Source: Lactobacillus sp. MRS-253-APC-2B (GTDB lineage: Bacteria > Bacillota > Bacilli > Lactobacillales > Lactobacillaceae). From it: a stretch of DNA of 64,000 bases. A program made the translations under genes and the position numbers. The notes under the pieces are model-generated. The model saw only the letters and a list, made by a program, of their open reading frames with translations. It did no database searches and was not told the DNA's origin. Every line of letters starts with the position of its first letter. Within the stretch, counting starts at the first letter, position 1. The stretch spans positions 1 to 64,000 of the forward strand of contig NZ_JABAFO010000006.1 in assembly GCF_012843675.1 (NCBI RefSeq), given 5' to 3'. Shown piece by piece: positions 1-64,000 of this stretch.

Positions 1-223
1 CTAATTGGTTTTCCAAGTCCTGTTTCTGCTTAGGTGTAGAAACTCGGGCATACAGATAGACACCACGCTTCTCACCTTTATTAAGCAAAGCAAAGACGGA
101 TTCCTCGTCCCAATTGTACTGCCCACTAGGCAGCTTAGTTGCCTTGAGAATACCAGCCTCTCGCCACCGGTGAAGGGTAGGTCGGCTGATTTGAAGCAGT
201 CTCAAAACTTCATTTGCTTTCAT
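1..223 (-). CDS. tnpA: IS607-family serine recombinase TnpA, N-terminal part (runs off the left edge)
   Basis: Leftward reading frame starting at an ATG at 221-223 preceded by AAAGGA and open to the window edge (74 codons). Residues 1-50 form a MerR-like helix-turn-helix (MKANEVLRLLQISRPTLHRW); residues 57-72 give the resolvase catalytic start YLYARVSTPKQKQDLE, with the presumed nucleophile Ser62. A small N-terminal HTH placed before a serine-recombinase domain is the hallmark of IS607-type transposases. The C-terminal part and any partner tnpB would lie outside the window. It is downstream of and co-directional with recN, separated by a terminator. Confidence 0.85.
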   Translation of the reverse strand, partial: MKANEVLRLLQISRPTLHRWREAGILKATKLPSGQYNWDEESVFALLNKGEKRGVYLYARVSTPKQKQDLENQL

Positions 224-229
224 TCCTTT

Positions 230-258
230 ATTATATCGTATGATATAATATATACCAA
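230..258 (-). promoter_or_regulatory. Palindrome and promoter-like hexamers in front of tnpA
   Basis: ATTATATC (230-237) and GATATAAT (242-249) are perfect 8-bp inverted arms around GTAT, ending 7 bp before the tnpA start codon. On the minus strand TTGGTA (258-253) and TATAAT (235-230) are spaced by 17 bp. A start site from this promoter would fall almost on the ATG, so the palindrome may rather be a TnpA binding or autoregulatory site. Confidence 0.4.
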
Positions 259-288
259 TAGATATAATTATTTTAACAACTAAAATGC

Positions 289-312
289 AAAAAAATAGCA
301 CCAATGGTGCTA
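289..312 (-). terminator. Intrinsic terminator after recN
   Basis: Stem TAGCACC (296-302) / GGTGCTA (306-312) with a 3-nt loop. Read leftward it is followed by seven T (289-295). It closes the folD-to-recN transcription unit before tnpA. Confidence 0.75.
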
Positions 313-462
313 AATAAAAAAACATATCACATAATATCATTTATACGAAAAGATATAAGTTTTACAAACTATATATTTCAATCCAACTTCCGTGCGTTCA
401 CAAAGGTAAAGCACCAAGAAGTTTAACGTGATGCACTCAGCAAATACCGAGCCTAGCGCGAA

Positions 463-2142
463 TCATGAATGTGCCATCTGTAGCAGTTCTTTGGCATGCT
501 CGCGACTCAGCTTGGTGATCTCTTCGCCCGAAATCATCCGTGCCAGTTCGTTGATCCGCTCGGCTGGCTTTAAAATCGTCACATGTGTGGTCGTCCGATT
601 GTTTTGAACAGTCTTTTGAATCAGAAAATGATGCTGGGCAACGGCGGCAACCTGTGGGAGGTGTGTAATACACAGGACCTGTGAATGCTGGGCAATCAGC
701 TTGATTTTATCGGCAATGGCCTGAGCAACGCGTCCGCTGACCCCGGTATCGACCTCGTCAAAAATAATCGAGGTGACGCCTTCATGCTGAGCAAAGATCG
801 TCTTCAATGCCAGCATGACCCGCGAAAGCTCTCCACCAGAGGCAATCTTGACCAATGGCCCCATGCTTTCACCAGGGTTGGTTTGAATATAGAACTCAAC
901 GTTGTCAATGCCATCTGGGTAGAAGGTCATTGAATCGTTTTGATGGAACTTCACCTCAAAAACAGCCTTATCCATGTAAAGTTCTTTTAACTGTTGATGT
1001 ACCTGACCATTTAACTGATGGGCAGCTTTTTGACGGACCTGACTCAATTCACTGCCCAATTTCTGCAGCTCGCCAGTCACCGCGGCCAGCTGCTGCTTGA
1101 GCTCATCGTCTGAATCAGCGGTCTGCTCCATCGTCGATAGTTCCTTATGAATCTTTTCATAGTATGCCAAGACATCTTCAACCGTATCGCCATACTTACG
1201 TTCCAGGTCACCAATGATGGTCAATCTTTCATTGATCTGTTCCAGACGGCCATCATCAAATTCGAGCATATCTAACTGACGACTGGCAGCATTGGCAGCG
1301 TCTTGAAGCGAATAGTAGGCATCCCCCAGCGACTTGCTCAACTCATCATAGGCCGCATCAAACGGCGCGATTTCTTGAACCTCATTCATTGCCTGAGCAA
1401 CCTGATCAAGGACCGGTGCCTCACCTTCATTTAAGACACCAACGACCAGCTGCAGGGCATTGTTGATCTGTTGAAAATGCTCCAGACGATCGCGTTCGCT
1501 GGTCAGCTCATCTTCTTCATTGGCGTGCAGATTGGCATCACTGATCTCTTTAACCTGGTAGCGCAGCATGTCCAAACGCTGTGCCCATTGCTGCGAGTCA
1601 GCCTGTTTACGACTCAGTGTTGCCTTTAGCTTAGCATAGCGCTGGTAAGCTTCTTGATATTTAGACAACAGCGGCTTAACCTGAGCGGCGGCAAACTGAT
1701 CTAGCATGTGCAGGTGATTTTCTGGCTGCATTAGTTGCTGATGATCGTTTTGCCCTTGAATATCAACCAGATGCGCGCCGATTTTACGCAGCGTAGCAGT
1801 ATTGATCAAGGCGCCATTAACGCGAATCACGTTGCGGCCGTTGCGATGAATCTCGCGGGAAATAATCAGCGTGCCATCCTCGTGCTCGATTCCCAGTTCC
1901 TCTAACAGCTCAAAAAAGCGCGGATCATTTGGCAGCGTAAACTGGCCTTGCAGATGCAGCTTTTCTTCGCCATGCCGGATAAACTCCTGTGAGCCGCGAT
2001 TACCCGCTAACAACCCCACGGCATCAATGATAATGGACTTGCCGGCCCCGGTCTCACCAGTCAGAACCGTCATCTGATCGCTGAAGTCCAGCGTAAGGTG
2101 CTCAATAATCGCCAAATTATCGATTGTCAGTTCCTGTAGCAT
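463..2142 (-). CDS. recN: DNA repair protein RecN
   Basis: SMC-like ATPase that acts at double-strand breaks in recombinational repair. 559 residues, the usual length. Walker A GETGAGKS at about 29-36; long coiled-coil arms in the middle (about 150-370); ABC signature SGGELSR at about 435; Walker B SIIFDEVD at about 458; H-loop THLPQ at about 493. It is the last gene of the folD-xseA-xseB-ispA-tlyA-argR-recN run, 14 bp after argR, and is followed by an intrinsic terminator. Confidence 0.97.
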   Translation of the reverse strand: MLQELTIDNLAIIEHLTLDFSDQMTVLTGETGAGKSIIIDAVGLLAGNRGSQEFIRHGEEKLHLQGQFTLPNDPRFFELLEELGIEHEDGTLIISREIHRNGRNVIRVNGALINTATLRKIGAHLVDIQGQNDHQQLMQPENHLHMLDQFAAAQVKPLLSKYQEAYQRYAKLKATLSRKQADSQQWAQRLDMLRYQVKEISDANLHANEEDELTSERDRLEHFQQINNALQLVVGVLNEGEAPVLDQVAQAMNEVQEIAPFDAAYDELSKSLGDAYYSLQDAANAASRQLDMLEFDDGRLEQINERLTIIGDLERKYGDTVEDVLAYYEKIHKELSTMEQTADSDDELKQQLAAVTGELQKLGSELSQVRQKAAHQLNGQVHQQLKELYMDKAVFEVKFHQNDSMTFYPDGIDNVEFYIQTNPGESMGPLVKIASGGELSRVMLALKTIFAQHEGVTSIIFDEVDTGVSGRVAQAIADKIKLIAQHSQVLCITHLPQVAAVAQHHFLIQKTVQNNRTTTHVTILKPAERINELARMISGEEITKLSREHAKELLQMAHS

Positions 2143-2156
2143 AGCATCACCTGACT

Positions 2157-2606
2157 TTAGCGCAATGCCTGCAGTGTTCGCTCAAATTCAACGGCAGCTC
2201 CGGCAGAATGGCAGACGATCAAAACCGTGGCATCATCGCCAATTGCCGTAAACACTGTTGGATACTTCATTTGATTGATCAGCATGGCAGCAACCGGACC
2301 GTTACCTGGCCGCATCGTTAAGGACACGAACCGATCGCTGCGCTTCATTTCCTGCAATTCGTTACCCATCACGTTGGCCAGACGCTCTTCTTTGTTGTCT
2401 TGGCGCCGAGCTGGCAAACTGTAGTGATAGCCGCCACCTACGCTTGGCACCTTGAGCAGCTGCATGTCTTTAATATCACGTGAAATCGTAGCTTGCGTCA
2501 CCCGAATACCGGATTTGGCCAGCAGCTTAACGAGGTCTTCTTGACGCTCAACGTATTGATTGGAAATAATCTCTTGAATGTGTCGCTGACGTTCTGATTT
2601 CTTCAT
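2157..2606 (-). CDS. argR: Arginine repressor ArgR/AhrC
   Basis: Hexameric arginine-sensing regulator of arginine biosynthesis and catabolism genes. 149 residues. The N-terminal winged helix contains TQATISRDI at about 37-45; the C-terminal oligomerisation and arginine-binding domain carries the conserved GDD at about 123-125. RBS AGGTTTTGTC lies directly upstream. Position between tlyA and recN is the standard Bacilli arrangement. Whether it controls arginine genes here cannot be seen, since none are in the window. Confidence 0.95.
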   Translation of the reverse strand: MKKSERQRHIQEIISNQYVERQEDLVKLLAKSGIRVTQATISRDIKDMQLLKVPSVGGGYHYSLPARRQDNKEERLANVMGNELQEMKRSDRFVSLTMRPGNGPVAAMLINQMKYPTVFTAIGDDATVLIVCHSAGAAVEFERTLQALR

Positions 2607-2624
2607 TAGACAAAACCTCCAAAA

Positions 2625-3449
2625 CTAATCCTGCTTGTTCAGTTCCGCATAGGCCGCGTCAATCGTCTGGTCAATCTTGACTTCTGGTGCAATTTGGCCT
2701 TTTCGATCAACCAGTTTCAAGTGGGCCAAAAATTCGATATTGCCTTGACCACCTTTGATTGGTGAAAAGTCTAGACCTAAAACGTCGAAATGATCAGCAG
2801 TCGCAAATTCCAGCACATGCTGCAGGACTTCTTCATGCACCTTGCGATCACGAACGATACCATGCTTGCCGACGTGTTCCTTACCGGCTTCAAACTGCGG
2901 CTTAATCAAGGCCACAACTGAGCCGCCCATCTTTAGAATTTGGGCCAATGGCGGCAAAATCAGACTCAATGAGATAAACGATACGTCAATTGAGGCAAAT
3001 TCCGGCTGACCGTGTGTAAAATCGGCCAGCTTGCTGTAGCGAAAGTTGGTCTGCTCCATGACCACAACCCGCGGATCATCGCGCAACTGCCAAACCAATT
3101 GATTGGTCCCAACGTCTAAGGCATAGCTGAGCTTGGCATCATTTTGCAACATCACATCGGTAAAGCCGCCGGTTGAGCTGCCAATGTCCAATACAACCTT
3201 ATCCTTAACCGAAATATCAAACGACTTGAGTGCCTTGGCTAATTTGAGACCGCCTCGGCTAACGTATGGCATCTTCTTGCCTTTCATATGCAGCGTCGTG
3301 GTGACCGGAATCTTTTGGCCCGGCTTATCAAGGCGCTCATTGTTCTTGCCTAAAATCTCACCGGCCATCACGGCACGCTTAGCCTGTTCTCTAGAATCAA
3401 ACAACCCTTGTTTGACTAGTAAAATATCAACGCGTTCTTTTTCAATCAT
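2625..3449 (-). CDS. tlyA: TlyA-family rRNA 2'-O-methyltransferase (YqxC)
   Basis: 274 residues: an S4 RNA-binding domain at about 5-65 followed by an FtsJ-like SAM methyltransferase with VLDIGSSTGGF at about 86-96 and the YVSRGGLKL motif at 62-70, whose lysine belongs to the 2'-O-methylation catalytic set. The family methylates 16S and/or 23S rRNA at 2'-OH positions; the substrate in lactobacilli is not established. It follows ispA by 9 bp; in Bacillus dxs lies between these genes, and it is absent here. Confidence 0.9.
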   Translation of the reverse strand: MIEKERVDILLVKQGLFDSREQAKRAVMAGEILGKNNERLDKPGQKIPVTTTLHMKGKKMPYVSRGGLKLAKALKSFDISVKDKVVLDIGSSTGGFTDVMLQNDAKLSYALDVGTNQLVWQLRDDPRVVVMEQTNFRYSKLADFTHGQPEFASIDVSFISLSLILPPLAQILKMGGSVVALIKPQFEAGKEHVGKHGIVRDRKVHEEVLQHVLEFATADHFDVLGLDFSPIKGGQGNIEFLAHLKLVDRKGQIAPEVKIDQTIDAAYAELNKQD

Positions 3450-3458
3450 AATCTCGTC

Positions 3459-4334
3459 CTATAGTTTAAAATATGCCAAAAATTGATCAAAGCTGTCCAT
3501 TGATCTCCCAGTCAATTTAGCCAGCCGATCTTGATCCTCAATTGCCTGATCAAGGGCTTTTTGCAGCTGTTCTTTGGCACCGTCCAATCCCAAGAGCCCC
3601 GGATAGGTATTTTTGTGCTCGGCAGCATCCTTGTGAGTAGCCTTGCCCATCTGCTCTGGCGTGGCCACTACGTCCATGATGTCATCATAGATCTGAAAGG
3701 CCAGACCAAACTGCGCGCCAAACGATCCCAAAAGCTCAATGACTGCTGCCGGCTGCTCAGTGATAATACCGCCCGCTTGCACTGCATATTTAAGCAGCGC
3801 CCCGGTTTTTTGCCGGTGCAGATACTGCAGCTCCGCCAGCTTCAAATGCTTGCCCTCACCTTCAATATCGCGCGCCTGGCCGGCAACCATGCCACTGGGA
3901 CCAGCTGCCTTGGCCAAAGCCAGGGTCAACCTTGCCTGCACTTCAATTGGCAATTCGTTATCAGTCAGCCACTGAAAAGCCAGCGTCAACAGGCCATCAC
4001 CTGCCAGTGTTGCCATGCCTGCACCAAATTTAACATGGTTGGTCGGCTCACCGCGACGCAGATCATCGTTGTCCATAGCGGGCAGATCATCATGAATCAA
4101 AGAGTAGGTATGCAAAAGTTCCAAGGCACAAGCAGCCCGTAGCGTACTTTCATCAATCCTACCGCCCAGCATCTCAACCGTTGCCAATGTCAGTGCCGGT
4201 CGCAAGCGCTTGCCGCCTGCCGTTACCGAGTAGCACATTGACTTGCTTAAAGTTGGCTGATCAATATCTTGTGGCAATGCTCGATCCAAATAGTCATCGA
4301 TTTGCGTTTTAAGTTCACTTAGCGTACTGGCCAT
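3459..4334 (-). CDS. ispA: Farnesyl/geranylgeranyl diphosphate synthase
   Basis: Head-to-tail prenyltransferase of isoprenoid synthesis (quinone and lipid carrier precursors). 291 residues, all-alpha. GKRLRP at about 41-46 binds isopentenyl diphosphate; the first Asp-rich motif is DDLPAMDND at about 82-90 and the second YDDIMD at about 216-221. In the xseA-xseB-ispA operon order known from Bacilli. No dxs neighbour, which fits a mevalonate-using organism. Confidence 0.95.
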   Translation of the reverse strand: MASTLSELKTQIDDYLDRALPQDIDQPTLSKSMCYSVTAGGKRLRPALTLATVEMLGGRIDESTLRAACALELLHTYSLIHDDLPAMDNDDLRRGEPTNHVKFGAGMATLAGDGLLTLAFQWLTDNELPIEVQARLTLALAKAAGPSGMVAGQARDIEGEGKHLKLAELQYLHRQKTGALLKYAVQAGGIITEQPAAVIELLGSFGAQFGLAFQIYDDIMDVVATPEQMGKATHKDAAEHKNTYPGLLGLDGAKEQLQKALDQAIEDQDRLAKLTGRSMDSFDQFLAYFKL

Positions 4335-4361
4335 CTGCTCATCCCTTTCATTAAATTCAGG

Positions 4362-4676
4362 CTAAAAAAGATCAACGTTGTCGTCTTGGCCATCTTTAAA
4401 GCCCTGACCGTTAAATTGCGAGCGATATCCTTGGTGACCAGAGCCATCGTCAGTACGGCTGTCGGTTGGATCTTCGACTTCTTTGCCATCGTCTTTCATT
4501 AGATGCGCAACGGTGGCTTCAGCGTTTTGCAGCTGTTTTTGCAGACCATTGGCCAGTTCCATACCGGTTTTGAATTCATTCAGTGATTCTTCCAAAGACA
4601 GATTGCCTTGTTGCAGCTCACTTACGATCTGCTGCAGCTGACTCATCTGTTCTTCAAAGCTGGGTTGTTTTGCCAT
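4362..4676 (-). CDS. xseB: Exodeoxyribonuclease VII small subunit
   Basis: Small helical subunit of ExoVII, which degrades single-stranded DNA. The conserved part is residues 1-70 (FEEQMSQLQQIVSELQQGNL, then SLEESLNEF and GMEL). At 104 residues it is some 20-25 longer than usual: residues about 68-104 form a hydrophilic tail rich in Asp, Gly, Ser and Gln. It begins 3 bp after xseA stops. Confidence 0.95.
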   Translation of the reverse strand: MAKQPSFEEQMSQLQQIVSELQQGNLSLEESLNEFKTGMELANGLQKQLQNAEATVAHLMKDDGKEVEDPTDSRTDDGSGHQGYRSQFNGQGFKDGQDDNVDLF

Positions 4677-4679
4677 TTT

Positions 4680-6044
4680 TTACCTCTTATTGATTTTCTT
4701 GATTACTGCTTCAGCCGCGCCATCCGCAAAATGCAAGACGACTGACTCATCTTTTTTAAGCTGCCTGGTACTGGCAACGACCTTGTCTTCTTTGGTGACA
4801 TAACTGTAGCCACGTGCCATAACCTTTAGCGGACTCAGCGAATCCAGCTGGCTCAGCATGCTTTTGAACCGGTCGCTTTCATGCAGCAGGCGACGATCCA
4901 TGGCATGAATCATTGCCTGCTGCAGCTGGGTAAGCGCCTGTTGATTATGCTGGAGACGATTAGCCGGTGCATTGAGCAAAAGGCCATCCAAGGCTCGCTG
5001 CCAATCGTGTCTGGTTTGGGAAAGGCGCCACTGCATGGACTGCTGCAGCTTTTCGGTTAATTGATCAACATGTTGCTGCTCACCCTCGTACAATCGTGCT
5101 GGCTGAGCAAAAACATAGCTGCTGGTTAGGACCTGAAGCTGTTGTTTAGCCTGCTGCAATCGATTTTGGATCGTATTGACCAGCTGTGTGCGGGCACTTT
5201 GCAGATCAGCCAAAAGATCCATTAAATGCAGCGGCGTAGCCATTTCAGCCGCCAAACCAGGTACCTGGGCCCGATAGTCGGCAGCCAGGTCGCAGATGGT
5301 CGTATCGGTTTCATGACCAACCCCAGAAATAACCGGAATTGGACTGGCAGCCACGGCACGAGCGACAATTTCAGAGTTAAAAGGCATCAGATCTTCTTCG
5401 GAGCCACCACCACGGGCCACAATCAGCGTGTCAAACGTGCCATTGATCCCAACTCGCTGAATCTGACGGGCCAAGTCCTCAGCCGCGCGCTCACCTTGCA
5501 CTTGCGTAGGGTAAAAGACGACCTGTACCAACGGATTGTTATTGCGAATCCGCGTGATCATATCGTGCTTGACGGCCCCATCATTGCTGGTAACGATTGC
5601 GATTCGCTTAGGAAATGGATTGAGCGGGCGCGGGTCTTGCGCATGGGTAAACGCCCCGCTGGCCTTCAGTTTTTTATAGGTTTCTTGAAAGGCTAACTGG
5701 GCAGCGCTGATTCCAACCGGCAGCATTCGATTGACATAAAACTGATACCGGCCGTTTTGTTCATAAACCGTTACCTTCCCGCCTAAAATAACCTCCATCC
5801 CATTTTCTGGGGTAAAGTCAACGTTTTTCCAGTCGCTGCTAAACATTACGGCATCAATGACGGCCTGGCGATCTTCAGGAGCCGAGTCGTCTTTGAGCGA
5901 AAAGTACTGGTGACGGGCCCTTTTTTTAAAGTTGGTCAGCTTACCAACGATCCAGAGATTTTTCTGCAGATAAGGATCAAAATCAAATTTGCGTTTGATG
6001 TAGCGAGTCAGTTGATTAACCGTCAGGCAATCCTTTTTATCCAT
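4680..6044 (-). CDS. xseA: Exodeoxyribonuclease VII large subunit
   Basis: Catalytic subunit of ExoVII: N-terminal OB fold (about 1-105), then the catalytic core with [11 protein letters not shown] and [13 protein letters not shown], then a long coiled-coil region. The start chosen is ATG 6042-6044 ([11 protein letters not shown]), preceded by GGAG and overlapping the end of folD by 8 bp, rather than the more upstream ATG. 454 residues. Translationally coupled to folD and xseB. Confidence 0.95.
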
Positions 6045-6909
6045 TAATTTCAGCGCTCCATTCTGCCAGATCAACCGTCTGTTCCATCAAAGAAGCAATC
6101 GTCATCGGCCCAACCCCTCCTGGAACGGGCGTAATCATTCCCGCCACTTCTTTGACTGATTCAAAGTCGACATCACCAACGATCGTCCCATCATCCAACC
6201 GATTAATACCGACATCGATCACCGTAGCTCCCGGTTTAACGGCATCGGCCTTGATCAGATTTGGTACACCGGCGGCCACAACCAAAATGTCAGCCTCGCG
6301 CGTCCGCTTAGCCAGATCCTTGGTACGACGGCCTGTAATGGTGACCGTAGCATCCTCATTGATCAAAAGCGCCTGCAGCGGCCGACTGACCAGCGTGCTG
6401 CGGCCAACGATAACAACGTCTTGGCTAGCCAATGGCACATGATAATGGCGCAGCATCGTCATGATACCGCGTGGCGTACAGGCAACCGGATAGTTTCCTT
6501 GAACGTTGTTGTAAAGCTTGCCGACATTGATTGGATGAAAGCCGTCAACGTCTTTAAGCGGGTCAATCAGATTGACGATCGCCGTATCATCAAGATGATT
6601 AGGCAGCGGTTCTTGAACCAGAATGGCATGAATCGATGGATCACTGTTGAGGTGTTCGACTGCCTGCACCAGCTCAGCCTGACTGGTTGAAGCCGGCAAG
6701 TGTTCACGAACCGATTTCATTCCCATGCTGTGCGCCTTTTTTTCCTTGCTGCGCGTATAAATCTGGCTGGCTGGATCATCACCAACCAAAATCGTGGCAA
6801 TCCCTGGCGTAATGCCCTTTTCTTTCAATTTTTCAATACGTTGCTTGGTATGAGCGTTGACTTCTTTAGCCAATGCTCGGCCGTCAATCAATGTGGCCAC
6901 GTGCTTCAC
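6037..6909 (-). CDS. folD: Methylenetetrahydrofolate dehydrogenase / methenyl-THF cyclohydrolase
   Basis: Bifunctional one-carbon enzyme interconverting 5,10-methylene-, 5,10-methenyl- and 10-formyl-THF. 290 residues. Substrate-binding motif [14 protein letters not shown] with Tyr51 and catalytic Lys55; nucleotide-binding GRSTLVSRP in the middle; [10 protein letters not shown] near the end. First gene of the operon that continues through xseA to recN; an AT-rich 60-bp upstream stretch may hold its promoter. Confidence 0.97.
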
Positions 6910-6971
6910 CCCTTATCAGACTGCATAAAAATTGCATATGTTTATATTTTATCATCATTCGCGCAACAAAA

Positions 6972-7088
6972 AAAGAAGCTGGGAATTAACTCAGCCTCTT
7001 AGCAATTTTATAGATAACCATGCCTCAGCACAGGAATTGGCTGGCCGTTCAAATACTGATAGATCAGCGTTTGATCAACCTAGCCATT
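6972..7088. repeat. Structured intergenic repeat, copy A
   Basis: About 117 bp, roughly 80% identical by eye to 16166-16283. It starts with a hairpin (GAAGCTGGGAA / TCAGCCTC) that, read leftward, ends in seven T and so can terminate the yqhY-nusB transcript. It continues with ATGCCTCAGC and an imperfect inverted repeat TCAAATACTGAT (7050-7061) / ATCAGCGTTTGA (7064-7075) flanked by GGCTGG and CCTAGCC. No coding potential seen. Confidence 0.8.
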
Positions 7089-7106
7089 TTCGCGCACTCT
7101 GTTTAA

Positions 7107-7514
7107 TTAGTTTTGTTCGCTTTCAATGCTGCCCAAGACACCGTTGATAAAGCGGTATGACTTTTCATCACTAAAGTCATGTGCCAGTCTTAAGGCTTCG
7201 TTAATCGCAACGGCATTTGGCACCTTGGTATATTCCAGCTCGTATAATGCCAAGCGCAAAATCACCAAATCAGGCCGTGCCAGACGCTCCAAAGTCCAGC
7301 CCGGTGCCAGCTTGGATTCGATCTGGGCATCCAGTTCGTCTTGATGGGCCAAAACGCCATCCACCAGCTCTGGCAAGTAGGCTGGCACCTCTTGATCCGG
7401 CTCAAGGCCCAGACGTTCGGTGTAGATTGCCTCCCGATCGATTTCAGGATCCGAAGCCAATGCAAAAAGCGTTTGAAAGGCACATTCACGGATCGCATGA
7501 CGACTAATTTCCAC
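7107..7514 (-). CDS. nusB: Transcription antitermination factor NusB
   Basis: Binds boxA RNA with NusE (S10) in rRNA antitermination. 135 residues, all-helical, starting with the family signature SRHAIRECAFQTLFAL and ending with NEALRLAHDFSDEKSYRFIN. The start is GTG at 7512-7514, whose first base is the last base of the TAG stop of the upstream yqhY-like gene, so the two are translationally coupled. Confidence 0.96.
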   Translation of the reverse strand: MEISRHAIRECAFQTLFALASDPEIDREAIYTERLGLEPDQEVPAYLPELVDGVLAHQDELDAQIESKLAPGWTLERLARPDLVILRLALYELEYTKVPNAVAINEALRLAHDFSDEKSYRFINGVLGSIESEQN

Positions 7515-7951
7515 TATTCTTCACCATCTTTGTTTTCGTGTTCCCCAAAAATATCGTTGGGGTCAACCTGCTGCTCTTCTTTTTCAGTGATAACGCCCTG
7601 TACGTGAACGTTGACTTCCTTAACGTCCAGATCAGTCATCAGCGTAACCTGCTGCTTGATTTTGTCTTGGATCTCGGCGGCCACTTTAGGAACCGAAACT
7701 CCGTATTCCAAGTAGACGTCGACATCAATCGACAGTTCGTCATCACTGTTGGAAAGCTTAACGCCACGACGATGGTCAGAACGCCCCAGCAATTCACTGA
7801 CGCTGTTGGCAATTGAGCCATGCATGCGTGAAACGCCTTCAATTTGACCAGCAGCAATCCCTGCAATGATTTCTAAGACCCGTGGCGCGATTTGAATCGT
7901 ACCCAACGATTGATCTTCGCTGTTTAAGATAATGTTGGAATCTTCTGCCAT
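7514..7951 (-). CDS. yqhY: Asp23/Gls24-family protein (YqhY-like)
   Basis: 145 residues of the Asp23 family (DUF322): core IQIAPRVLEIIAGIAAGQIEG, then VDVYLEYGVSVP and VNVHVQGV. Family members are linked to envelope stress and, for YqhY, to control of fatty acid synthesis; the biochemical role is unsettled. The C terminus is acidic (EHENKDGEE). It is the first gene of the nusB unit behind a good promoter at 7995-8023. Confidence 0.9.
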   Translation of the reverse strand: MAEDSNIILNSEDQSLGTIQIAPRVLEIIAGIAAGQIEGVSRMHGSIANSVSELLGRSDHRRGVKLSNSDDELSIDVDVYLEYGVSVPKVAAEIQDKIKQQVTLMTDLDVKEVNVHVQGVITEKEEQQVDPNDIFGEHENKDGEE

Positions 7952-7994
7952 TTGTCAGCCCTCCAGTTTTTTTCGTCATTAAGACATCTTTTTA

Positions 7995-8023
7995 ATTATG
8001 CACTATTCTGCTAAAATTGGCAA
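7995..8023 (-). promoter_or_regulatory. Sigma-A type promoter for yqhY-nusB
   Basis: On the minus strand TTGCCA (8023-8018), 17-bp spacer, CATAAT (8000-7995), 44 bp before the yqhY start codon. Confidence 0.65.
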
Positions 8024-8033
8024 CCATGCCAGC

Positions 8034-8723
8034 CTAGTGCATCAGTGCATATTCGGCAATCTTTTTTACATCATGATTGTACCAATCGTGAATAACCAAG
8101 TCTAGCCGATCGACTGTGAAGGTGCCAAACTGCAGCTGCTGCATGGACATTAGATCAGCCAACAACGCCGGCGGAGCTTTTAGCGGCGCTTTGAATCTGG
8201 CAATCGTCACGTGACCAGAACAAGTTGGATAACGTTCGGCAACTGGCAGCTTATCGGTTAACCGATGGCGCAAATTCTGACGCAGCATGGTCAATTCATC
8301 AGAATAATATCCCGTAGCCAAGATGCCAGCTGGACTGGCAATCAATCCCTTGAGCGTCACATCAAATGGCTTTGATTTTGCCATTAAATCTTGAAGCGCT
8401 TTTTGATAGGCAGCCAGGTCATGGGGCGAAATAGAAAAGTCATCATAAGCGCCAATCAGATCCAAAACGGTTAGATGCAGATCTTTTAATGGATAGTAAT
8501 AAAGATTGGGATTGGCAAGGTGCAGTTTTTGCTGAGCATAGCCAATATTGCGACCGACATGAATCGGTAAGTGGGCAAGCAGCGTTAAGCCACGCCGATG
8601 ATCTGGCTGTTCATGATTCAAATAAGGATCGGTAAATTCGTTTTTTAAAATGGCCCGCCTGCCTTTTCGATCGATGGCTTGGTAAAGGCAGCTCAGGTCG
8701 TTTGAAGCTGATTCGGTCATCAT
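8034..8723 (-). CDS. 2H phosphoesterase superfamily protein
   Basis: 229 residues with two HxT motifs, HLTVLDL at 83-89 and HVTIARF at 171-177, the signature of the 2H (LigT / cyclic phosphodiesterase) fold that acts on 2',3'-cyclic or 2'-5' phosphodiester bonds in RNA or small nucleotides. The actual substrate is unknown. Its ATG overlaps the pepP stop codon (TAATG), so it is coupled to the peptidase, an association with no obvious functional logic. Confidence 0.75.
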   Translation of the reverse strand: MMTESASNDLSCLYQAIDRKGRRAILKNEFTDPYLNHEQPDHRRGLTLLAHLPIHVGRNIGYAQQKLHLANPNLYYYPLKDLHLTVLDLIGAYDDFSISPHDLAAYQKALQDLMAKSKPFDVTLKGLIASPAGILATGYYSDELTMLRQNLRHRLTDKLPVAERYPTCSGHVTIARFKAPLKAPPALLADLMSMQQLQFGTFTVDRLDLVIHDWYNHDVKKIAEYALMH

Positions 8724-9802
8724 TACAGCTTAACGATTTCCAGTTCAGTTGGGGCCGTGGTCAAAACCTCAACGCCGCCATGCGTTACCAAAATGTCGTC
8801 TTCAATTCGGACGCCGCCAATTTCTGGAATATAGATACCAGGTTCAACGGTAATGACCTGATTGTTTTGCAAAACGACGTCACTGGCATTGGGACCATAG
8901 CTGGCTGGCAGCTCGTGGACGCTTAGGCCGATGCCGTGGCCCATGCCATGATTGAACTCATCGCCATAACCGGCGTTTTCGATAATCTGCCGTCCTGCTG
9001 CATCCAATTGATCACCATGAATACCAACTTTAGCTGCATCAATTACAGCTTGCCGGGCCTCATTGACGATCTTATAGACGTCCTTTAGTTCCGGATCGAT
9101 GTTGCCGATCCCAAACGTCCGCGTCATGTCAGCCGTATAGCCTTCCACAAAGTAGCCAAAGTCCAGCGTCACGATATCGCCGTTTGCAATCACCTTGTCA
9201 CTGGCCGTAGCATGCGGCATGGCAGCATTGGCACCACTGGCACAAATCGTTGGAAACGAGGCGGCCTGCGCACCGTGTTCTTTCATCCAAAAATCCAGGC
9301 GATTGGCCACTTGTCGTTCTGTCATCCCTGGCTCAATAAAATTCAAGACGTATTCATAGCCAGCTGACTGTAATTGAGCTGCCATGCGGATTTTTTTAAT
9401 TTCATCGGGATCCTTGACTGCCCGCATGGATTCGATCAGACCATCAAAAGGCACGATATCGGCTTCCATAATTTCGTCTAAGACGTCATAGATCCGATAG
9501 TCAATCGTATTTTCAAAGCCAACGACTTCAATTTCCATGCCTTGGCAGATCTGGTTTAAAGCTCCCCAGTAATCGCGCGTGATCATGCCCACGACCTCAT
9601 CGCTTTCAAATCCTTCCAGCTCGGTAGCATAGCGATCGTCTGTGATCAAAATCGCGGCGTCTTTGGTAATCAAAAGCTCGCCATCACCTTGGGTCAAATC
9701 AAATCCCGTCAGGTAAAAAATGTTTGCCTCATTGGTTACCAAAAAAGCATCAATGTATAAAGCGTCAAACCGCTTGCGCAGCCGTTCAATTCGAGAAGCC
9801 AT
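8723..9802 (-). CDS. pepP: Xaa-Pro peptidase, M24B family (YqhT/PepP-like)
   Basis: Cytoplasmic metallopeptidase that releases residues next to proline. 359 residues with the pita-bread fold. The five metal ligands are all visible: Asp214, Asp225, His289 (HGMGHGIG), Glu320 (VEPGIY) and Glu334 (RIEDD). The N-terminal creatinase-like domain spans about 1-125. The aminopeptidase/dipeptidase distinction cannot be made from sequence. The efp gene that often follows in Bacilli is not here. Confidence 0.88.
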   Translation of the reverse strand: MASRIERLRKRFDALYIDAFLVTNEANIFYLTGFDLTQGDGELLITKDAAILITDDRYATELEGFESDEVVGMITRDYWGALNQICQGMEIEVVGFENTIDYRIYDVLDEIMEADIVPFDGLIESMRAVKDPDEIKKIRMAAQLQSAGYEYVLNFIEPGMTERQVANRLDFWMKEHGAQAASFPTICASGANAAMPHATASDKVIANGDIVTLDFGYFVEGYTADMTRTFGIGNIDPELKDVYKIVNEARQAVIDAAKVGIHGDQLDAAGRQIIENAGYGDEFNHGMGHGIGLSVHELPASYGPNASDVVLQNNQVITVEPGIYIPEIGGVRIEDDILVTHGGVEVLTTAPTELEIVKL

Positions 9803-9841
9803 GTCTAATCGTTCCTTTCAGTTTTTGCTTGTCATTATTAA

Positions 9842-10459
9842 TCAATTCTGCGAATGCTCGTCAAAAACACCCCGTCTGGTCAGCAGATCTGCAAACGGCC
9901 GCACCGAAAGCTCATAAAATTCAGTATCCGAGATTCGTTGGTTACCATCCCAAAACCGGCTGCTCCAAAATTGACCGACGTTAAGCCAGACAAAATTCAA
10001 GGCTAATTGTCGATAATCAATATCATCGCGAATTTTTTCGGCTTGCTGCATTTTTTGGAAATAGTCAATAATCATCTCCACGCCATAATTACGGATTTTT
10101 TCAATCATACCCCGCAGCTGCTGTTTTTGTTTAGGATCTTTAGTGGTATTAAACATAACCAGCATCACGTTTTGGCGCGGCCACTGCTGGCGAAAGCGTT
10201 TGGAAAACTCAATCAGATCATCTTCAAGCTCCCAAGTTGGCACAAAATCATCCATCAGTTCAACAATCAGGCTGCGATACCTTTTGACCAGCTCATTAGC
10301 CAACCCCATCTTATCACCAAAGTGGCGGAAAATCGTACTTTCATTGACGCCCGCTTTTTTGGCCAGCTGACTGGTTGTCGTTGCGCTGTAGCCCTGCTCG
10401 TTGACCAAAACGGCAAAGGCATCCATAATCTTGTCGTCAGTCGCTGCTTTATCCTTCAC
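9842..10459 (-). CDS. TetR/AcrR-family transcriptional regulator
   Basis: 205 residues: N-terminal HTH at about 10-57 (YSATTTSQLAKKAGVNESTIFRHFGDK), then a helical ligand-binding domain with no recognised subfamily. GTG start preceded by AAGGGGG. It is divergent from the acyltransferase/glycosyltransferase operon, and a perfect inverted repeat lies in the shared intergenic region, so it is the likely local repressor of that operon. Ligand unknown. Confidence 0.85.
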   Translation of the reverse strand: MKDKAATDDKIMDAFAVLVNEQGYSATTTSQLAKKAGVNESTIFRHFGDKMGLANELVKRYRSLIVELMDDFVPTWELEDDLIEFSKRFRQQWPRQNVMLVMFNTTKDPKQKQQLRGMIEKIRNYGVEMIIDYFQKMQQAEKIRDDIDYRQLALNFVWLNVGQFWSSRFWDGNQRISDTEFYELSVRPFADLLTRRGVFDEHSQN

Positions 10460-10501
10460 GTTTTAGCCCCCTTTTTGTTTTTTATCATTTTAGCACATTA
10501 T

Positions 10502-10538
10502 TGCAAGTATTTACTTGCACTTTCTTTTTGAGTATAAT
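10502..10538 (+). promoter_or_regulatory. TetR-type operator overlapping the promoter of the acyltransferase operon
   Basis: TGCAAGTA (10502-10509) and TACTTGCA (10512-10519) are perfect 8-bp arms around TT. They overlap the -35 TTTACT (10510-10515) of a promoter with a 17-bp spacer and -10 TATAAT (10533-10538). Repressor binding here would block rightward transcription. Confidence 0.65.
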
Positions 10539-10602
10539 GTTTCATTAGATTAAGCTTATGTTAAGTTTAAAGTGGCTACCGTAATTATAGAAGGTGAGAA
10601 GT

Positions 10603-11367
10603 ATGGTAAAAACAATTTATTATACCGAACCAACTGATGACGTAGTACAAAGCGCTCATCAAGACTTTCAACTGCAAGATGACTTTCGCTGGCTGCGCAC
10701 TAAGCCGGCTGAGCGCTGCTGGTCATGGATGATTCGTGGTGGTGCCAAGGCATTCGCCTATCTATATACTTATGGCTGGCGCAGAGCCAAGATCGTGGGG
10801 CAAGCAAAACTGCAGCCATATCAAAATCAGGGATATTTTGTTTATGGCAACCACACGCAGCCGGTTAACGACGTCTTTATGCCCTTTTTAATCGGCCAGG
10901 CACAGCACTTTTATGCCTTGGCGGCACCGGCCAACTGGGGCATCCCCATAATCGGCCTATTGCTTTCCTATGGTGGAGCCTTGCCAGTGGGCAATTCGCT
11001 TCATCAAACCGCACAGCTCTTAAAAGCCGTACAGACCGTCAGTCGGCACCAAGGTCACGTCTTTATCTATCCTGAAGCTCACGTCTGGCCCAACTATACT
11101 GAGATTCGACCCTTTCCCGATACCAGTTTTCGGTTTCCGATTAAAAATCAGCGGCCAGCATTTGCCATGACGACGACCTATCAAAAGCCGCGCTGGGGAA
11201 AAAAGCCACGTCTGACCGTCTTTATCGATGGACCGTTTATTCCCGATCAGAATCTGTCACTAAAAAAACAGCAGTCCTGGCTGCATGATCAAATTCAAGC
11301 TGCCATGATCAGCCGGGCCCGCCTTAGCAATTATGAAGCCATCAAATATATTCAAGAAAGAAGATGA
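10603..11367 (+). CDS. PlsC-like acyltransferase (first of two in the cluster)
   Basis: 254 residues from ATG 10603, chosen over an upstream ATG because AAGGTGAG lies 7 bp before it. It resembles lysophospholipid/1-acylglycerol-3-phosphate acyltransferases: motif I region YGNHTQPVND at 81-90, a GIPIIGLLLSYGGALPVG segment at 113-130, and motif III FIYPEAHVWPNY at 154-165. Two deviations: the His-to-Asp spacing in motif I is five residues rather than four, and PEG is PEA followed by an aromatic stretch. The acceptor is unknown; the GT8 neighbours suggest a glycolipid or a glycan. First gene of a four-gene operon. Confidence 0.75.
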   Translation: MVKTIYYTEPTDDVVQSAHQDFQLQDDFRWLRTKPAERCWSWMIRGGAKAFAYLYTYGWRRAKIVGQAKLQPYQNQGYFVYGNHTQPVNDVFMPFLIGQAQHFYALAAPANWGIPIIGLLLSYGGALPVGNSLHQTAQLLKAVQTVSRHQGHVFIYPEAHVWPNYTEIRPFPDTSFRFPIKNQRPAFAMTTTYQKPRWGKKPRLTVFIDGPFIPDQNLSLKKQQSWLHDQIQAAMISRARLSNYEAIKYIQERR

Positions 11368-11371
11368 AACC

Positions 11372-12193
11372 GTGAATATCCTGTTTTGCGGCGATCACCG
11401 CGCTGAAGATGGCGTTTTGATCGTTACGCTGTCTTTGCTTCATCATGTTAAAGAACCGCTAAACATTTACATTCTAACGATGAAGACGGCCACCAAGTCG
11501 TTGCAGTATGAGCCTTTCAGCAAAAAAGCCGCCGATCTTTTGACCCAGCAGCTCCAATCGTATAATCCCAAAAATTCACTTCATTTAATCGATTGTACCG
11601 AGCTGTTCAACGAATCACAGCCCTTGGCCAACATGAACTCGCGCTTTACGCCTTACTCAATGCTGCGACTGTATGTCGATCTGATTCCTAACATGCCGGA
11701 TCGCCTGCTTTATTTAGACAACGACGTAATCTGCCGTGAATCATTTGATGATTTTTACCATCAAGATCTGACCGGTATCCAGGTCGTTGGCGTACTAGAT
11801 CATTATGGGAAATGGTTCTTCCACCATCAAATGCGCATGGCCGATTATATCAACTCAGGCATTTTGCTTTTGAACCTGCCTGAAATCAAGCGTACCAATT
11901 TATTCGTCAAGGCACGCCGCATGATTGCCACCCGCCATATGTTTATGCCCGACCAGGCTGCAATCAATCGACTCTCACATGCCAAAAAGATTGCACCACG
12001 GCGTTTCAACGATCAGCGCCGACTCCATCACGACACTGTATTTCAACACTTTACCACCAGTTTTCGCTTCTTCCCCTGGTTTCACATTCTGACCGTCAAG
12101 CCATGGCAGATCAACAACGTTCACAAAGATCTGCGCTTGCATGAATATGACGGTCTCCTGGAAGAATATCGTCAACTGAAGTCCGAACTATAA
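11372..12193 (+). CDS. Family 8 glycosyltransferase (first)
   Basis: GT-A retaining glycosyltransferase using a nucleotide sugar, related to LgtC/GspA proteins. Start taken as GTG 11372 (VNILFCGD), 4 bp after the acyltransferase stop, because GT8 proteins begin with this strand; a longer ATG start at 11333 would overlap the upstream gene. 273 residues. Metal-binding LDNDV at 115-119, NSG at 161-163, PDQ at 193-195 and a C-terminal KPW. No transmembrane segment, so cytosolic. Donor and acceptor sugars cannot be assigned. Confidence 0.85.
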   Translation: MNILFCGDHRAEDGVLIVTLSLLHHVKEPLNIYILTMKTATKSLQYEPFSKKAADLLTQQLQSYNPKNSLHLIDCTELFNESQPLANMNSRFTPYSMLRLYVDLIPNMPDRLLYLDNDVICRESFDDFYHQDLTGIQVVGVLDHYGKWFFHHQMRMADYINSGILLLNLPEIKRTNLFVKARRMIATRHMFMPDQAAINRLSHAKKIAPRRFNDQRRLHHDTVFQHFTTSFRFFPWFHILTVKPWQINNVHKDLRLHEYDGLLEEYRQLKSEL

Positions 12194-12204
12194 GGAAGGT
12201 TAAT

Positions 12205-13173
12205 ATGACGCAGCCAATTCCAATTTTTTATACCATCAGCAATGACTTTGCCCCCTATGCGGCTGTAGCGATTCAGTCGCTGCGTGATCATATCTCGCCT
12301 GAGCAGCACTATCAGGTTATCATCGTGCATCAGGGACTGACGCCAGTGACGCGGCAAAATCTGCAAAGCCTGGCCAGTGACAATCTTGAGCTTATTTTTT
12401 ATGAGATCAATGATGAAGCACTCAATGCCATCCAAAATCGCAAAGAAAACTACCTGCGGGCCGACTTTTTTACGCCCAGCATTTTTTACCGCTTATTTTT
12501 AGCCGATCTTTTCCCTCAATACGACAAGGCCATCTATGTCGATAGCGATACGGTCTGGAATGGCGATCCAGCCGACATGTTTGCAATTGAGCTTGGCAAT
12601 AATCTGATTGGTGCGGCACCAGACCATTCCGTTGAGCACGTTGGCCCAATGCAGCTTTACATTAAAGAAGCGGTCGGCGTCCCCGCCAAACAATACCTCA
12701 ATTCTGGTGTCTTATTGATGAATTTCAGTCAGTTGCGCAAAGATGAATTTACCCGCCACTTTTTAAATCTGCTGCAAAGATACCATGTTGACTGCATTGC
12801 CCCCGATCAAGACTACCTAAACGTCATGTGCAATGGTCGCATCACCTATCTGGATGAAAAATGGAATGCCATGCCAAAAGATGAAGAGTTTGCTGATGAA
12901 CGCGTCAAAAATCCTAAGCTGATTCACTATAACCTGTTTTTCAAACCTTGGCATTTTGATCACGTTATGTATGATGAATACTTCTGGCAAGCGGCTAAAA
13001 AAACGCCTTATGCTCAGCAGCTAAAAGACGTCCGAACTGACTATACGATTGCTCAACAACAGCTGGATCGGCAAAAACTGATGAGCATGCTTAATCATGC
13101 CGATGAGCTGCCTGATAATCCCGTAACGTTTAAAAAACTGCAAGAGCAAGGAAAGCAGGTACGGCTGTCATGA
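12205..13173 (+). CDS. Family 8 glycosyltransferase (second)
   Basis: 322 residues, RBS AAGGAAGG. Canonical GT8 features: YVDSDTVW with DxD at 113-115, YLNSGVLLMNF at about 165-175, APDQDYLN at about 199-206, and HYNLFFKPWHF at 241-251, where His and the KPW loop complete metal and diphosphate binding. A hydrophilic tail follows residue 270. It is more typical than the preceding GT8, so the two probably add different sugars in sequence. It overlaps the next gene by 4 bp (ATGA). Confidence 0.9.
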   Translation: MTQPIPIFYTISNDFAPYAAVAIQSLRDHISPEQHYQVIIVHQGLTPVTRQNLQSLASDNLELIFYEINDEALNAIQNRKENYLRADFFTPSIFYRLFLADLFPQYDKAIYVDSDTVWNGDPADMFAIELGNNLIGAAPDHSVEHVGPMQLYIKEAVGVPAKQYLNSGVLLMNFSQLRKDEFTRHFLNLLQRYHVDCIAPDQDYLNVMCNGRITYLDEKWNAMPKDEEFADERVKNPKLIHYNLFFKPWHFDHVMYDEYFWQAAKKTPYAQQLKDVRTDYTIAQQQLDRQKLMSMLNHADELPDNPVTFKKLQEQGKQVRLS

Positions 13174-14033
13174 TTATCGGCGAACATCGCGATCAGGTCA
13201 TTAAAAACATCGCTGACCATGCGCAAAAAGGACTTTTTAACGAAAAGGTCGAAATCGATGACCCACAGACCTCATCTGAAGAAAGCATGGCGATCGTCAA
13301 TCAGTTTTGGCAAAATCAAAATCACTGGCGCGCAAGATTCGATAATTTGATTGCTCGGACCACAATGCGTGGCATCACAGATTGGTTCAATCTCAATACC
13401 ACGTTCTGTGGATTGGAAAATCTGAAATCGTTAAAGCCCAAGCAAGGTGCCGTAATCACCAGCAACCATTTCAATCAGTTGGACAACACCGTCATTCGCA
13501 AGCTTGCTCAGAAGAATCATCGTCGGCTGTTCATCGTAATTCAAGAAACCAACTTGAAAATGGATGGTCTGATCGGCTTTTTGATGAATCACCTCGATGT
13601 TTTGCCACTGACCAAAAACGTTGGCTATTTGGGTCGTACGCTGCCAAAAAAACTTGAGCAGCAGGTTCAAAAAGGGCACTGGGTTTTGATCTATCCTGAA
13701 CAGGAAATGTGGTTCAACTATCGCAAGCCGCGGCCCGTCAAGCGTGGTGCCTACTATTACGCTGCCAAGGCCAACGTACCGATCATCTCTTGTTTTACGG
13801 AAATCATTGATCAGCCCAAACCAGAAAAAAACAACGATGAATTTTATCAGACTAAGTATCGTCTGCACGTTTTGCCATTGATTTGGCCTGATTCCAAGCT
13901 TTCGGTTAATGAAAATGCCAAGATGATGATGGAAAAAGACTACGCCCAGAAAAAAGCCGCTTATGAAGCTGCCTATCAAAAAAAGCTCAGCTATGATTTT
14001 GAGCCGCATGATATTGCGGGCTGGCGCGGTTAG
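13170..14033 (+). CDS. PlsC-like acyltransferase (second)
   Basis: 287 residues, ATG within ATGA at the end of the preceding GT8, so coupled to it. Motif I TSNHFNQLD has the normal H-x4-D (His100, Asp105); motif III is VLIYPEQEMWFNYRKPRP at about 172-189, again PE followed by an aromatic stretch instead of PEGTRS. The first ~60 residues are an extra N-terminal part. Both acyltransferases share this unusual motif III and probably form a subfamily. Acceptor unknown. No clear terminator follows. Confidence 0.78.
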   Translation: MIIGEHRDQVIKNIADHAQKGLFNEKVEIDDPQTSSEESMAIVNQFWQNQNHWRARFDNLIARTTMRGITDWFNLNTTFCGLENLKSLKPKQGAVITSNHFNQLDNTVIRKLAQKNHRRLFIVIQETNLKMDGLIGFLMNHLDVLPLTKNVGYLGRTLPKKLEQQVQKGHWVLIYPEQEMWFNYRKPRPVKRGAYYYAAKANVPIISCFTEIIDQPKPEKNNDEFYQTKYRLHVLPLIWPDSKLSVNENAKMMMEKDYAQKKAAYEAAYQKKLSYDFEPHDIAGWRG

Positions 14034-14078
14034 GCACGGTTGATCAAAATTCGTTTTGCAATTATTTGATTATTTCAC

Positions 14079-14106
14079 TTGCTTTTTGTAAGAACTCGTG
14101 TAGAAT
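14079..14106 (+). promoter_or_regulatory. Promoter of the cysteine leader and metA-cysK
   Basis: TTGCTT (14079-14084), 16-bp spacer, TAGAAT (14101-14106), about 50 bp before the leader peptide start. Confidence 0.6.
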
Positions 14107-14156
14107 AAAGGCATGTTTTAAAGATGCGTTGAAAAAGCAGAAAGGAGAAGTGCATC

Positions 14157-14240
14157 ATGATCAAGTTTGATTTTGCTAAGAACATGGCTTGTTGCTGCCT
14201 TTTTCTCTCTGCGGAAAAGGCTTGTTTGAGTTTAATCTAA
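14157..14240 (+). CDS. Cysteine leader peptide (27 residues, Cys-Cys-Cys)
   Basis: Short open frame with an excellent RBS (AAAGGAG ending 9 bp before ATG) and a TAA stop. Residues 10-16 read MACCCLF: three consecutive Cys codons (14190-14198), and a fourth Cys at position 23. This is the design of an amino-acid attenuator leader, where ribosome stalling at scarce Cys-tRNA decides between alternative RNA hairpins. An intrinsic terminator follows, and the genes downstream make cysteine. No match to a known leader was recalled; function is inferred from composition and position. Confidence 0.72.
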   Translation: MIKFDFAKNMACCCLFLSAEKACLSLI

Positions 14241-14306
14241 ACATCCCTATCGATCCATTCGATAGCAAAGCCCCGCAGACCTGTTAGTTGGCCAGCGGGG
14301 CTTTTT
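14197..14306 (+). promoter_or_regulatory. Attenuator: pause hairpin, antiterminator and terminator before metA
   Basis: Hairpin 1: GCCTTTT (14197-14203) / AAAAGGC (14215-14221), starting at the last Cys codon. Hairpin 2: CTATCGA (14247-14253) / TCGATAG (14259-14265). Terminator: AAAGCCCCGC (14267-14276) / GCGGGGCTTT (14295-14304) plus a T run. TCTGCGG (14208-14214), in the loop of hairpin 1, is the exact complement of CCGCAGA (14273-14279) in the terminator's 5' arm. A ribosome stalled on the Cys codons would prevent hairpin 1 and free TCTGCGG to break the terminator. Confidence 0.7.
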
Positions 14307-14391
14307 GTATATCGCACTTTGAATCATCGACAAACTCACCGGTGAAAGTCTGATTGTTTAACTATGGCAATCGTTAAGAAAGGAGTACCTG

Positions 14392-15210
14392 ATGTTAGAT
14401 CAGCATCTAAAAATCGGCATCTTAAATCTGATGCACGATAAAGTTGCTACTCAGCAGCGTTTCACATCAATTTTTAAGGCTCTTGATCCAACGGTTGAAC
14501 TTACCTTTTTCTATCCTGTTGATCATTATCGCAATCGCGAGGTCCCAGCACTGGTTCAAAACATTTCTGAACCACTGGATCTTAACAAGGCAAGCCAGCT
14601 GCAAGGATTCATCATCACGGGTGCCCCAATCGAACAAATGCCATTTGAGCAGGTCGAATATTATGATGAGATCACGCGCCTGATCGATACGCTGGTCGAA
14701 TTTAACATTCCGCAGCTCTACATCTGCTGGGGTGCCATGGCTGCCGCCAACTATTTGTATGGTATTGAAAAGCGGCAATTAACCAAAAAGTACTTCGGCG
14801 TTTTTGACAACGAGGTGTTGGTTGAGACTCCCGTATTAAATGGCTTGACTATGCCATTTCCGGCTCCCCACGCTCGCTATGCCGAACTGGATCATAATCA
14901 GATTCGGCAATCATCTGAACTGACGATCAACGCTATGTCCGTTGACGACTATCTGCTCGCTTTAAGCGGCAGCGACAATCAAGACTTTCTGTTTGCCCAC
15001 CTTGAATACGATCGCATGGCTCTCTTAGCCGAATATCAACGGGAAACGGCTGCCCATCCCGATCGTCACTATGCATTGCCCAAGAACTATTTTAAAGACA
15101 TCAAAACGCTAGCTGATCCCCAATTCAAATGGGAACAGGTTCAGCAGCTGTATTTTAGAAACTGGCTGCAAAAAGCGGCTGACTATTCACAACTCGCATT
15201 GATTGCATAA
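14392..15210 (+). CDS. metA: MetA-family O-acyltransferase (annotated homoserine O-succinyltransferase; probably acetyl-CoA dependent)
   Basis: 272 residues of the MetA (HTS) family. Nucleophile Cys112 in YICWGAMAAAN, and the His203/Glu205 pair in FAHLEYD are present. In ITGAPIE the last residue, Glu81, occupies the position where Glu favours acetyl-CoA and Gly favours succinyl-CoA in characterised MetA proteins. It is about 30 residues shorter than E. coli MetA. Directly upstream of cysK (15-bp gap) and behind a Cys-codon attenuator, so it may acetylate L-serine to feed cysteine synthesis rather than acylate homoserine. That substrate is an inference. Confidence 0.85.
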   Translation: MLDQHLKIGILNLMHDKVATQQRFTSIFKALDPTVELTFFYPVDHYRNREVPALVQNISEPLDLNKASQLQGFIITGAPIEQMPFEQVEYYDEITRLIDTLVEFNIPQLYICWGAMAAANYLYGIEKRQLTKKYFGVFDNEVLVETPVLNGLTMPFPAPHARYAELDHNQIRQSSELTINAMSVDDYLLALSGSDNQDFLFAHLEYDRMALLAEYQRETAAHPDRHYALPKNYFKDIKTLADPQFKWEQVQQLYFRNWLQKAADYSQLALIA

Positions 15211-15225
15211 AAAGGAGAATACCTT

Positions 15226-16152
15226 ATGTCAAAAATCTACACTTCAATCGACCAACTGATTGGCAACACCCCACTGTTAAAGCTTAACCGTATCGTGCCA
15301 GAAGACGCGGCTGATGTTTACGTAAAGCTTGAGTTCTTCAACCCAGCCGGCTCCATCAAAGACCGGATTGCCCTGGCCATGATTGAAAAGGCTGAACAAG
15401 AAGGCCAGCTTAAACCTGGCGACACTATTATCGAACCAACCTCAGGCAACACTGGGATTGGGCTGGCCAGCGTAGCAGCTGCCAAGGGCTACCACCTGAT
15501 TATCGTAATGCCAGAAACGATGAGCGTTGAACGACGCAAGCTGATGCAGGGCTACGGGGCTGAATTGATTCTGACGCCTGGTGCCGAAGGGATGAAAGGC
15601 TCAATTGCCAAGGCCCAAGAACTGGTTGACGCTAAAGGCTACTTTATGCCAATGCAGTTTGAAAACCCAGCCAACCCAGCCATCCACGAAGCTACGACCG
15701 GCCAAGAAATCATCGATGCTTTCGGCAAGGATAATCTGCCAGATGCCTTCGTTGCCGGTGTTGGTACTGGCGGTACTTTGAGTGGGATTGGTCATGCCTT
15801 GAAGCAAGCTGATTCAAGCATCAAAGTCTATGCACTTGAACCAGCTGAATCTCCAGTGCTCAAGGAAGGCAAAGCCGGTAAGCATAAGATCCAAGGTATC
15901 AGTGCCGGCTTTATTCCAAAGACGCTGGACCAAGACGTTTATGATGGTATTATCGAAGTTACCAGCGACGATGCTATCAAGACCGCTCAAGAAGTCGGTC
16001 ATCTGGAAGGATTTTTGCCGGGTATCTCAGCTGGTGCCAACATCTATGGTGCGATTGAACTGGCTAAGAAGCTTGGCAAGGGCAAGAAAGTCGTAACCGT
16101 TGCTCCTGATGGCGGTGACCGCTACTTGTCAACTGAGCTGTTTGACTACTAA
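15226..16152 (+). CDS. cysK: Cysteine synthase (O-acetylserine sulfhydrylase)
   Basis: PLP enzyme that makes L-cysteine from O-acetylserine and sulfide. 308 residues. PLP lysine Lys45 in NPAGSIKDR; substrate loop TSGNTG at 72-77; phosphate-binding GTGGTLSG at about 186-193. The RBS AAAGGAG is strong. Paired with the metA-like gene, which would supply the acylated substrate. Two terminator-like hairpins follow: the start of repeat copy B and a strong 13-bp stem at 16304-16345. Confidence 0.95.
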
Positions 16153-16165
16153 AATCTAATCAATC

Positions 16166-16283
16166 AAAAGAGGCTGGGAATTAACCCAACCTCTTTATTG
16201 TTTTCTGGATAATAATGCCTCAGCGCAGTAGCTGGCTGGCAGTTCAAATGCTGATAAATCAGCATTTGACCGACCTAGCCATC
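16166..16283. repeat. Structured intergenic repeat, copy B
   Basis: Second copy of the element at 6972-7088. First hairpin AGAGGCTGGG / CCCAACCTCT followed by T-rich sequence, here oriented to stop the cysK transcript. Then ATGCCTCAGC and a perfect inverted repeat TCAAATGCTGAT (16244-16255) / ATCAGCATTTGA (16258-16269), flanked by GGCTGG and CCTAGCC. No open frame. Confidence 0.8.
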
Positions 16284-16303
16284 CTTGCGGAGGTTCGAAG
16301 ACA

Positions 16304-16345
16304 AACTCCGAAAATCGGCCGCAAGCTGATTTTCGGAGTTTTTTC
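16304..16345 (+). terminator. Intrinsic terminator after cysK
   Basis: AACTCCGAAAATC (16304-16316) and GATTTTCGGAGTT (16328-16340) form a perfect 13-bp stem followed by a T run. Confidence 0.85.
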
Positions 16346-16439
16346 TCACTCTCTTTATTTTGCAGTTGTTGCTAAACGCCTCAAATAACAATCATTTAGT
16401 ATCCGTTTAGCAGCTTCCTTATTCGATTTTTCCCAACGT

Positions 16440-16979
16440 TCAACTGTTTTCAATCAGCTCAGCCACCCGATCCTGCAGTTCTGCAACCGTATGACGCCGC
16501 GAACGCGCACATTCCTTGGCTGGTCGCCCACAGATCAAGCACGTCCGTTTAGGCAGCCCCAGCTCGGTCCGTGACATTGAAACCGTCTGTCCAGCTTGAC
16601 GACTCAAAACGTCCAGATCAAACAGTCGATTTGAGACATCAGCTTCTTCAAATGCGGTCGTCAGATGCTTAACCTGCTCAGCTGGACCATCAACCAAATA
16701 AAAGCGTTCAGGTCCGGTTGATTCGTCCAGCCACTGCTCAACCATTTTAAAATCATACTGAGCCTGCAGCTGCTTTTCAAAAATCGTCAGCTTGGTCACA
16801 AAGAAGTTCTTTATCGTCTCGTTATTCTTGATTGGTCCGGGAATATTAAGCTTAGCGGCAATCACGGTTTGGTCAGAATGTGATTTTGTCAATTGATTCT
16901 GCAAGGCCACCCGACGATCCCGATTGGCCAAGACTTCGGGAATCTGCTGCGGCGTGCCTTTGGCAAACAAATTGTTCAT
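16440..16979 (-). CDS. citX: CitX-like phosphoribosyl-dephospho-CoA transferase (holo-citrate lyase synthase)
   Basis: 179 residues from ATG 16979, preceded by AAAGGGGGAAG. The C-terminal signature GLPKRTCLICGRPAKECARS and the following RRH are characteristic of CitX, which attaches the 2'-(5''-phosphoribosyl)-3'-dephospho-CoA prosthetic group to the citrate lyase acyl carrier subunit CitD. None of the usual partners (citC, citD, citE, citF, citG) is in the window, so the gene is an orphan here. It lies just after the rpmA terminator, and its own promoter was not identified. Confidence 0.8.
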   Translation of the reverse strand: MNNLFAKGTPQQIPEVLANRDRRVALQNQLTKSHSDQTVIAAKLNIPGPIKNNETIKNFFVTKLTIFEKQLQAQYDFKMVEQWLDESTGPERFYLVDGPAEQVKHLTTAFEEADVSNRLFDLDVLSRQAGQTVSMSRTELGLPKRTCLICGRPAKECARSRRHTVAELQDRVAELIENS

Positions 16980-17012
16980 GTTTTCTTCCCCCTTTAGCAA
17001 AACGCCAAAAGA

Positions 17013-17059
17013 AAAGTCCAGTTCGATGACATGCAAGCACATCAGTCGGACTGGACTTT
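17013..17059 (-). terminator. Terminator of the rplU-prp-rpmA operon
   Basis: AAAGTCCAGTTCGA (17013-17026) pairs with TCGGACTGGACTTT (17046-17059) with one mismatch; read leftward the stem is followed by TTTTCTTTT. Confidence 0.75.
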
Positions 17060-17065
17060 AATTTA

Positions 17066-17347
17066 TTATTCGGCAACTGGGTAAACCGAAACTTTGCGGT
17101 TGCTGCGACCCATGCGTTCGAACTTAACAACGCCGTCGATCTTAGCAAACAAAGTGTCGTCACCACCGCGGCCCACGTTTTCACCTGGGTGAATGTGAGT
17201 ACCACGTTGACGGTAGATGATAGAACCGGCCGTTACGACAGAACCGTCAGCAGCCTTGGTTCCCAGACGACGACCAGCAGAGTTACGACCGTTGGCAGTC
17301 GAACCGCCCCCTTTGTGGTGGGAGAAGAATTGAAGATCCATAATCAT
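17066..17347 (-). CDS. rpmA: 50S ribosomal protein L27 with cleavable N-terminal extension
   Basis: Peptidyl-transferase-centre protein of the large subunit. Start ATG 17347, 8 bp after GGAGG; a GTG at 17356 is inside the RBS and unlikely. The sequence begins [15 protein letters not shown]: as in other Firmicutes, the mature N terminus lies behind an LQFF motif that is removed by the protease Prp, encoded just upstream. The residue after FF is Ser instead of the common Ala. About 93 residues. Confidence 0.96.
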
Positions 17348-17376
17348 AGTTTTCACCTCCAGCTTAAAATTTGTTT

Positions 17377-17697
17377 TTAAGACATTTTAATGTCAATATT
17401 TTCTGCATACTGTTCTTGAATATCAAGCATCGCTTCCAAGAACGTCTGCATTAAAATCTGGGAATCGTGTCCCGGATCAATTGAGCTGACTTTAAGCAAA
17501 CCGCCGTTAGCATGATCGGCCGTAATCGTGGCAGGCTGCCTGACGACTCTTTCCAATCCATTGACCGTAGCGATTGCCAAAGCAGAAACCGCAGCACAGA
17601 CAATGTCTTGACCATAATCGCCATGATCGGCATGCCCAGTCATCTCAAACGAAGCTATTCCATGATCCTGATTGGTATGAAAAACCGCGCGAATCAT
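17377..17697 (-). CDS. prp: Ribosomal-processing cysteine protease Prp
   Basis: 106-residue YsxB/Prp family protease that trims the N-terminal extension of L27. Catalytic His22 (GHADHGDYG) and Cys34 ([10 protein letters not shown]) are present at the same numbers as in the characterised staphylococcal enzyme. It sits between rplU and rpmA, the standard place. Confidence 0.95.
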
Positions 17698-17709
17698 TGA
17701 ATCACCCCA

Positions 17710-18018
17710 TTAAGCGTTAATCGTGTCAATCGTAACCTTAGTATATGGTTGACGGTGACCCTTCTTGGTGTGGGTGTGCTTCTTTGGCTTGTACTTAAAG
17801 GTAACAACCTTCTTTTCCTTGCCTTGCTTGTCAACAGTACCTTCAACAGAAGCACCGTCAACAAATGGCGTGCCGACCTTAACGTCGTCGCCGCCTACGA
17901 AGATAACCTTGTCAAAAGTTACCTTGTCGCCTTCTTTTGCGTCCAGCTTTTCAACGTAGATAGCTTGACCTGCTTCTACCTTGTATTGCTTGCCGCCAGT
18001 AACGATAATTGCGTACAT
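17710..18018 (-). CDS. rplU: 50S ribosomal protein L21
   Basis: 102 residues ([18 protein letters not shown]), binds 23S rRNA near L20. Start ATG 18018 selected over an in-frame GTG at 18030 that overlaps the AGGAGGTG RBS. First gene of rplU-prp-rpmA, preceded by a leader of about 100 nt. Confidence 0.97.
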
Positions 18019-18120
18019 CAGTTTGTGCACCTCCTTAATTTCTAAGACTCGCCGGCCGAGCAGCCGAAGCTTTTAAAACTCGGTTGCGTGCGGTTGTAGT
18101 TGTTGGTTCACAAATACAAC
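18019..18120 (-). ncRNA. Probable L21 leader (autoregulatory 5' UTR)
   Basis: About 100 nt of transcribed leader between the promoter and rplU with GC-rich paired segments (GCTTCGGCTGC; CGGCCGGCGAG) close to the RBS. Leaders at this place in Firmicutes are known as L21 leaders. I identify it by position and pairing, not by a covariance match. The remaining 18160-18338 holds nothing recognisable. Confidence 0.5.
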
Positions 18121-18126
18121 GTTCAT

Positions 18127-18155
18127 ATGGTATCAAAATCTCGGCCGATCGTCAA
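18127..18155 (-). promoter_or_regulatory. Promoter of rplU-prp-rpmA
   Basis: Minus strand TTGACG (18155-18150), 17-bp spacer, TACCAT (18132-18127) with TG just upstream (extended -10). Confidence 0.65.
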
Positions 18156-18338
18156 CATCAAACACAGATTTAGATAAAATTTTCCGTACTGATCTTGATA
18201 GGTAAATTCTAGATACTGGATTCGTTCGCTGCAATGGACCTAATTACTTCCAAAAGTCAGCGCGGTGTGCAGAATCTTGATGCTTAGAAAAATAAAAATC
18301 CCCGCCCCATTAAAGCGAGAATTTAACTATCAAACTTA

Positions 18339-18977
18339 TTAGATTTCTAGTGCTGATTTAACCTTGCCATCAAAAAACGAGGTTAACAGCATTCCCTCAC
18401 CGCTAAATTGCTGCAGCATCTTAACCATGCTCTGCGTCATATAGCGTGGCGTGTAGATCATGCCATCTTGCAGCCAGCTTTTGATGACGCCCAAAACAGC
18501 GGATGCCAAAAACGATACCTGCATTTTGATTGGAACGTCAAAATCATCAAACTCAGTACCAAGCTGTTTAGCATACTTGGTCATTTCCTGGCAAAGTCGA
18601 TCATAAAGCTGACCATAGAAGAAATCATTGCGTTCGTTGTTCAACAATACATCAAAGACCTCGGCACTGTTTTCAATGCATTGAAAGGCCTCATTTAATG
18701 AAAGAACCTGAATTGAGGCACCAGACGTGGAAATAATCTGGCGCTCAACCATAATCTTTGCGAACAAGTCATCTAAAATCTCGTTCATAGCTGACTTGAT
18801 AAAATCGCGCTTATCCTTATAATGTAGATAAAATGTGCCTCGAGTAATGTTCGCCGTTTCAGTAATCTTTTGGACGCTGATGTTTTCAAGCTTCTCATGC
18901 TTCATCAGATAAACAAGTGCCTTGCGGAGACTACTGCGGGTCTTGACTACACGAGGATCAACCTTGCTGCCCGTCAT
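18339..18977 (-). CDS. TetR/AcrR-family transcriptional regulator
   Basis: 212 residues from ATG 18977, 10 bp after GGAGG (a GTG at 18983 would be only 4 bp away). N-terminal HTH about 12-58 (ISVQKITETANITRGTFYLHYKD); the C-terminal domain resembles the type found in DhaS-like and low-GC Gram-positive TetR proteins. It is alone, divergent from the tRNA-Arg gene, with no neighbour that reveals its target. A TGTAGCTGGTCTACA inverted repeat near 19022-19037 could be an operator. Confidence 0.82.
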   Translation of the reverse strand: MTGSKVDPRVVKTRSSLRKALVYLMKHEKLENISVQKITETANITRGTFYLHYKDKRDFIKSAMNEILDDLFAKIMVERQIISTSGASIQVLSLNEAFQCIENSAEVFDVLLNNERNDFFYGQLYDRLCQEMTKYAKQLGTEFDDFDVPIKMQVSFLASAVLGVIKSWLQDGMIYTPRYMTQSMVKMLQQFSGEGMLLTSFFDGKVKSALEI

Positions 18978-19137
18978 TGGCACTACGCCTCCATTCTAAA
19001 AAAAGCTCTTTAGGTTAAACATGTAGCTGGTCTACAAACTTGTTCTACCGTTAGATTAAAACGATGTAAGCGCTTTGTCAATAAATTACACCTACTTCAA
19101 CAGAAAAGGTTTGGCAATGGTCTAACCAACTGTCTTA

Positions 19138-19165
19138 TTGACATTTTCGTGGAATATAATATACT
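19138..19165 (+). promoter_or_regulatory. Promoter of tRNA-Arg
   Basis: Consensus -35 TTGACA (19138-19143), 16-bp spacer, -10 TATACT (19160-19165), 11 bp before the tRNA 5' end. Confidence 0.75.
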
Positions 19166-19176
19166 TAATTAAGTCT

Positions 19177-19250
19177 GGGGCAATAGCTCAACTGGATAGA
19201 GCATTGGTCTTCTAAACCAAAGGTTGTGGGTTCGATTCCCACTTGCCCCA
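19177..19250 (+). tRNA. tRNA-Arg (anticodon TCT)
   Basis: 74 nt cloverleaf: acceptor GGGGCAA/TTGCCCC with discriminator A; D arm GCTC/GAGC; anticodon arm TTGGT-CTTCTAA-ACCAA, anticodon TCT; T arm GTGGG-TTCGATT-CCCAC. CCA is not encoded. tRNA genes of this type are frequent integration targets, and a gene-poor AT-rich tract follows. Confidence 0.95.
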
Positions 19251-19308
19251 TTTTGGAAACGCGGAAAGCATAGATATCAAGGTATTCTCAATCACCCAGG
19301 TGTCCTAG

Positions 19309-19351
19309 AGGCATTAATAAGGGGGTTTTAAGGTTAGAGATGCCTTTTTTA
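19309..19351 (+). terminator. Terminator downstream of tRNA-Arg
   Basis: AGGCAT (19309-19314) and ATGCCT (19340-19345) with a 25-nt loop, followed by TTTTTATTTTTTTT. Confidence 0.55.
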
Positions 19352-19824
19352 TTTTTTTTAATAGTTCTGGTTGATTTTATTAGAATTTAATGCTCAAAAC
19401 ACTGTTATATCAGTACTTCTAACTAATTTTTCGTCTAGCACTGATATAACCTATCAATTTGTATCTATAATTTTTTGTTACCTTTTTTTGGAATTTACAC
19501 GCACGGCTAGACGGTATTGATTGTATGTTTTGTATAAGCTTGGAAAGATAAATATGTAGATCATTAGTTCAGCATTTTTTACCTAAAATGTTTAAGAAAG
19601 TATTAAGAATTAAATTTATGTTACAGAACCATTGCATTTCTTAATAAAAGTAACAATAATGAAATATATAGACAATGCTTTTGACGGGATTATAAAATAT
19701 TGCCGCTCTTTATCATTTCGTTGATTCTTTCTTTATCTGTAGTTGGTCAAATCTTTGGCAATTTAAAATCCCCGCTGCTAGGTCAATATCCTAATGGCAC
19801 AAAGCATCGCCTTTTCTTATCAAC
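19352..19824. other. Gene-less AT-rich tract
   Basis: About 470 bp with no reading frame of coding character, no RBS-led start and visibly lower GC than the flanks. It contains one long stem-loop (19404-19450). It follows a tRNA 3' end, so it may be the eroded scar of an integrated element, but no integrase remnant or repeat of the tRNA end was recognised. Confidence 0.5.
19404..19450. repeat. 11-bp inverted repeat / stem-loop
   Basis: GTTATATCAGT (19404-19414) and ACTGATATAAC (19440-19450) are perfect complements with a 25-nt loop. No T run follows, so a terminator is unlikely. Confidence 0.6.
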
Positions 19825-19862
19825 AAAAACGACATCTGTCTTCATGGCGGATGTCGTTTTTT
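19825..19862 (+). terminator. Bidirectional terminator-like hairpin
   Basis: AAAAACGACATC (19825-19836) and GATGTCGTTTTT (19850-19861) with A and T runs on either side. It may serve transcripts from both directions. Confidence 0.6.
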
Positions 19863-19874
19863 AGTCATAAAAAA

Positions 19875-19908
19875 AGCCCTCCCAGAGCACTTAGCGACTA
19901 GCAGGGCT
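19875..19908 (-). terminator. Terminator of the dUTPase operon
   Basis: AGCCCT (19875-19880) / AGGGCT (19903-19908); read leftward it ends in a run of seven T. It lies 8 bp after the dUTPase stop. Confidence 0.65.
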
Positions 19909-19915
19909 AATATAT

Positions 19916-20467
19916 TTAATAGTTGTCTTCTTGGCGCTGAATGTTGATTTTCAGCTTTTCTTCATAGGCATCCATGATCTCGTCTTCAGTAAAGCCAAAA
20001 TCAACCAGTCCCATCTTCAAAAACAGGTGCCAGGCATGGCGAAAATCTTCTTGACGGTGATTGAAATAACTGCCATACAAGAAGTTTTTGATGGCCAGAT
20101 ATTCCTTGTTCCAGTCTGGGACTTTTTCAGCAGGCTTGCCATTTTTAATGCGCGCAAGCATCTGCTCATCCAAAACAATCAGATGCGTCCATTGCTTTTT
20201 GGCACTGAAGAGTAAAAAGAAGTTCAGCGCATCCACGTATTCTTCCAGAACGGTCTGATGATGCGTCCGGCCAGGCAATTTTTTGCCAAGGTGCTCTTTC
20301 CAGACTTTAAACCATTCTGCAGCGTTGGCAATCTCAGCCAGCTCAACGTCCAATGCAGTAAAGACGTTTTGCACGCGGGCTTCGGCACCAAGTTGAATAT
20401 CATGATCCTCATCCAACTGCCAATCAAATTCAATTGACTCATGCAGCAACTTAGTAATATCTAACAA
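19916..20467 (-). CDS. Dimeric all-alpha dUTPase (dUTPase_2 family)
   Basis: 183 residues. Hydrolyses dUTP to dUMP, keeping uracil out of DNA and feeding thymidylate synthesis. The MazG-like metal site is visible: ALDVELAEIANAAEWFKVWK at 38-57 (Glu42, Glu45) and EEYVDALNFFLLFS at 75-88 (Glu75, Glu76, Asp79). Last of three tightly packed genes, starting 1 bp after the upstream stop. Its two partners are of unknown function. Confidence 0.82.
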   Translation of the reverse strand: MLDITKLLHESIEFDWQLDEDHDIQLGAEARVQNVFTALDVELAEIANAAEWFKVWKEHLGKKLPGRTHHQTVLEEYVDALNFFLLFSAKKQWTHLIVLDEQMLARIKNGKPAEKVPDWNKEYLAIKNFLYGSYFNHRQEDFRHAWHLFLKMGLVDFGFTEDEIMDAYEEKLKINIQRQEDNY

Positions 20468-20468
20468 A

Positions 20469-21521
20469 CTAATCTTCCTTTTCTACTTCTGTTTGATTTT
20501 CTAAATTTTTAGCCGTCTGTTCTGCTGATTGAGCCGGTTGATCCGGCGTCGTCATGGTCAGCGTCTCATCAACATGATCCTGATCGGCATTGTTGGCAAA
20601 GATCATCGCATCCGTTCTAACGGCTAAGAACTCACGGTTGTCCAAGTACCATTCCCGTACCAGCGGATAATGCAATAAGACGTCAAAGAGCGAGACGCGC
20701 TCTTCTTTGTCCAGAACCCGGAAGCTCCATTCCTGAGCATAGTCGTCTGGATCAAACGCCAGCTGCAGTCGTACGTTTTGATCCAGTCGCAGCTCGGCGC
20801 CATTGTTTTGTGGCAGGTTCAGCAGCATGTAGTCGGTATCCGTGGTTTTGACAAACAGCCGGTCGATAATCGTCAATGGCAGATCTGGTTTTTGCAGGCG
20901 GAAACGGGCACCGTTGCCAGTTTCCAAAATTCCCAGATCAATGACGAAATTAAGCTGCTTTTCCAACAGCAAGGCAAACTTAATCATTGGCGAAACAACG
21001 GCCTGCAGATCCAGATCACTGAACTTTTGGGTCTGGCGAACGATGAAAAAGTCAACCAGCGCCCGGTTGCTGAACTTGAGAATCTGATGCTTGAGGTTCA
21101 GATAAAACAGCGGCTCGTGATGATGCTGCTCGGCAAAGAAGGCCCCACCGTTATGCGGATCGATTTCAAACGTAAAGCGCTCTTGATCCTCCATTGGCGA
21201 AATCTTAGCCAATAACTGGTGGTGAATCTCATTTTCTTCGATTTCCAGACTGTTTTCGCCATTCAATTCCAGCATGCGTGCCATTAGCAGTAGATAGTAG
21301 TCAGCCAGCTGATAATGCTGTGGAAACTTGACAAAAGCGTTTTCCAGGCTGAGTCCTTCCAGCTTTTCAGTAGCATCAAGCAGTTCAGCCGGATCCTTGG
21401 TTTCAGTCAGCTGATTGAGTAAAGCAACGTAGCGCTGACCGATTTCAAGGCCTTGGGTAATCGAGTCGCTGAGTGAATGAACGCGATCGGCTGCCGTTGA
21501 GATCATTTGATTACTGCTCAT
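20469..21521 (-). CDS. Conserved hypothetical protein, 350 residues
   Basis: Not recognised. Soluble, acidic, without signal peptide or membrane segment. Residues 1-110 are helical; 115-310 look mixed alpha/beta with aromatic and hydrophobic strands (NGGAFFAEQHHHEPLFYLNL); the last ~40 residues are a low-complexity acidic Gln/Thr/Glu tail. It overlaps the upstream coiled-coil gene by 11 bp and is followed 1 bp later by the dUTPase, so the three products are probably made in fixed proportion. No enzymatic motif could be identified. Confidence 0.7.
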   Translation of the reverse strand: MSSNQMISTAADRVHSLSDSITQGLEIGQRYVALLNQLTETKDPAELLDATEKLEGLSLENAFVKFPQHYQLADYYLLLMARMLELNGENSLEIEENEIHHQLLAKISPMEDQERFTFEIDPHNGGAFFAEQHHHEPLFYLNLKHQILKFSNRALVDFFIVRQTQKFSDLDLQAVVSPMIKFALLLEKQLNFVIDLGILETGNGARFRLQKPDLPLTIIDRLFVKTTDTDYMLLNLPQNNGAELRLDQNVRLQLAFDPDDYAQEWSFRVLDKEERVSLFDVLLHYPLVREWYLDNREFLAVRTDAMIFANNADQDHVDETLTMTTPDQPAQSAEQTAKNLENQTEVEKED

Positions 21522-22395
21522 CTGCGCTCACCCCCGCTTTTTTGCCGCCTAGGCTGTTAAGATAGCTGGCATACAGATTTCGGTTGGCCAATTCGAAGTC
21601 CTCAAACGTGCCAAACGTATCAATGATGCTCTTTTGCTCGTAGCTTAGAATCGTATTTTCTTTTGAAAGATCCAGTACGACACGTTCATTTTCTTTGATC
21701 GTGTCCGCAGCCGTACGGGATTCTTGTTCCTCATCTTCCAGCTTGCTGATCTGTTCAACGATTACCTGACGTGCTTCACGATTCTTGTTGGACTCAAACA
21801 GACCGCTGCGTGAGCTGGCATCTTTGAGCTGCTCTTGTAAGGCTGCCCGCTTTTGTTCACGTTCCAGACGACTGTCAATCAGTTTTTGCAGACGATCGTT
21901 TTCACTCGAGATCTGTTCAATGCGATCACTATTGTAGCGCTTGTTTTGCTTGCTTAGTTCAAAGGCGCGCGCCAGTTTTTGGTATTCTTCTTGATCAAAG
22001 GCAAAGCGGATATTTAAGACGTCCAGTTCACCAAAGCGCCGTCGATCCCACCAGTTCCCAAAGTAGATGCGGTAGTGACCGGTTTGGTATTCTTCATAGT
22101 AAAAGAATGGGTATGCCTTGCCCAAATATTGAATCAGGTTGGCACTCAAAAAGTTGCTCAACTGGTCAGCCAGATCATCGACCAGGTTCATAACCCCCTG
22201 CTCGTTTGGCTGCTGTTCGCGATGCTCAATTTCCGCAGCATAGCGCTGATTGTCCAGCAATTGATATACCTTGCAGTCATCATGATGTTCGACCGCGGTT
22301 TCCAATTCTTGTAGATACTTGATCTTGGCCGCAATCTGCTTGTTGATTGCTTGGCTGATATCAAGCGCACCATTTGTCTGTTCAACACTTGCCAT
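21511..22395 (-). CDS. Conserved hypothetical coiled-coil protein, 294 residues
   Basis: Function not known. Residues 1-90 helical; 90-135 contain an aromatic-rich block (YPFFYYEEYQTGHYRIYFGN, then WWDRRRFGELD); about 140-260 form a charged coiled coil (SSENDRLQKLIDSRLEREQK). Such proteins are sometimes labelled SbcC-like because of the coiled coil, but there is no Walker motif, so it is not an SMC-type ATPase. First gene of the trio ending in dUTPase; RBS AAGGAG. Confidence 0.7.
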   Translation of the reverse strand: MASVEQTNGALDISQAINKQIAAKIKYLQELETAVEHHDDCKVYQLLDNQRYAAEIEHREQQPNEQGVMNLVDDLADQLSNFLSANLIQYLGKAYPFFYYEEYQTGHYRIYFGNWWDRRRFGELDVLNIRFAFDQEEYQKLARAFELSKQNKRYNSDRIEQISSENDRLQKLIDSRLEREQKRAALQEQLKDASSRSGLFESNKNREARQVIVEQISKLEDEEQESRTAADTIKENERVVLDLSKENTILSYEQKSIIDTFGTFEDFELANRNLYASYLNSLGGKKAGVSADEQ

Positions 22396-22502
22396 AGCTT
22401 TGACTCCTTAATTTAATACTGCTTTAATCTTAGCGGATTTTTGACAACTTTTAAAGCGATTAATCCAGGTAGTTGTAAAATCTTTACCATTTGCGATAAC
22501 GG

Positions 22503-22530
22503 TTGCAAATTCTTAAAGAATGACTATAAT
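22503..22530 (+). promoter_or_regulatory. Promoter for the small basic protein gene
   Basis: TTGCAA (22503-22508), 16-bp spacer, TATAAT (22525-22530). Confidence 0.6.
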
Positions 22531-22594
22531 AGAATTGTTCGAGTATTACACATATGTGGACTACTTGAATGTCAAGAAAAGAGGCGAAACTATT

Positions 22595-22726
22595 ATGGCA
22601 CGTAAATTGAGTAAGCAAGAACGAAAAGAAATGGCCCGCAAGGCTATGGAAAAGCGTGACAACAAAAAGCCTAATGGTTCAGGCTTCGCTAAGCTGGATG
22701 CAGATGCTAAAAAGCTGAGTGAATAG
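22595..22726 (+). CDS. Small basic hypothetical protein, 43 residues
   Basis: Start ATG 22595 preceded by AGAGGCG; an upstream in-frame ATG at 22520 would add an unlikely sequence lying over the promoter. The product begins MARKLSKQERKEMARKAMEK and is rich in Lys, Arg and Ala, so it may bind nucleic acid or the ribosome. Own promoter and terminator make it a free-standing gene. Function unknown. Confidence 0.7.
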   Translation: MARKLSKQERKEMARKAMEKRDNKKPNGSGFAKLDADAKKLSE

Positions 22727-22749
22727 TTTTAGTCACGATTTTGATTTGA

Positions 22750-22783
22750 AAAAACGCAGCGTCACTTGCAACGCTGCGTTTTT
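22750..22783. terminator. Bidirectional terminator between the small gene and glnA
   Basis: AAAAACGCAGCGT (22750-22762) / ACGCTGCGTTTTT (22771-22783), a 13-bp stem with an A run before and a T run after. Confidence 0.85.
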
Positions 22784-22840
22784 TTCGTCTCTAAAATAAA
22801 AAGACCTGCAGCTTGGCAGGCCTCTTTGGCAAAACACAAA

Positions 22841-24184
22841 TTAGTATTGGAGCATGTACTTGTCACGTTCCCAGTCAGAAACGTGTTGACGGTAGCCATC
22901 ATATTCAAGCGTCTTGGCCTCAAAGAAGTTCTTGTAGAGGTGTTCGCCCATTGATGCACGAACTACGTCATCGGCACGCAGACTCTTCAAAGCGTTGTGC
23001 AGGTTGGATGGCAGATCTTCAATGCCCTTGGCTTCACGTTCTTCTGGCGTCATCGTGTAGATGTTTTCCGTAACTTCCTTCATTGGCGTCAGGTTGTTGC
23101 GCAGACCGTCCAGACCGGCTTCCAAAATAGCGGCAATTGCCAGGTATGGGTTAGCCGTGCAGTCAACGGAGCGCATTTCAACCCGCGTACCCATCTTACG
23201 ATCATCTGGGATCCGGATCAATGGTGAACGGTTGGATGCAGACCAGGCAACGTAAACTGGGGCTTCATAGCCAGGTACCAGACGCTTGTAAGAGTTGACG
23301 GTTGGGTTGCAGATAGCCGTCAAAGCGCGAGCGTGCTTCAGAATCCCAGCCAGGAAGTGGTAAGCCGTATCGGACAATTGCAGGTCGCCCTTTTCATCGT
23401 AGAAGGCGTTATTGCCATCTTTGTCAAACAGCGACATGTTGGTGTGCATACCTGAACCGTTGATGCCAGACAATGGCTTTGGCATAAACGTGGCGTGCAA
23501 GCCATGCTTTTTGGCAACTGACTTAACAACAAACTTAAACGTTTGAATGTTGTCGGCTGCTTCCAGAGCATTAGCGTACTTAAAGTCGACTTCGTGTTGG
23601 CCAGGAGCAACTTCATGGTGAGCAGCCTCAACATCAAAGCCCATCTTTTCCAGTGCCAAAACAATGTCGCGACGGCAGTTTTCGCCGGCATCGGCAGGTT
23701 CCATATCAAAGTAGTTTTCGTTATCGTTTACTTCAGTCGTTGGGTTGCCCTTTTCGTCAGTCTTGAACAAAAAGAATTCTGGTTCCGGACCGATGTTGAA
23801 TGAAGTAAAGCCAGCTTTCTTCATGTCGTCTAAAACACGGATCAGGTTGTTGCGAGGGTCACCAGCAAATGGCGTGCCATCAGTCATGTGCACGCTGCAG
23901 ATCACGCGAGCAACCTTACCGTGTTCCTCACCCCAAGGAAAGACCAGCCAAGTTGACATGTCTGGGTAGAGGTACATGTCACTTTCGTTGATGCGGACAA
24001 AGCCGTCGATTGAAGAGCCATCAAACATCATCTTGTTGTTCATCAGCTTGTCTAATTGGCTGACGGGCAGGTCAACGCTCTTCGTCGTACCAAACAGATC
24101 AGAGAACATTACCCGCAGAAAATGAACGTTTTCTTTTTCAACTAATTCATGAACTTCTTCTTTAGTGAATACGTGTTTTGCCAT
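22841..24184 (-). CDS. glnA: Glutamine synthetase type I
   Basis: Makes glutamine from glutamate, ammonia and ATP. 447 residues from ATG 24184 ([11 protein letters not shown]). Motifs: FDGSSIDGF at about 57-65, [11 protein letters not shown] in the ATP/glutamate site, and NRSPLIRIP near the end. The length and lack of an adenylylation-type insertion fit the Bacillus GSI-alpha class, which is feedback-inhibited and partners with GlnR. The glnR gene that normally lies between miaA and glnA is missing; only about 200 bp separate them. Confidence 0.97.
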
Positions 24185-24299
24185 TTTATTCCATTCCTTC
24201 CACACTTACGGTTTCACAACTAGTCTCAGATGGCTAGACCAATTATTGAATTGGCCTTGGTTAATGCTTATATTCAGCCTTCCCTCTGATTACTTTAAT

Positions 24300-24328
24300 A
24301 GCCTACCAATTGGAAGGAAATAAGTCAA
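24300..24328 (-). promoter_or_regulatory. Candidate glnA promoter overlapped by a palindrome
   Basis: Minus strand TTGACT (24328-24323), 17-bp spacer, TAGGCT (24305-24300, weak). The near-perfect inverted repeat CCTACCAATTGGAAGG (24302-24317) lies across the spacer. It does not match the GlnR box (TGTNA-N7-TNACA), and none was found. Confidence 0.4.
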
Positions 24329-24388
24329 TTTTTGATAGGGCTTTCATGATCGATCACGTTGATTAATTAGTTTGGCTAACGTTTAACT

Positions 24389-25312
24389 TTAATTTTTTAA
24401 CCACTCTTTAACGTCAGCTTCAATTTCATTAGTCGTATTCCGACCGCTAACCAAATCATACCATTGAACGTTCATCTTATTTCTAAACCAGGTTAACTGA
24501 CGCTTGGCATAGTGACGGGAATCCTGCTTGATCTTGGCAATTGCATCCGCCAGCGTCGTCTCACCCTTAAAGTACGGAAACAGCTCTCGGTAGCCGATTC
24601 CCTTGCCAGACTGGTAATTTTCACCGCCTTGTTCATACAGCCAGCGTGCCTCATCAAGCAGACCTTCTTTAATCATCAAATCAACCCGTTGATTGATGCG
24701 TTCATATAAAACCGAACGTTCGGTAGTCAAACCGATCAGCAAAAATTCATTGTCGCTTTTGGTCTGCGTCTGCTGCGAAAACAGTTGGCCCGTTTTTTCA
24801 ATAACCTCTAGTGCCCGAATTACACGTCTTAAATTACCCACCGGGATCTGTTTGGCAGCCTGAGGATCTTTTTGGTACAGCTGCTTCCAAACGGCTTCAG
24901 GGCCCTTTTGATCGGCCATTTGATGCCAGTAGTCGCGAATCCGTTGCGATTGTTCATCGAAATGATCAGCACCCAGCGCCAGATTTTCAGTCAGTGTCTG
25001 CAGATAAAAGCCGGTCCCGCCAACGACCATGGGCAGATGCTGACGAGCGGCAATCTGATCAATTTGTTCATTAGCCAGTTTTTGGAATTCTGCCGCCGAA
25101 AAGCGCTGGTTAAGGTCGCGAATATCAATCAAGTGATGCGGTACGCCATCCATTTCAGCAGGCGTGATCTTAGCCGTACCAATGTCTAAGTGACGATAAA
25201 TCTGCATCGAGTCGCCTGAGATCACCTCGCCGTTTAAATCATGGGCCAGCTGAATCGACAGTGCCGTCTTGCCGACAGCAGTTGGGCCAACGATGGCTAT
25301 TGCTTTAGTCAA
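24389..25312 (-). CDS. miaA: tRNA dimethylallyltransferase
   Basis: Adds dimethylallyl to A37 of tRNAs reading UNN codons. 307 residues. P-loop GPTAVGKT at 9-16; GDSMQIYRHLDIGTAK at about 34-49; GGTGFYLQTL at about 99-108; KQDSRHYAKRQLTWFR near the C terminus. Followed by glnA without the usual hfq or glnR. Confidence 0.96.
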   Translation of the reverse strand: MTKAIAIVGPTAVGKTALSIQLAHDLNGEVISGDSMQIYRHLDIGTAKITPAEMDGVPHHLIDIRDLNQRFSAAEFQKLANEQIDQIAARQHLPMVVGGTGFYLQTLTENLALGADHFDEQSQRIRDYWHQMADQKGPEAVWKQLYQKDPQAAKQIPVGNLRRVIRALEVIEKTGQLFSQQTQTKSDNEFLLIGLTTERSVLYERINQRVDLMIKEGLLDEARWLYEQGGENYQSGKGIGYRELFPYFKGETTLADAIAKIKQDSRHYAKRQLTWFRNKMNVQWYDLVSGRNTTNEIEADVKEWLKN

Positions 25313-25400
25313 AATTAAAACCTTCCTTGCTTAAAATTACTGGTAAATCTATTCAAAATCAGTCATAATAAAGCCAAATGACATAAAGGGGGCTACTCTT

Positions 25401-25577
25401 TTGAAAAAATTTACACGTGGTTTTGTATTGGGTGCCTTAACGACTCTGGGTGCGGTGGCAAGTGGCGTGGCTGCTTTCCACAAGACCGTCGTTAAGCCAA
25501 TCGAAGAAGAAGAAAATCGTTTTGATGAGAACCGTCGCGCCGCTACGCGCAAGGGACGCTCTTCTCACCAACTGTAA
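25401..25577 (+). CDS. DUF3042 family small membrane-anchored protein
   Basis: 58 residues with a TTG start at 25401, 8 bp after AAAGGGGG. N-terminal hydrophobic helix at about 8-27 (FVLGALTTLGAVASGVAAF), then a charged tail containing EEEENRFDENRR. This matches the small DUF3042 family of lactobacilli; function unknown. It is divergent from miaA and shares a bidirectional terminator with the rhodanese-like gene. Confidence 0.82.
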   Translation: MKKFTRGFVLGALTTLGAVASGVAAFHKTVVKPIEEEENRFDENRRAATRKGRSSHQL

Positions 25578-25593
25578 TCCATTACGATTATAA

Positions 25594-25625
25594 AAAAGGC
25601 TGTTGCATTTCTGCAACAGCCTTTT
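25594..25625. terminator. Bidirectional terminator between DUF3042 and rhodanese genes
   Basis: AAAAGGCTGTTGCA (25594-25607) / TGCAACAGCCTTTT (25612-25625), 14-bp stem, 4-nt loop. Confidence 0.88.
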
Positions 25626-25629
25626 GTTT

Positions 25630-26067
25630 TTAGTCAGCGTACTTGGCTTTTTTCGTCTTGCCATGCCAGTCAGCATAGCCGCCCTTTAAGATATAGAGCT
25701 TGTGGTAGCCTTTTTTGGCTAAGAAAGTCACGGCCTGCGTGCTCAGCTGCATGCCGTCATCATAAAGGTAAACCGGCAGATCCGGCCGCAATTCGCCATA
25801 CTGCTGCTTAAGATAGATGTATGGAAGACTGCGGGCGCCTAAAATGTGCCCCTTGTCAAAAGCATCCTTTTGCCGCAAGTCGATTACCTGCGCCTTACGC
25901 ATGCCATCACGGAAGGCATCTTCATCCAGCACCGTGGCATAATGCTTGCGCCGGTAAGCACTGATCCCAGCACTTACGCCCCAGCCAATCAAAAGTGCCA
26001 ATACGATGATATCAAAAGCCAGCCATCCCGAACTCATTCCCAGTACCACAACAATTCCTCCAAACAT
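25630..26067 (-). CDS. yqhL: Membrane-anchored rhodanese-like protein, catalytic Cys absent
   Basis: 145 residues: one transmembrane helix at about 5-33, then a rhodanese fold with VIDLRQKDAFDKGHILGARS at 61-80. The active-site loop reads LYDDGMQLST at 101-110, with Asp103 where the sulfur-carrying Cys should be, so it should not transfer sulfur in the normal way. The location beside glcK matches YqhL-type genes. Probably a binding or regulatory module. Confidence 0.82.
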   Translation of the reverse strand: MFGGIVVVLGMSSGWLAFDIIVLALLIGWGVSAGISAYRRKHYATVLDEDAFRDGMRKAQVIDLRQKDAFDKGHILGARSLPYIYLKQQYGELRPDLPVYLYDDGMQLSTQAVTFLAKKGYHKLYILKGGYADWHGKTKKAKYAD

Positions 26068-26149
26068 GCTTGTCTTAATTTAAGAAAGGCAATTCATCAC
26101 GTAAAACGTGCCTCCTTGCCTAACCAAAAATAGTTTTCAAATAAATAGT

Positions 26150-27124
26150 TTATTTTTCATCGGCAGTAAAGTCAAGTGCCAATGAAGCAGCCCCGATCAC
26201 ACCAGCATCGTTACCCAATTGTGCCAGCTTCAGTTGAGTAGAAGTGCGAACCGTTGGGAAAGCAAATTTTTGGAAGTTTTGCTGTACGCGCTTGAGCAGG
26301 AACTCACCGGCTGCCGAAACGCCACCACCGATAACAACCGTTTCAGGGTTCAGCGTGTTGCTGATGTTGGCACATGCCAGACCCAGGTAGTAGGTAACCT
26401 TGTTAACAACTTCATTAGCCAGGAAGTCGTTTTCCTTGGCCAGATCAAAGACGATCTTAGCCGTGATCTCATCACCGTTGTCGATCATGGCCTTCAAGCG
26501 GCTGTTACCTTCGTATTCTTCAGCAGCATCTTGGGCCAGATGAACGATCCCGGTTGCCGAGGCATATTGTTCCAGACAGCCGTGGTTGCCACAGGTACAT
26601 TCATAACCATTTGGCTCAACGATGATGTGACCGACTTCACCACCGGCACCATTGACACCATGAACCAGCTTGCCATTGGCGATGATCCCACCACCAACGC
26701 CAGTCCCCAGCGTGATGAATACAACGTCGTCACCTTCATGACCAGCACCCTTCCAGCGCTCGCCAAGGCCGGCACAGTTGGCATCGTTGTCCAGAGCAAA
26801 CTTCAGGCCAGTACCCTTTTCAATTTGTTCCTTAACTGGCTGCAGCGTCTTCCAGTTAAGGTTGTAAGCACCAATTACCGTACCTTCTTCACGGTTAACC
26901 GTCCCAGGCGTTCCCATGCCGATACCAATAAATTGACTGCGGTCCATCTTGTACAGATCAATATGGTGGTTGATGGATTGAATAATGTCGGGAACGATGT
27001 GCGAACCTTCATCCAAAATGTTGGTACGCAAAGACCACTTTTGTTGAATTTCACCTTGGTCCGTTAAAATAGCAAACTTGATCGTAGTCCCACCAAGGTC
27101 AACACCGATTAACTTCTTGTTCAT
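26150..27124 (-). CDS. glcK: Glucokinase, ROK family
   Basis: Phosphorylates glucose with ATP for glycolysis or the phosphoketolase pathway. 324 residues from ATG 27124 (MNKKLIGVDLGGTTIKF), with GGAG 10 bp upstream. LDNDANCAGLGE at about 111-122, GTGVGGGII at about 140-148, and the ROK zinc site with His166 and ECTCGNHGC at 175-183. In the yqgN-yqgP-yqgQ-glcK cluster typical of Bacilli. Confidence 0.96.
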   Translation of the reverse strand: MNKKLIGVDLGGTTIKFAILTDQGEIQQKWSLRTNILDEGSHIVPDIIQSINHHIDLYKMDRSQFIGIGMGTPGTVNREEGTVIGAYNLNWKTLQPVKEQIEKGTGLKFALDNDANCAGLGERWKGAGHEGDDVVFITLGTGVGGGIIANGKLVHGVNGAGGEVGHIIVEPNGYECTCGNHGCLEQYASATGIVHLAQDAAEEYEGNSRLKAMIDNGDEITAKIVFDLAKENDFLANEVVNKVTYYLGLACANISNTLNPETVVIGGGVSAAGEFLLKRVQQNFQKFAFPTVRTSTQLKLAQLGNDAGVIGAASLALDFTADEK

Positions 27125-27167
27125 GCTCAAATTTCTCCTTTAACCTCAATAAATCCCTTGCCTCAGT

Positions 27168-27407
27168 CTAATAAGGCGACTTGTTTTCTTGATTCAGCTC
27201 TTCTTCGATGCGGTGCTCTTTTCTTAAAACCAGCTTGGCCTGCATATACAGATCCTTATCCAAGACGCCAGCCCGATAAAGATTGTCGACCTCAATGGCC
27301 ATCAGCTCGATATCCCAAAGCCTTTTGCCTACGTAAACGAAGACATTAAAGCGTTTCAAAAGCTGTTGAACATCATAAAGCGTGCGAATCTCGCGAATTG
27401 GTTTCAT
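27168..27407 (-). CDS. yqgQ: YqgQ family protein (DUF910)
   Basis: 79 residues, helical, beginning with LYDVQQLLKRFNVFVYVGKR. A conserved small protein always found next to glcK and the rhomboid gene; function unknown. It overlaps the rhomboid gene by 4 bp. The C-terminal tail NQENKSPY is variable in the family. Confidence 0.92.
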   Translation of the reverse strand: MKPIREIRTLYDVQQLLKRFNVFVYVGKRLWDIELMAIEVDNLYRAGVLDKDLYMQAKLVLRKEHRIEEELNQENKSPY

Positions 27408-28066
27408 TTTAGCAATCCCATTTCCAAAAAAGCTGCAATCGTTACAATCAATATAGTGCCACTTAGAAAGCGTTTTAGCAAGTCTATCCTGCCCAAACGT
27501 GGAGCACCAACCACGGCTGCCATAAAGAATCCACCCAGCAAACCGCCCAAGTGACCAGCCAGATCGATTCCTGGCACCAAAATGTCGGTTCCCAGATTAA
27601 GCAGCACCAGAATCAAAAACTGATGAGCCAGCGAATGAATTGCCGGCTCGTCCCAAAAAGCCAGCCCCAGCATCAAAAAGGCGCCAAACAGCCCAAAGAT
27701 CCCGGTACTGGCACCCGCTGAAATCGACTGTGGCAAAAAGACCGCACTAGCTAGATTACCCATCAGCGTACTCATTAGATAGATCGCTAAGAATCGCCAG
27801 TGGCCAAATAAATTTTCAATATACATGCCGATAAAATATAGCGTTACACTGTTGACGACCAGGTGCGTGAGTCCAATGTGCACGAACCCGGGCGTAATCA
27901 ATCGCCACCATTCACCTGCCTTGATCAGGGGCGTATAGCGTGCGCCAAATTCAATCAGCACTTGCGTATTGGTTGAGCCGCCAGCCAGCGTCATCAAGAT
28001 GAACACAATGACTTGGATCAAAATAATCAGACTGGTCAGCGGCGCTTTTTGCCATGCTTCTCTCAT
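27404..28066 (-). CDS. gluP: Rhomboid family intramembrane serine protease
   Basis: 220 residues with six predicted membrane helices. Catalytic Ser120 in GASTGIFG and His172 in AGHLGG, and the WWRLITPGFVHIGLTHL segment at 53-69 typical of the L1 region. Shorter than B. subtilis YqgP because it lacks the N-terminal soluble and C-terminal TPR domains. Substrate unknown. Coupled to yqgQ and 2 bp after yqgN. Confidence 0.92.
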   Translation of the reverse strand: MREAWQKAPLTSLIILIQVIVFILMTLAGGSTNTQVLIEFGARYTPLIKAGEWWRLITPGFVHIGLTHLVVNSVTLYFIGMYIENLFGHWRFLAIYLMSTLMGNLASAVFLPQSISAGASTGIFGLFGAFLMLGLAFWDEPAIHSLAHQFLILVLLNLGTDILVPGIDLAGHLGGLLGGFFMAAVVGAPRLGRIDLLKRFLSGTILIVTIAAFLEMGLLK

Positions 28067-28068
28067 TG

Positions 28069-28623
28069 TTATGCCTGCTCTAAATTAACGACCTGACCAA
28101 TTTTAACATCATGATCCTCGAGCGACCATTCGTCATCATCAGCCAGTTGTGTGGTCAATGCTAAGGCAACCGTATTACCGGCATAATTGGCCAGCCAGCG
28201 ATCATAATAGCCGCCGCCAAAGCCCAGCCGCTTGCCATTAACGGTAAAGGCAACGCCCGGTACGACGGCCAGATCAATGTCTGATGGATCGACAACCGTG
28301 CCGCCTTTCGGTTCCAAAACGCCGAATGCGGTTTCTTCAAATTCGGTATCCTCATCAATTTGAACAAACTCCATTTGCCGCTTAGGCAGCGTGCGAGGAA
28401 CGACGACTCGCCTTCCTTCATGACGCGCATGCAAAATCAGTGGAGCGGTATCCAGTTCAAACGACTGACTCATCGTCAGTGCAATCGTCTGGGCACTGCG
28501 CCATTGCGGCAGATCGTAAAGCTTTTGTGCCAAACGATGCTGTTCATGCAGCCGCGTATTTTGATCCAGCTGCTGCAGCCGGGCAATATACGCCTTGCGC
28601 ATCTCATTTTTTGAATGTGTCAA
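28069..28623 (-). CDS. yqgN: 5-formyltetrahydrofolate cyclo-ligase
   Basis: ATP-dependent conversion of 5-formyl-THF to 5,10-methenyl-THF. 184 residues; N-terminal basic helix MRKAYIARL; the signature KRLGFGGGYYDRWL is near residues 128-141. First gene of the yqgN-gluP-yqgQ-glcK operon, behind a promoter at 28674-28702. Confidence 0.93.
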   Translation of the reverse strand: MTHSKNEMRKAYIARLQQLDQNTRLHEQHRLAQKLYDLPQWRSAQTIALTMSQSFELDTAPLILHARHEGRRVVVPRTLPKRQMEFVQIDEDTEFEETAFGVLEPKGGTVVDPSDIDLAVVPGVAFTVNGKRLGFGGGYYDRWLANYAGNTVALALTTQLADDDEWSLEDHDVKIGQVVNLEQA

Positions 28624-28673
28624 TTTCTTTCTCTCCCTCCGTAAAACGTATTGACAGACGTTTACAAAAGGTA

Positions 28674-28702
28674 ATTATCACCGTTAATTGCGATTTATGC
28701 AA
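28674..28702 (-). promoter_or_regulatory. Promoter of the yqgN-glcK operon
   Basis: Minus strand TTGCAT (28702-28697), 17-bp spacer, GATAAT (28679-28674), about 50 bp before yqgN. Confidence 0.65.
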
Positions 28703-28812
28703 GCGTTTTTGTCCAAAAATTGCAACCGTTCGCATAAATCAGTTCAAAATCATGCTGTTTGAGCTAAAAGCATCAATCATTCGGTTGCCGAAAACAAGGC
28801 GTACTTTTAGAG

Positions 28813-28848
28813 CAAAAAAAGACCCAGCCATCAAATTGACGACTGGGC
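28813..28848 (-). terminator. Terminator after rpmG
   Basis: Read leftward: GGCCCAGTC and GGCTGGGTC arms around a short loop, followed by seven T. Confidence 0.75.
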
Positions 28849-28863
28849 CTGGTTTAATTTGAA

Positions 28864-29013
28864 TTACTTGGTTTCGCGGTGCAGCGTAACCTTGCGTTCC
28901 CGTGGGCAGTACTTGTTCAGTTCAAGACGGTCCGGGTTGTTACGACGGTTCTTGCTGGTCAAGTAAGTCCGTTCGTGGCATGAAGTACATTCAAGAGTAA
29001 TGTTTACACGCAT
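28864..29013 (-). CDS. rpmG: 50S ribosomal protein L33
   Basis: 49 residues, ATG after GGAGG. Starts [17 protein letters not shown] and contains [16 protein letters not shown]. The zinc-ribbon CxxC is present at the N-terminal knuckle, but the second knuckle has only one Cys (CPRE instead of CPRC). Located upstream of yqgN and downstream of the PBP gene, all leftward. Confidence 0.95.
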
Positions 29014-29169
29014 TGGTGGCAACCTCCAAACTTTTTTCAGATTTAATTGGTTATTCGTAACCCTAACTCGTACAACTATATCATCAATTCACTGCTTTGA
29101 CCAGAGTTTTGTCCAAGATTGTTAAGGAAATTCCCTTGACAGTGATATTTTTTAGTCAAATCTGCAGCT

Positions 29170-31236
29170 TTATTGATAGTCCTTAGAGCTCTTAACATCC
29201 TTCCAGAAAGCCTTAAAGATCTGTGAAGCCATCGTCAGGTTGGCCCCACCATCAGAATTGCTTGCCCCTGGGATGGCCAGGGCAACTACGACCTGTGGAT
29301 TGTTAGATGGCGCATAACCGGCAAAACTAAGCGTAACCGTGCTGTTGTTCTTGTAGAACGTTTCGGCCGTACCAGTCTTACCTGAAATCGAAGGCGTATC
29401 ACTGGCTAATTTCTTACCGGTAATGTAAGTGCTGGAACCGTGAACCACGTCATAGAGACCTTCTTTGACGATCTTCCATTCAGCAGCCGTTGCTGGAATC
29501 GTCCCCAGCACTTCTGGCTTGGTAGTGTATTCAATGGCCCCCAGCGAACCGTCTTTATTGGTACCACGAATCTGCTTGACGATATATGGTCTCATCCGAT
29601 AGCCGCCATTGGCAATCGTTGACATGTACTGTGCCAATTGAATCGTTGTGTAGCCATCGTAGTTCCCGTATGAAAGGTCAAGTGCCGAACCGATGTTGGA
29701 CTGTTTAGAAGGCCCCTCATAGCCGGTACTTTCACCTGGCAGGTCAATCCCTGTCTTAACGCCTAAGCCGAACATCTTGAAGTAGTAGCGCAGCTTGGTA
29801 AAGATCGATGGATCAAGGTCAATCGCGCCACCAGAGACATACTTCATGCCCCCTTCTTTCATTGCCAGCTGCATCATGTAGGAGTTGGATGAAACTTCCA
29901 GAGCGGTAGCCGCATTCAAGGCAATGTTGGCACTACCAGTCTTGTTGAACCAAGAAGTCTTGGCACTGGTTCCGGCCAGCTTGATCGGCATATCAGTCAA
30001 GGTGTTGTTGCTTGGCGTAATGACACCGCTCATAAAGCCACCCATGATCATGGCCCCTTTGACAACCGAACCCATCGTAATTGGATGGTTGATCGCACCA
30101 ATTTCATCGGTCGTCTGCTTGCCAGTCGTTGGATCCCGATCAATCCCAGCCATCGCGTAGATCTCACCGGTATTTGGATTCATAACGACGGCATAGACCC
30201 CAGTTGAATAAGCGATCCCAGCTGATGAATAGTTCTTTTCCAAAATGCTTTGTACCTGTTTTTGGAACTTGGAATTGATCGTCAAAACCAGGTTGTCACC
30301 CTTCTTGCCGGCATATTTTACCTTTTCTTTGTTCGTATTGCCAGTGGTTGTAACCTCAGTCTGCGACTTGGAGCCAGCCAGCGTTGCCTGATAGAGTTTT
30401 TCCAGATAGCTTTGACCCACGTTGTCGTTTCTTGAGTAGCCTTGCGCCAGCATTGAGTTCAACTCGTCGCTTGGCAGCCCGGATGACAGCGTCCCAGTCA
30501 GTGTCTGAATCGCCTTGCCCTGTGGATAGTTTCGCGTCCAGGCCTTGCCGATCTTGACCCCTGGCATCTCGCTTAAGTGCTCACCGACTTCAGCTAATTC
30601 CTTAGCCGTGACGCCAGTTGACTTGATATAGGTTGTCGAAAGCGAATAGGCCCCGCTCATGGCAGCATAGATGCGCGCTTTGTTTTGCTGCAGCTTGGTC
30701 AGCTTGTAGACTTCCGGATGCTTGTTCAAGTAGGCTAATGCCTTGTTATATTGACCGTTGCTGGTAACCTGACTGGACAGGTGCAGTTTTTTGACAATTG
30801 CCTTTAGGTTGCGGCTGTCAGCCAGATAGTAGTCTTCTGCCTGGCGCTGCGTCAACTTGGTCTTGGTACCAACATTGACATAGTTACCCAGACGATTGGC
30901 AATCTTATACAGATCCGCACTGGTAACATCGGCGCCTTTGGTATAGGTAATTGCCTGGTGAACCTGATTGCCGACCAGCACCTTGCCAGATGAGTCATAG
31001 ATCATCCCACGCTGAACGTTGTTGGTCTGCACGGTGGTATCCGAGCTTTTGACCTCAGCCTTAAAAGATGATCCATTCAGCACCTGCAGATAAAACAGGC
31101 GGGCAACCAAGGCCAGTAAAAGGAGCGCTACGATCCACAGCAAAAAGTTCAATCGCGATGGAATCACGGATTGCGCAGTTTTTTTGCCCTTCTTGCGTTG
31201 ATCGAAGATGCCCTTAAAGCGATTTAAGAACTTCAA
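29170..31236 (-). CDS. pbp2b: Class B penicillin-binding protein (PBP2b-type transpeptidase)
   Basis: 688 residues. Cytoplasmic basic tail, one membrane anchor at about 29-50, a dimerisation domain, then the transpeptidase with SVVK at 390-393, SSN at 449-451 and KTGT at 620-623. No PASTA repeats, so closer to elongation-type PBP2b than to PBP2x. Crosslinks peptidoglycan outside the membrane. Single gene with rpmG 150 bp downstream. Confidence 0.92.
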   Translation of the reverse strand: MKFLNRFKGIFDQRKKGKKTAQSVIPSRLNFLLWIVALLLLALVARLFYLQVLNGSSFKAEVKSSDTTVQTNNVQRGMIYDSSGKVLVGNQVHQAITYTKGADVTSADLYKIANRLGNYVNVGTKTKLTQRQAEDYYLADSRNLKAIVKKLHLSSQVTSNGQYNKALAYLNKHPEVYKLTKLQQNKARIYAAMSGAYSLSTTYIKSTGVTAKELAEVGEHLSEMPGVKIGKAWTRNYPQGKAIQTLTGTLSSGLPSDELNSMLAQGYSRNDNVGQSYLEKLYQATLAGSKSQTEVTTTGNTNKEKVKYAGKKGDNLVLTINSKFQKQVQSILEKNYSSAGIAYSTGVYAVVMNPNTGEIYAMAGIDRDPTTGKQTTDEIGAINHPITMGSVVKGAMIMGGFMSGVITPSNNTLTDMPIKLAGTSAKTSWFNKTGSANIALNAATALEVSSNSYMMQLAMKEGGMKYVSGGAIDLDPSIFTKLRYYFKMFGLGVKTGIDLPGESTGYEGPSKQSNIGSALDLSYGNYDGYTTIQLAQYMSTIANGGYRMRPYIVKQIRGTNKDGSLGAIEYTTKPEVLGTIPATAAEWKIVKEGLYDVVHGSSTYITGKKLASDTPSISGKTGTAETFYKNNSTVTLSFAGYAPSNNPQVVVALAIPGASNSDGGANLTMASQIFKAFWKDVKSSKDYQ

Positions 31237-31469
31237 TTTCGATATCTCCTTAGACAGAATAAGTCTATTTTAACAAATTTTTCGCGACTCGACAGAATCA
31301 AGCCACAAGATTGTCCTCAAGACTTTAACTATACTCTTTTATTTGCAAGATTAAACCTATTATGAGATGATTTAACGAATTTTAAGCAAGGAAACCACGA
31401 AGTTTTCACACTTTATGGCTATAATAAAACCCGTAATTTTCATACTTTATGATAAGGATCTGTTTTAAT

Positions 31470-34100
31470 ATGACACATACCGTTCGTCAGCGCCGTTTGG
31501 TTTTGCTGATCAGTTTCTTGCTGCCTGTCTTGATTATGGGCGGCTACTTTGCCTATCGCGGCATGGCACCATTTGGCAGCAGTACTGTCCTGACTGTAGA
31601 TCTTGGTCAGCAGTACGTTGATTTTTTTGCCTATCTGCGCTCATCGCTTCTGCATCACCCCAGCAGTCTGCTCTATTCATTTAGCAAGGGACTGGGCGGT
31701 GAGATGTGGGGGACCAATGCATATTATCTTTGGAGTCCACTGAATCTATTGCTGCTCTTTTTCCCAGCCCAGCACCTGTCGAGCGGCATCGCCATCATGA
31801 CCCTTTTAAAATATGGTCTAGCCGGACTTTCGATGGCTTGGGTGCTTGACAAAGAAAAGCTTCAGCAAGGTCCGCGCATCTGGATCTTTTCAACGCCATA
31901 TGCCTTAATGGGCTGGATGGTGGCTAATCAGTTCAACCTACTGTGGCTGGACGTTTTGTTCCTGTTACCAATGATCATCTATGGCGAACGCAAGCTGCTG
32001 AAGGGTCAGAGTCCCTGGACCTACACGCTATGGCTGGCAGCTGCTTTGATCGACAACTACTATATGGCCTGGATGGTGGCCATCTTTACCGTTTTATTTG
32101 GAATCTGGATGATCGCCAGTGAAAAGACCACCTGGCAGTGGCACTGGCACAATGTCGGCTATACCATAGGACGCTATTTAGGCAGTTCCATGATCGCTGG
32201 AGCCATCAGCGCGTTCGTACTGCTGCCGACTGCCTATGCCTTAACTCAGAGTAAGGGTACTTATACAACCACGTCATGGAACTGGAAACTCGAGTACAAT
32301 CCATTGAAGATGCTGGCTAAGCTGGTGCCGGGATCATTTAATTTCAACCAGATGCCAAGTGGTCAGCCTAATATCTATGTCGGCATGCTGATCATGATTG
32401 GTGCCGTACTTTACTTTTTCAACCGGCGCGAAAAAATTGGCGGTCGCTTGGTTGCTGGCCTGATTACCTTGTTTTTGCTGGCTTCTTTTTGTATCGAGGC
32501 ATTGGATTTATTCTGGCATGGCGGTCAGTTTCCGGTCTGGTACCCCTACCGTTTTTCCTACCTATTTTCTTTTTGGAGCATCTGGCTGGCTGCGCGAACA
32601 TTGCAGCCCGACTTTCGCATCAAGTGGCCAGCCGCGCTTGGCTTAATGGCTTTGGTCGGCAGCATTTTTGCCTACCTGATGCTCAAGCAGGTCAGTCATC
32701 TTTCATACATCAATCGTAATCAATTGCTGATTGGGCTGGGGTTTGCACTGGTTGCCATTTTGGCGCTTTTAATTCCGCGCCGGGGCAATCAAAGACTCTA
32801 TGACCTGCTTTTGATTTTACTGGCAGTCTGTGATGTCAGCACCAGTGCATTTACGTCTTTAAACAATATCTCTTATGTCTCGCAAGCTGAGTTTGGCAAC
32901 TATACCAAAGAATTGGACAAAGCCGTTACCAAGCTCAAATCTTTAGACAGTGGCCTTTATCGCACTGGCAAGACCTTTATGCGGACCAAAGACGATCCAT
33001 TCCAAGCCGATTTCAACAGCGGTGATCACTTTGGCTCGACGCTGGAACCTGCTCAGCCGGCTTTCATGGGTGCAATCGGTCAGCCGGATGGTGATGGCTT
33101 TATTACCTATACGGACGGCACGCAGGTTACTGATTCGCTGTTGGGCTTCAAGTACTTCTTACAAGAGCGGCATGCTGGCCAACAAAATGGCAATACCGTT
33201 TTACCTCAGACCAGCCTCAGACCTGATCTCAAGCAGAAAAAAACGGTAGCCAAGACTTCGATGGTCAACATCAAGTCCAATCAAAATGCCTTGCCAATCG
33301 CATTTGGGGCTAGCAGCCAAGTACTGAATCTGACGCATAATACGTTAGATCCCCTGTCCTATCAGTCACAGATTTTTCAGTCACTGGCTGGCCGCAATAT
33401 CAACCAGTCATTGTTCCAGGTGCAAAACTTTAACCATGTGACGTTTGGCAATGTTCAATCAGCCGTGCAGATTACCGGTACGACCTTCAAAAAGCGCAAC
33501 CTCATGACTCCGGCAAGCATTGAGCTTGAGTTTACACCAACAACCAACAATTCTTATTATCTGACGCTTGGTGCCAACATCAAAAACAATGCCACGATTA
33601 CGATCAACGGCAAAGCTTTAACCCAATATGACACCTATCGTAATACGGTAACGGTCAACGTGGCTAACCATGCTAAAGGCAAGACCATCAAGATCATCTT
33701 CAGCCTAAAGAACTCAACTTTGTGGATGCAAAACGTCAGCCTCTACATGCTTAACCAAAAAGCTTTCAATGCCAGTCTCAAGACCTTAAAGCAGTCGCCA
33801 TTAAAGGTCACCAGCTATGGATCCAACCGCATCAAGGGGACGATCAATCTTAAGCATGGTCAGGATCTTTTGATGACCACCATTCCTTATGACAAGGGTT
33901 GGCACGTTAAGGTTGATGGCAAAACGGTCACGCCTAAAAAAGCTTTGAGTACCTTCATGGCCATCTCAATGTCTGCTGGCAAGCATACGGTCTCGATGTA
34001 TTACATTCCACCATACTTGATCTTAGGTACGGCGATCACGCTGATCAGTCTTGGCGCCAGTCTCTGGTGGATCAGATCTGGCATTCGACGCAGACAGTAA
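31470..34100 (+). CDS. yfhO: YfhO-family membrane protein (GT-C-like)
   Basis: 876 residues from ATG 31470 (AAGGAT upstream; an earlier ATG at 31449 has no RBS). About a dozen membrane helices cover residues 10-480, then a ~350-residue extracytoplasmic beta-rich domain, then a final helix near 850. DLGQQYVDFFAYLRSSLL in the first outer loop resembles the acidic motif of GT-C glycosyltransferases. In B. subtilis YfhO is needed for GlcNAc decoration of lipoteichoic acid; no csbB or gtcA partner is nearby. Free-standing gene with its own terminator. Confidence 0.85.
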   Translation: MTHTVRQRRLVLLISFLLPVLIMGGYFAYRGMAPFGSSTVLTVDLGQQYVDFFAYLRSSLLHHPSSLLYSFSKGLGGEMWGTNAYYLWSPLNLLLLFFPAQHLSSGIAIMTLLKYGLAGLSMAWVLDKEKLQQGPRIWIFSTPYALMGWMVANQFNLLWLDVLFLLPMIIYGERKLLKGQSPWTYTLWLAAALIDNYYMAWMVAIFTVLFGIWMIASEKTTWQWHWHNVGYTIGRYLGSSMIAGAISAFVLLPTAYALTQSKGTYTTTSWNWKLEYNPLKMLAKLVPGSFNFNQMPSGQPNIYVGMLIMIGAVLYFFNRREKIGGRLVAGLITLFLLASFCIEALDLFWHGGQFPVWYPYRFSYLFSFWSIWLAARTLQPDFRIKWPAALGLMALVGSIFAYLMLKQVSHLSYINRNQLLIGLGFALVAILALLIPRRGNQRLYDLLLILLAVCDVSTSAFTSLNNISYVSQAEFGNYTKELDKAVTKLKSLDSGLYRTGKTFMRTKDDPFQADFNSGDHFGSTLEPAQPAFMGAIGQPDGDGFITYTDGTQVTDSLLGFKYFLQERHAGQQNGNTVLPQTSLRPDLKQKKTVAKTSMVNIKSNQNALPIAFGASSQVLNLTHNTLDPLSYQSQIFQSLAGRNINQSLFQVQNFNHVTFGNVQSAVQITGTTFKKRNLMTPASIELEFTPTTNNSYYLTLGANIKNNATITINGKALTQYDTYRNTVTVNVANHAKGKTIKIIFSLKNSTLWMQNVSLYMLNQKAFNASLKTLKQSPLKVTSYGSNRIKGTINLKHGQDLLMTTIPYDKGWHVKVDGKTVTPKKALSTFMAISMSAGKHTVSMYYIPPYLILGTAITLISLGASLWWIRSGIRRRQ

Positions 34101-34140
34101 AATTTATTTGATTACTATATAAAACAACTTTAATAATAAA

Positions 34141-34189
34141 AATGGCCGAAGATCAGCGTTTTAAGTCACGCAATCTTCAGCCATTTTTT
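34141..34189 (+). terminator. Terminator after yfhO
   Basis: AATGGCCGAAGAT (34141-34153) / ATCTTCAGCCATT (34173-34185) followed by a T run; one unpaired position. Confidence 0.78.
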
Positions 34190-34202
34190 GTTTTGAGACT
34201 TT

Positions 34203-34222
34203 ATTCCCAGCCTCTTTTTTTC
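34203..34222 (-). repeat. Fragment of the GAGGCTGGGAAT repeat
   Basis: Read leftward: AAAAAGAGGCTGGGAATAA, the same sequence that opens repeat copy B. The second half of the hairpin is absent. It overlaps the end of the copper ATPase gene. Confidence 0.5.
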
Positions 34223-36134
34223 ATTCGTCAATTTTAGCAACGTTTAACAGCAATGAGCTGGCAACCACCGAAGCTGAGCTAAAGGCCATTGCCAACCCCG
34301 CCAAGGCAGGACTGAGCTCAATTCCCCAATGCGCGAAAACACCGGCCGCGATTGGAATACCGATCAGATTGTAGATCAAAGCCCAAAACAGATTCAACTT
34401 GATGCGGGCAAAGGTCTTTTTAGCTATTGAAAGTGCCCTAACGACATCTTTAAGACTGTTCTTGATTAAAACAATGCCGCCCGTCTCAATTGCCACATCA
34501 GTTCCCGAGCCCATCGCAATGCCGACATCCGCAGTTGCTAATGCCGGTGCGTCATTGATCCCATCACCGACAAAGGCTGTTACACCTTGATTTTGCAGAT
34601 TTTTGACTCGTTGTGCCTTATCGCCTGGCATAACCGAGGCAATTACCTCATCGATGCCAACCTGCTTGGCAATTGCTTGGGCCGCCTGCTCATTGTCACC
34701 GGTAATCATAACCGTGTGATAGCCTTGCTGCTTAAGCTTTTCAATCGCAGCCTTGGCAGATGGCTTAGGGACGTCTTGAATTGCAATCAAGCCGATTACT
34801 TTGCCTGCTTGGCCGATTGCTGCTACCGTCTTGCCATCTGACTGCAGCTGATTCATTTTGACTTGCAGTGTTTTGGCAATTGGCTGGCTGGCCAGATCCG
34901 GTTTGCCGACAAAAACGGTTTGACCATTGATTATGCCAGTGACGCCTTGGCCTGTTAGATTCTTAAAATCAGTAACAGTAGGCAGCGTAAGCTTTTGATC
35001 CTGTGCCTTTTTAACAATGGCACCAGCCAAGGGATGCTCAGACAATGATTCCAAACCGGCTGCCAGTGTTAAGGCTTGTTCTTGCTCCCCGATCACATCG
35101 GTAACGACTGGCTGTCCCAGCGTAATCGTCCCGGTTTTGTCAAAGGCCACGTTTTTAATATGGCTGGCAGTTTCCAAAACCTCGCCATTCTTGATCAAAA
35201 TTCCCAGCTTGGCAGCACGTCCGGTACCAACCATCAAGGCAGTTGGCGTGGCAATTCCTAAAGCACATGGACAGGCAATCACGATTGTCGAAACGGCAAA
35301 AGTCAGTGCCTTGGCTAATTCAGCATCCAAAAAGACGTACCAGACGGCAAAAACGGCAATTGCAATCATCAAGACCACTGGAACGAAAATATCAGCAATC
35401 CGATCCGCCAGTTTTTGTATCGGTGCATGGCTGGACTGAGCATGCTTGACGATCTCAACGATTTGAGCCAGCATGGTATCCTTGCCAACTTTTTCGGCGA
35501 TATATTCCAGCATCCCCGTTTGATTGAGGGTACCACCGATCACTGCATCGCCGGCCTGCTTTTCAATCGGCATGCTCTCACCGGTAATCATTGACTCGTT
35601 GACCGTTGAATGACCAGCAACTACCTTGCCGTCGGTAGCAATTTTTTCACCAGGACGTACCAGCAGGCGATCACCGATTTTAACGTCTTCAATCGGAACT
35701 TCTTTGGTTTGGCCATCTTTAATCAGCGTGGCGTTTTTAACCTGCAGCTGCAGCAGTCTGGTTGTTGACTGTGAGGCTTGCGTGCGCATCTTGTCTTCCA
35801 GGTACTGCCCAAGCAAAACGAAGACAATGATGTAAGCGGCACTTTCAAAAAATACGCCTTGATGATGCAATAGCGCGTAGATACTGTACAGATATGCCGT
35901 CATGGTCCCAACGGCAACCAACGTGTCCATGTTGGCATGGTGATGCAAAAATGCTGCCCAGGCACTCTGAACAAATGCACGGCCTGAGATCAGCATGATC
36001 AACGTTGTCAAAATCAATGCCACCCAGTCACCGTTTGGGATCATTGGCCAATTAAAAAACATAGCCAGCATGTCATATAACATCGGTAACGCCAGCATCA
36101 AAGCCAGCCAAAAACGCTTTTTGATGCTCATCAT
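34221..36134 (-). CDS. copA: Copper-transporting P1B-type ATPase lacking an N-terminal metal-binding domain
   Basis: 637 residues. Exports Cu(I) with ATP. TGES at 184-187, the membrane CPC at 288-290, phosphorylated DKTGT at 332-336, GDGINDAPAL in the hinge, and MAFSSASVVASS in the last helices complete the Cu-ATPase signature. There is no HMA (CxxC) domain: the protein starts directly at the first helix like CopB, but the motif is CPC, not CPH. Overlaps the upstream cupredoxin gene by 4 bp (ATGA), so they form one copper-handling operon. Confidence 0.9.
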   Translation of the reverse strand: MMSIKKRFWLALMLALPMLYDMLAMFFNWPMIPNGDWVALILTTLIMLISGRAFVQSAWAAFLHHHANMDTLVAVGTMTAYLYSIYALLHHQGVFFESAAYIIVFVLLGQYLEDKMRTQASQSTTRLLQLQVKNATLIKDGQTKEVPIEDVKIGDRLLVRPGEKIATDGKVVAGHSTVNESMITGESMPIEKQAGDAVIGGTLNQTGMLEYIAEKVGKDTMLAQIVEIVKHAQSSHAPIQKLADRIADIFVPVVLMIAIAVFAVWYVFLDAELAKALTFAVSTIVIACPCALGIATPTALMVGTGRAAKLGILIKNGEVLETASHIKNVAFDKTGTITLGQPVVTDVIGEQEQALTLAAGLESLSEHPLAGAIVKKAQDQKLTLPTVTDFKNLTGQGVTGIINGQTVFVGKPDLASQPIAKTLQVKMNQLQSDGKTVAAIGQAGKVIGLIAIQDVPKPSAKAAIEKLKQQGYHTVMITGDNEQAAQAIAKQVGIDEVIASVMPGDKAQRVKNLQNQGVTAFVGDGINDAPALATADVGIAMGSGTDVAIETGGIVLIKNSLKDVVRALSIAKKTFARIKLNLFWALIYNLIGIPIAAGVFAHWGIELSPALAGLAMAFSSASVVASSLLLNVAKIDE

Positions 36135-36508
36135 TTTACGATCACCTTACCATGAAACATATTCATCCCACAGGCAAACTCATACTCGCCAGCCTTGCTG
36201 GTATCAACTTTAATCTGGTGCAGCTGATTTTGTGGCAGTTTTTCGTTGATTCCCATATCTGGAAAGACGACCCGTTCCAAGCAAGATGAAGGATCCTTGC
36301 GATAAAAATCCAGTTCTGCCGGTACGCCTTTTTTTAAGACAATCGTACTTGGCGAATAACCACCATTAACTTCTACTTTTACCTTCTGATCCTGGCTGTC
36401 GGCACTAACGTCAGCCGCAACGGCCTTTTCTTGATGACGGCCAAAGAACCACCAGATAATTGCAGCAATTAATAATACAGCAATCAATAAAACTAAGACT
36501 TTAATCAT
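36131..36508 (-). CDS. Membrane-anchored cupredoxin-like protein
   Basis: 125 residues from ATG 36508, preceded by AAGGAG; the longer frame upstream has no RBS. Single membrane anchor at 4-22, then a cupredoxin fold outside the membrane. Possible copper ligands Cys76, Cys113, Met115/Met117 and His119 (FACGMNMFHGKV). It probably delivers or sequesters copper at the outer face for the ATPase encoded next. Under a CopY-type operator. Confidence 0.82.
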   Translation of the reverse strand: MIKVLVLLIAVLLIAAIIWWFFGRHQEKAVAADVSADSQDQKVKVEVNGGYSPSTIVLKKGVPAELDFYRKDPSSCLERVVFPDMGINEKLPQNQLHQIKVDTSKAGEYEFACGMNMFHGKVIVK

Positions 36509-36554
36509 TATTCCATTCTCCTTTTGTTTACGATTGTAATCTTTAACCGTAATC

Positions 36555-36583
36555 ATTTTGAACTTTATAATTACATTTGTCAA
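36555..36583 (-). promoter_or_regulatory. Promoter with CopY-type operator of the copper operon
   Basis: Minus strand -35 TTGACA (36583-36578), 17-bp spacer, -10 CAAAAT (36560-36555). GACAAATGTA (36581-36572) matches the CopY box KACANNTGTA exactly and overlaps the -35. The copY gene is not in the window. Confidence 0.7.
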
Positions 36584-36600
36584 CACAGACGTAATAAAAA

Positions 36601-36632
36601 AATTCCCCACTTCGCTTTTGAAGCGGGGAATT
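36601..36632 (-). terminator. Terminator after greA
   Basis: AATTCCCC (36601-36608) / GGGGAATT (36625-36632) with an inner CTTC/GAAG; read leftward a T run follows. Confidence 0.8.
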
Positions 36633-36641
36633 ATTGGAAGC

Positions 36642-37118
36642 TTACTTAACTTCCAAAATCTTGACCTTCATCGTGCCATTTGGAATCTCAATTTCAACTT
36701 CTTCACCAACCTTGTGACCAATCAAGCCCTTAGCCATTGGCGATTCGTTTGAGATCTTGCCGTTCAGTGGGTCAGATTCGGATTCACCAACGATTTGGTA
36801 GGTTTCCGGTTCTTCGTCCGGCAGTTCTTTAAACGTTACCTGACGACCCATTGATACCTCGTCAGCAGCCACGTCATTGTTGTCGATGATCACCGAGTAC
36901 TGCAGCATGTGTTCGATCTGTGAGATCCGGCTTTCAACAAATGACTGCTCGTCTTTGGCTGACTCGTATTCGGAGTTTTCCGAAAGGTCACCATAGCTGC
37001 GGGCAATCTTGATTCGTTTGATTACTTCTGGGCGCCGTACCAGACGCAGGTTTTCCAGTTCTTCTTCCAGTTTTTGCTTACCTTCAGCCGTCATTGGGTA
37101 GCTTTTTTCTTCAGCCAT
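36642..37118 (-). CDS. greA: Transcription elongation factor GreA
   Basis: Stimulates cleavage of backtracked RNA in stalled RNA polymerase. 158 residues: N-terminal coiled coil (about 10-80) whose tip carries the acidic [16 protein letters not shown] segment, then the C-terminal FKBP-like domain. Located between the copper operon and udk, separated from udk by about 95 bp. Confidence 0.97.
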
Positions 37119-37214
37119 TTCAATAACTCCTTTGATTTTTATTTAGAAATGATTTTAAGTTTCGTCTTTTGCAACGTTAACATGCTAAACATTAATTGTA
37201 AACCATCATTAATG

Positions 37215-37868
37215 TTACTTTAGTTCAGTATGACCGCGCTTGACCAAAATGTCGCGAACCTTAGTCGATAAAAGATCAATTGCGACCTGGTTTTCGCCAC
37301 CCTCTGGTACGATCAAATCAGCGTAGCGCTTGGTTGGTTCGATAAATTGGTGATACATTGGCTTAACCGTTGCCAGATATTGACCAATGATTGAATCCAA
37401 AGACCGCCCCCGCTCTTCCATATCACGCTGAATACGGCGAATGATGCGAATGTCATCATCAGTATCAACATACACCTTGATATCCATCAGATTACGAAGG
37501 CGCTCGTCATCCAGGATCAAAATGCCTTCCAGAATAATCACGTCTTGTGGTTCCACATGCACGGTCTCCTTAGCCCGCGTGTAGGCTTTATAGTCATAAA
37601 CCGGCATTTCAATGGCTTGATTATGCCGTAATTGGTCCAGCTGCTCAACCAACAGATCCGTGTCAAAAGCCAGGGGATGATCATAGTTAACGGCCTTACG
37701 CTGCTCCATGGTCATGTCGGCCTGGTCGTTGTAGTAGGTATCTTGAGTAATAATCTGAATGGACTGGCCATGCAGCTGATTGTAGATGGCACGGCTGACC
37801 GTGGTTTTACCACTGCCGGAGCCGCCCGTTACGCCAATAATGATTGGACGTTTGTCATCATTGTTCAC
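37215..37868 (-). CDS. udk: Uridine/cytidine kinase
   Basis: Pyrimidine salvage: phosphorylates uridine and cytidine. 217 residues. P-loop [12 protein letters not shown] at 12-23; TQDTYY with the catalytic Asp at about 42; NYDHPLAFD at about 60-68. The greA-udk neighbourhood is conserved in lactobacilli, with mltG upstream of udk. Confidence 0.95.
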
Positions 37869-37934
37869 GCTAAATTTCTCCTTTATTTGTCAATACAAAA
37901 TTTAGTATAGCGCAGCCAGATAGCAGCGACAAGG

Positions 37935-38321
37935 TTATTCACTGGTATTTGTCGTTGCAGTCGGTTTTTGCTGCAGCTTTTCTACAATCTGAGGCGTTGA
38001 CTGACTCCGTTTTAGATAAAAGCGCCCGGCCTTAATTCCCTGCGTCTTGTGCGTTTGCAAATAATAGTCGAACACATAGGCATTGCGTACCAGTTTTTGT
38101 TTTTTTAGCAAGGACCCGGTCTGTTTATCGGTCGTACCCTTTGGAATCACCACCACACGTTTGGTTTGATCACTAGTATCAACTGGCAGCAGCTCATGAT
38201 TAAACCAGCCATGAATCACTAATCCGCCAATGATTAAAATAGCAATCACAATTATGGTGACGATGTTTTGGCGCCGCAGCTGTTGTTTGGTAAAATTGGG
38301 CATTTTTAATTCCTCTGACAA
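37935..38321 (-). CDS. Short YceG/MltG-like protein (N-terminal module only)
   Basis: 128 residues. One membrane helix at about 20-42, then the LysM-like part of the YceG family: VVVIPKGTTDKQTGSLLKKQ, VRNAYVFDYYLQ and GIKAGRFYLKRS. Full-length MltG endolytic transglycosylases have ~350 residues or more; the catalytic domain with its Glu is absent and only 66 bp separate this gene from udk. Either a reduced MltG or a separate small family; it cannot have the lytic activity. At the locus where lactobacilli carry mltG. Confidence 0.75.
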   Translation of the reverse strand: MSEELKMPNFTKQQLRRQNIVTIIVIAILIIGGLVIHGWFNHELLPVDTSDQTKRVVVIPKGTTDKQTGSLLKKQKLVRNAYVFDYYLQTHKTQGIKAGRFYLKRSQSTPQIVEKLQQKPTATTNTSE

Positions 38322-38326
38322 AATGA

Positions 38327-38357
38327 CAAAAAGGGACCGCCAGTTTTGACGTTCCCT
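38327..38357 (-). terminator. Terminator after pheT
   Basis: AGGGA (38332-38336) / TCCCT (38353-38357) with further G-C pairs; read leftward followed by TTTTTG. Confidence 0.65.
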
Positions 38358-38370
38358 AATCAGTCATAAA

Positions 38371-40803
38371 TTAACGAATCTCAGCATTCAAGACGTCTTG
38401 CAGATGCTTTTCTACTCGAGCAAAGGCATCGTTAACCTGATCTTCAGTCAGCGTCGTGTCGTCAGCCTGATAGGTCAGCGTGTAGGCCAGCGACTTTTTG
38501 CCAGCTGGCAGCTTGGCGCCCGTGTAAACGTCAAACAGATGCACGTCCTTGAGATATTGACCACCCTTTTGATAGATCAGATCAACAACTTCTTCATTGG
38601 TTACGTCCTCATCAACCAACAGGGCAATGTCACGCGTTACGGCTGGGTACTTGCTGATGTGCAGGTACTGTTTTGGCAGTTTTTCAGCCACCATCAATGC
38701 TTCCAAGTTCAGTTCAAAGACATAGGTAGCTGGAATCTTTAAGTCCTTAGCAAATTGTGGGTGAATCTGACCGACAAAACCAATCAGCTTGCCATTAAGC
38801 AGAATATTGGCGGTCCGTCCTGGATGCATCTCCTTGCGCGTGCTGTCGGCTACGTATTCGATCGTACCAGCAATTGCCATGTTGTGTAAGTAGCGTTCTA
38901 CAATTCCCTTGATCTGGTAGAAGTCAACCGGACGCTTCTCAAGATGCCAGCTGTCAGCCAACAGACTGCCGGCCATGGCCCCAGCAACGTGCTCTTGTTC
39001 TTCAGGACGCTCACCGCCTTTAGGAATAAAGACGCGACCTTGTTCGTAAAGCGCGATGTCTTCAACCTGGCGAGTCGTATTGTAGGCTACGTCAACCAAA
39101 AGACCACTAATAATGCTTTCACGAGCCGTCGTGTGATCAGAGCTCATTGGATAGTCCAGCTGCATTGGCGTAACGGCTGGATCAATCGTAAACTGCTGAG
39201 CCTGCTTTTCATTCATCAATGAGTAGCTGATAGCTTGGTTGAGCCCCATGCTTTGCAAAGATTGGCGCGTAGCTTTCAAGAATTTTTGGCGTGGATTTAA
39301 GCCACCCAGCGTCCGCGTCATAGTTGGTAAAGTTGATGGAATGTTTTCATAACCATACAGCCGCGCGATTTCTTCGTTTAAATCGGCTGCAATGCTGATA
39401 TCCCAGCGCCGGGCCGGAACATTAACGACCAGTGCATCATCACCTGACTGCGTGTAGGCAAACTTCAAGCGATCAAAGATGTTTTCAATCTGCTCAAGCT
39501 TCAGCTCCGTACCCAAAACGGCGTTGACCTTGTTTACAGACATCGTAATCGGCGTGGATTCAACCGGTTTTTCACTGCCAGTAACGATCCCCTGTTCAAC
39601 TTCACCGTCAGCCAATTGCTGAAGCCAGTAAGCTGCTTCGTTCAGTGCCGTTTCCACGGTTTCTGGATTGATGCCTCGTTCAAACCGCATTGAGCTTTCA
39701 CTGTGCAGATCCAGTCGGCGAGCCTGCTTGCGCACCATTACTGAATCAAAGATAGCAGCTTCTAAGACTACGTTTTGCGTCTGATCGTTAACTGCCGTGC
39801 TCAAGCCGCCCATCGTTCCGGCCAGGCAGACTGGCTCATCGTTTGAGGTTACCAGGATGTCTTCTTTTTGCAGCGTTTGTTCGGCCTCATCCAGCGTTAC
39901 AAACTTTTCGCCTTCATGCGCATGGCGAACGCTCAGATCATGGGCTGGCAGACGGTCGTAGTCATAGCTGTGCATTGGCTGACCATACTTGAGCAAAATG
40001 TAGTTGGTAACGTCAACGACATTATTGATTGGGCGAATCCCAGCGTTCCACAAACGAATCTGCAGCCACATTGGACTCTCGCCCAGCTTAACGTTTTTAA
40101 TCACCCGTGCTTTATAGGTTGGTGCAATCTGAGGATCAGGAATCGTGATCTTCAATAGATCGCCAGCCTTTTGCGTGCCATTTTCTTTAACGTCGTAGGT
40201 CTTAAAGTTGTTTGGCAAGTCATAGATTGCACTTAGATCATTAACGTTGCCGTACATGCTCAGCATATCGCCACGGTTAGGCGTCAAGTCGGTATCAATG
40301 ATCGTATCGTCCATTCCTAGGTAGGAAAAGACCGCATCGCCGACCTTGGCATCGTCATTTAAGAACCAGATGCCTTCTTCATAGGCTTTGGGAGCGATTT
40401 TGTCGCTAAAGCCAATTTCTTGCAGTGCACACAGCATCCCGTTTGATTCTTCACCGCGGATCTTGCCACGCTTGATCTTGGTGCCGTCCTTTAACTTGGC
40501 ACCGGCTAAGGCAACGATGACCTTCTTGCCCAGTGCCTGGCTGACGTTTGGTGCACCACAGACAATCTGAACCGTGGCACCTTCGCTGATCTTGACTTGG
40601 CACAGATTCAAGTGATCAGAGTCTGGATGTGGCTTGATTGATTCAACCTGGCCAACGACAATATTGCTCAGCCCATCGCTTGGTGAGTAGACTTCATTGA
40701 TGTCAACCGAGGTCAAGGCCAGTTTTTGTGCCAGCGCATTTGGTTCAATCTTATTTTCTTCAAGAGGCAGATATTCATTTAACCATTGGTATGAAACTTT
40801 CAT
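38371..40803 (-). CDS. pheT: Phenylalanyl-tRNA synthetase beta subunit
   Basis: 810 residues, full length. tRNA-binding OB domain at about 40-150 (IVVGQVESIKPHPDSDHLNL), B3/B4 editing domain, B5, the inactive synthetase-like core, and a C-terminal anticodon-binding FDX-ACB domain at about 715-810. Partner of PheS in the (alpha beta)2 enzyme. Starts 5 bp after pheS; both under T-box control. Confidence 0.97.
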   Translation of the reverse strand: MKVSYQWLNEYLPLEENKIEPNALAQKLALTSVDINEVYSPSDGLSNIVVGQVESIKPHPDSDHLNLCQVKISEGATVQIVCGAPNVSQALGKKVIVALAGAKLKDGTKIKRGKIRGEESNGMLCALQEIGFSDKIAPKAYEEGIWFLNDDAKVGDAVFSYLGMDDTIIDTDLTPNRGDMLSMYGNVNDLSAIYDLPNNFKTYDVKENGTQKAGDLLKITIPDPQIAPTYKARVIKNVKLGESPMWLQIRLWNAGIRPINNVVDVTNYILLKYGQPMHSYDYDRLPAHDLSVRHAHEGEKFVTLDEAEQTLQKEDILVTSNDEPVCLAGTMGGLSTAVNDQTQNVVLEAAIFDSVMVRKQARRLDLHSESSMRFERGINPETVETALNEAAYWLQQLADGEVEQGIVTGSEKPVESTPITMSVNKVNAVLGTELKLEQIENIFDRLKFAYTQSGDDALVVNVPARRWDISIAADLNEEIARLYGYENIPSTLPTMTRTLGGLNPRQKFLKATRQSLQSMGLNQAISYSLMNEKQAQQFTIDPAVTPMQLDYPMSSDHTTARESIISGLLVDVAYNTTRQVEDIALYEQGRVFIPKGGERPEEQEHVAGAMAGSLLADSWHLEKRPVDFYQIKGIVERYLHNMAIAGTIEYVADSTRKEMHPGRTANILLNGKLIGFVGQIHPQFAKDLKIPATYVFELNLEALMVAEKLPKQYLHISKYPAVTRDIALLVDEDVTNEEVVDLIYQKGGQYLKDVHLFDVYTGAKLPAGKKSLAYTLTYQADDTTLTEDQVNDAFARVEKHLQDVLNAEIR

Positions 40804-40808
40804 TGAGA

Positions 40809-41855
40809 TTATCCTTTCTGATCAAATTGAGTCAAGAAGCGCATGTCGTTTTGGTAGAAGTCACGAATGTCTTCAACGCCGTATTTAATCATGGCGAAAC
40901 GATCTGGTCCCAGACCAAAGGCAAAACCGCCATATACATCGGGATCAACGCCTGACATCTTCAAGACGTTTGGATGAACCATACCGGCACCCAGCACCTC
41001 AATCCAGCCATTGCCCTTGCAGATGCCGCATCCTTTACCCAGACAGTTGAAACAAGTAACGTCAGCTTCAACGCTTGGCTCAGTAAATGGGAAGTAGCTT
41101 GGACGCAGACGCACCTTTAATTGATCGCCAAACAGATTTTGGGCAACGACTTCCAGCGTCCCCTTCAAATCGGCCATCGTTACATGCTCACCGACAACCA
41201 GTCCTTCAACTTGATGGAACTGATGGCTGTGCGTAGCGTCATCGGTATCGCGCCGGTAAACCTTACCTGGCGAGATCATCTTCAAAGGACCCTTGGAAAA
41301 GTCGTGCGTCTCCATCATACGGGCCTGCATTGGCGAAGTCTGGGTCCGCATCAGAACGGATGGCGTGATGTAGAAAGTATCCTGCATGTCACGAGCTGGG
41401 TGATCTTTTGGCAGATTCAGCTTTTCAAAGTTGTATTCTTCTTGTTCAACCTCATCACCGACTGCCACTTCATAGCCCATCCCAATAAACAGATCTACCA
41501 GTTGGTCAATAATCTGCTGGATCACGTGTGGCTGCCCTTGAGCAACCGGCGTCCCTGGCAGGGTAACATCGATTGATTCGCTTTGCAGCTTGGCATCCAT
41601 TACGGCCTGTTCCAGACTGGCTTTTTTATCTTCCAAGGCTCGTTGCAATTCATCACGAACCTCATTGGCAAACTTGCCGACTTTGGGCCGTTCTTCAGCC
41701 GTCAGATCACGCATGCCGCGCAAGACGTTGGTGATTGGACCTTTCTTACCCAGCAATTTTACGCGAATATCATTAACGTTCTTTAAGTCCTCACTGTTTT
41801 CAATTTCATTGAGCCCTTGTTGACGCAATTCTTCAAGTTTTTCTCTTAAACCCAT
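40809..41855 (-). CDS. pheS: Phenylalanyl-tRNA synthetase alpha subunit
   Basis: 348 residues from the second of two adjacent ATGs (41853-41855), 5 bp after AAGGAGGA. N-terminal coiled coil (1-90), then the class II catalytic core: motif 2 with [18 protein letters not shown] and motif 3 with [10 protein letters not shown]. Charges tRNA-Phe. Regulated by the T-box leader directly upstream. Confidence 0.97.
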
Positions 41856-41880
41856 CATTTTCCTCCTTAGCGTGGCCACA

Positions 41881-42105
41881 AAAAAACTCGCCCCTCGACG
41901 AATCGAGGGACGAGTTATTCGCGGTACCACCCTGGTTTATGACAATGTCATACGCTCAAATGACTGATAACGGTTGTCAACCGGGATACAAGGTACCGAC
42001 TCCGGAAGTGAAATTCACTAATGCCGGCAGAAATGACTTGCAGTCGATGATCATTTCTCCCTAAGTGCCGCCTAATCAGCTACTAATTTCCATCACAGTC
42101 GCTTT
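41881..42105 (-). promoter_or_regulatory. T-box riboswitch (Phe) in front of pheST
   Basis: Read leftward: a stem I region with a probable specifier codon TTC (42012-42010) followed by A; the T-box AGGGTGGTACCGCG (41933-41920); then the terminator ACTCGTCCCTCGA / TCGAGGGGCGAGT with a T run (41915-41881). Uncharged tRNA-Phe pairs with both sites and stabilises the antiterminator. This fills the 300-bp gap before the HxlR gene. Confidence 0.92.
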
Positions 42106-42158
42106 AATAAATATAAGGCTATTTTAGGCAATCATGACGGCATGGTCAAGTCCTAATT

Positions 42159-42497
42159 TTAATTGCACCCGCACCAGCGATCACTCCACTGATGCACGGC
42201 GTCCATAACTGGAGCCAGCTCACGTCCGCGCTCAGTCAATGAATAGTCAACGCGACTTTCGCCTGGATAGGTATTGCGTGAAACAATCCCATCTTCTTCC
42301 AGTTCCTTTAAACGCTCGCAAAGCACCCGATCACTGCACTTTTCGACATGAGCCGCCAGATCCTTGAACCGCTGCGTATGCTCATGCAGCAGTACCTCAA
42401 TGATCAGCCCATTCCATTTCTTGCCCAACATGGCAAACGTTTCGGTAAACTTTGGACACAGCGTAAAATCATCCTGCTTGGCTTTTACTTGATCCAT
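42159..42497 (-). CDS. HxlR-family transcriptional regulator
   Basis: 112 residues from ATG 42497, preceded by GGGGAG. Winged helix with the family signature: CPKFTETFAMLGKKWNGLII and FKDLAAHVEKCSDRVLCERL. Family members often sense redox or aldehyde stress through the N-terminal Cys, present here (Cys14). Two C-terminal Cys (WCGC) are additional. Target unknown; the neighbouring HD gene is 20 bp upstream and may be co-transcribed. Confidence 0.9.
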   Translation of the reverse strand: MDQVKAKQDDFTLCPKFTETFAMLGKKWNGLIIEVLLHEHTQRFKDLAAHVEKCSDRVLCERLKELEEDGIVSRNTYPGESRVDYSLTERGRELAPVMDAVHQWSDRWCGCN

Positions 42498-42517
42498 CAA
42501 ATCTCCCCTTCCTCAAA

Positions 42518-43045
42518 TTAGACTTTTTTCCTGGTTTTGGAAGGAATGGCATGCCAATTCACGATTTCTTTTTGCTGCTCCAGTTTTTTGCGCAATGGGC
42601 CAAAGAATTCATGCTCGGCCTCGTAGTTGTCGACCATTGACACGATCAGACTCTCCATATAACGCGGCACGGCCATCGTAGCACCAAACATATGCTTTAA
42701 GATAATGTCACGTTCTTTTTTGTTCAGGTGCGTGATCTTTTCGGCATTCCGCAGTGCAACGCGAGGGTGAATAAAGGCATGCGATCCCAGATTGAATTTG
42801 GTAGTTCGCCAGTCATAGTAGAACAGATCGTGCAAGAGTCCAGCGCGAGCAGTGCTCTTGTAGTCCAGATGCATTTTCTTTGCCAGCTTGTAGCTGTCAA
42901 ATGAAACGGCAATCGAATGCTGCAGACGGTTGGAATGATGATGCTGTTTATAGTGCGCAAGCCTTTTGACGGCCGGCTGTTCCAGCAGATCCTTAACCAG
43001 TGAAACATACTCAGGGTCTTGACGCCATTCGTTCTCGGTTTTCAT
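42518..43045 (-). CDS. HD-domain hydrolase
   Basis: 175 residues. Metal-site motifs of the HD superfamily: HSNRLQHSIAVS at 37-48, GLLHDLFYYDW at 69-79, and a third His in HPRVALRNAE. Predicted phosphohydrolase acting on a nucleotide or similar phosphoester in the cytoplasm; substrate not predictable. Upstream of and close to the HxlR gene. Confidence 0.85.
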   Translation of the reverse strand: MKTENEWRQDPEYVSLVKDLLEQPAVKRLAHYKQHHHSNRLQHSIAVSFDSYKLAKKMHLDYKSTARAGLLHDLFYYDWRTTKFNLGSHAFIHPRVALRNAEKITHLNKKERDIILKHMFGATMAVPRYMESLIVSMVDNYEAEHEFFGPLRKKLEQQKEIVNWHAIPSKTRKKV

Positions 43046-43173
43046 AGTAACTGGCCCCTTCCTTTATTTGTCAATATCATACACGATTCGCCATCAAAAA
43101 TAAATTAATACGCTCTTATAAAATGTAAGTATTAATAGTAAGCAATCTGCTGAGACTGACGATAACTGAGGAT

Positions 43174-43947
43174 CTAGTCCTGGGCATTCAGCTGAAACAT
43201 CAAGATGCCAGCTGAAACCGCCACGTTAAGCGACTCGGCTTGACCACGCATCGGAATATACAGATTATCCGTAGTCTGGCTCAAAAGTCGATCGCTCATC
43301 CCCTGGCCCTCGTTGCCCATGATCAGAGCAAAGTCATTTCCAGGGTGAACACTGCGGAAATTCTTGGCCGCCGGGTTGAGCTGCGTGCCATAAACCGGTG
43401 CCTGCTGATGCTTGAAATCATCGATCCACTTGCTAAGATCGCCTTCAAACAGCTGCAAATGAAACTGACTGCCCTGCATAGAGCGTACGACCTTAGGACT
43501 GCATAAGTCGGCAGTACCATCACCGGCAACCACACCTGCAAAGCCTGCTGCATCGGCCGTTCTGACCATCGTGCCCACGTTGCCCGGATCCTGCACTCGA
43601 TCCAACAGCAGCCAGGCTCCATGAAGCGGCAGTTTAGGCATACGCTTGAGATCCGGCATGTCAACAATGGCGGCGATTCCTTGCGGCGTGATCGTTTCTG
43701 TAATATGACGCATGATCTCAGGCGTGACCTGATAGACCGCCTCGACTCGTGATACAATATCACTGTGTTCGGCCAGTGCATCGCTGGTGCCGATCAGTTC
43801 ATGAATCGTCAAGCCGCTTTGAATGGCTTCTTGAACCAGATGCCAGCCATCCAGCATGTATTGACCGGTTTGGCGGCGATACTTGCGGGTCTGTAGTTTT
43901 TTCCAGTTCTTGACGCGTTGGTTGTGAATTGAAGTTAGTTCTTCCAT
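43174..43947 (-). CDS. SpoU/TrmH-family RNA 2'-O-methyltransferase
   Basis: 257 residues. N-terminal L30e-like substrate-binding domain (about 1-95), then a SPOUT methyltransferase with a trefoil knot: LLDRVQDPGNVGTMVRTADA, LIMGNEGQGMSD and LYIPMRGQAESLNVAVSAGI. Methylates a ribose in rRNA or tRNA; the site is unknown. ATG 43947 was chosen although GAGG is 14 bp away, because the GTG at 43962 lies inside that RBS. Divergent from acyP, as is common in lactobacilli. Confidence 0.9.
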   Translation of the reverse strand: MEELTSIHNQRVKNWKKLQTRKYRRQTGQYMLDGWHLVQEAIQSGLTIHELIGTSDALAEHSDIVSRVEAVYQVTPEIMRHITETITPQGIAAIVDMPDLKRMPKLPLHGAWLLLDRVQDPGNVGTMVRTADAAGFAGVVAGDGTADLCSPKVVRSMQGSQFHLQLFEGDLSKWIDDFKHQQAPVYGTQLNPAAKNFRSVHPGNDFALIMGNEGQGMSDRLLSQTTDNLYIPMRGQAESLNVAVSAGILMFQLNAQD

Positions 43948-44041
43948 AGTCTGATTTTTCACCTCAGTTTATCGTTAACTTAATTATACCATTATCCTAA
44001 CGATCCTTGATAATCGTCAACCGCTTATGGGAGGGGTTTTT

Positions 44042-44314
44042 ATGCTTAATTATCATATTGTCGTCACTGGCAGAGTCCAGGGCGTTGGTTTTCGCTGGTC
44101 AACTCATGAACTGGCGTTACAGCATGGTCTGGTCGGTCAAGTCAAAAATGAATGGGACGGCAGCGTTACGATCGATGTCCAGGGCCCAGCTGCAGCAGTC
44201 AAAATGTTTGTCAAAGAAGTTCAAGCTAGTCCCAATCCATATGCCAAAGTCGCCGGCATGCAGATTGAGCCACGTGCTATCAGAAACGACTGGCAAGACT
44301 TTAAAATGCGGTGA
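44042..44314 (+). CDS. acyP: Acylphosphatase
   Basis: Hydrolyses acyl phosphates such as 1,3-bisphosphoglycerate. 90 residues from ATG 44042, right after GGGAGGGG. Catalytic Arg18 in GRVQGVGFRWST and Asn36 in VKNEWDGSV, matching Arg23 and Asn41 of the family. Adjacent to yidC, the usual arrangement with the SpoU methyltransferase divergent. Confidence 0.95.
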   Translation: MLNYHIVVTGRVQGVGFRWSTHELALQHGLVGQVKNEWDGSVTIDVQGPAAAVKMFVKEVQASPNPYAKVAGMQIEPRAIRNDWQDFKMR

Positions 44315-44403
44315 TCTTGTTGAAGTTGCTAGATTTTAAGCCCTTTTTAAGGTAAGATACAAAATGTTAAATTTATTGAAGTCAAAGGAATGAGCTATTT
44401 AAA

Positions 44404-45354
44404 ATGAAGAAAAAACGCCTCACCGTGGCCATGCTTTTAGGCACCATGCTGCTGATTTTAAGCGGCTGCGTACGTACCGACAAGCATGGACATCCAATCG
44501 GCTGGGTCTACAATTACATGGCTAAACCCATGCAGCATCTGATGACTTGGCTGGCTCAGCACATGGGAAACAACTATGGCTGGGCAATCGTCGTGATTGT
44601 TGTGATCGTCCGCTTGATTCTTTTACCGGTTATGATGAGCCAAATGAAAAAGTCAACGCTGATGCAGGAAAAAATGGCAATGGTGCAGCCACAGCTGCGT
44701 GAGCTGCAGCAACGGCAAAAAGACGCCAAGACGCCACAGGAACAAGCCGCGGTCAGCCAACAGATGATGCAGCTCTATCGTGACAACAACATCTCAATGA
44801 CTGGCGGAATCGGCTGCCTGCCATTGCTGATCCAGCTGCCGATCTTTGCTGCCCTGTACGCAGCCATCCGCTACTCGCCAGATCTTTACCATGCTACGTT
44901 CATGGGAATGCCTTTAGGGAAACCAAGTGCAATTTTGGCAATTCTGGCATTTTTGGCCTACATGGTCCAAGGTTGGCTTTCCATGATCGGTGTCCCTAAA
45001 GAACAGCGCAAGCAGATGGGCGCCGCGATGCTGATGAGTCCGATCATGATTCTGTTTATTGCCTGGTCTTCTTCTGCCGGCCTAGGATTGTATTTTGTGG
45101 TCAGCGCCCTGTTTGCCATCCTGCAGACCTGGCTGGTAAACACCTGGCGACCAAAGCTGCGGGAAAACATCAAACAAGAAATGAAGGATCATCCAGTTAA
45201 GCTGCCCGACCCGATTCCTGCTCAGCCAGCTGCCGCCAAGCCAACGACTGACACGATCGAACAGCTCAAAAAGACACCAGCCAAAGCCAAGCCTGCTGCC
45301 AATAAGAGTCAACGGCGCAATGCCGGCAAGCAGCATCACCATTCATCCAAATAA
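44404..45354 (+). CDS. yidC: Membrane protein insertase YidC (lipoprotein type)
   Basis: 316 residues. Lipobox LILSGC with Cys22, then five membrane helices of the YidC/OxaA core: YGWAIVVIVVIVRLILLPV with the conserved hydrophilic-groove Arg, and GCLPLLIQLPIFAALYAAIR. A long basic tail rich in Lys, Pro and Ala (residues about 255-316) would contact ribosomes. Inserts membrane proteins alone or with SecYEG. The genome probably has a second copy near rnpA, as in other lactobacilli. Confidence 0.93.
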   Translation: MKKKRLTVAMLLGTMLLILSGCVRTDKHGHPIGWVYNYMAKPMQHLMTWLAQHMGNNYGWAIVVIVVIVRLILLPVMMSQMKKSTLMQEKMAMVQPQLRELQQRQKDAKTPQEQAAVSQQMMQLYRDNNISMTGGIGCLPLLIQLPIFAALYAAIRYSPDLYHATFMGMPLGKPSAILAILAFLAYMVQGWLSMIGVPKEQRKQMGAAMLMSPIMILFIAWSSSAGLGLYFVVSALFAILQTWLVNTWRPKLRENIKQEMKDHPVKLPDPIPAQPAAAKPTTDTIEQLKKTPAKAKPAANKSQRRNAGKQHHHSSK

Positions 45355-45360
45355 CTAAGC

Positions 45361-45396
45361 AAAGCATCGCGGTCAATTCACGACTCGATGCTTTTT
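45361..45396 (+). terminator. Terminator after yidC
   Basis: AAAGCATCG (45361-45369) / CGATGCTTT (45386-45394) with a following T run. It ends only 12 bp before the RBS of the next gene. Confidence 0.75.
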
Positions 45397-45420
45397 GTAA
45401 ACACAGAAAGGAAGCAAATC

Positions 45421-45831
45421 ATGATCAAGCCAATTTGTCGCAACCTGCAGATTTTGTCACAAAAAGCTCGTCCTGCTGGCAAACAGGATATTCCTTTGGC
45501 CAAGGATCTTTTGGAGACGCTGGCAGCCCACTCAGCTGATTGCGTAGGCATGGCCGCCAATATGATCGGCGCTCCCGTAAACATTATTGCCGTCTCATTA
45601 GGACCAGTCAGTGTCGCCATGCTTAATCCTCGTTTAATTGCCAAAAAGACTCCTTACCAAACCAAAGAGGGCTGCTTAAGTCTTGTTGGCCAGCGACCAG
45701 CGACTCGCTACCAACAGATCGTCGTTGAGTATCAAGACCTCAATTGGCAGCCTCAGTCGCTTTCTTTGACTGGCTTTGCTGCCGAGGCCGTTCAACACGA
45801 GATTGACCACTGCAATGGCATCATCATCTAA
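45421..45831 (+). CDS. def: Peptide deformylase-like protein
   Basis: 136 residues from ATG 45421 (AAAGGAAG). Zinc-site motifs are intact: EGCLS with Cys85 and QHEIDH with His126, Glu127 and His130. Motif 1, normally GxGxAAxQ, reads CVGMAANM at 41-48, so the Gln that stabilises the intermediate is Met. Short compared with the ~185-residue Firmicutes main deformylase. It may be a secondary or altered deformylase. Confidence 0.83.
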   Translation: MIKPICRNLQILSQKARPAGKQDIPLAKDLLETLAAHSADCVGMAANMIGAPVNIIAVSLGPVSVAMLNPRLIAKKTPYQTKEGCLSLVGQRPATRYQQIVVEYQDLNWQPQSLSLTGFAAEAVQHEIDHCNGIII

Positions 45832-45854
45832 TGCATTCAGTTTGCAGCTAATTA

Positions 45855-45905
45855 AGGACCGATTCAGCTCATTGATTCTGTATGAGACGAATCGGTCTTT
45901 TTCTT
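45855..45905 (+). terminator. Terminator after the deformylase-like gene
   Basis: AGGACCGATTC (45855-45865) / GAATCGGTCTT (45889-45899) followed by TTTTCTTTT. Confidence 0.75.
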
Positions 45906-45999
45906 TTCGAGCAATTGACGTTGCCTGTTACAGCAGCAGATTTTTAGCCTATAATTAAATCAATTCCAGTAAGTATTTTCAAAATAAGGGGTGGTGAGA

Positions 46000-47352
46000 T
46001 TGAAACATCATGACTCAATCATCAGCGAGTTAAACAATTATATCGTCCGTAACGTTACGGCTTCCGTCGGGCTTTCAATCTATATTCTGATTGACACGCT
46101 GTTTATCTCAATGGCAGCCGGTGCAATGGGCTTGACCGTTTTAAACCTGGCTTTACCAATCTACAGTTTGTTCAACTGTACAGGACTGCTTTTGGGCGTT
46201 GGTGGCGCAGCCTATTTTTCCTTAAACAAGGTCGATCATCCCGAACGCGTCAAAACCCTTTACAGCGAACTGGTTATCTTTGCCGTTTTGCTGGGAACTG
46301 CCATTATTATCCTAATCAATCTATTCACCAGACCACTGGCAACGATTCTGGGGGCAAACAGTCAGACCATGGACATGGCAATCAAGTATCTGCGCTTGAT
46401 GTCGATTGACGCACCCGTTACCATGGCCAACTACATTACCGTCAATTTTGTGCGCAACGACAACCATCCTGGTCTGACCATGCGCGCGGCTTTGATCGAA
46501 AGCTTTGTCGTTATCATCTTTGACTGGTTCTTTATCTTTGGTCTGCATCTGCAAATCGAAGGGGCCGCTTTGGCAGCAGTCGTCTCACCAGCCACCAGTC
46601 TGATCGTATTGTCGTTTCATAAGCGCTTTCCATATCGGCAGTTGGAATGGCATTGGGTCTGGCCACGGTTTAAGACCCTTAAAACAGCGGCAACGCTTGG
46701 GGTATCAGCTTGTCTCAATGAGCTGAGTACCGGGGTTTCAATCTATGTTTTTAACATGGTACTCTTAAAGCTCAGCGGCAACTATGCCGTGGCAGCCTAT
46801 GGCGTAATCTCAAATATTGCCATTGTGACTGTTGCGATTGCCAATGGAGTTGCTTTAGGCGTTCAGCCACTAGCCAGTCGTGAATATGGTACACGGCATT
46901 TTCGCAACGTGCGGCTGGCACTTCGGCATGGTCTAAAGATTACGGCAGCAATTGCGGTATTGGCATTTATCGTCTTGGTTGCATTTCGTCATCCAATCAT
47001 CACCCTGTTTAACAACGACCATTCGCTGCAGTTAACCCATTACGCCATGGCCGGAATGCCTATCTACTTTACCAGCACGCTGTTTTCGGCAGTCAATCTG
47101 CTGATGATCATCTTTTTGACCGCCATCAACTGTGCTACGCTTTCGTTTTCAATGTCGTTTCTACGTGGCTATCTCATCTTATTACCAGCAATCATTTTGA
47201 TGGGCTGGCTGTTTGGCATCAATGGGGTCTGGGCGGCCGTACCGGTTACCGAGCTTTTAATCACCATCATTGGCTTCTTTTTAGTCCATCAACAGGATCA
47301 TCGTCTCAAGCTCATGGAAGATGCCCAGCGAAAAGCCGAACTGGCCAAATAA
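46000..47352 (+). CDS. MATE-family multidrug/organic cation efflux transporter
   Basis: About 450 residues with twelve membrane helices in two MatE halves (about 10-225 and 230-440). Start taken as TTG 46000 (LKHHDSIISELNN), 8 bp after AAGGGG; two GTG codons at 45991 and 45994 lie in the RBS. Uses an Na+ or H+ gradient; substrate unknown. The only energy-coupling clue is the membrane fold. Separate transcription unit with a bidirectional terminator. Confidence 0.88.
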   Translation: MKHHDSIISELNNYIVRNVTASVGLSIYILIDTLFISMAAGAMGLTVLNLALPIYSLFNCTGLLLGVGGAAYFSLNKVDHPERVKTLYSELVIFAVLLGTAIIILINLFTRPLATILGANSQTMDMAIKYLRLMSIDAPVTMANYITVNFVRNDNHPGLTMRAALIESFVVIIFDWFFIFGLHLQIEGAALAAVVSPATSLIVLSFHKRFPYRQLEWHWVWPRFKTLKTAATLGVSACLNELSTGVSIYVFNMVLLKLSGNYAVAAYGVISNIAIVTVAIANGVALGVQPLASREYGTRHFRNVRLALRHGLKITAAIAVLAFIVLVAFRHPIITLFNNDHSLQLTHYAMAGMPIYFTSTLFSAVNLLMIIFLTAINCATLSFSMSFLRGYLILLPAIILMGWLFGINGVWAAVPVTELLITIIGFFLVHQQDHRLKLMEDAQRKAELAK

Positions 47353-47374
47353 GTCATGGTTGATTACGCATAAT

Positions 47375-47409
47375 AAAAAACCTCGCTTCACTTGGAAACG
47401 AGGTTTTTT
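47375..47409. terminator. Bidirectional terminator between MATE and arlS genes
   Basis: AAAAAACCTCG (47375-47385) / CGAGGTTTTTT (47399-47409), 11-bp stem. Confidence 0.85.
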
Positions 47410-47423
47410 ATATTCGTCAAAGA

Positions 47424-48908
47424 CTATTTATCTTTTTCCATTGGCTTTTCTTTAACGATTGGCAAGGTGATTCTAAATAACGAACCCGATCCAACCGTAC
47501 TTTCAACGGTAATGTGGCCATGATAGCCTTCAACCAGACGCTTGGCAATTGCCAGTCCCAGTCCATTGCCACCCTTTTTACGACTGCGGGCCTTATCAAC
47601 GCGATAGAAACGATCAAAAACGTGCAACTGGTCTTCTTGCGGAATTCCCTCACCGAAGTCTTGAACGCCGATTTCAACCGCATTTAAGTTGCGTGACAAT
47701 GACAGATGAACTTCTTTACGATCCTTGGAGTACTTTACTGCATTATCAAATAAAATAATCAGAATCTGTTCAAGATGGTCACGATAAATGTGTACCGGCA
47801 CGTCTTGATGCAGATCGTCATCAAAACGAAAAACATAGTCTGGATACAGCATCTTAAAGTTGTTGTAGACTTGCTCAACCACGTCTTTAACCTGCGTGAC
47901 GGCATCATGGAACTTGACGTCAACTTGCTCGGCACGCGTCAAATCAAGCATTTCTTTGATCAGACTATTCATTCGATTTGTCTCTTTTAAGGCCGCGGCA
48001 ATCGATTCATCCAAGACCTGTGGATCATCCTTGCCCCAGCGCTGCAGCATCTCCATATGGCCTTGAATAATGGCAACCGGCGTTCTTAATTCATGCGAGA
48101 CGTCACTGACGAATTGTGTCTGTTGATCAATGTAGCGCTGTGTTTGATCAAGCATCTGATTAAACATTCTCGACAGCTCGCCAAGCTCATCGTTCAATTC
48201 TGTAACGTCTTCTGGCACGCGTGCATCACTGGTTGGATCATCTCTTACTACCGTCAGGGTATCATGAATATCATCCAACGGTTGCAGCCAGTAATAAGAC
48301 AGGAAGTATCCCAGCAAACCACTGGCAATAACGACCAGACAAAGGGCCAGAATCGAGATCAAAATCAAGCGCTTAAAGACCTGGTAGTACTGCTTGAGAT
48401 CATTTTCAACCTGAACGTAGCCAATTATTGTACCATCATGCGATAGAACTGGTTCGCGGCCAACCAAAATTCGATGACCGTTCCCTTTGACCATGGCCGT
48501 CTTGGTATGATGGGACGTTTTCAGCGGCAAATTAGCTTTACCGGTTTGAAAGATCTTTTTACCCTTGGCGTTCATCACGGTAATCGTAACTCGTGAATTG
48601 CTTAAGCCTTGAACCAAAGGCTGACGATAAAACTCAGTCGTGCTGTTGAGACTGGCCTCGTGTTCAAAAATCGACCGAACCCCACTCTTGGTTAAAGAGC
48701 TTTCGCCAGCATTTCCCAGCTGACGCACCACGACGGACATATTATGATTAACCTCGCTGCGTTCTTGCTGTAGCAGGTTTTGCGTAAAGGCACTGAACAG
48801 AGAGATCACTACGATCATTGAAATGATTAAAGACCCAACCGCCGTACCAATGGCCCACTTTACCTTGAGCGAAACGAAGCGAGATGATTTTGATTTCTTT
48901 TCGCTCAT
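47424..48908 (-). CDS. arlS: Two-component sensor histidine kinase (ArlS type)
   Basis: 494 residues. Membrane helices at about 18-42 and 180-206 enclose a ~135-residue extracellular sensor; HAMP at about 205-260; HisKA with His272 in SDVSHELRTP; HATPase_c with the N box LIILFDNAVKYS and G boxes VQDFGEGIP and GGNGLGLAIAKR. Overall order and the partner regulator fit the ArlRS/CsrRS type. The signal is unknown; in related species it affects envelope stress, adhesion and growth conditions. Starts 20 bp after the regulator. Confidence 0.92.
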   Translation of the reverse strand: MSEKKSKSSRFVSLKVKWAIGTAVGSLIISMIVVISLFSAFTQNLLQQERSEVNHNMSVVVRQLGNAGESSLTKSGVRSIFEHEASLNSTTEFYRQPLVQGLSNSRVTITVMNAKGKKIFQTGKANLPLKTSHHTKTAMVKGNGHRILVGREPVLSHDGTIIGYVQVENDLKQYYQVFKRLILISILALCLVVIASGLLGYFLSYYWLQPLDDIHDTLTVVRDDPTSDARVPEDVTELNDELGELSRMFNQMLDQTQRYIDQQTQFVSDVSHELRTPVAIIQGHMEMLQRWGKDDPQVLDESIAAALKETNRMNSLIKEMLDLTRAEQVDVKFHDAVTQVKDVVEQVYNNFKMLYPDYVFRFDDDLHQDVPVHIYRDHLEQILIILFDNAVKYSKDRKEVHLSLSRNLNAVEIGVQDFGEGIPQEDQLHVFDRFYRVDKARSRKKGGNGLGLAIAKRLVEGYHGHITVESTVGSGSLFRITLPIVKEKPMEKDK

Positions 48909-48928
48909 AAAGAACCTTCTTTAATCGA

Positions 48929-49615
48929 TTAGGAACGAATTACGTAGCCAGTACCCCGAACGGTTTGAATGTAGCTCTTTTCGCCAGGGCGATCGATCTT
49001 GTTCCGCAGATAACGGATGTAGACATCGACAACGTTGGTTTCAACCTTGGAGTCATAGCCCCAGACCTTGCTGAGCAGCTCTTTACGTGACATGACCACG
49101 TTAATGTTTTCCATCAAGATCAAAAGTAGCTCGTATTCACGTTTGGTCAGGTTAATGATCTCATCGCCACGACGTACAACTCGGTTTTCCTTTTCAATCG
49201 TCAAGTCCTTATACGTAACCGTAGTCTGGTGACTCTTGGCATTGCCGCCTTCAATGTTGATCCGCCGCAGCAGTGCCCGTACGCGCGCCAGCAACTCTTC
49301 GATGGCAAATGGCTTGACGATGTAGTCATCAGCACCATAATCAAGTCCTGAGACACGATCCATCACAGAATCACGTGCTGTCATGATGATAATTGGCGTA
49401 TCCTTGACTTCACGAATGCGGCGAGCAACCTCGATCCCGTTTAATTCCGGCAGCATCAGGTCAAGTAAAATAACGTCAAAGTCTTGGTTTAAAGCGGCAT
49501 CCAAGCCAGCACGACCATCAAGCTCGACATCGGTTTCGTATCCTTCATGTTTTAATTCCAGCTCGACAAACCGTGCCAGGTTTTCTTCATCTTCAATAAT
49601 TAAAATCCGACTCAT
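48929..49615 (-). CDS. arlR: OmpR-family response regulator (ArlR type)
   Basis: 228 residues from ATG 49615, after GAGGAGC; the longer frame has a weak start. Receiver domain with phospho-acceptor Asp52 ([13 protein letters not shown]), switch Thr in IIIMTARDS and Lys in DYIVKPF; OmpR winged helix from about 130 ending [16 protein letters not shown]. Partner of the kinase downstream. A TGGG/CCCA hairpin lies in its 5' leader. Confidence 0.95.
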
Positions 49616-49763
49616 ATTAAAACGCTCCTCGTTTGAATTGGTGGGTCTTACTCCCACATAATAACCACACCAATTTTATCACACAAAATTAATCTGCCCT
49701 ACCTTTGCGATTAATAAAACTGCTTTTAAATTAAAAATTTTTCAATCTTTGGCAGTTATGACA

Positions 49764-49807
49764 TAAAAAAAGACCTTCCCAGGTCCGGCGCCTCGAGAAA
49801 GGTCTTT
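49764..49807 (-). terminator. Terminator after rpmF
   Basis: Read leftward: AAAGACCTT (49807-49799) / AAGGTCTTT (49777-49769) followed by a T run. Confidence 0.8.
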
Positions 49808-49827
49808 AATCGATAAAATCGACGTGA

Positions 49828-50004
49828 TTAGTTGTTTTCAACAGCTTGCTTGCCGTTGTAGTAACCACAGCTTGGGCAAACCATGTGTGACTTGCGCAGT
49901 TCACCACAGTTTGGACATGGAGCCAAGCCAGGCACAGTCAGCTTGATGTGACCACGACGATTGCGCTTACGCGTCTTGGATGTCTTCCGTGCTGGTACAG
50001 CCAT
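49828..50004 (-). CDS. rpmF: 50S ribosomal protein L32 (zinc form)
   Basis: 58 residues ([19 protein letters not shown]). All four zinc Cys are present: CPNC and CPSC. The start is ATG 50004, 9 bp after GGAGG. Behind yceD, the standard order. Confidence 0.97.
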
Positions 50005-50055
50005 GTGTGACACCTCCTTCAAATAATCTATCCACTAGTGGTTTTTAACCGTTCG

Positions 50056-50610
50056 CTAATTTTGGTTATCCTGATCAGGAAATAAATTTTTGAGCTTAGC
50101 GAAACGTGGATCAACATGTTCCTTATCCGGTACCTGATTAGCATCATCTTCAGCAACAACTTCCCATCCCTTGCCATTTGGCATCTGAGAGCTGTTTTTT
50201 TCATCTTCGGACAATACCTGCATTGGAACCTGCTCAATGATATTTTCCGCTAAAACATTGTCAAAATCAATCGTATCATGCGGGTCTGACAAAACAAAGA
50301 CCAATTCATCGTCTTCATAGCGGCCAACATGTGATTCATCATTGACATAGGTTTCAGCAAAAGCAAAATCCAATGGCAACTCGACCGGTTTCAGCGAACG
50401 GCTGGATGGTACGGTCAGCGTCGTTTTAACGCTAACGCTTAAAGTAGCATCACCCTGATCATAGACCACATAGCCATCAACCTCAACGGGCTGGCAACTG
50501 ATGACCTGATTAGGGAACCGTTCTGTCAGTGATGCGTTTAGATCAAAAGTACTTTGAATACGCAGCGGTTCATCATGATAGCGATGAAGTTCAGCTAACG
50601 TCCATTTCAC
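50056..50610 (-). CDS. yceD: YceD/DUF177 family protein
   Basis: 184 residues. Contains the family core: LTVPSSRSLKPVELPLDFAF and the acidic ETYVN followed later by DFDNVLAENIIEQVPM. Associated with rpmF in nearly all bacteria and implicated in 23S rRNA accumulation; biochemical role not fully known. The usual C-terminal CxxxC-containing segment is replaced by a Cys-free acidic sequence ending LKNLFPDQDNQN. Confidence 0.92.
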   Translation of the reverse strand: MKWTLAELHRYHDEPLRIQSTFDLNASLTERFPNQVISCQPVEVDGYVVYDQGDATLSVSVKTTLTVPSSRSLKPVELPLDFAFAETYVNDESHVGRYEDDELVFVLSDPHDTIDFDNVLAENIIEQVPMQVLSEDEKNSSQMPNGKGWEVVAEDDANQVPDKEHVDPRFAKLKNLFPDQDNQN

Positions 50611-50671
50611 GGTACTAACCTCCTAATGCAACAAGCGTTATTATACTAGTCCCAAGTTTGCTTGTCAATGT

Positions 50672-51817
50672 TTATTCCTTGACACCCTTAACAATCACCG
50701 GGGCATGCTTGAGATCCTGCTCAACCGGCGTAAAGGTCTGATACAGCTTGCCAGCGCGATAGTCCAGATTAAGCAATCCATCACGCAGGTCTTGATCGAT
50801 CTTGGTCAAAAGCGGCAACGCGACCGTTTTTTTGATGGTATGCAGATATTTGCGACCGCGTTTATTAAAGCCCAAAACGTGCAGATACGGCTGGCTGAGA
50901 TGCTCATTGAGTTGAGAATCGGTAATCTGCAAAACCGTATACAGATAGACTCTTAGCAGATGGGCATAGGTATAGCGCTTGGTCTTGACCGACTTCATAA
51001 AGCCTGCAAAGGTCAGATTGCGCTGCGCAGCATCTTTCATGCGATATTCCAAACCTTCTGCCATTTGATAGATCTGGGCAAGCTGGGCAACCGGGGTCTG
51101 AATCAATTGATTGCGCAGCATTGGATACAAAGCGTTCCAATCCGGTACCTGCTGAATCTGCTGCAGATATCGCGCGGTTGCCGCAGGGACAGCTTGACTA
51201 AAATCGTCTTGTTCCAAAACGGCTTGCCGAACTGCACTGGCACTGGCAATCTTACCATTGATTTGCTCATCATGATACTGACTGCCACGTCGCTTAATCG
51301 GGTGCAGTCTTAATGGCAGATTCTCTTTGATTTGAGCTTTGTAATAGCCAAACGCCAAAATATCATTGGGATCGATCAATGATACGCCAGTCTGCTTTTG
51401 AAGCTGTTCATTAAACTGAGTGGCATAAGTCGCATTAAACCGACTAAAGCTGCTGGCTGAAAAATCTTGCTCCGCTGCTACCAGCTGGCTAAAATTCCAT
51501 TCTGGATGCTCAGCACCAAAAACCACGTCATCGACTCCCAAAGATGCCAACAGTTCCAAAGCCCCGGCCGCAAATCGGTGTGCCGGCTGCACAGCCATAA
51601 AGATTGGCAATTCAACGACCAGATCCACGCCGTTTTCAAGTGCTGCCTGCGTTCGCTGCCATTTATCAAGCAGCGTTGGCTCGCCACGCTGCGTAAAATT
51701 ACCGCTCATTACGGCAACAACTGCATCGGCAGCAGTCAGTCTTTTAGCCTGCTCCAGGTGATATCGATGACCATTATGAAACGGATTATATTCAGTTACC
51801 AGCCCCACGGCCCGCAT
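50672..51817 (-). CDS. tmcAL: tRNA(Met) cytidine acetate ligase (YlbM)
   Basis: Forms N4-acetylcytidine in the elongator tRNA-Met anticodon using acetate and ATP. 381 residues. N-terminal nucleotidyltransferase-like domain with VTEYNPFHNGHRYHLEQA at 7-24; KRRGSQYHDEQI in the middle. Start overlaps the stop of the yqeM-like gene by one base. The yqeM-ylbM-yceD-rpmF order is common in lactobacilli. Confidence 0.93.
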   Translation of the reverse strand: MRAVGLVTEYNPFHNGHRYHLEQAKRLTAADAVVAVMSGNFTQRGEPTLLDKWQRTQAALENGVDLVVELPIFMAVQPAHRFAAGALELLASLGVDDVVFGAEHPEWNFSQLVAAEQDFSASSFSRFNATYATQFNEQLQKQTGVSLIDPNDILAFGYYKAQIKENLPLRLHPIKRRGSQYHDEQINGKIASASAVRQAVLEQDDFSQAVPAATARYLQQIQQVPDWNALYPMLRNQLIQTPVAQLAQIYQMAEGLEYRMKDAAQRNLTFAGFMKSVKTKRYTYAHLLRVYLYTVLQITDSQLNEHLSQPYLHVLGFNKRGRKYLHTIKKTVALPLLTKIDQDLRDGLLNLDYRAGKLYQTFTPVEQDLKHAPVIVKGVKE

Positions 51818-52566
51818 TATTTCACCTGCTTTCGACAGATAAAGAACCAGCGTGTCGTCTGATCGTTAATTTCTCTATGGCCAAAATCAGCCTTAACCAT
51901 GACTTGATCAAACCCAGCTTGTGCCAATGCAGTTTGCCAGTCTTTTAACTCATAGGCCCGCTCAAAATGCGTTTCGTGCAGGCGCTGATAGCTGCCCGCT
52001 GTCATTTGATAAAAGAAGGTTAATTCATGAATTACACCATGCAAAACGTCATCATCGGCATAGCTGTGCCATAAAAAGGCCCGCTGTGCATCTGGATCCT
52101 CATAGTTGTACATATAGCCTGGGTAGATTTCATCGGTTTGATAAGGCGTGATCACGTCAAACAAGAGCACGCCATCATCTTTTAGGTGCGCAGCCATCTG
52201 TTCAAGCGTAGCCCTCACATCATTAAAATCATCCAGATAGCAAAGCGAGTCGGCAAAGCAGGTGATTGCATCATATTGATCCAGGCCGCTAAGATCTCGC
52301 ATGTCGCCTTGCACCAGTGTCAATGGCACTTGTGATTCCTGTGCATGCTTTAAGGCCAGGCTCAGCATCTCTTCTGAATAGTCCAGATCGATAACGTCAT
52401 AGCCATCTTCAGCCAGCAAAACGCCCAGTCGTCCTGCCCCACCGGCAACGTCTAAGATCGTCTTGGCGTAATTAGGCAACTGAGAGTTGACAAATTCACG
52501 CCATTGCTGATACATATCGCTTTCAAATAGCTCATCATACAGCTGGGCAAACGTCCCGTAGATCAT
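51817..52566 (-). CDS. yqeM: Class I SAM-dependent methyltransferase (YqeM)
   Basis: 249 residues. SAM-binding ILDVAGGAGRLGVLLAEDGY at about 37-56, acidic VIDLDYSEEML, and ITCFADSLCYL. It is the YqeM member of the conserved yqeG-yqeH-yhbY-nadD-yqeK-rsfS-yqeM block. Substrate unknown. Two base pairs after rsfS. Confidence 0.88.
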   Translation of the reverse strand: MIYGTFAQLYDELFESDMYQQWREFVNSQLPNYAKTILDVAGGAGRLGVLLAEDGYDVIDLDYSEEMLSLALKHAQESQVPLTLVQGDMRDLSGLDQYDAITCFADSLCYLDDFNDVRATLEQMAAHLKDDGVLLFDVITPYQTDEIYPGYMYNYEDPDAQRAFLWHSYADDDVLHGVIHELTFFYQMTAGSYQRLHETHFERAYELKDWQTALAQAGFDQVMVKADFGHREINDQTTRWFFICRKQVK

Positions 52567-52568
52567 CT

Positions 52569-52925
52569 CTACTCCTTAACCCATTCGCTGAGATCAACCA
52601 ATGGTGCATCGGACCAAAGTTTTTCCAGATTGTAGTAGTGGCGAGTTTCCTCACGAAAGACATGAACGACCACATCGCCCAGGTCAATCAGAACCCATTG
52701 TGCCTCCTGCTTGCCTTCGACACTCTTGATATCAACGCCGTTTTCATGAGCGGCTTCAATGATGGCATTGGCAATGGCTTGGACCTGACGATTAGAGCCA
52801 CCTGTCATGATGACGAAATAATCAGCCATTGGCGTGATCGAATCAACCTTTAATGCCGTAATATCTTCGGCACGGCGACCATCAGCCGCCTGTACGGCCA
52901 TCTTCAATAATTCTTTGCTGTCCAT
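52569..52925 (-). CDS. rsfS: Ribosomal silencing factor RsfS
   Basis: 118 residues. Binds L14 and blocks subunit joining in starvation. Core motifs DYFVIMTGGSNRQVQAIA and WVLIDLGDVVVHVFREETR. Its ATG overlaps the yqeK stop by 1 bp, so it is coupled. Confidence 0.96.
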   Translation of the reverse strand: MDSKELLKMAVQAADGRRAEDITALKVDSITPMADYFVIMTGGSNRQVQAIANAIIEAAHENGVDIKSVEGKQEAQWVLIDLGDVVVHVFREETRHYYNLEKLWSDAPLVDLSEWVKE

Positions 52926-53539
52926 TAATCAATTTCCTTTCCATATCGTGGCACCCATGCATTAAAGGTTGCCAAAGTCTGTGGGTGAATCGGTGCATTG
53001 CTTTCAATCAGGTAAAGCAGCGTGTGCTTGGTCTGGTAGGCAACGCCAGCTCCCAGATCCTTTTTGGTCAGTTTGCGGGCTTTTTTGACGGCCGGAAAAT
53101 CACGGCCCGGCTCGATATAATCAGCCATGTAGATGATTTGAGCCAACTTGGTCATGTAGGCTGCTCCCGTTGTATGGAAGCGAATTGCGTTTAAGATATC
53201 CTCATCATGCACGCCCAGCTCATCTTTAACCATTTCGGCACCAACGAAGCCATGCCAGATTGCATTGCCATAGTTTAAGAGATCCGGATCCAGCTTTTTT
53301 TTCTTAATAACTTTGATAAAATCCTCATCCGGACGCTGCTTGGCATAATCGTGGCATAAACCGGCAATGCTGGCGGCCTCAATATCAACGCCATATTGGC
53401 TGGCCAGTTCAACCGCTGTTTTTTCAACGCGCAGTACATGCTCGAAACGTTTGTCGCGCAAAGCTGCTCGTAAGTGCTCAACAAGCTCTTGGCGCGTCAT
53501 CGGAATCAAATGCTCTTGATAGATCAATTCATCACTCAT
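52925..53539 (-). CDS. yqeK: HD-domain Ap4A hydrolase-type protein YqeK
   Basis: 204 residues from ATG 53539 (AAGGAGC upstream), overlapping nadD by 8 bp. HD metal site: RFEHVLRVEKTAVEL, GLCHDYAK, WHGFVGAEM and the later IRFHTTG. The family hydrolyses diadenosine tetraphosphate symmetrically. Always next to nadD, whose NAD product pathway shares dinucleotide chemistry. Confidence 0.94.
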   Translation of the reverse strand: MSDELIYQEHLIPMTRQELVEHLRAALRDKRFEHVLRVEKTAVELASQYGVDIEAASIAGLCHDYAKQRPDEDFIKVIKKKKLDPDLLNYGNAIWHGFVGAEMVKDELGVHDEDILNAIRFHTTGAAYMTKLAQIIYMADYIEPGRDFPAVKKARKLTKKDLGAGVAYQTKHTLLYLIESNAPIHPQTLATFNAWVPRYGKEID

Positions 53540-54167
53540 GATATAGCTGATGCTCCTTAATATATTCGGCAACCTTGTCGGGAACCATATAGCGAATCGA
53601 ACGACCGGTTTTGATGCGGCTGCGGATATCGGTAGAACTGAAGTCGACTCCTGGCACGTCGACCCAGATTACCGGATACTGTGAGTCATTTTGAGCGCCC
53701 GGTCGCCGGACACCCACAAAGTTGACCAATTTAACCAATTTATCGATCTCATGCCATTTTGGCAAATAGTCGACCATGTCACCGCCAATAATAAAGTAAT
53801 AGTCGGTGTCAGGATGCTTGGCCTTTAGATATTTCATCGTATCGTAGGTATAGCTGATGCCGCCCCGTTCAATCTCAGCCATCTCAATGCCAAACAATGG
53901 ATTGTCCTCAATTGCCAATTGCAGCATATTAACGCGATCTTCGGCATCAATCGCCTCTTTATGGTCAACGTGTGGCGGAATCATATCGGGCATAAAGAGG
54001 ACCTTGTTGAGCAAAAGCGTTTTACCAACCTGGTCAGCGGCCAATAGATGGGCGTTGTGAACAGGATTAAACGTTCCTCCATATAGGCCGACGCGTTTTC
54101 GATGCTGAAAACTGGTACGCTGAACCTGTGGCTTGGGGATCGCTATCGTTGCTTTAGCCTGCTGCAC
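53532..54167 (-). CDS. nadD: Nicotinate mononucleotide adenylyltransferase
   Basis: NAD synthesis: NaMN + ATP to NaAD. 211 residues with a GTG start after GAGGTG. GLYGGTFNPVHNAHL at about 27-41 carries the (H/T)xGH-type site, and SSTDIRSRI near the end is the second adenylyl motif. About 25 residues of basic N-terminal extension precede the catalytic fold, as in several lactobacilli. Confidence 0.95.
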   Translation of the reverse strand: MQQAKATIAIPKPQVQRTSFQHRKRVGLYGGTFNPVHNAHLLAADQVGKTLLLNKVLFMPDMIPPHVDHKEAIDAEDRVNMLQLAIEDNPLFGIEMAEIERGGISYTYDTMKYLKAKHPDTDYYFIIGGDMVDYLPKWHEIDKLVKLVNFVGVRRPGAQNDSQYPVIWVDVPGVDFSSTDIRSRIKTGRSIRYMVPDKVAEYIKEHQLYHE

Positions 54168-54183
54168 AAATCACACCTCGATT

Positions 54184-54495
54184 CTAGATGTGTTCAACGC
54201 GTTGTGAAAGCTCACGCAGCTTGGGGTTTTTTGAGACCTTAAACAGGACCAGTACTCGGCCGATTTCTTGAACGACTTGAATATCACTGTTGGCCTCGAT
54301 AAATTCTTTGACCTCACCAGTCGTCTCATCGGCATTTTGCAAGATGCTGACCTTGATGAGCTCACGCTTGTCTAGCGCACCATCCAATTGAGCCAGCCAG
54401 GCATCAGTCAGACCATTTTTACCAACTGCAAACAGTGGCTGCAAATGGTTGGCCTGTGCACGCAAAAAACGCTTCTGCTTTCCGCGGAGATTCAT
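54184..54495 (-). CDS. yhbY: Ribosome-assembly RNA-binding protein YhbY
   Basis: 103 residues of the CRM/YhbY fold with the signature VGKNGLTDAWL and ALDKRELIKV. Associates with pre-50S particles. Between yqeH and nadD; aroD, present here in Bacillus, is missing. Confidence 0.95.
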   Translation of the reverse strand: MNLRGKQKRFLRAQANHLQPLFAVGKNGLTDAWLAQLDGALDKRELIKVSILQNADETTGEVKEFIEANSDIQVVQEIGRVLVLFKVSKNPKLRELSQRVEHI

Positions 54496-54522
54496 AAATT
54501 ATTTTCCTTTCTGTGATAAAAA

Positions 54523-55638
54523 CTAAATCATTGCACGACGCACCAAGACATCAACTCCCTTAGGCGCCCATCCAGCGACGGTCGTTCCAGCCGGTACCGT
54601 AACCCAGCCCAGTCCTTCAAAGACTAAGTCGCTTTTTTCCTTGATGGCAAACTCATGCCGTTCCAGTGGTGGAAAATCAGCCAGCTCGTCTTTGGTTGGC
54701 GGTGTCAGCAGATCGCCACAGTGCTTTTGATAAAACTCGTCGGCATTGGCAAGTTTCGTACGATGCAGTGGCAAGCTGTTTTCAAAGTAGGCAACAATGC
54801 CGGTATGTGGCCCCTTGACGTAATCAAAGCGCGCCACCCCGCCCAAGAAGACGGTTTGAGAATCATTAAGCTGGAACGTTCTTGGCTTGATTTCCTTTTG
54901 TGGAGCTACGATTTTAAGATCCTTGGCCGATAAAACATGGGCCATTTGCTCTTGATGAATGATCCCTGGCGTGTCAACCAGCTTGTGACCATCATCCAAA
55001 GGAATCTCAATCTTGTCCAGCGTCGTACCTGGGAACCGTGACGTCGTAATCAGATCCTGCACGCCGGTCTGCTGCTTGATAATGGCATTGATCAAGGTCG
55101 ACTTGCCGACGTTGGTAACCCCGACGACATAAACGTCGCGATCTCCACGATGCTTTTCAATCTCAGCCAGCAGCTGGTCGATCTGATGATTCTTTTTTGC
55201 CGAAACCAGCAGCGTATCAATTGGTCTAAGGCCTGCCAGATTGGCCTGCTGTCTCAGCCAATCCGTTAATTTGCGTCGACGCAGCGAGCGCGGCAGCACA
55301 TCTTCTTTGTTGCCGACCAGCAGGACTGGATTGTCATTACCTACAAACCGGTGCAGGCCAGGAATCAAACTGCCGTTAAAGTCAAAAATGTCCACCACGT
55401 AGACGATCAAAGCGTGCGCATCACGAATATGATTCAACAGACGCAAAAAGTCATCGTCAGTCAAGGAAACCGGTGCGATTTCGTTATAATGACGCAGCCT
55501 GAAGCATCGCTGACAGTACAGCTCGCCAGACTCAAGACCTTTTTTCAGCGCTGAGTTAGGCGTGTATCCCAAGCCATCGGGATCCGTCGTTTGTATAACT
55601 GCACCACAGCCGATGCATCGCAATTCTTCATCCTGCAT
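54523..55638 (-). CDS. yqeH: Ribosome biogenesis GTPase YqeH
   Basis: 371 residues, a circularly permuted GTPase: N-terminal zinc finger CIGC / CQRC, then G4 (GNKEDVL) and G5 (SAKK) before G1 (GVTNVGKSTLIN), followed by G3 (DTPG). Needed for 30S assembly. Overlaps the yqeG stop by 1 bp. Confidence 0.97.
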   Translation of the reverse strand: MQDEELRCIGCGAVIQTTDPDGLGYTPNSALKKGLESGELYCQRCFRLRHYNEIAPVSLTDDDFLRLLNHIRDAHALIVYVVDIFDFNGSLIPGLHRFVGNDNPVLLVGNKEDVLPRSLRRRKLTDWLRQQANLAGLRPIDTLLVSAKKNHQIDQLLAEIEKHRGDRDVYVVGVTNVGKSTLINAIIKQQTGVQDLITTSRFPGTTLDKIEIPLDDGHKLVDTPGIIHQEQMAHVLSAKDLKIVAPQKEIKPRTFQLNDSQTVFLGGVARFDYVKGPHTGIVAYFENSLPLHRTKLANADEFYQKHCGDLLTPPTKDELADFPPLERHEFAIKEKSDLVFEGLGWVTVPAGTTVAGWAPKGVDVLVRRAMI

Positions 55639-56168
55639 TATTTAAATTCCTCCTGCCAGTCCATTTCTTTTGGATACTGCTTTTGCAGACTCTGCATGAC
55701 GAACTTCTCCATAAAACGGTTGGGCCGCGTGATCCACTTGTCGGTTTCAATCAATGGCTTGACCAAAATACTACGCACGTGCGCATGATTGGCAGCGGCC
55801 ACGTCAGTCATCAGCTGATCGCCGACCATAACGACCTCAGACGGCTCCAGTCCAAGCTTTTTGCGTGCGCGCGTGATCCCGAAGCTCAATGGCTTAAGTG
55901 AACGGGCAACATATGGCAGATCCAGCTTTTGAACCGCCTTGCCAATCCGCGCCCGACTGTTGTTGGAGACCACGATCAATGGAATACCAGCTTCATGCAG
56001 TTCTTCCATCCATGCACGCAGTTCCGGGGTGCCATTTGGATTGTTCCAGGCAATCAGCGTGTTGTCCAGATCGCTGAAGACGGCTCGGATGCCTTGACGC
56101 TTGAGGGCTTGTGGTGAGATCTCATAGGCGCGTGCGACCATCCAAGTCGGTTTAAACATTTCGAGCAT
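55638..56168 (-). CDS. yqeG: HAD-superfamily phosphatase YqeG
   Basis: 176 residues from ATG 56168 (MLEMFKPTWM), 6 bp after GAGG; longer frames lack an RBS. HAD motif I FSDLDNTLIAW with Asp nucleophile, motif II VVSNNS, motif IV VGDQLMTDV. Related eukaryotic and bacterial members dephosphorylate phosphatidylglycerophosphate; the role here is not proven. First gene of the yqe block. Confidence 0.93.
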   Translation of the reverse strand: MLEMFKPTWMVARAYEISPQALKRQGIRAVFSDLDNTLIAWNNPNGTPELRAWMEELHEAGIPLIVVSNNSRARIGKAVQKLDLPYVARSLKPLSFGITRARKKLGLEPSEVVMVGDQLMTDVAAANHAHVRSILVKPLIETDKWITRPNRFMEKFVMQSLQKQYPKEMDWQEEFK

Positions 56169-56252
56169 TTTCCACCTCGTAAAAAAATTTCTAACTTCAA
56201 TTATACCGACTAACCGGTATGGGTTCAATCAACGTGCAGTGTCAAGCAGTAA

Positions 56253-56292
56253 TAAAAAAATAAGGTCAGAACATTGCTGCTCCAACCTTATT
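56253..56292 (-). terminator. Terminator after rplT
   Basis: AATAAGGT (56259-56266) / ACCTTATT (56285-56292); read leftward followed by TTTTTT. Confidence 0.78.
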
Positions 56293-56310
56293 GATGATTT
56301 CAAACGCAAA

Positions 56311-56664
56311 TTAGTTGAGGGCCTTCTTGGCTTCGTCAACTACGGCCTTAAAGGCATCAGCGTCGTTAACGGCCAGGTCAGCCAGCATCTTACGGTTCAT
56401 GTCGATGTTGGCCAGCTTCAGACCATGCATCAGCTTGCTGTAGCTGATACCATTTTGACGGGCACCCGCGTTGATCCGGGCAATCCACAATTCACGGAAG
56501 TTGCGCTTGTTAGCCTTGCGGTCACGGAATGCGTACAGACCGCTCTTCATAACTTGGTCCTTGGCAGTCTTGAACAGACGGTGCTTGGAACCAGTGTAAC
56601 CCTTAGCCAACTTCATAATGCGCTTACGACGTGCGCGCGTAACAGTTCCACCCTTAACTCGCAT
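56311..56664 (-). CDS. rplT: 50S ribosomal protein L20
   Basis: 117 residues ([20 protein letters not shown]). Early-assembly 23S rRNA binder and, in Bacilli, the autogenous repressor of the infC-rpmI-rplT operon through the leader at 57464-57650. Confidence 0.97.
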
Positions 56665-56716
56665 AGTGGTATCCTCCTAGATTGTTTAAAAATTATTTAA
56701 TCGTAAAATGCCCTGA

Positions 56717-56914
56717 TTACTTGGCAGGAAGCATCTTCTTGTAACGTTTTACGTTAGACTTGTCCATCATGGAAAGGCCACGCAGTTGACGACGTTGCTT
56801 CTTCGTCTTACCGTGGAAACGGTGGCTGGTGAAAGCTTGGGCACTCTTGAAGCCACCCTTGGCAGTACGCTTGAAACGCTTAGCAGCAGCGCGATTAGTC
56901 TTCATCTTTGGCAT
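56717..56914 (-). CDS. rpmI: 50S ribosomal protein L35
   Basis: 65 residues ([20 protein letters not shown]). Between infC and rplT, the universal order. Confidence 0.97.
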
Positions 56915-56938
56915 AACTATTTCCTACCTTCTTAATAA

Positions 56939-57463
56939 TTATTTTTTTGCCTTATCAGCAGCAGGGGCCAGCGTTAAGAACATGCTGCGCCCTTCCATCT
57001 TTGGCCGTTGCACAACCGTTGCGATGTCCTTAGTTTCTTCGGCCATCTTTTCAATCATGTCACGTCCGATATCCTTATGGGTAATTGCCCGACCACGGAA
57101 ACGAATTGAAACTCGTACCTTGTCGCCCTTTTCGATAAACGTCCGCACGCGCTTCAGCTTAACGTTGAAGTCGTTGGTATCAATCGATGGGCTCAGGCGA
57201 ATTTCCTTAACCGTGACCGTCTTTTGGTTCTTGCGGGCTTCCCGTTCTTTCTTTTGCATCTCAAAACGGTACTTCCCGTAGTCCATAATCCGTGCGACTG
57301 CGGGACGGGCCTTGGGCGCAACCAGCACCAGATCAAGGCCGGCATCCTCAGCCAGCTGCAAAGCTTCACGTTTGGACTTGATGCCCAGTTGTTCACCATT
57401 TTGGTCGATAAGACGAACTTCCCGTGCACGAATACCGTCATTGACAATCATTCCTTGAGCTAT
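56939..57463 (-). CDS. infC: Translation initiation factor IF-3, apparent AUA start codon
   Basis: IF-3 checks start codons and keeps subunits apart. N-terminal domain [20 protein letters not shown], linker, C-terminal domain with [18 protein letters not shown]. The first ATG (57451) has no RBS at normal distance: GGAGG (57477-57473) is 21 nt away. ATA at 57463-57461, in frame, is 9 nt from GGAGG. infC genes of other bacteria use AUU, AUA or AUC starts, so that IF-3 limits its own translation; I take ATA as the start (174 residues). Confidence 0.93.
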
Positions 57464-57650
57464 GGCAACACACCTCCAATTTTACTAGCAGAAAGATCAA
57501 GCAAAAAAAGCGGAATGCATACTGCACCCCGCTAAACTCCATTGACAAGGACTGCCAACGGTCATTTAAACTCGTCAGCCCGGCAACTCTGGTCACCAAG
57601 GCGAGAAGCGGGTGCTTCTGCTTTTTCTTTCAACAGATACTAATATACTA
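57464..57650 (-). ncRNA. L20-type leader with terminator, upstream of infC
   Basis: Read leftward: a GC-rich folded leader (AGAAGCACCCGCTTCT and CGCCTTGG near 57595-57625), then a terminator AGCGGGGTGCA / TGCATTCCGCT with a run of seven T ending near 57503, before the infC RBS. Position and content match L20 leaders of Bacilli, where L20 binding favours termination. Recognised by pattern, not by a covariance search. Confidence 0.65.
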
Positions 57651-57678
57651 AATCGATTCATTGATGTCAAGGCATAAT

Positions 57679-58605
57679 TTAATTGCCTGAGCGCATGTTT
57701 TCACCTTCGATATGATACTCGCGCGACAAAAAGCGAATGCGCTGCATGATCCGCTTAGCCTTCATCGGCTCACGAGCTCCCTGCGCATCAATTGCCAAAT
57801 GCTGATCCTCCAACTGCTGCATCGTGAAATTGGAGCTAAAAAACGTCGGCAGCTCTTCTTGCATGCGGTATTCCAAGATTACGCCCAAAACATCATCGCG
57901 TACCCAGGCCGACATCGAATCAGCACCGATGTCGTCCAGCATCAGAATCGGCGCTTTTTTAATGGCATCGCGTCGTGAATCAACCGAGCCATCCTTGATT
58001 GCGCCTTTCATTTCAACGGCAAAGCTGGGAAAGTGCACCATTGTCGAGATGATGCCTCGCTCAGCCAGTGCATTAGCGATTGCCCCAAGCAAATAGGTTT
58101 TGCCAACACCAAAATTCCCCGACAGATAGAGCCCTGGCTGGAACTGGCCGGGCTGATAGGTCTGCGAAAAACTGATTGCCGCCTGCAAAGCATCCATTCG
58201 ATCATCATTATCGCGAATCACATTATTAAAGCTGGCTTCACGAATAAACTTGGGCATTCGTACCGTCGTGACGCGCTGCCTTAACTCAGCAGCCTGCTGC
58301 TGGGCTCTGAGCTGAGCGGTCGGTACGTAGACTACGTCGATTCTTCCCGCACTGACGACCAGTTGTGGCGTATAGCCCGGTGCAATGCTTGCCTGGTGAT
58401 TTTGCAGCAGTATTTTTTCATGATAAAACTCATAAAGTTTGGAGCTGCCTCGTTCGATCTGCTCATTGGACAGTTCATTGCGATGCTCACGCAAAAATTT
58501 TTGGACATCGGGATCCTGATAAGCCTTTTTGATCAGTTCCCGATACTGTGGCGAGCCGCTTTGACCACCAATGATCGAGTTGATGGTTTCCATGATAGGA
58601 CGCAT
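57679..58605 (-). CDS. dnaI: Primosomal protein DnaI (helicase loader)
   Basis: 308 residues from ATG 58605, 8 bp after GGAGG. N-terminal zinc-less helical part, then AAA+ ATPase: Walker A GNFGVGKT, Walker B ILMLDDIGAD, sensor SSNFTM. Loads the replicative helicase at origins and stalled forks. Follows dnaB by 18 bp. Confidence 0.95.
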   Translation of the reverse strand: MRPIMETINSIIGGQSGSPQYRELIKKAYQDPDVQKFLREHRNELSNEQIERGSSKLYEFYHEKILLQNHQASIAPGYTPQLVVSAGRIDVVYVPTAQLRAQQQAAELRQRVTTVRMPKFIREASFNNVIRDNDDRMDALQAAISFSQTYQPGQFQPGLYLSGNFGVGKTYLLGAIANALAERGIISTMVHFPSFAVEMKGAIKDGSVDSRRDAIKKAPILMLDDIGADSMSAWVRDDVLGVILEYRMQEELPTFFSSNFTMQQLEDQHLAIDAQGAREPMKAKRIMQRIRFLSREYHIEGENMRSGN

Positions 58606-58623
58606 TGGCAATCCCTCCAATCA

Positions 58624-60012
58624 TTATTTCTTGGTACCTGGGTTATTTTTTTGCTGATTGAGCTCAGCCAGCATCTGGTCAATCTTAGCCAGTTTTTCGG
58701 CCGATGGCTTTTTGTTTTTGACTTTTTCTGGATGCTTGGCCCACTCCGGCAGCTCTTCATTAATATTGCTGCGTCCACTTGAATAATAGCGACGGCGCGG
58801 CTTTGCACCCGCCTGTTTTTCATTGCTTTTACGATGTTTTTTGATCTCGCGAATCGCATCGGCAGCCGTTTTGACGCCCGCTTTGGTCCAAGCATTGATA
58901 ATCCCGTCAGCCAAGCCCGATTTTAAGGTTGTATATTCTTTTTCAACAAACATATAGTTGATCAAGATGTTGATAACCTCATTTGGCATACCGCTATTTT
59001 CAATCATTCTCAATACGGTATTGCGTTCATTTGGCGAGACATATGCAGCCCCAACACTTTGTTTGATGCCAGCCAAAAAGTCATTAGGTGAATTTTCACG
59101 AGCAACTTTGATCAGATTGCGTTCCGTTTCACCCAGCCCATCTAAATTTTCATCGCCAGCAGCAACCACCGGCGCCGGATCATCATTTTGACGCAGCGTA
59201 CCGGCATATTTGGCGGCGATGCGCTGCTTTAGAATATTTGGCTGCAGCATACTGGTTCTAAAATCAGTCGCGTCAAAAACCAGATCAGCCATTTCAAGGG
59301 CACCAATGCCATACATCAAGCTCTCAGTCAAAATCAGACGACGCTGATCCTTGACGCTTTGCAGATCAACTCCGCGGTTTTCCAGGCGGCTGAGCAAAAG
59401 GCCAAAATCAAAATCATTTTGCGGGACTGCCTTGATAGAATTGCTTTTTTGCACGGCCGTAGCTCTGGCATTATTCAGTGTCGGACGTTCTGCATCCCAA
59501 GCCGCCCGGTCCGGTTTAAAGACCTCAAAATAGTCATGCGTCAGATTATGCATGCGACTGGTATCAAACTGATAGCGTCTGGAATGGGCCACTAATTCAT
59601 TAAAGCGCTGCTCACCAATCTGTTGAAGCAGCCGTACGCTCAAAAGATCATCATTGATAAATTCTTCAGGCGTCATGGTTGGCTGCAGCACATAGACAAA
59701 AACGCCGCCAATCTCATCTTGTTGATAAAACGTCTGCAGCATTTCAACGCCCTCTAAGGCATTACGGGCTTCGGCAAACTGAGCTATGCCAAGATTCAAA
59801 CGATCCAGCATGATACTGTGCGCCTGACGCTTGGTCAGCATCGGATCGGGCTTGAGCTGACTTTGTAAAGCATAAAAAAGCCCCAGCGCGGTGGGACTTA
59901 ACAATGGTTGATAAAAATCAATAAAAGTCGCCTGGTCAAACCGTACAAAGTCTGACGCAGCGGCCACGATAAAGCCGGTTTGCGGCGTCAAGCGTCCTTG
60001 CACCTCAGCCAT
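58624..60012 (-). CDS. dnaB: Replication initiation and membrane attachment protein DnaB
   Basis: 462 residues, Bacilli-type DnaB (not the helicase). Two DnaB/DnaD domains; the C-terminal one carries NVLINYM-like YMFVEKEYTTLKSGLADGII and WTKAGVKTAADAI. The last ~60 residues are basic and Pro/Asn-rich. Acts with DnaD and DnaI in helicase loading. In the nrdR-dnaB-dnaI cluster. Confidence 0.94.
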   Translation of the reverse strand: MAEVQGRLTPQTGFIVAAASDFVRFDQATFIDFYQPLLSPTALGLFYALQSQLKPDPMLTKRQAHSIMLDRLNLGIAQFAEARNALEGVEMLQTFYQQDEIGGVFVYVLQPTMTPEEFINDDLLSVRLLQQIGEQRFNELVAHSRRYQFDTSRMHNLTHDYFEVFKPDRAAWDAERPTLNNARATAVQKSNSIKAVPQNDFDFGLLLSRLENRGVDLQSVKDQRRLILTESLMYGIGALEMADLVFDATDFRTSMLQPNILKQRIAAKYAGTLRQNDDPAPVVAAGDENLDGLGETERNLIKVARENSPNDFLAGIKQSVGAAYVSPNERNTVLRMIENSGMPNEVINILINYMFVEKEYTTLKSGLADGIINAWTKAGVKTAADAIREIKKHRKSNEKQAGAKPRRRYYSSGRSNINEELPEWAKHPEKVKNKKPSAEKLAKIDQMLAELNQQKNNPGTKK

Positions 60013-60028
60013 AACGACTCCCCCTTAG

Positions 60029-60502
60029 TTAGTCTTGATGCTTTTGATGATTTTGATTAATCATTGCCTCCAGCTCATTCATAAACGCATCAACGTCTTT
60101 AAACTGACGATAGACACTGGCAAAACGAATGTAGGAGATCTCATCGACGTCTTTGAGCTCGTTCATTACGTATTCGCCAATTACCTGGCTGGATACCTCA
60201 TTTTCTCCCATTGAACGAACGCGTCTTTCAACCTCATTGGCAATGCTGGTAAGCTTTTCCATGCTGACGGGACGCTTTTCGGCTGAGCGAACCAGACCGT
60301 TTAGGACCTTTTGGCGATTGAACTCCTGGCGCGTACCATCTTTTTTGACTACCAAAAGCGGCGTCTCCTCATAGCGCTCAAAGGTAGTAAAGCGAAAGCC
60401 ACAGTTTGCACATTCGCGACGACGACGAATACAGATGCCGTCTTCGCTTGGACGACTGTCAACTACGCGCGATCCATTATGATGGCAGTGTGGACATTGC
60501 AT
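60029..60502 (-). CDS. nrdR: Transcriptional repressor NrdR
   Basis: Controls ribonucleotide reductase genes in response to ATP/dATP. 157 residues from ATG 60502 (AGGAGG upstream). Zinc ribbon Cys3, Cys6, Cys31, Cys34 ([20 protein letters not shown]) followed by the ATP-cone ([19 protein letters not shown]). Neighbour of coaE and dnaB as usual. Confidence 0.97.
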
Positions 60503-60546
60503 ACAGGTTCCTCCTGTTAATTGGTTATGCATCTATCTTATCACAT

Positions 60547-61155
60547 TTATAATAATTGATGCTGACTTACCCGGTCAACCAATTCTGCTACCTGGCTGCG
60601 CGTTTGCTCAAGCGTACCGTTATTATCGATAATTACATCAGCTCGCTGCATCTTTTCTTTTAAAGACATTTGCGAACTGATTTTTTTGACGGCATCCATT
60701 TTCGAAATCTGATCCCGCTTCATCAAACGCTTCAGCTGTGTTGCCTGATCAACGACTGCCAAAACCGTCAGATCGCACTCCTCATCCATTCCCGTTTCAA
60801 ACAGCAATGGCACGTCCAGCACTACTACCGGCAGATGCTGTTTTTTAAATTCATCCAGCTGGGAATCGATTGCTTCTTGAATCAGCGGATGTTCAATTTT
60901 GTCCAGATCACTCAGCTTTTTAGGATCATCAAAGACCGTTTTTCCCAGCTTTTTGCGATCAAGCGTACCATCGGAATTAAGCATCTGAGGACCAAAGCGA
61001 TTTACGATCTGTTCCAATCCTTTGCTGCCCGGCATTACAATCTGACGTGCAATCAAATCGGCGTCAATCACCGGCCAGCCGACTGCTTTAAGAATGCTGC
61101 TGATAGTTGACTTGCCGCTTGCAATGCCGCCCGTCAGTCCGATTACCAGCGTCAT
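60547..61155 (-). CDS. coaE: Dephospho-CoA kinase
   Basis: Final step of CoA synthesis. 202 residues. P-loop GLTGGIASGKST at 6-17; DADLIARQIV at about 32-41; DVPLLFETGM in the middle. Start overlaps mutM by 4 bp. Confidence 0.95.
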   Translation of the reverse strand: MTLVIGLTGGIASGKSTISSILKAVGWPVIDADLIARQIVMPGSKGLEQIVNRFGPQMLNSDGTLDRKKLGKTVFDDPKKLSDLDKIEHPLIQEAIDSQLDEFKKQHLPVVVLDVPLLFETGMDEECDLTVLAVVDQATQLKRLMKRDQISKMDAVKKISSQMSLKEKMQRADVIIDNNGTLEQTRSQVAELVDRVSQHQLL

Positions 61156-61991
61156 TTCTGATCACCTTCCAAGGGCTGACAATGCGGACAAAAAGTCGTC
61201 CCACGCTGAGCTACCTTGATCTTGACCAGCTTATGGCCGCAGCGCTCACATTTTTCGCCCCCACGACCATAAACCTCCAACTGGTTTTGAAAGGCACCGG
61301 CCTCACCAAAGGCATTCATAAACGTATGCACGGTCGTTCCCTTATATTTAGTCGCCTTGGCAATCTCTTTGATGATATTGTCGTGTAAGATTTGAATCTG
61401 CTCGTCAGTCAGCGAATTGGCCGGCTGTTCAGGATTGATGCAGCTTTGCCACAGCACCTCATCACAATAGATATTGCCTAGGCCGGCTACATGATCTTGA
61501 TTCAGCAAGAATGGCTTGATCTTGCTGCGACTCTTTTTTAAGATGCCTTTGAAGTAGTCAACCTTGAAATCTTTTTCGGTTGGTTCAGGACCCATCGTCT
61601 TTAAGCCGCCCACCTGCATTTCAGTGCCGGTTTTGACTAAGTGCATCCGGCCAAACTTGCGCGTATCGCGATAGCAAAGCTCCGTGCCGTCCGTAAAATG
61701 AAAAACCACATGGGTATGCTTGTCGATTGGTCCGTCATTTAATTGGCGATAATAGCTGCCTTCCATTCTGAGATGCGAGACCATAGTCAGATTATTAGTA
61801 AAGCGAAACAGCAGATACTTGCCGCGCCGATCGATGCGTTCGATCGTCTGCCCGATCAGTGCCTGACGAAACTCATCTATATCGTTTTCAATTGTTTTTC
61901 CATAATAAACGTCGATTCCTTGAATCTTGCGGCCCGCAGCAATGTTCATCAAGCCGCGACGCACGGTTTCTACTTCTGGCATTTCTGGCAT
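61152..61991 (-). CDS. mutM: Formamidopyrimidine-DNA glycosylase
   Basis: Removes 8-oxoguanine and nicks the abasic site. Start ATG 61991 is required so that Pro2 is the catalytic N terminus (MPEMPEVETVRRGL), Glu3 follows; GAGG upstream. 279 residues. H2TH domain with QDHVAGLGNIYCDEVLW and C-terminal zinc finger CERCGHKL / CPHC. Confidence 0.96.
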   Translation of the reverse strand: MPEMPEVETVRRGLMNIAAGRKIQGIDVYYGKTIENDIDEFRQALIGQTIERIDRRGKYLLFRFTNNLTMVSHLRMEGSYYRQLNDGPIDKHTHVVFHFTDGTELCYRDTRKFGRMHLVKTGTEMQVGGLKTMGPEPTEKDFKVDYFKGILKKSRSKIKPFLLNQDHVAGLGNIYCDEVLWQSCINPEQPANSLTDEQIQILHDNIIKEIAKATKYKGTTVHTFMNAFGEAGAFQNQLEVYGRGGEKCERCGHKLVKIKVAQRGTTFCPHCQPLEGDQK

Positions 61992-62078
61992 TTGATCGTC
62001 CTCATTTCTTTTTAGAATCATTATTGATTATAGTAGATTTTCGTTTTTGAACCAGTGATCTGCTCAAACCAACAGCTC

Positions 62079-62110
62079 AAAAAACCGCGGTCAGATTCAT
62101 TGGCCGCGGC
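62079..62110 (-). terminator. Terminator after polA
   Basis: CCGCGG (62085-62090) / CCGCGG (62104-62109) with an extra flanking pair; read leftward followed by TTTTTT (62084-62079). Confidence 0.75.
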
Positions 62111-62116
62111 TTGAAC

Positions 62117-64000
62117 TTATTTTTTCAGATCATACCAAGTATCGCCATACTTGCTTTCAACCTTGAGCGGTACGTCCAATTTGAAAGCTGAGTCCATGAC
62201 TTGCGGTACTAGTTTTTCCAAGACTGGAATCTCTTTTGCCGGTGCCTCAAAGACCAGTTCGTCATGAATCTGCAAGAGCATCCGTGCCTTAAGATTGTTT
62301 TCGCGCAGCATTTTATCCATGTTGATCATAGCAATCTTGATGATGTCAGCCGCACTGCCTTGAATTGGCGTGTTCATCGCCGTACGTTCGGCAAATGAGC
62401 GCTTGGCAAAGTTTTTGGAATGAATATCTTCCAAATAGCGCCGCCGATGCGTCAACGTTTCAACATAGCCTTTTTCATGTGCTGACTTGACAATCTCCGT
62501 AACGTATTTTTTAACGCCAGGGAATTCTGCAAAGTAGCTTTCGATAAACTCATGTGCCTGCTTGCGCGTAACATGAATGCTTTGTGAAAGGCCGTAGTCG
62601 CTAATCCCATAAACGATTCCAAAGTTGACGGCCTTGGCATGACGCCGCATGTCGGGAGTAACCTCTTCACCTGGCAAAAGATGGAAGATACGACGCGCCG
62701 TACTTTCATGAATATCGCGACCTTCGATGAAATCTTGCTGCAGATTCTGATCGTCAGTAATGTGGGCCAAAACGCGCAGCTCAATTTGTGAGTAGTCAGA
62801 AGAGAAAATCTTCCAGCCTGGCTCGCTTGGTACGAATGCCCGCCGAATCTGCCGGCCTTCTTCTAAACGCACCGGAATGTTTTGCAGGTTTGGATCAACC
62901 GATGACAGCCGTCCCGTTGCCGTCAGCGTCTGCAGATAACGCGTATGAATCTTTTGATCGCTGCTGTGAATAACCTTCAAAAGTCCTTCGATATAGGTTG
63001 ACTGGAGCTTGGCAATCTGCCGATATTCCAAAATGTGGCCAATGATTGGCGAATACCCCTGCAGTTTTTCCAGTACCGCGACGGCAGTTGAATAGCCCGT
63101 TCGCGTCTTTTTAATGACCGGCAGTTTCATCTTGTCAAATAAAATCTCACCCAATTGCTTGGTCGAATTAATGTTAAATTCTTCGCCAGCTTCTTGGTAG
63201 ATAACCTGTTCGATCTCAGCCAGACGCTCTTTTAGTTTACTGCCCATTTCCTTGAGTGTCTGTGCATTGACCCTGATACCAGCAATCTCCATTTTGGCCA
63301 GCACATAGGTCAACGGCAGCTCAATGTCTTCATAAAGCGGCATTTGTTCATGTTCCTTGAGCTTTTCATAAACCGGTGCTCTTAGTTCATGAATGGCACG
63401 AGCTTTTTGGGCCAGATGCGTGAAAAATGTCTGATCATCGTCTGGAATGGCTCGCTTGACCCCTTTGCCATAAACTTCCTCATCGGTTTGAACGTCATAA
63501 TAATCATATGCATGAGCCAATTCACCCAGATCATTGCCATTGTCGCTTGGATCTACCAGATAGGCAGCCAAAAGCAGATCAAAGGCCACGTAGTCCAATT
63601 CAATGCCCAGCCGATGCAGCCCCACAATCTGTGCCTTAGCATTGAAAACATCTTTAGTGTATTGATCACTGGTCAGAATCTTTTTGAGCGGTGCCGATTG
63701 CAACAGACTCGCATCACGACTGACGAGCCATTTTTGACCATCCCCGATTACAAAGCCGGCAAAATTTGATAAATGGTAGTTTTCTTCTGGCATCTCCAAT
63801 TGAAACGTCACATGATGATCCAATTGATCCAATAATGCCAGATTATCAGCCGTCAATTCCGTATATTCGATTGCCTTGGTCTTGACTGGTTCATCGGTAT
63901 CTGGGGCAACGTTCATCTTGCTTAAAAACGACTTGAAGTTCATCTCTTGATAAAATTTGATCAAGTCTTCGGTCTGCTCGCCTTGATAATTCAAATCACC
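62117..64000 (-). CDS. polA: DNA polymerase I, C-terminal part (5' end beyond the right edge)
   Basis: The last ~627 residues of about 880; the reading frame is open to the window edge, so no start is given. The 3'-5' exonuclease-like domain (about the first 240 visible residues) appears to lack the catalytic Asp/Glu set, typical of Firmicutes PolA. Polymerase motifs are complete: A SSDYSQIELRVLAHI, B RRHAKAVNFGIVYG, C LLQIHDELVFE. Function: Okazaki fragment maturation and repair. Confidence 0.97.
   Translation of the reverse strand, partial: GDLNYQGEQTEDLIKFYQEMNFKSFLSKMNVAPDTDEPVKTKAIEYTELTADNLALLDQLDHHVTFQLEMPEENYHLSNFAGFVIGDGQKWLVSRDASLLQSAPLKKILTSDQYTKDVFNAKAQIVGLHRLGIELDYVAFDLLLAAYLVDPSDNGNDLGELAHAYDYYDVQTDEEVYGKGVKRAIPDDDQTFFTHLAQKARAIHELRAPVYEKLKEHEQMPLYEDIELPLTYVLAKMEIAGIRVNAQTLKEMGSKLKERLAEIEQVIYQEAGEEFNINSTKQLGEILFDKMKLPVIKKTRTGYSTAVAVLEKLQGYSPIIGHILEYRQIAKLQSTYIEGLLKVIHSSDQKIHTRYLQTLTATGRLSSVDPNLQNIPVRLEEGRQIRRAFVPSEPGWKIFSSDYSQIELRVLAHITDDQNLQQDFIEGRDIHESTARRIFHLLPGEEVTPDMRRHAKAVNFGIVYGISDYGLSQSIHVTRKQAHEFIESYFAEFPGVKKYVTEIVKSAHEKGYVETLTHRRRYLEDIHSKNFAKRSFAERTAMNTPIQGSAADIIKIAMINMDKMLRENNLKARMLLQIHDELVFEAPAKEIPVLEKLVPQVMDSAFKLDVPLKVESKYGDTWYDLKK

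Follow-up and report, generated by a model that had tools for sequence, protein, structure and literature searches.

A predicted cysteine-responsive leader-peptide attenuator of a serine acetyltransferase–cysK operon, and related poly-Cys leaders in Lactobacillales

In Actinobacteria, mycobacteria among them, poly-Cys leader ORFs reportedly act through cysteine-responsive attenuation, according to work by Canestrari from 2020. These short upstream ORFs, in which a run of Cys codons precedes cysteine genes, are leaderless or are followed by no recognisable terminator, and Rho has been proposed to act there (Seliverstov 2005, PMC1262725). In Rhodobacterales, uORFC-8-2 upstream of cysS carries two tandem Cys codons, usually at positions 14–15, followed by two stems and a U-run, and ribosome-mediated attenuation was proposed (PMC8632094). 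Enterobacterial trp, his, and leu attenuators likewise sense a codon run and form exclusive antiterminator and terminator structures from regions 1:2, 2:3, and 3:4. Codon-run leaders are also described in Firmicutes for histidine (the leader of hisZ/hisS*; PMC2965389) and for branched-chain genes (the Leu-rich attenuator of S. aureus; PMC5794164). Finally, the L. paracasei cysK2-ctl1-cysE2 operon was induced ~8-fold when cysteine-deficient medium was compared with methionine-deficient medium, its 5′ UTR showed high read coverage, a terminator, and a palindrome, and the mechanism of its repression by cysteine was "yet to be discovered" in a 2018 transcriptome study (PMC6004538).

The locus described here, from a gut lactobacillus, lies in the window, the whole 64,000-nucleotide stretch of DNA that was analysed. 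It differs from the Actinobacterial cases in that its ORF is Shine-Dalgarno-led, both an intrinsic terminator and an explicit antiterminator are present, it belongs to Lactobacillales, and the operon behind it is a different one; uORFC-8-2 comes from another phylum and has a different gene and leader sequence. Compared with trp, his, and leu, the locus is predicted to sense cysteine and its antiterminator encloses extra hairpins, and the other two Firmicutes leaders differ from it in amino acid, genes, and structures. The L. paracasei operon shares cysteine repression of cysteine genes and premature termination in the 5′ UTR, but it has a transsulfuration gene set, is horizontally mobile, and has a different leader sequence. 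In the open-licence literature we found no description of a poly-Cys attenuator in Firmicutes, such attenuators being known there only from Actinobacteria and Rhodobacterales. A preliminary description of this DNA knew of no described poly-Cys attenuator at this locus.

Leader ORF, competing folds, and operon

The leader gene (14157–14240, forward strand) consists of 27 codons and TAA and reads MIKFDFAKNMACCCLFLSAEKACLSLI before the stop. Its Shine-Dalgarno region (14140–14156, forward strand; GAAAGGAG, with GGAG at 14144–14147) is 95% identical in two relatives, and AGAAAGGAG is a strong RBS, with its end 9 nt ahead of the ATG. Cys codons begin at 14190, 14193, and 14196 (TGT TGC TGC, codons 12–14, at 14190–14198 on the forward strand) and again at 14223 (TGT), bearing out the earlier report of a 27-codon frame with a strong RBS, three adjacent Cys codons, and one more. 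A pattern search of the 1.98-Mb genome, with frames read from the matched strings, returned five RBS-ATG...TGY-TGY-TGY matches, among which this was the sole in-frame triplet. With a stricter four-Cys pattern applied to 70 genomes, every match looked out of frame and no further poly-Cys genes emerged. The promoter is weak by consensus.

Downstream, the RNA (forward strand throughout) can form mutually exclusive structures. Hairpin 1 pairs region 1 with region 2 over 9 bp (14197–14205/14213–14221), and a small middle hairpin (14247–14253/14259–14265) sits inside the antiterminator, where it brings regions 2 and 3 together. The intrinsic terminator (14267–14306) consists of a perfect 10-bp stem (14267–14276/14295–14304) and a U-tract extending to 14306. 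All three structures had been proposed and are present; hairpin 1 begins within the last codon of the Cys triplet. Region 3 (14267–14279) supplies both the terminator 5′ arm (14267–14276) and the antiterminator 3′ strand (14268–14279), and the antiterminator 5′ strand is region 2 (14208–14223; UCUGCGG-AAAA-GGCUU). The alternative pairing of TCTGCGG with CCGCAGA (14208–14214/14273–14279) is exact, as the preliminary description had it; that account was incomplete, having missed a second part in which GGCUU pairs with AAGCC (14219–14223/14268–14272). The region as a whole folds with z = −3.9 (1 of 200 shuffles equally stable). The antiterminator duplex has a predicted energy of −19.3 kcal/mol against a shuffle mean of −11.5 (p ~0.02), and its complementarity in the two closest relatives gives p values of 0.005 and 0.02 against shuffles.

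For each of the Cys codons 12, 13, and 14, we placed a ribosome with that codon in its A site and predicted how the RNA in front of it would fold. As long as the 3′ arm of the terminator has yet to be transcribed, the minimum-free-energy structure is the antiterminator, which closes a multiloop holding two small hairpins; at the furthest assumed ribosome footprint only its inner part forms. Once the 3′ arm is present, the terminator duplex (−22.1 kcal/mol) is more stable than the antiterminator (−19.3 kcal/mol), and the antiterminator must therefore act kinetically: as in trp, the outcome depends on which segment is transcribed first. The proposal that stalling at Cys codons frees the antiterminator agrees with these folds for codons 12–14 and fails for the fourth Cys codon (14223), which overlaps the antiterminator strand; a ribosome halted on this codon would cover region 2 and promote termination, which leaves the triplet as the predicted sensor.

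In the mechanism that we propose, ample Cys-tRNA would let the ribosome run through the leader, and with hairpin 1 and the terminator both formed, transcription would end at ~14306. Under a shortage of charged tRNA-Cys, it would halt on codons 12–14 instead and cover the hairpin 1 5′ arm, leaving 14208–14223 free to pair with 14268–14279 as that segment is transcribed; the resulting antiterminator would hide the terminator 5′ arm, and RNA polymerase would continue into the operon. From the sequence we infer leader translation, stalling at low Cys-tRNA, and the size of the fold-change that would result. The Shine-Dalgarno-led ORF, the run of codons for the end product, the intrinsic terminator, the exclusive antiterminator, and the cysteine genes, which together make up the sequence signature of a leader-peptide attenuator, are all found here, and the locus is very probably a ribosome-mediated, cysteine-responsive transcription attenuator of the serine acetyltransferase–cysK operon.

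The two genes of this operon span 14392–16152. The second (15226–16152, forward strand) is cysK, encoding cysteine synthase A (TIGR01139, 440.7 bits against a cut-off of 350.95). The first (14392–15210, forward strand) encodes a MetA-family acyltransferase and had been labelled metA, a name that is probably wrong: NCBIfam MetA models match the protein far below their cut-offs, and the orthologous Lacticaseibacillus gene called metA has been reported to encode a serine acetyltransferase (PMC6004538, citing Bogicevic 2016). By orthology with that enzyme and from the literature, the window gene most likely encodes serine O-acetyltransferase (SAT). The operon would then be SAT–cysK and make cysteine, and operon and signal thus agree better than the preliminary description supposed. 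A genuine-looking MetA paralogue is present elsewhere in the genome (locus L274, G000:C1:103437-104577, reverse strand), with a T-box upstream that likely has an AUG (Met) specifier.

The same leader occurs in two other species, L. mucosae DSM 13345 (L003, on the same contig as L085) and the species represented by genome G003 (L002), and both keep the CCC run. Both relatives match the window at 95% identity over the segment 14187–14225, which contains the Cys run and hairpin 1, and at 100% over the region 3 segment, while the leader tail (53–60% identity) and the terminator loop (27–36%) have diverged. The terminator stem is preserved in both, although a single G-C pair has become G-U in L. 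mucosae, and the middle hairpin retains its pairing despite altered sequence. The 60 nt between the terminator and the serine acetyltransferase gene (14332–14391, forward strand) are 93–94% identical in the relatives, far above the terminator loop, and contain the palindrome TCACCGGTGA and a GATTG...CAATC repeat. No second exact copy of the palindrome after the terminator, AACTCACCGGTGAAAG, was found in the genome.

Poly-Cys leaders across operons and a second build

Among distinct Lactobacillaceae SAT–cysK operon loci, a CCC leader lies within 500 nt in 44 of 90 compared to 0 of 1221 control segments, and a CC leader in 54 of 90 compared to 33 of 1221, counts that are not independent because the 90 loci are related and that are set against control segments which include coding DNA. 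A sharper control than segment counts is the restriction of run enrichment to Cys: across residue runs in RBS-led short upstream ORFs, CCC occurs 49 times and the next most frequent run, LLL, 5 times, with both TGT and TGC used. Within Limosilactobacillus, 25 of 30 loci have, ahead of the operon, a short ORF that is led by an RBS and contains adjacent Cys codons, and such leaders are also found in Companilactobacillus, Liquorilactobacillus, Agrilactobacillus, and some Lactobacillus. Between clades, the Cys run, which may end right at the stop codon, is the only feature that the leaders have in common. Both sequence checks proposed in the preliminary description support its reading: the Cys codons at orthologous loci are conserved although the rest of the leader changes completely, and competing stems are kept or covary. 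The exact architecture of the window locus is carried by three sequences only, and its own stems therefore show little covariation.

The leader is not universal. Operon loci of some species are without it, the Lacticaseibacillus cysE-cysK loci that we examined have no poly-Cys leader, and none was found upstream of cysK at a locus where cysK precedes metA (L024). The L. paracasei cysE-cysK operon looked constitutive (PMC6004538). Phage records gave no match, and matches to plasmid records were partial, none covering 80%. One Lactobacillaceae-type SAT–cysK operon with a CCC leader (L112) lies on a contig labelled Faecalicatena absiana, reflecting contamination, mislabelling, or transfer.

Most other Limosilactobacillus use a second arrangement, in which the leader ends in SCC(C) and the Cys codons together with the stop codon constitute the 5′ arm of a terminator with a stem of roughly 14–20 bp and a U-tract. 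A stalled ribosome would block such a terminator directly, without an antiterminator. In an alignment of 17 sequences, 95.4% of cells pair and the covariation score is 0.352, compared to 0.215 in shuffles (0 of 500 reach the observed value) and at most 0.173 when the alignment is slid; since the best register was chosen for each sequence, which favours pairing, most weight falls on the covariation at the wobble position, where the Cys codons themselves are fixed. At the last Cys codon this base forms C-G in 8 sequences, U-A in 7, and U-G in 1, and is unpaired in 1. The arrangement has exceptions: at L020 and at L022, which is from L. oris, the leader is present but the possible stem lacks a U-tract. 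The predicted classical antiterminator layout of the window locus is a minority form in its genus.

Two further arrangements were observed. In Companilactobacillus (L063–L077, L138–L159), the highly conserved leader CCCVVMNEHYYTFSTCLIPLN has Cys codons that pair with CAACA in a first hairpin; a simple test looked in this genus for an antiterminator that pairs with the 5′ arm of the terminator, and found none. In Agrilactobacillus and Liquorilactobacillus (L068, L074, L079, and L083), two tandem short leader ORFs precede the operon, the first ending in CCC at the stop codon and the second having its own RBS and ending, for example, in GGVRACC.

The cysK2 operons and the L. paracasei case

A homologue search of 395 Lactobacillales genomes identified 71 distinct cysK2-type loci, with a CC leader in 63 and a CCC leader in 48, and an intrinsic terminator lies between leader and gene in 62 of the 63. 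Among 20 genomes of other Bacilli, one locus had a clear CCC leader (L251, from genome G666 of class Bacilli outside Lactobacillales; MANSKNYVLIKDYCCCMLPISSIQIRHAY, upstream of a cysK2-like gene) and one had a chance-like CC frame (L239).

The 5′ UTR of L. paracasei cysK2-ctl1-cysE2 contains a CCC leader, which we found in the present analysis and of which the authors of the transcriptome study reported none (PMC6004538). The palindrome of that UTR is also present in genome G301, with the leader MMSQSMFNAINCCCRATRFWRCSAC upstream of it, and in the stalled-ribosome fold of the G301 leader a long antiterminator hides the palindrome 5′ arm. A simple duplex test did not set this antiterminator apart from shuffles, and the simple test for an antiterminator came out negative in one group of cysK2 loci. 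L. paracasei plasmids carry the DNA of the leader and cysK2 with 99.9% identity; their annotation includes cysM-metB-cysE and omits the leader. A poly-Cys leader may explain the unsolved cysteine control in L. paracasei.

Alternative explanations and implications

Of the alternatives, the one that survives best holds that the Cys run is sensed and that the outcome is translational, through release of the SAT RBS, or Rho-dependent, with Rho kept off, instead of intrinsic attenuation. The mycobacterial poly-Cys leaders without terminators, for which Rho was proposed (PMC1262725), offer a precedent, the L020 and L022 leaders lack a U-tract beside the stem, and the 60 nt before the gene are conserved. 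At the window locus, however, a perfect, GC-rich 10-bp stem with a U-tract is kept in both relatives, and nearly all cysK2 leaders have an intrinsic terminator before the gene, making this explanation unlikely.

Metals can be bound by cysteine-rich nascent peptides, and the leader cysteines might accordingly sense metal or redox state, as in Cu-responsive Cys-rich uORFs, instead of Cys-tRNA supply. We regard this as very improbable: the clades share nothing but the run of Cys codons, sometimes directly before the stop codon, the controlled genes make cysteine, and the L. paracasei operon, whose leader is of this type, shows a response to cysteine (PMC6004538).

That a DNA-binding regulator or a Cys T-box controls the operon, and that the ORF is incidental, is slightly less probable still. 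T-boxes and CymR-type regulators are the usual solutions in Firmicutes, the genome contains 29 T-box matches, and a conserved palindromic stretch follows the terminator. An Rfam scan of the window locus and 20 related loci, however, detected no T-box and no other family at gathering score; the 29 matches lie elsewhere, one of them before the genuine MetA paralogue, and a T-box at the operon was rejected. The palindrome AACTCACCGGTGAAAG lacks another exact copy in the genome, and the association of poly-Cys leaders with the operon is far above control. Known, ordinary elements in the window are a T-box upstream of a pheS-like gene (41903–42105, reverse strand), just under the Rfam gathering score, and the leaders of ribosomal proteins L20 and L21 (57496–57629 and 18035–18105, both reverse strand). 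Chance co-occurrence of ORF and terminator can be dismissed almost entirely, for although CC alone does turn up in RBS-preceded short ORFs of control segments, CCC does not, and the in-frame case is the only one in the genome and is conserved in relatives.

Beyond the window locus, poly-Cys leader attenuation is, on balance, probably the standard form of cysteine control in Lactobacillales, which comes in two builds and supplies the missing mechanism in L. paracasei. On this broader proposal, the classical build would operate at the window locus and in the mobile cysK2-ctl-cysE operons, and the terminator-arm build in most Limosilactobacillus. What makes these attenuators unusual is how widely they occur, together with the terminator-arm build, whose compact layout lets sensor codons double as a terminator arm, so that a change at a third position finds its match in the strand opposite. 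So far, T-boxes and repressors have framed the discussion of cysteine control in lactic acid bacteria. Here, one genome would place one of two MetA-family paralogues under a T-box and the other under a leader peptide. The proposal offers a specific answer for the cysteine-repressed operon of L. paracasei and would take in a whole class of regulatory genes that lack annotation across the order. Cysteine and sulphur metabolism are relevant to cheese flavour, probiotic redox physiology, and H2S in the gut.
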